From assembly GCA_003096255.1 (NCBI GenBank), contig PIXS01000419.1:1-5045 (forward strand): a stretch of DNA of 5,045 bases, given 5' to 3'. Made by a program: the position numbers and the translations under genes. The stretch comes from Candidatus Bathyarchaeum sp. Lineage in GTDB: Archaea; Thermoproteota; Bathyarchaeia; Bathyarchaeales; Bathyarchaeaceae. Numbering within the stretch: the stretch's first letter is position 1; every line of letters begins with the position of its first letter. Shown here piece by piece: positions 1 to 5,045 of the stretch. A model generated the notes under the pieces. The model saw only the letters and a list, made by a program, of their open reading frames with translations, was not told the DNA's origin and ran no database searches.

Positions 1-1
1 C

Positions 2-148
2 CACAGCGAAATGGCACGCAGAGGCTTCCACTACGACCGCACAGCAGTCGCCCACGCCCTAGTTGACTTGGTAAAAGAAGGATTGTTGACCCGAGAGGGG
101 CAGCCTCGTCGTTATCGTTATGCTCAGAAGAGACCGCCCAGAACCTAA
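2..148 (+). CDS. C-terminal fragment of a winged-helix DNA-binding protein (5' end outside window)
   Basis: An open frame enters from the left edge and ends at TAA 146-148, giving 48 residues. The fragment includes AVAHALVDLVKEGLLTREG followed by a basic stretch (QPRRYRYAQKR). This is the usual look of a recognition helix, a short beta strand and a wing in winged-helix regulators: a helix, 'L..L...GLL', a turn, then an R/Y-rich strand. I infer DNA binding from that pattern only; the start and the N-terminal part are not visible, so the family cannot be assigned. It is convergent with the next gene, leaving 28 bp between the two stop codons. The reading frame is uninterrupted over the visible part. 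Confidence 0.6.
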   Translation, partial: HSEMARRGFHYDRTAVAHALVDLVKEGLLTREGQPRRYRYAQKRPPRT

Positions 149-176
149 CCTTGAAAAATGTTTCTTGTTGCGTAGG

Positions 177-416
177 TTACAGGAGTTGTTGTAGTTCGCT
201 CCATTTTTCCAAGAATTCTCGTCCCCTCTTGGTTGCCACGTACTTGGTTGAATCGTTGTGGACTTCCAGAAGTTCCAGCGTTTGCAGTTCAGAGAGATAA
301 TGCTGGAGCATCTTCCATGACAGGTTTGTTCCGTACATAACATGTGTCTTGGTTCTCGGTTCTGAACACAAATCGAGAATTTCTGCCATGATTTCTATAC
401 GGTCTCTCTTAACCAT
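177..416 (-). CDS. Small archaeal winged-helix transcriptional regulator (HTH_45 / ArnR1-like)
   Basis: The 79-residue protein begins MVKRDRIEIMAEILDLC and continues with a helix-turn-helix region (TKTHVMYGTNLSWKMLQHYL), then LELLEV and a wing (STKYVATKRGREFLEKW). The order 'I..IL..c....KT.iMY..NLSw..l..YL..L...glle......Y..T..G..FL' is characteristic of the archaeal one-domain winged-helix proteins near PF14947. Family recognition is by eye. The ATG at 416 is preceded by an in-frame TGA two codons upstream, so the start is well bounded. It probably binds DNA as a dimer in the cytoplasm; its target is unknown. It is the last of a run of minus-strand genes but lies 163 bp from the tRNA and probably has its own promoter. 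A palindrome at 429-440 may be its operator. Confidence 0.8.
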   Translation of the reverse strand: MVKRDRIEIMAEILDLCSEPRTKTHVMYGTNLSWKMLQHYLSELQTLELLEVHNDSTKYVATKRGREFLEKWSELQQLL

Positions 417-428
417 CAGACATCACTA

Positions 429-440
429 AGGAACATTCCT
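429..440. promoter_or_regulatory. Short palindrome upstream of the winged-helix gene, possible operator
   Basis: AGGAA (429-433) and TTCCT (436-440) form an inverted repeat around a 2-bp spacer, 13-24 bp before the ATG at 416. If the A/T-rich box at 457-464 is the TATA element, this site would sit about where transcription begins, a common place for an autoregulatory repressor to bind. The palindrome is seen directly; its function is inference, and a 5-bp half-site can arise by chance. Confidence 0.3.
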
Positions 441-456
441 ACTTTGTCATTGAAGC

Positions 457-464
457 GTTTTTAA
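457..464 (-). promoter_or_regulatory. Possible TATA box for the winged-helix gene
   Basis: Read on the minus strand, the bases around 455-467 give ACATTAAAAACGC, an A/T-rich stretch about 45 bp before the ATG. With initiation 25-30 bp downstream, transcription would start near 433, leaving a short leader. No clear Shine-Dalgarno sequence is present. The match to the archaeal TATA consensus is only partial, and another A/T stretch at 503-513 is an alternative. Confidence 0.3.
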
Positions 465-629
465 TGTATCTGTTTTGTATCTCTGTAGAACACCATTTTT
501 TCATTAAAAGCCCTCTATTGTGCCCTTTCCAAGCACTATACTGCATTCAACAACAATTTACCCTAAGCAGAAGATTTGGTGGCGCCGAGGGAGGGATTTG
601 AACCCTCGCGACCCAATGGATCACAGGCT

Positions 630-644
630 TTCCGTAGTCGGAGG
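630..644 (-). other. tRNA-Ser intron 3 (15 nt, canonical position 37/38)
   Basis: This lies after A37, the standard archaeal intron site. Bulges AAC (646-644) and AAA (631-629) flank a weak central helix CTG (650-648) / CGG (634-632). The tetranucleotide GGAA occurs at both boundaries (648-645 and 633-630), so the exact cut could slide by a few bases without changing the mature tRNA. Removal gives loop CTGGAAA. The anticodon stem that would serve as its outer helix exists only once intron 2 is gone, suggesting an order of splicing. Confidence 0.75.
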
Positions 645-652
645 TTCCAGGC

Positions 653-673
653 TTATGCTTCCAAAGTTGGAAT
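653..673 (-). other. tRNA-Ser intron 2 (21 nt, anticodon stem, between positions 29 and 30)
   Basis: Inner hairpin TTCCA (672-668) / TGGAA (663-659) with loop ACTT follows a 5' bulge AGA (675-673). The 3' bulge is AAG (654-652). The central helix GAGC (679-676) / GCAT (658-655) is imperfect, with two G-C pairs, one A-A mismatch and one G-U. Cutting after the second bulge base joins CAG to GCC and creates the perfect 5-bp anticodon stem. Introns at 29/30 are known in archaeal tRNAs. The stem restoration is the stronger evidence. Confidence 0.75.
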
Positions 674-688
674 CTGCTCCCTACCAGA

Positions 689-708
689 TTTCCCGCAACA
701 TGGTTGCT
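689..708 (-). other. tRNA-Ser intron 1 (20 nt, D loop, after position 15)
   Basis: In the precursor, exon TCCT (714-711) pairs with intronic GGGA (694-691) as a 4-bp central helix. A 3-nt bulge AGA (710-708) is followed by inner helix GCAAC (707-703) / GTTGC (699-695) with loop CAT. The second 3-nt bulge is AAT (690-688). Cutting after the second base of each bulge gives D loop AG+TCTGGTA, the standard archaeal 9-nt form. There is no clear outer helix, so this is a relaxed BHB motif. The same TCCT pairs with exonic GGGA (681-678) after splicing. Confidence 0.8.
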
Positions 709-748
709 CTAGGAGACCTCGGCACAACACTAGAATAGCAACAGACCT

Positions 749-758
749 GTTTTTTAGC
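749..758 (-). promoter_or_regulatory. TATA-like box of the tRNA-Ser gene
   Basis: On the minus strand GCTAAAAAAC ends about 26 bases before G1 of the tRNA at 723 and is centred about 31 bases before it. That fits an archaeal TATA box with a very short tRNA leader. It lies in the gap after the cbf5 stop, so the tRNA is probably transcribed separately from cbf5. Confidence 0.55.
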
Positions 759-759
759 C

Positions 760-771
760 TTTTCGAAAAAT
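760..771 (-). terminator. Possible terminator after cbf5
   Basis: Six bases beyond the cbf5 stop codon, the minus strand reads CATTTTTCGAAAAGG: a run of five T inside the palindrome TTTTCGAAAA (760-769). Short T-runs are sufficient for archaeal termination. The site lies immediately before the TATA-like box of the tRNA. Evidence is composition and position only. Confidence 0.35.
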
Positions 772-776
772 GAGGT

Positions 777-1802
777 CTATTGCTGAGTTTTGCGCCACAT
801 TTTCGGGTACATACCCCGTGGCATTAGAACCCGCTGAGTTTTTGCTACAAAACCGTGGTCCATCTTCAGCATCTTTTCGGAAGAGACCGTGGCTTGGGCT
901 ATTGTTATGGCTTCTCCCTTCTGGGTGAATGCTGCAACGGTGTCGCCGATTTTGATTCCAGAGTCCAAGGCCAGCACTCCGGGAGCGGTTAGGTGGGCTC
1001 CGTGGCAGAGGGCGTCAACTGCAGAGTCTCTTACAATGATTTTTGGGATTAGCTCTAGGGCTTTTTCCATTGGGTACACGAATTTTCTGAGGAAGGTTTC
1101 GTCTTTGGTTTCCTGCCATTGACTGTACAGGTAAGAGATGTCGTGGAGGGTGACTAGGCTTTCGTCTTCTTTGAAGGGTCCGACTCGTGTTCTGCGAAGT
1201 TCTTGCATGTGGGCGCCGCAGCCCAGTACTTCGCCGATGTCGTAGCAGAGTTTCCGTATGTATGTTCCTGCTTCGCAGCCGACCCTGAAGAGGACGTTTC
1301 GGTTGTCCATTTCGAGGAATTTGTTGTAGTAGATTGTTCTTATTCTGAGTTGCCGTTTAACTGATGAACGGACAGGTGGTCGCTGATATAGTGGTCCTTG
1401 GAATTCGTCTAAAACTTTTGTTACTTTGTCTTCTGGAACTTCAGAATGAAGTCTCATTACGCAAACATACTCTTTTCCTGCCAAGAGAAGAGCCTGAATT
1501 ACCTTTGTAGCATCCTCTATGGCAGTGGGTAGAATACCGGTGACTTTGGGATTTCCCCGGCTACGTTAAGCCTCAAGGGTCCCGCCGTGACCGGCGCTTT
1601 CTAGGCTGAGGATCCGTTTTAGCCATGCTGTAACTTCGTGACTTGATGGTCCAGCAGGCTTGTCCAAGTTTATTATTCCAAATCGCATGTGATCTTTGAT
1701 TGGGCGTTCTTCGGGTCTGTGACCGAAGCGCATGTTGGTTTGTTCCTCAGCTTTGACTACCAGAGTTCGCTTGATTTCCCATGGCTCGTTGATTGTTCGC
1801 AT
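777..1802 (-). CDS. cbf5: H/ACA RNA-guided pseudouridine synthase Cbf5 (dyskerin/TruB family), intron-containing
   Basis: Cbf5 is the catalytic subunit of H/ACA ribonucleoproteins, with Nop10, Gar1 and L7Ae, and converts uridine to pseudouridine in rRNA and tRNA. Two frames join into one 334-residue protein: exon 1 1802-1574 and exon 2 1552-777 (229+776 = 1005 nt). Exon 1 carries INLDKPAGPSSHEV and AGHGGTL. The joined codon gives Asp77, followed by PKVTGILPTAIEDATKV. Asp77 lies in the family's GTLDP motif and is the expected catalytic residue. KEY (103-105), GTYIRKLC (172-179) and LRRTRVGPF (195-203) complete the TruB domain; residues about 245-323 form a PUA domain ending RVLMPRG. The length is normal for archaea. 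ATG at 1802 has GGAG at 1813-1810, seven bases upstream. It follows rpl14e by 60 bp, a common archaeal pairing. A GTTAAAAG box (1839-1846) may give it its own promoter. Confidence 0.96.
1553..1573 (-). other. 21-nt bulge-helix-bulge intron in cbf5, splitting the catalytic Asp77 codon
   Basis: The precursor folds into a complete BHB. The outer helix is GGGA (1583-1580) / TCCC (1551-1548), and the central 4-bp helix is CCCT (1579-1576) / GGGG (1558-1555). The 3-nt bulges are TGA (1575-1573) and AAA (1554-1552). The inner helix is GGCT (1572-1569) / AGCC (1562-1559) with a 6-nt loop. Cutting after the second base of each bulge joins G to AT and makes GAT (Asp) in the family motif GTLDP. Unspliced, the frame stops at TAA 1568-1566 after 78 codons. 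Introns in cbf5 are known from Crenarchaeota. A 21-nt length would keep frame, but the in-frame TAA blocks read-through, so this is not a simple insertion in the protein. Confidence 0.93.
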
Positions 1803-1838
1803 GATGTTTCTCCAGAGTGGAAAAAAGGGTTAGATTAG

Positions 1839-1846
1839 GTTAAAAG
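1839..1846 (-). promoter_or_regulatory. Possible TATA box for cbf5
   Basis: The minus strand reads CTTTTAAC about 40 bp upstream of the cbf5 ATG, within the 60-bp gap after rpl14e. Initiation 25 bp downstream would leave a leader just long enough to contain the GGAG ribosome-binding site. A CCC plus T6 stretch lies between them (1829-1821). The genes may equally be co-transcribed; the consensus match is modest. Confidence 0.35.
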
Positions 1847-1862
1847 ATTTAGGATAGGGCGG

Positions 1863-2132
1863 CTATGCTGTTTTGTTCATGTCGTCGAGTTTACCTGCTG
1901 TCTTCAGTGCTTCTGCGACTTCTTCGTCGGTTGCGCCTCTGTTTAATTCAATTTTTTCTTGTGTTGGCTCTAGGTGGCTGATGTTGGCGCGTCTTCGTTT
2001 TATTTTTGTGACTGCTTTGGGTCCTGTGATGAGAACGTAGTTCTTGTCAACAAGGTCTACGATTACGCATTTTTTTCCTGCTTCTCGCCCTAAGATTTTG
2101 ACGCATATTCTTCCTATTTCTATTGCAGGCAA
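1863..2132 (-). CDS. rpl14e: Archaeal large-subunit ribosomal protein L14e
   Basis: An 89-residue protein of the L14e family, a KOW-domain protein of the archaeal and eukaryotic large ribosomal subunit. The N-terminus PAIEIGRICVKILGREAGKKC and the following VIVDLVDKNYVLITGP are the KOW region (about residues 4-40). The basic patch KIKRRRANISHLEPT is diagnostic of the family. The short acidic/alanine-rich tail ending DDMNKTA is variable. Length is normal. The start is TTG at 2132: the frame has TGA five codons upstream and no ATG or GTG in between, and a GAGG-type ribosome-binding site lies shortly upstream. In many archaea this gene sits beside cmk and cbf5; here cbf5 follows, but no cmk is visible upstream in this window. 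Confidence 0.95.
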   Translation of the reverse strand: MPAIEIGRICVKILGREAGKKCVIVDLVDKNYVLITGPKAVTKIKRRRANISHLEPTQEKIELNRGATDEEVAEALKTAGKLDDMNKTA

Positions 2133-2167
2133 CTTTAACCCTCGTCACTTTGACTAGTAGTACCTAT

Positions 2168-2176
2168 GTTTATACT
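2168..2176 (-). promoter_or_regulatory. TATA box of rpl14e
   Basis: The minus strand reads AGTATAAAC, with TATAAA at 2174-2169. This lies about 40 bp before the TTG start, so transcription would begin near 2146 and give a leader of about 14 nt that still contains the GAGG site. It is the clearest TATA element in the window. Confidence 0.6.
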
Positions 2177-2491
2177 TTACTCATAAATGAAAGGCAACCA
2201 ACATATCAGATGGCGTTTTTGGCGTGACCATTCGGGCTGCTGTATGATCAGACAAAGAAAGCACAGTTTCTGCGTGACCCCCGTGGGAACCTAACGCTTG
2301 AACTTGGAATATGAATGTTGGCTTCAGAAACGTTTTATTGTTCAGATTCAGAATCAGAACGGAGCGCACGCATCCCTCATATTAGATAAGCACCACCCAC
2401 AAGCCATTTTGCCTTCGGCGTGCGCTCTACACACCCCTCTTCGATTCTGCGTAATCAGAAATGTTCTCGTGGCTGGTGCTGTGCGATTTTT
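2177..2491. other. Intergenic stretch without a convincing gene; contains a nested inverted repeat
   Basis: I see no protein family, tRNA, 5S, SRP or RNase P signature on either strand. A 65-codon plus-strand frame at 2298-2495 has no recognisable family or supporting start signal, and a 62-codon minus-strand frame is no better. Visible structure: two GCGTGACC copies about 50 bp apart (near 2222 and 2272), and the inverted repeat listed separately at 2349-2449. No cmk or other expected ribosomal-cluster gene is present. Confidence 0.6.
2349..2449. repeat. Nested inverted repeat, possible structured RNA
   Basis: A perfect 10-bp inverted repeat, GAGCGCACGC (2362-2371) and GCGTGCGCTC (2418-2427), encloses 46 bases. 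Outside it a second, 7-bp pair, CAGAATC (2349-2355) and GATTCTG (2443-2449), is nested in register. Read on the plus strand, ACA occurs at 2431-2433, three bases after the inner stem, which resembles the placement of the ACA box of an H/ACA guide RNA. However, I could not find a convincing kink-turn or guide pocket. An RNA could come from either strand; no assignment is made. Confidence 0.4.
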
Positions 2492-2541
2492 CTGAAAAAA
2501 TACTGTTTTCAACAATGTACCTCTATTAGGATACTAATATG
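2492..2541 (-). terminator. Distal copy of a tandem hairpin plus T-run element
   Basis: Fifty bases align without gaps to 2584-2633 with 38 identities by hand count. The shared parts are an inverted repeat TATTAG (2524-2529) / CTAATA (2534-2539) and an A6 run (2495-2500), in the same register. On the minus strand this reads as a hairpin followed by a T-run, as in a terminator, downstream of the NosD-like gene. It could instead be a protein-binding palindrome. Confidence 0.45.
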
Positions 2542-2583
2542 TTGACGGCTGTCAAAGCTGGAGAAGTGTCTTGCGCAGAAAAA

Positions 2584-2633
2584 CAGAAAAAAGCTATTTT
2601 TCAACAATCTGCTGCTATTAGGAGCCTAATATG
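2584..2633 (-). terminator. Proximal copy of the tandem hairpin plus T-run element, overlapping the NosD-like stop codon
   Basis: The hairpin TATTAGG (2616-2622) / CCTAATA (2625-2631) includes the stop codon of the NosD-like gene (TAG, 2628-2626). On the minus strand a T6 run (2592-2587) follows, with more T-rich sequence after it. The copies lie 92 bp apart. Most likely a terminator of the NosD-like transcript. Confidence 0.5.
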
Positions 2634-3963
2634 AACGCTTAGATTGTCGGTTCTTGTGTAGCCTCTTCCTATAGATTATAGCCACCAAGGTTGCGGTGAT
2701 TAGCAGCGGCAGAATGGTCCATGATGGGAACTCTGGAATCGTCTTCATTAAAGGATAATTGTCTTGGTTGTGTTCGTCAATAACGTAGGGTGTGTCAGTT
2801 ATGCCGTTTCCGTTGCTGTCTGTGCCGTTGTAGCTGCCCCAGTAGTTGCCTTCAGTTCCGTTGTCCCAGATGTTTGATGATTCTCCTACAGTGTAGACAG
2901 GTTCGGTGTTGTTAACGAAGTTGTTATGAAAAAAGTGGTTATTCTCAGAATAGTATAGGTAGATGCCGTTTGCTGCGTTTCTGCTTATGTTGTTGCCAGA
3001 GATAGTATTGTCTGAGGAGCCGCACAGGTAGATGCCGTGAATGTTTTCAGCTATGTTGTTTTGGGTTATTGTCGAGTCTGTAGTTTGAGCTAACAGCAAA
3101 GCCTGTCCGTTGTGGCTGAGGTCAAGGTTTTGGGCGGTTATGCCTGAGCAGTCTACAAGAGCCACATATCCTGCGTCAAGAGGAACAGCATCGTCTTGTC
3201 GGTTAACCCAGTAGATGATTGGTTTTCCATCCACAGTGTTAGACGCGTCAATGTCTTGGATGAATTCTGGAAGATGTGAACCGAATACGCCAAAGTTGCC
3301 TCCGTTGTCTCTCAAATCGTTATCTCTGAGCATGTTGTTTGAGTAGTCATCAATGCGGATGCCTAACCCATTGTCTCTGATAGTGTTTCCCAAAACTTGG
3401 TTATCGTCTGAAGATGTAGAAAGCCAGATGCCATCCTGACCGTTTCCCGTTATTCTGTTCTCTCTTATTTCATTGTTTGAAGAACTGCGAAGCCAGACAC
3501 CGGGATAGTCGTTTCCGGTGATGTCGTTGCCACTGATTGTGTTGTTGGATGATGCAGACAGGTAGATGCCATAGAAGTTACCTGTTATGTTGCTGTTTGA
3601 TAGGTTGTTGTTATGAGAAGAATTAAGGTGGACTCCATAAAAGAAGCCGCTGACAGCTAGGTTCTGGACGGTCACATTTGTTCTTTCCCTCAGACTTATT
3701 CCTGTTCCAACATCTGTCCCTTCAAGACTGAAGTCTGACCCATCAATCACAACATCATCTTTTTCCACGACAACAGATCCAAAAACGTCGCCAGTGAAAA
3801 CGTAGAGGTTTCCATCTCGCAGTATTTTGTTTGTTCCATCTACGCTTCCGTCAGCATTGATGAATATGGTTCCGTTTGCCTCTACAGGCAAGATAATCGG
3901 AGCAGCCACAGATATCACACATAGACTCAGCAACAAAAAGAACAGGAAGGGCAACTTGTCCAT
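2626..3963 (-). CDS. Secreted NosD-like right-handed beta-helix protein with PEFP C-terminal membrane anchor
   Basis: A 445-residue exported protein. Residues 1 to about 21 form a hydrophobic signal peptide (LPFLFFLLLSLCVISVAA). From about residue 60 to 370 it consists of beta-helix coils of 22-24 residues with repeats such as SSNNTISGNDITGN, GVWLRSSSNNEIRENRITGN and GIYLYYSENNHFFHNNF, as in NosD/pectate-lyase-like proteins. Around 245-292 lies a distinct segment, DGKPIIYWVN...VPLDAGYVALVDC, that I recognise from archaeal NosD-like surface proteins. Residues 373-396 (NYWGSYNGTDSNGNGITD) match the usual NosD end and look calcium-binding. The C-terminus has IPEFPSW (409-415), a hydrophobic helix (about 415-431) and a basic tail, so the protein is held outside the cell; PEFP could be an archaeosortase-type signal. 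It is rich in N-X-S/T sites. The substrate is unknown; no nos operon genes are nearby, so a role in nitrous oxide reduction is not suggested. Confidence 0.88.
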   Translation of the reverse strand: MDKLPFLFFLLLSLCVISVAAPIILPVEANGTIFINADGSVDGTNKILRDGNLYVFTGDVFGSVVVEKDDVVIDGSDFSLEGTDVGTGISLRERTNVTVQNLAVSGFFYGVHLNSSHNNNLSNSNITGNFYGIYLSASSNNTISGNDITGNDYPGVWLRSSSNNEIRENRITGNGQDGIWLSTSSDDNQVLGNTIRDNGLGIRIDDYSNNMLRDNDLRDNGGNFGVFGSHLPEFIQDIDASNTVDGKPIIYWVNRQDDAVPLDAGYVALVDCSGITAQNLDLSHNGQALLLAQTTDSTITQNNIAENIHGIYLCGSSDNTISGNNISRNAANGIYLYYSENNHFFHNNFVNNTEPVYTVGESSNIWDNGTEGNYWGSYNGTDSNGNGITDTPYVIDEHNQDNYPLMKTIPEFPSWTILPLLITATLVAIIYRKRLHKNRQSKRSY

Positions 3964-4116
3964 TTGAAATTTCTCAACTCTTCAGGTTCACTTATGTTGA
4001 TTACACAAAAAAGGGTTTTCGATAAGAAAGCTCACCAACAACATTTTGGTGCCTGCATCTCTGTTGGATTCACAAAAATCTTATTTTCTATTCTGCATAC
4101 CCTACATAGAGTCTCG
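3964..4116. promoter_or_regulatory. Divergent promoter region between the two surface-protein genes, with an inverted repeat
   Basis: The 153-bp gap must carry the starts of both divergent genes. Near its middle an inverted repeat CACCAA (4033-4038) / TTGGTG (4046-4051) with 7-base spacer could be an operator or a hairpin. On the plus side, ATCTTATTTTC (about 4078-4088) lies 30-40 bp before the ATG at 4117 and is the best TATA candidate. On the minus side no strong TATA or Shine-Dalgarno sequence is clear. Confidence 0.35.
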
Positions 4117-5045
4117 ATGAAACTAACATGGCTAATTCTAATCACAATTTTGTTGACTGCCATATTTTCAGTCATAGCATACAATCACTACAACAACGAA
4201 CCTGAAGTTTCTGAAGAAGACTTCTTTTTCGGCGTCTCTTTTGGAGGAAACACAAGCAGCCAAGCGAAGCAACTTATCGACAAAGTGAAAGGATACACTA
4301 ACCTCTTTCTCATCAATTCTTGGGACGTCACCACTAACGAAACTGCCCTCAACGAAGTCTGCGAATATGCCTCTGAAGCAGGATTGGATTTTATGGTCTT
4401 TTTTGACTTCATCTCACATACTGGCTACCCATGGCATCTTACAGGATGGATTGACACTGCAACGAAAAGATGGGGAAACCAGTTCTTGGGGGTTTACCTC
4501 TACGATGAACCGGGTGGACGACAGATTGATTCAGGACAATGGGACGAAGGAATAAGCCCCAAAAACATTTCCGATTATAGCGATGCAGCCGAATTTTTTG
4601 TAACCAGCATCTCTTCCACATGGAGCATGCAAGACCTCAAACACAGGGGAGTTCCCGCGTTTACATCCGATTTTGCTTTGTACTGGTTTGATTACTTGGC
4701 AGGATACGATGCCGTGTTTGTTGAGCTTGGCTGGAACAACAGTAGACCTCAACAGATAGCCCTTGGCAGGGGAGCCGCAAACGTACAAAACAAGGAATGG
4801 GGAGCCATAATCACTTGGACGTTTCAGCAGCCACCTTACTTGGAGAATGGAACACGGCTTCTAGAAGACCTGAAAACAGCATATCAGGCAGGAGCCAAAT
4901 ACCTGATTGTATTCAATTACCCCACATACCCCCAAGGCAACCCCTACGGGATATTGACGGAAGACCACTTTGATGCCATGGAAAGATTCTGGAACATAAC
5001 AACTACACCTGAAACTTCTCTTGAAATGGTGGAGGCAGAAGCAGC
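4117..5045 (+). CDS. Membrane-anchored extracellular TIM-barrel-like protein, possible glycoside hydrolase (3' end outside window)
   Basis: The frame opens with ATG at 4117 and runs without a stop to the window edge (309 codons). Residues 4-21 form an N-terminal hydrophobic helix (TWLILITILLTAIFSVIA), a signal anchor or signal peptide. The rest alternates strands and helices as in a TIM barrel: FFFGVSFGGNTS (36-47), YTNLFLINSWD (60-70), DFMVFFDF (91-98), FLGVYLYDEPGG (123-134), YDAVFVELGW (197-206), WGAIITWTF (228-236), KYLIVFNYP (261-269). YLYDEPGG (127-134), with D130/E131 at a strand end, and E203 could be catalytic carboxylates of a glycoside hydrolase; this is inference from fold layout. 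Several N-X-S/T sites (N45, N74, N150, N207, N244, N293) suit an exported archaeal glycoprotein. I recognise it as a type common among uncultured archaea but cannot name a characterised family. Confidence 0.8.
   Translation, partial: MKLTWLILITILLTAIFSVIAYNHYNNEPEVSEEDFFFGVSFGGNTSSQAKQLIDKVKGYTNLFLINSWDVTTNETALNEVCEYASEAGLDFMVFFDFISHTGYPWHLTGWIDTATKRWGNQFLGVYLYDEPGGRQIDSGQWDEGISPKNISDYSDAAEFFVTSISSTWSMQDLKHRGVPAFTSDFALYWFDYLAGYDAVFVELGWNNSRPQQIALGRGAANVQNKEWGAIITWTFQQPPYLENGTRLLEDLKTAYQAGAKYLIVFNYPTYPQGNPYGILTEDHFDAMERFWNITTTPETSLEMVEAEA

What the first reader, a model, noticed from the sequence alone, without database searches (positions are those of the whole stretch)
1553..1573. A 21-nt BHB intron splits the catalytic aspartate codon of cbf5
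The two frames of Cbf5 are interrupted at GTL|D, and the intervening bases fold into a complete outer helix, 3-nt bulge, 4-bp helix, 3-nt bulge and inner helix. Splicing at the standard positions yields GAT for Asp77, the expected catalytic residue. Without splicing the product ends at residue 78. The enzyme can therefore be active only if tRNA splicing endonuclease and ligase process its mRNA, which links RNA modification to RNA splicing. cbf5 introns are known in Crenarchaeota; whether this position and unusually small size match theirs is unknown to me.
Basis: partly seen in the sequence, partly recalled or inferred. Interest (0 to 1): 0.8.

Follow-up and report, generated by a model that had tools for sequence, protein, structure and literature searches.

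The report
Tiny mRNA intron in archaeal Cbf5
A 21-base intron interrupts the codon for the catalytic residue of an archaeal RNA-modifying enzyme, at the site of the one well-known archaeal mRNA intron; relatives show that this intron also occurs in Bathyarchaea and Asgard archaea, and that the frame-preserving copies read here all carry a stop codon.

Summary
Window 1573-1553 (minus strand) is a 21-nt insert between G and AT of the Asp77 codon of cbf5. Removing it gives a 334-aa Cbf5; unspliced, translation stops after residue 78. Insert and flanks fold into a bulge-helix-bulge (BHB) whose usual cuts regenerate GAT. It is the archaeal cbf5 intron published from Desulfurococcales and Sulfolobales (PMC2738675; 16-44 bp, same codon and phase), so neither position nor size is new. 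The host is new: the Cbf5 is 91% identical to that of Candidatus Bathyarchaeum. I read 102 distinct intron-bearing junctions, all at the same nucleotide: in 35 of 61 sampled genomes of the Bathyarchaeum phylum and 13 of 75 of the phylum of the Borrarchaeota and Jordarchaeum genomes, but 0 of 123 in three further phyla. Exon codons and intron covary as the BHB requires. All 35 frame-preserving introns read contain an in-frame stop (29 first, 6 fresh); shuffling predicts about 10 of the 29. Splicing is inferred; no transcript was seen. Verdict: new member of a known kind. Its spread makes the intron older, or more often regained, than the published range suggests, and the stop-codon rule points to selection against read-through.

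The parts
1574..1802 (-). cbf5 exon 1 (codons 1-76 and the G of codon 77)
   Evidence: 78-aa ORF matching the N-terminus of TIGR00425/NF003280
1553..1573 (-). BHB intron, 21 nt, phase 1 in the codon of catalytic Asp77; in-frame TAA at 1568-1566
777..1552 (-). cbf5 exon 2 (AT of codon 77 to the stop)
   Evidence: dN 0.041 and dS 0.51 against L001 over both exons
1580..1583 (-). BHB outer helix, 5' strand GGGA (exon 1), pairs with 1551-1548 UCCC (exon 2)
1576..1579 (-). BHB central 4-bp helix, 5' strand CCCU (exon 1), pairs with intron GGGG 1558-1555
   Evidence: compensatory changes across 102 junctions
1573..1575 (-). 5' bulge UG|A; cut inferred between 1574 and 1573
   Evidence: cut rule between second and third bulge residues from PMC2738675
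1552..1554 (-). 3' bulge AA|A; cut inferred between 1553 and 1552
   Evidence: same rule
1559..1572 (-). inner hairpin GGCU-UAACGU-AGCC within the intron

Best explanation
It is a BHB pre-mRNA intron of cbf5. The transcript folds so that exon 1 (GGGA CCCU) pairs with exon 2 (UCCC) and with the 3' end of the intron (GGGG). The archaeal tRNA-splicing endonuclease (EndA) cuts both 3-nt bulges after their second base, and an RNA ligase, most likely RtcB, joins the exons, making the GAU codon of catalytic Asp77. Unspliced mRNA yields a 78-residue fragment. Shown here: position, reading frames, BHB covariation, constraint on both exons, recurrence across genomes, EndA and RtcB genes in relatives. 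Inferred: cleavage and ligation in this organism. Also inferred: the in-frame stop is kept because a full-length Cbf5 lacking the Asp would be harmful or wasteful in the H/ACA particle.
For: Exact restoration of GTLDPKV and full-length family scores. Four-part BHB in the MFE fold. All 102 distinct intron-bearing junctions begin with G and end with AT (90) or AC (12), so all restore Asp. Central-helix pairs swap C-G, U-A and A-U: 97.8% paired, shuffle mean 88.7%, maximum 91.2%; slid by 1-2 bases 48-65%. The outer helix is complete in 71 of 102 intron-bearing against 1 of 122 intronless genes. L001, the nearest relative, has the same 21-nt insert with one change in the loop, and dN 0.041, dS 0.51 over both exons (0.041 and 0.60 in exon 2 alone), so the part after the stop is under purifying selection. 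PF01974 (EndA) in 15 of 15 genomes tried, two copies in 10; RtcB in 10 of 10, four of them intron carriers. Published: splicing shown for crenarchaeal members (PMC2738675).
Against: No transcript of this organism was seen and no genome is held for the window, so its own EndA is unseen. P0001, 97.3% identical to the spliced L001 product, is uninterrupted: it could be cDNA or a gene that has lost the intron. P0002 lacks about ten codons across the site, unexplained. Fold energy alone is not exceptional. 31 of 102 outer helices are incomplete and 8% of the junctions lack one or more central pairs.
Confidence: 0.95

Rival explanations
1. Translational recoding: ribosomes hop over the 21 nt or read through the TAA, with no RNA splicing.
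For: The insert is a multiple of three with a single in-frame stop; published crenarchaeal cases were once taken for frame-shifting (PMC2738675, passage).
Against: Insert lengths run from 13 to 76 nt in all three classes modulo 3 (29, 34, 39), which one recoding device could hardly serve. Read-through would leave Glu instead of Asp77. The base pairs that covary are those of the BHB.
Confidence: 0.02
2. Assembly error or pseudogene.
For: No genome is held for the window; an uninterrupted relative P0001 exists.
Against: A 21-nt insert stands at the same place in the separately deposited L001-L004, with differing letters in L001, L002 and L003; low dN/dS against L001.
Confidence: 0.01
3. Origin, rival to deep ancestry: the intron was gained many times at this one codon, by retro-insertion or lateral transfer, rather than inherited from an ancestor of Thermoproteota and Asgard archaea.
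For: Patchy: at least 20 changes of state on the Cbf5 tree of 223 rows, 104 with intron; intronless Bathyarchaeia interspersed, and Asgard carriers in several separate groups. The count of changes cannot tell gain from loss.
Against: Same nucleotide and phase in all 102. I saw no other short intron inside cbf5 in the listed matches of the surveys; other breaks seen were intein-like insertions near residue 180, contig ends, and apparent frameshifts or fragments. Intronless genes almost never have the outer helix (1 of 122), so the site is not obviously predisposed.
Confidence: 0.35
4. The in-frame stops are a by-product of sequence rules of the hairpin or of shared descent, not of selection against read-through.
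For: Related introns share the motif GAG GCT TAA; non-3n introns also carry frame-0 stops fairly often (28 of 50 of 18-36 nt); one of the six fresh cases, L299, closely resembles the earlier L111.
Against: 29 of 29 against 28 of 50 (Fisher 5e-6, not corrected for kinship); other frames of the same introns 10 and 7 of 29; 8 clusters at 70% protein identity still give P about 2e-4; 6 of 6 in a fresh sample.
Confidence: 0.3

Closest known systems
Crenarchaeal cbf5 pre-mRNA intron (Yokobori 2009, PMC2738675, read in parts; Watanabe 2002 and Yoshinari 2006 seen only as references)
   Same: Gene, codon, phase, BHB-type motif, cut rule, size range (21 bp in D. amylolyticus)
   Different: Host is a Bathyarchaeum-like archaeon, outside Desulfurococcales and Sulfolobales, the only carriers in that study; here a canonical 3-4-3 BHB, where most structures newly shown there were called unconventional
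Archaeal tRNA and rRNA BHB introns
   Same: Motif and presumed enzymes
   Different: Host is an mRNA
[quoted passage not shown]
   Same: EndA acting on an mRNA
   Different: Located in a UTR, not inside the coding region
Eukaryotic 3n introns with in-frame stops (Yarrowia, PMC2911113, passages; Jaillon et al. cited there)
   Same: Stop-free 3n introns are avoided
   Different: Spliceosomal introns, explained there by nonsense-mediated decay, which I recall no archaeon being known to have

Membership tests
Archaeal cbf5 BHB intron | Host gene is cbf5 | tested here: met
   TIGR00425 462.8 bits and NF003280 466.7 bits for the spliced product; PDB relatives
[quoted passage not shown]
   position as in PMC2738675
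Archaeal cbf5 BHB intron | BHB or BHB-like fold with cuts after the second bulge base that give the exon borders | tested here: met
Archaeal cbf5 BHB intron | Short, 16-44 bp | tested here: met
   21 nt; Table 1 of PMC2738675
Archaeal cbf5 BHB intron | Removed from the mRNA in vivo | not testable with these tools
   No transcript data; P0001 is compatible with cDNA but its source is unknown
Archaeal cbf5 BHB intron | Host has hetero-oligomeric EndA | tested here: inconclusive
   Two PF01974 genes in G002, G003 and G004, one found in G001; subunit types not examined; window genome not held
Archaeal cbf5 BHB intron | Confined to Desulfurococcales and Sulfolobales (published range, not a definition) | tested here: not met
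   Nearest relatives are Bathyarchaeum; many more carriers

The most novel reading that the evidence does not exclude
The cbf5 intron is not a crenarchaeal acquisition. It was already present in a common ancestor of Thermoproteota and Asgard archaea, was lost many times, and is kept where it remains as an obligate checkpoint: a cell can make active Cbf5 only while EndA and the ligase have capacity to spare, and an in-frame stop or frameshift ensures that no catalytically dead full-length Cbf5 enters H/ACA particles. It would be an ancient translation-proof mRNA intron next to eukaryotic origins.
Probability: 0.4. Interest if true: 0.75.

Novelty: new member of a known kind. Interest (0 to 1): 0.55.

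Why it matters
The cbf5 intron is described as the one reported BHB intron in an archaeal mRNA coding region (PMC7714728, passage), and the 2009 study found it in Desulfurococcales and Sulfolobales only, inferring that it existed in their common ancestor. Finding it at the same nucleotide across Bathyarchaeia and in Asgard genomes reopens when it arose and whether it was inherited or regained. The in-frame stop rule gives a directly testable hint of what selection acts on. Practically, gene callers that do not know the intron will split the gene.

Tried and rejected
Chance fold: not settled by folding energy; covariation speaks against it. Pseudogene or assembly error: rejected by independent assemblies and dN/dS. 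Rfam: no relevant match. A spliced Bathyarchaeum tardum protein (L003) was searched for an identical uninterrupted copy that might be cDNA: none among the 120 listed of 4424 matches; the best intact hit was P0001 at 80%, and P0134 (250 aa, 92% over 75% of the query) fits an exon-2 piece. One apparent frame-preserving, stop-free intron, L279 from the phylum of G222, is an alignment artefact: HSGTLD is intact inside the supposed insert. It is dropped from my counts; the printed totals (17 new carriers; 36 frame-preserving, 35 with stop) include it, without it 16, 35 and 35. The G125 genome (one intronless match and one intron-bearing copy on a 4-kb contig) was left out of the 13 as possible contamination; L251, its intron-bearing copy, does stand among the 102 junctions and in the tree. 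Six rows with intein-like insertions were left out of the tree. No shuffled-label test of the 20 tree changes was obtained. In the three intronless phyla 20 junctions were read; the others were judged from the length of single matches. The listing was cut short, so it was not used for a rate.

Full report
What is there. On the minus strand, cbf5 starts at 1802 and is interrupted after the G of codon 77; the frame resumes with AT at 1552 and ends at 777. The 21-nt insert holds an in-frame TAA, so the unspliced frame yields 78 residues. The spliced 334-aa product is Cbf5 by NCBIfam (462.8 and 466.7 bits), Pfam and solved structures. The predicted fold is outer helix GGGA:UCCC, bulge UGA, helix CCCU:GGGG, bulge AAA and inner hairpin. 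Cutting each bulge after its second base, as described for known members (PMC2738675, read in parts), gives exactly the ends that restore GAT.

Known or not. [quoted passage not shown] Its Thermoproteales, thaumarchaeal (2) and korarchaeal (1) entries have none. [quoted passage not shown] A 2020 paper, seen in passages, still speaks of one example, in Crenarchaeota (PMC7714728). So the window's intron is a known kind at a known site.

Whose gene. No genome is held for the window. The nearest record is Candidatus Bathyarchaeum L001 (91% over 337 columns). L001-L004 all carry a 21-nt intron at the same place. Of the 80 best loci kept from 211 in the genome collection, 29 carry the intron: 26 of 47 named Bathyarch*, plus L039 (a 'Thermoprotei' MAG), L043 (Borrarchaeota) and L061 (Jordarchaeum); 0 of 21 with euryarchaeal-type names.

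Wider survey (unnamed species genomes; recounted). In the phylum of L001, of 61 genomes evenly drawn, 35 carry the intron, 24 do not and 2 had no readable junction. In the order of L001, of 81 genomes 65 had a match: 47 with intron, 16 without, 2 partial (with L068, L070 and L142). In the phylum of L043 and L061, of 79 genomes 75 had a match: 13 with intron, one more ambiguous (G125), one unreadable (G114), 60 without; 18 of these 60 were judged from one match without length excess and not fetched. In the phylum of a Methanolobus genome 0 of 57 readable (60 searched), in that of a Methanobacteriaceae genome 0 of 40, in that of the genome of L037 0 of 26 (28 searched). In searches of the held library I saw no report of the cbf5 intron in Bathyarchaeia or Asgard archaea; most hits were seen as listings only, and subscription papers and preprints are not covered.

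Structure is selected. 253 loci had a readable junction, 224 distinct: 102 with intron (13-76 nt) and 122 without. All 102 restore Asp. In the central helix the second pair is C-G 74, U-A 18, A-U 8 and the third C-G 84, U-A 11; 97.8% of cells pair, shuffle mean 88.7% and maximum 91.2% (shuffles do not keep kinship). Gly74 is GGG in 83 of 102 with intron and 14 of 122 without; Pro78 is CCC in 77 of 102 and 29 of 122; a complete outer helix occurs in 71 of 102 and 1 of 122. Codon choice is thus tied to the intron, though kinship inflates these counts.

The stop-codon rule. 29 of the 102 introns keep the reading frame and all 29 contain an in-frame stop; shuffling their interiors predicts 10.2. 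In the two other frames the same introns have 10 and 7; non-3n introns of 18-36 nt have 28 of 50 (Fisher 5e-6). Collapsing carriers at 70% protein identity leaves 8 clusters, P about 2e-4. From a larger draw of the phylum (220 genomes, listing cut short), 83 listed spanning matches were from genomes not met before in this phylum's survey; six of them exceed the query span by 9 nt or more, and none of the rest does. I fetched all six: all carry a 3n intron with an in-frame stop. One of them (L299) resembles an earlier one (L111). Of the 73 non-3n introns, 49 meet a stop within the intron or ten codons after it when unspliced; further downstream was not examined. Avoidance of stop-free 3n introns is known in eukaryotes and linked there to nonsense-mediated decay (PMC2911113, passages). 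PMC2738675 notes that some cbf5 introns keep the frame and 'stop codon' does not occur in its text. My reading: a read-through Cbf5 without its Asp would compete in H/ACA particles. This is inference.

Machinery. All 15 genomes tried have EndA (PF01974), 10 with two copies; all 10 tried have RtcB, among them four intron carriers.

History. On a quick Cbf5 tree (223 rows, 104 with intron) at least 20 changes of state are needed. Carriers and non-carriers mix within Bathyarchaeia, and Asgard carriers form several groups, one next to an intronless row of the same phylum. Deep branches are poorly resolved, several long branches meet, and the count cannot tell gain from loss. I lean to deep ancestry with many losses because the site never varies, but repeated gain or transfer stays open.

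Loose end. P0001, 97.3% identical to the spliced L001 protein, is uninterrupted on a 1568-nt contig. It may be spliced cDNA or a gene that lost the intron; I could not look at its DNA.

Noticed in passing
L238 25-2385 (minus); also L142, L252-L255, and G337: Cbf5 genes with an intein-like insertion near residue 180. In L238 it lies between RKL and CYDLG, begins CVPGDTE and ends VVSN before C. L238 and L142 also carry the intron upstream. Seen in the Bathyarchaeum order, in the Asgard sample and in one genome of the phylum of L037. Intein motifs recalled, not scanned; only L238 was read.
   Followed up: partly
window 580-723 (minus): Class II tRNA-like gene just downstream of cbf5 (acceptor GCCGAGG/CCTCGGC, T-arm GAGGG-TTCAAAT-CCCTC, encoded CCA), probably with one or more introns. 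ARAGORN misses it; 99% conserved in L001 beside cbf5. Mature form not worked out.
   Followed up: partly
P0002: A Cbf5 of 331 aa, 80% identical to the L002 product, lacks HGGTLDP at the junction (reads RAGRGNPKVTG) as if about 30 nt including the stop were removed: artefact, mis-splicing or another deletion.
   Followed up: no
P0001: Uninterrupted Cbf5 97.3% identical to the product of the intron-bearing L001: spliced cDNA or recent intron loss.
   Followed up: partly
L121 (G063): Longest intron seen, 76 nt, at the same site.
   Followed up: no
L129, L143, L145, L146, L148-L150: Introns of only 13 nt with almost no room for an inner helix, shorter than the published minimum of 16.
   Followed up: no
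G125 (L251 and a second match): One genome with an uninterrupted cbf5 match and a divergent copy with a 17-nt intron: duplication or contamination.
   Followed up: no
window 177-416, 1863-2132 and 2626-3963 (all minus): Sso10a-type winged helix protein, ribosomal protein L14e just upstream of cbf5, and a NosD-like beta-helix protein.
   Followed up: no
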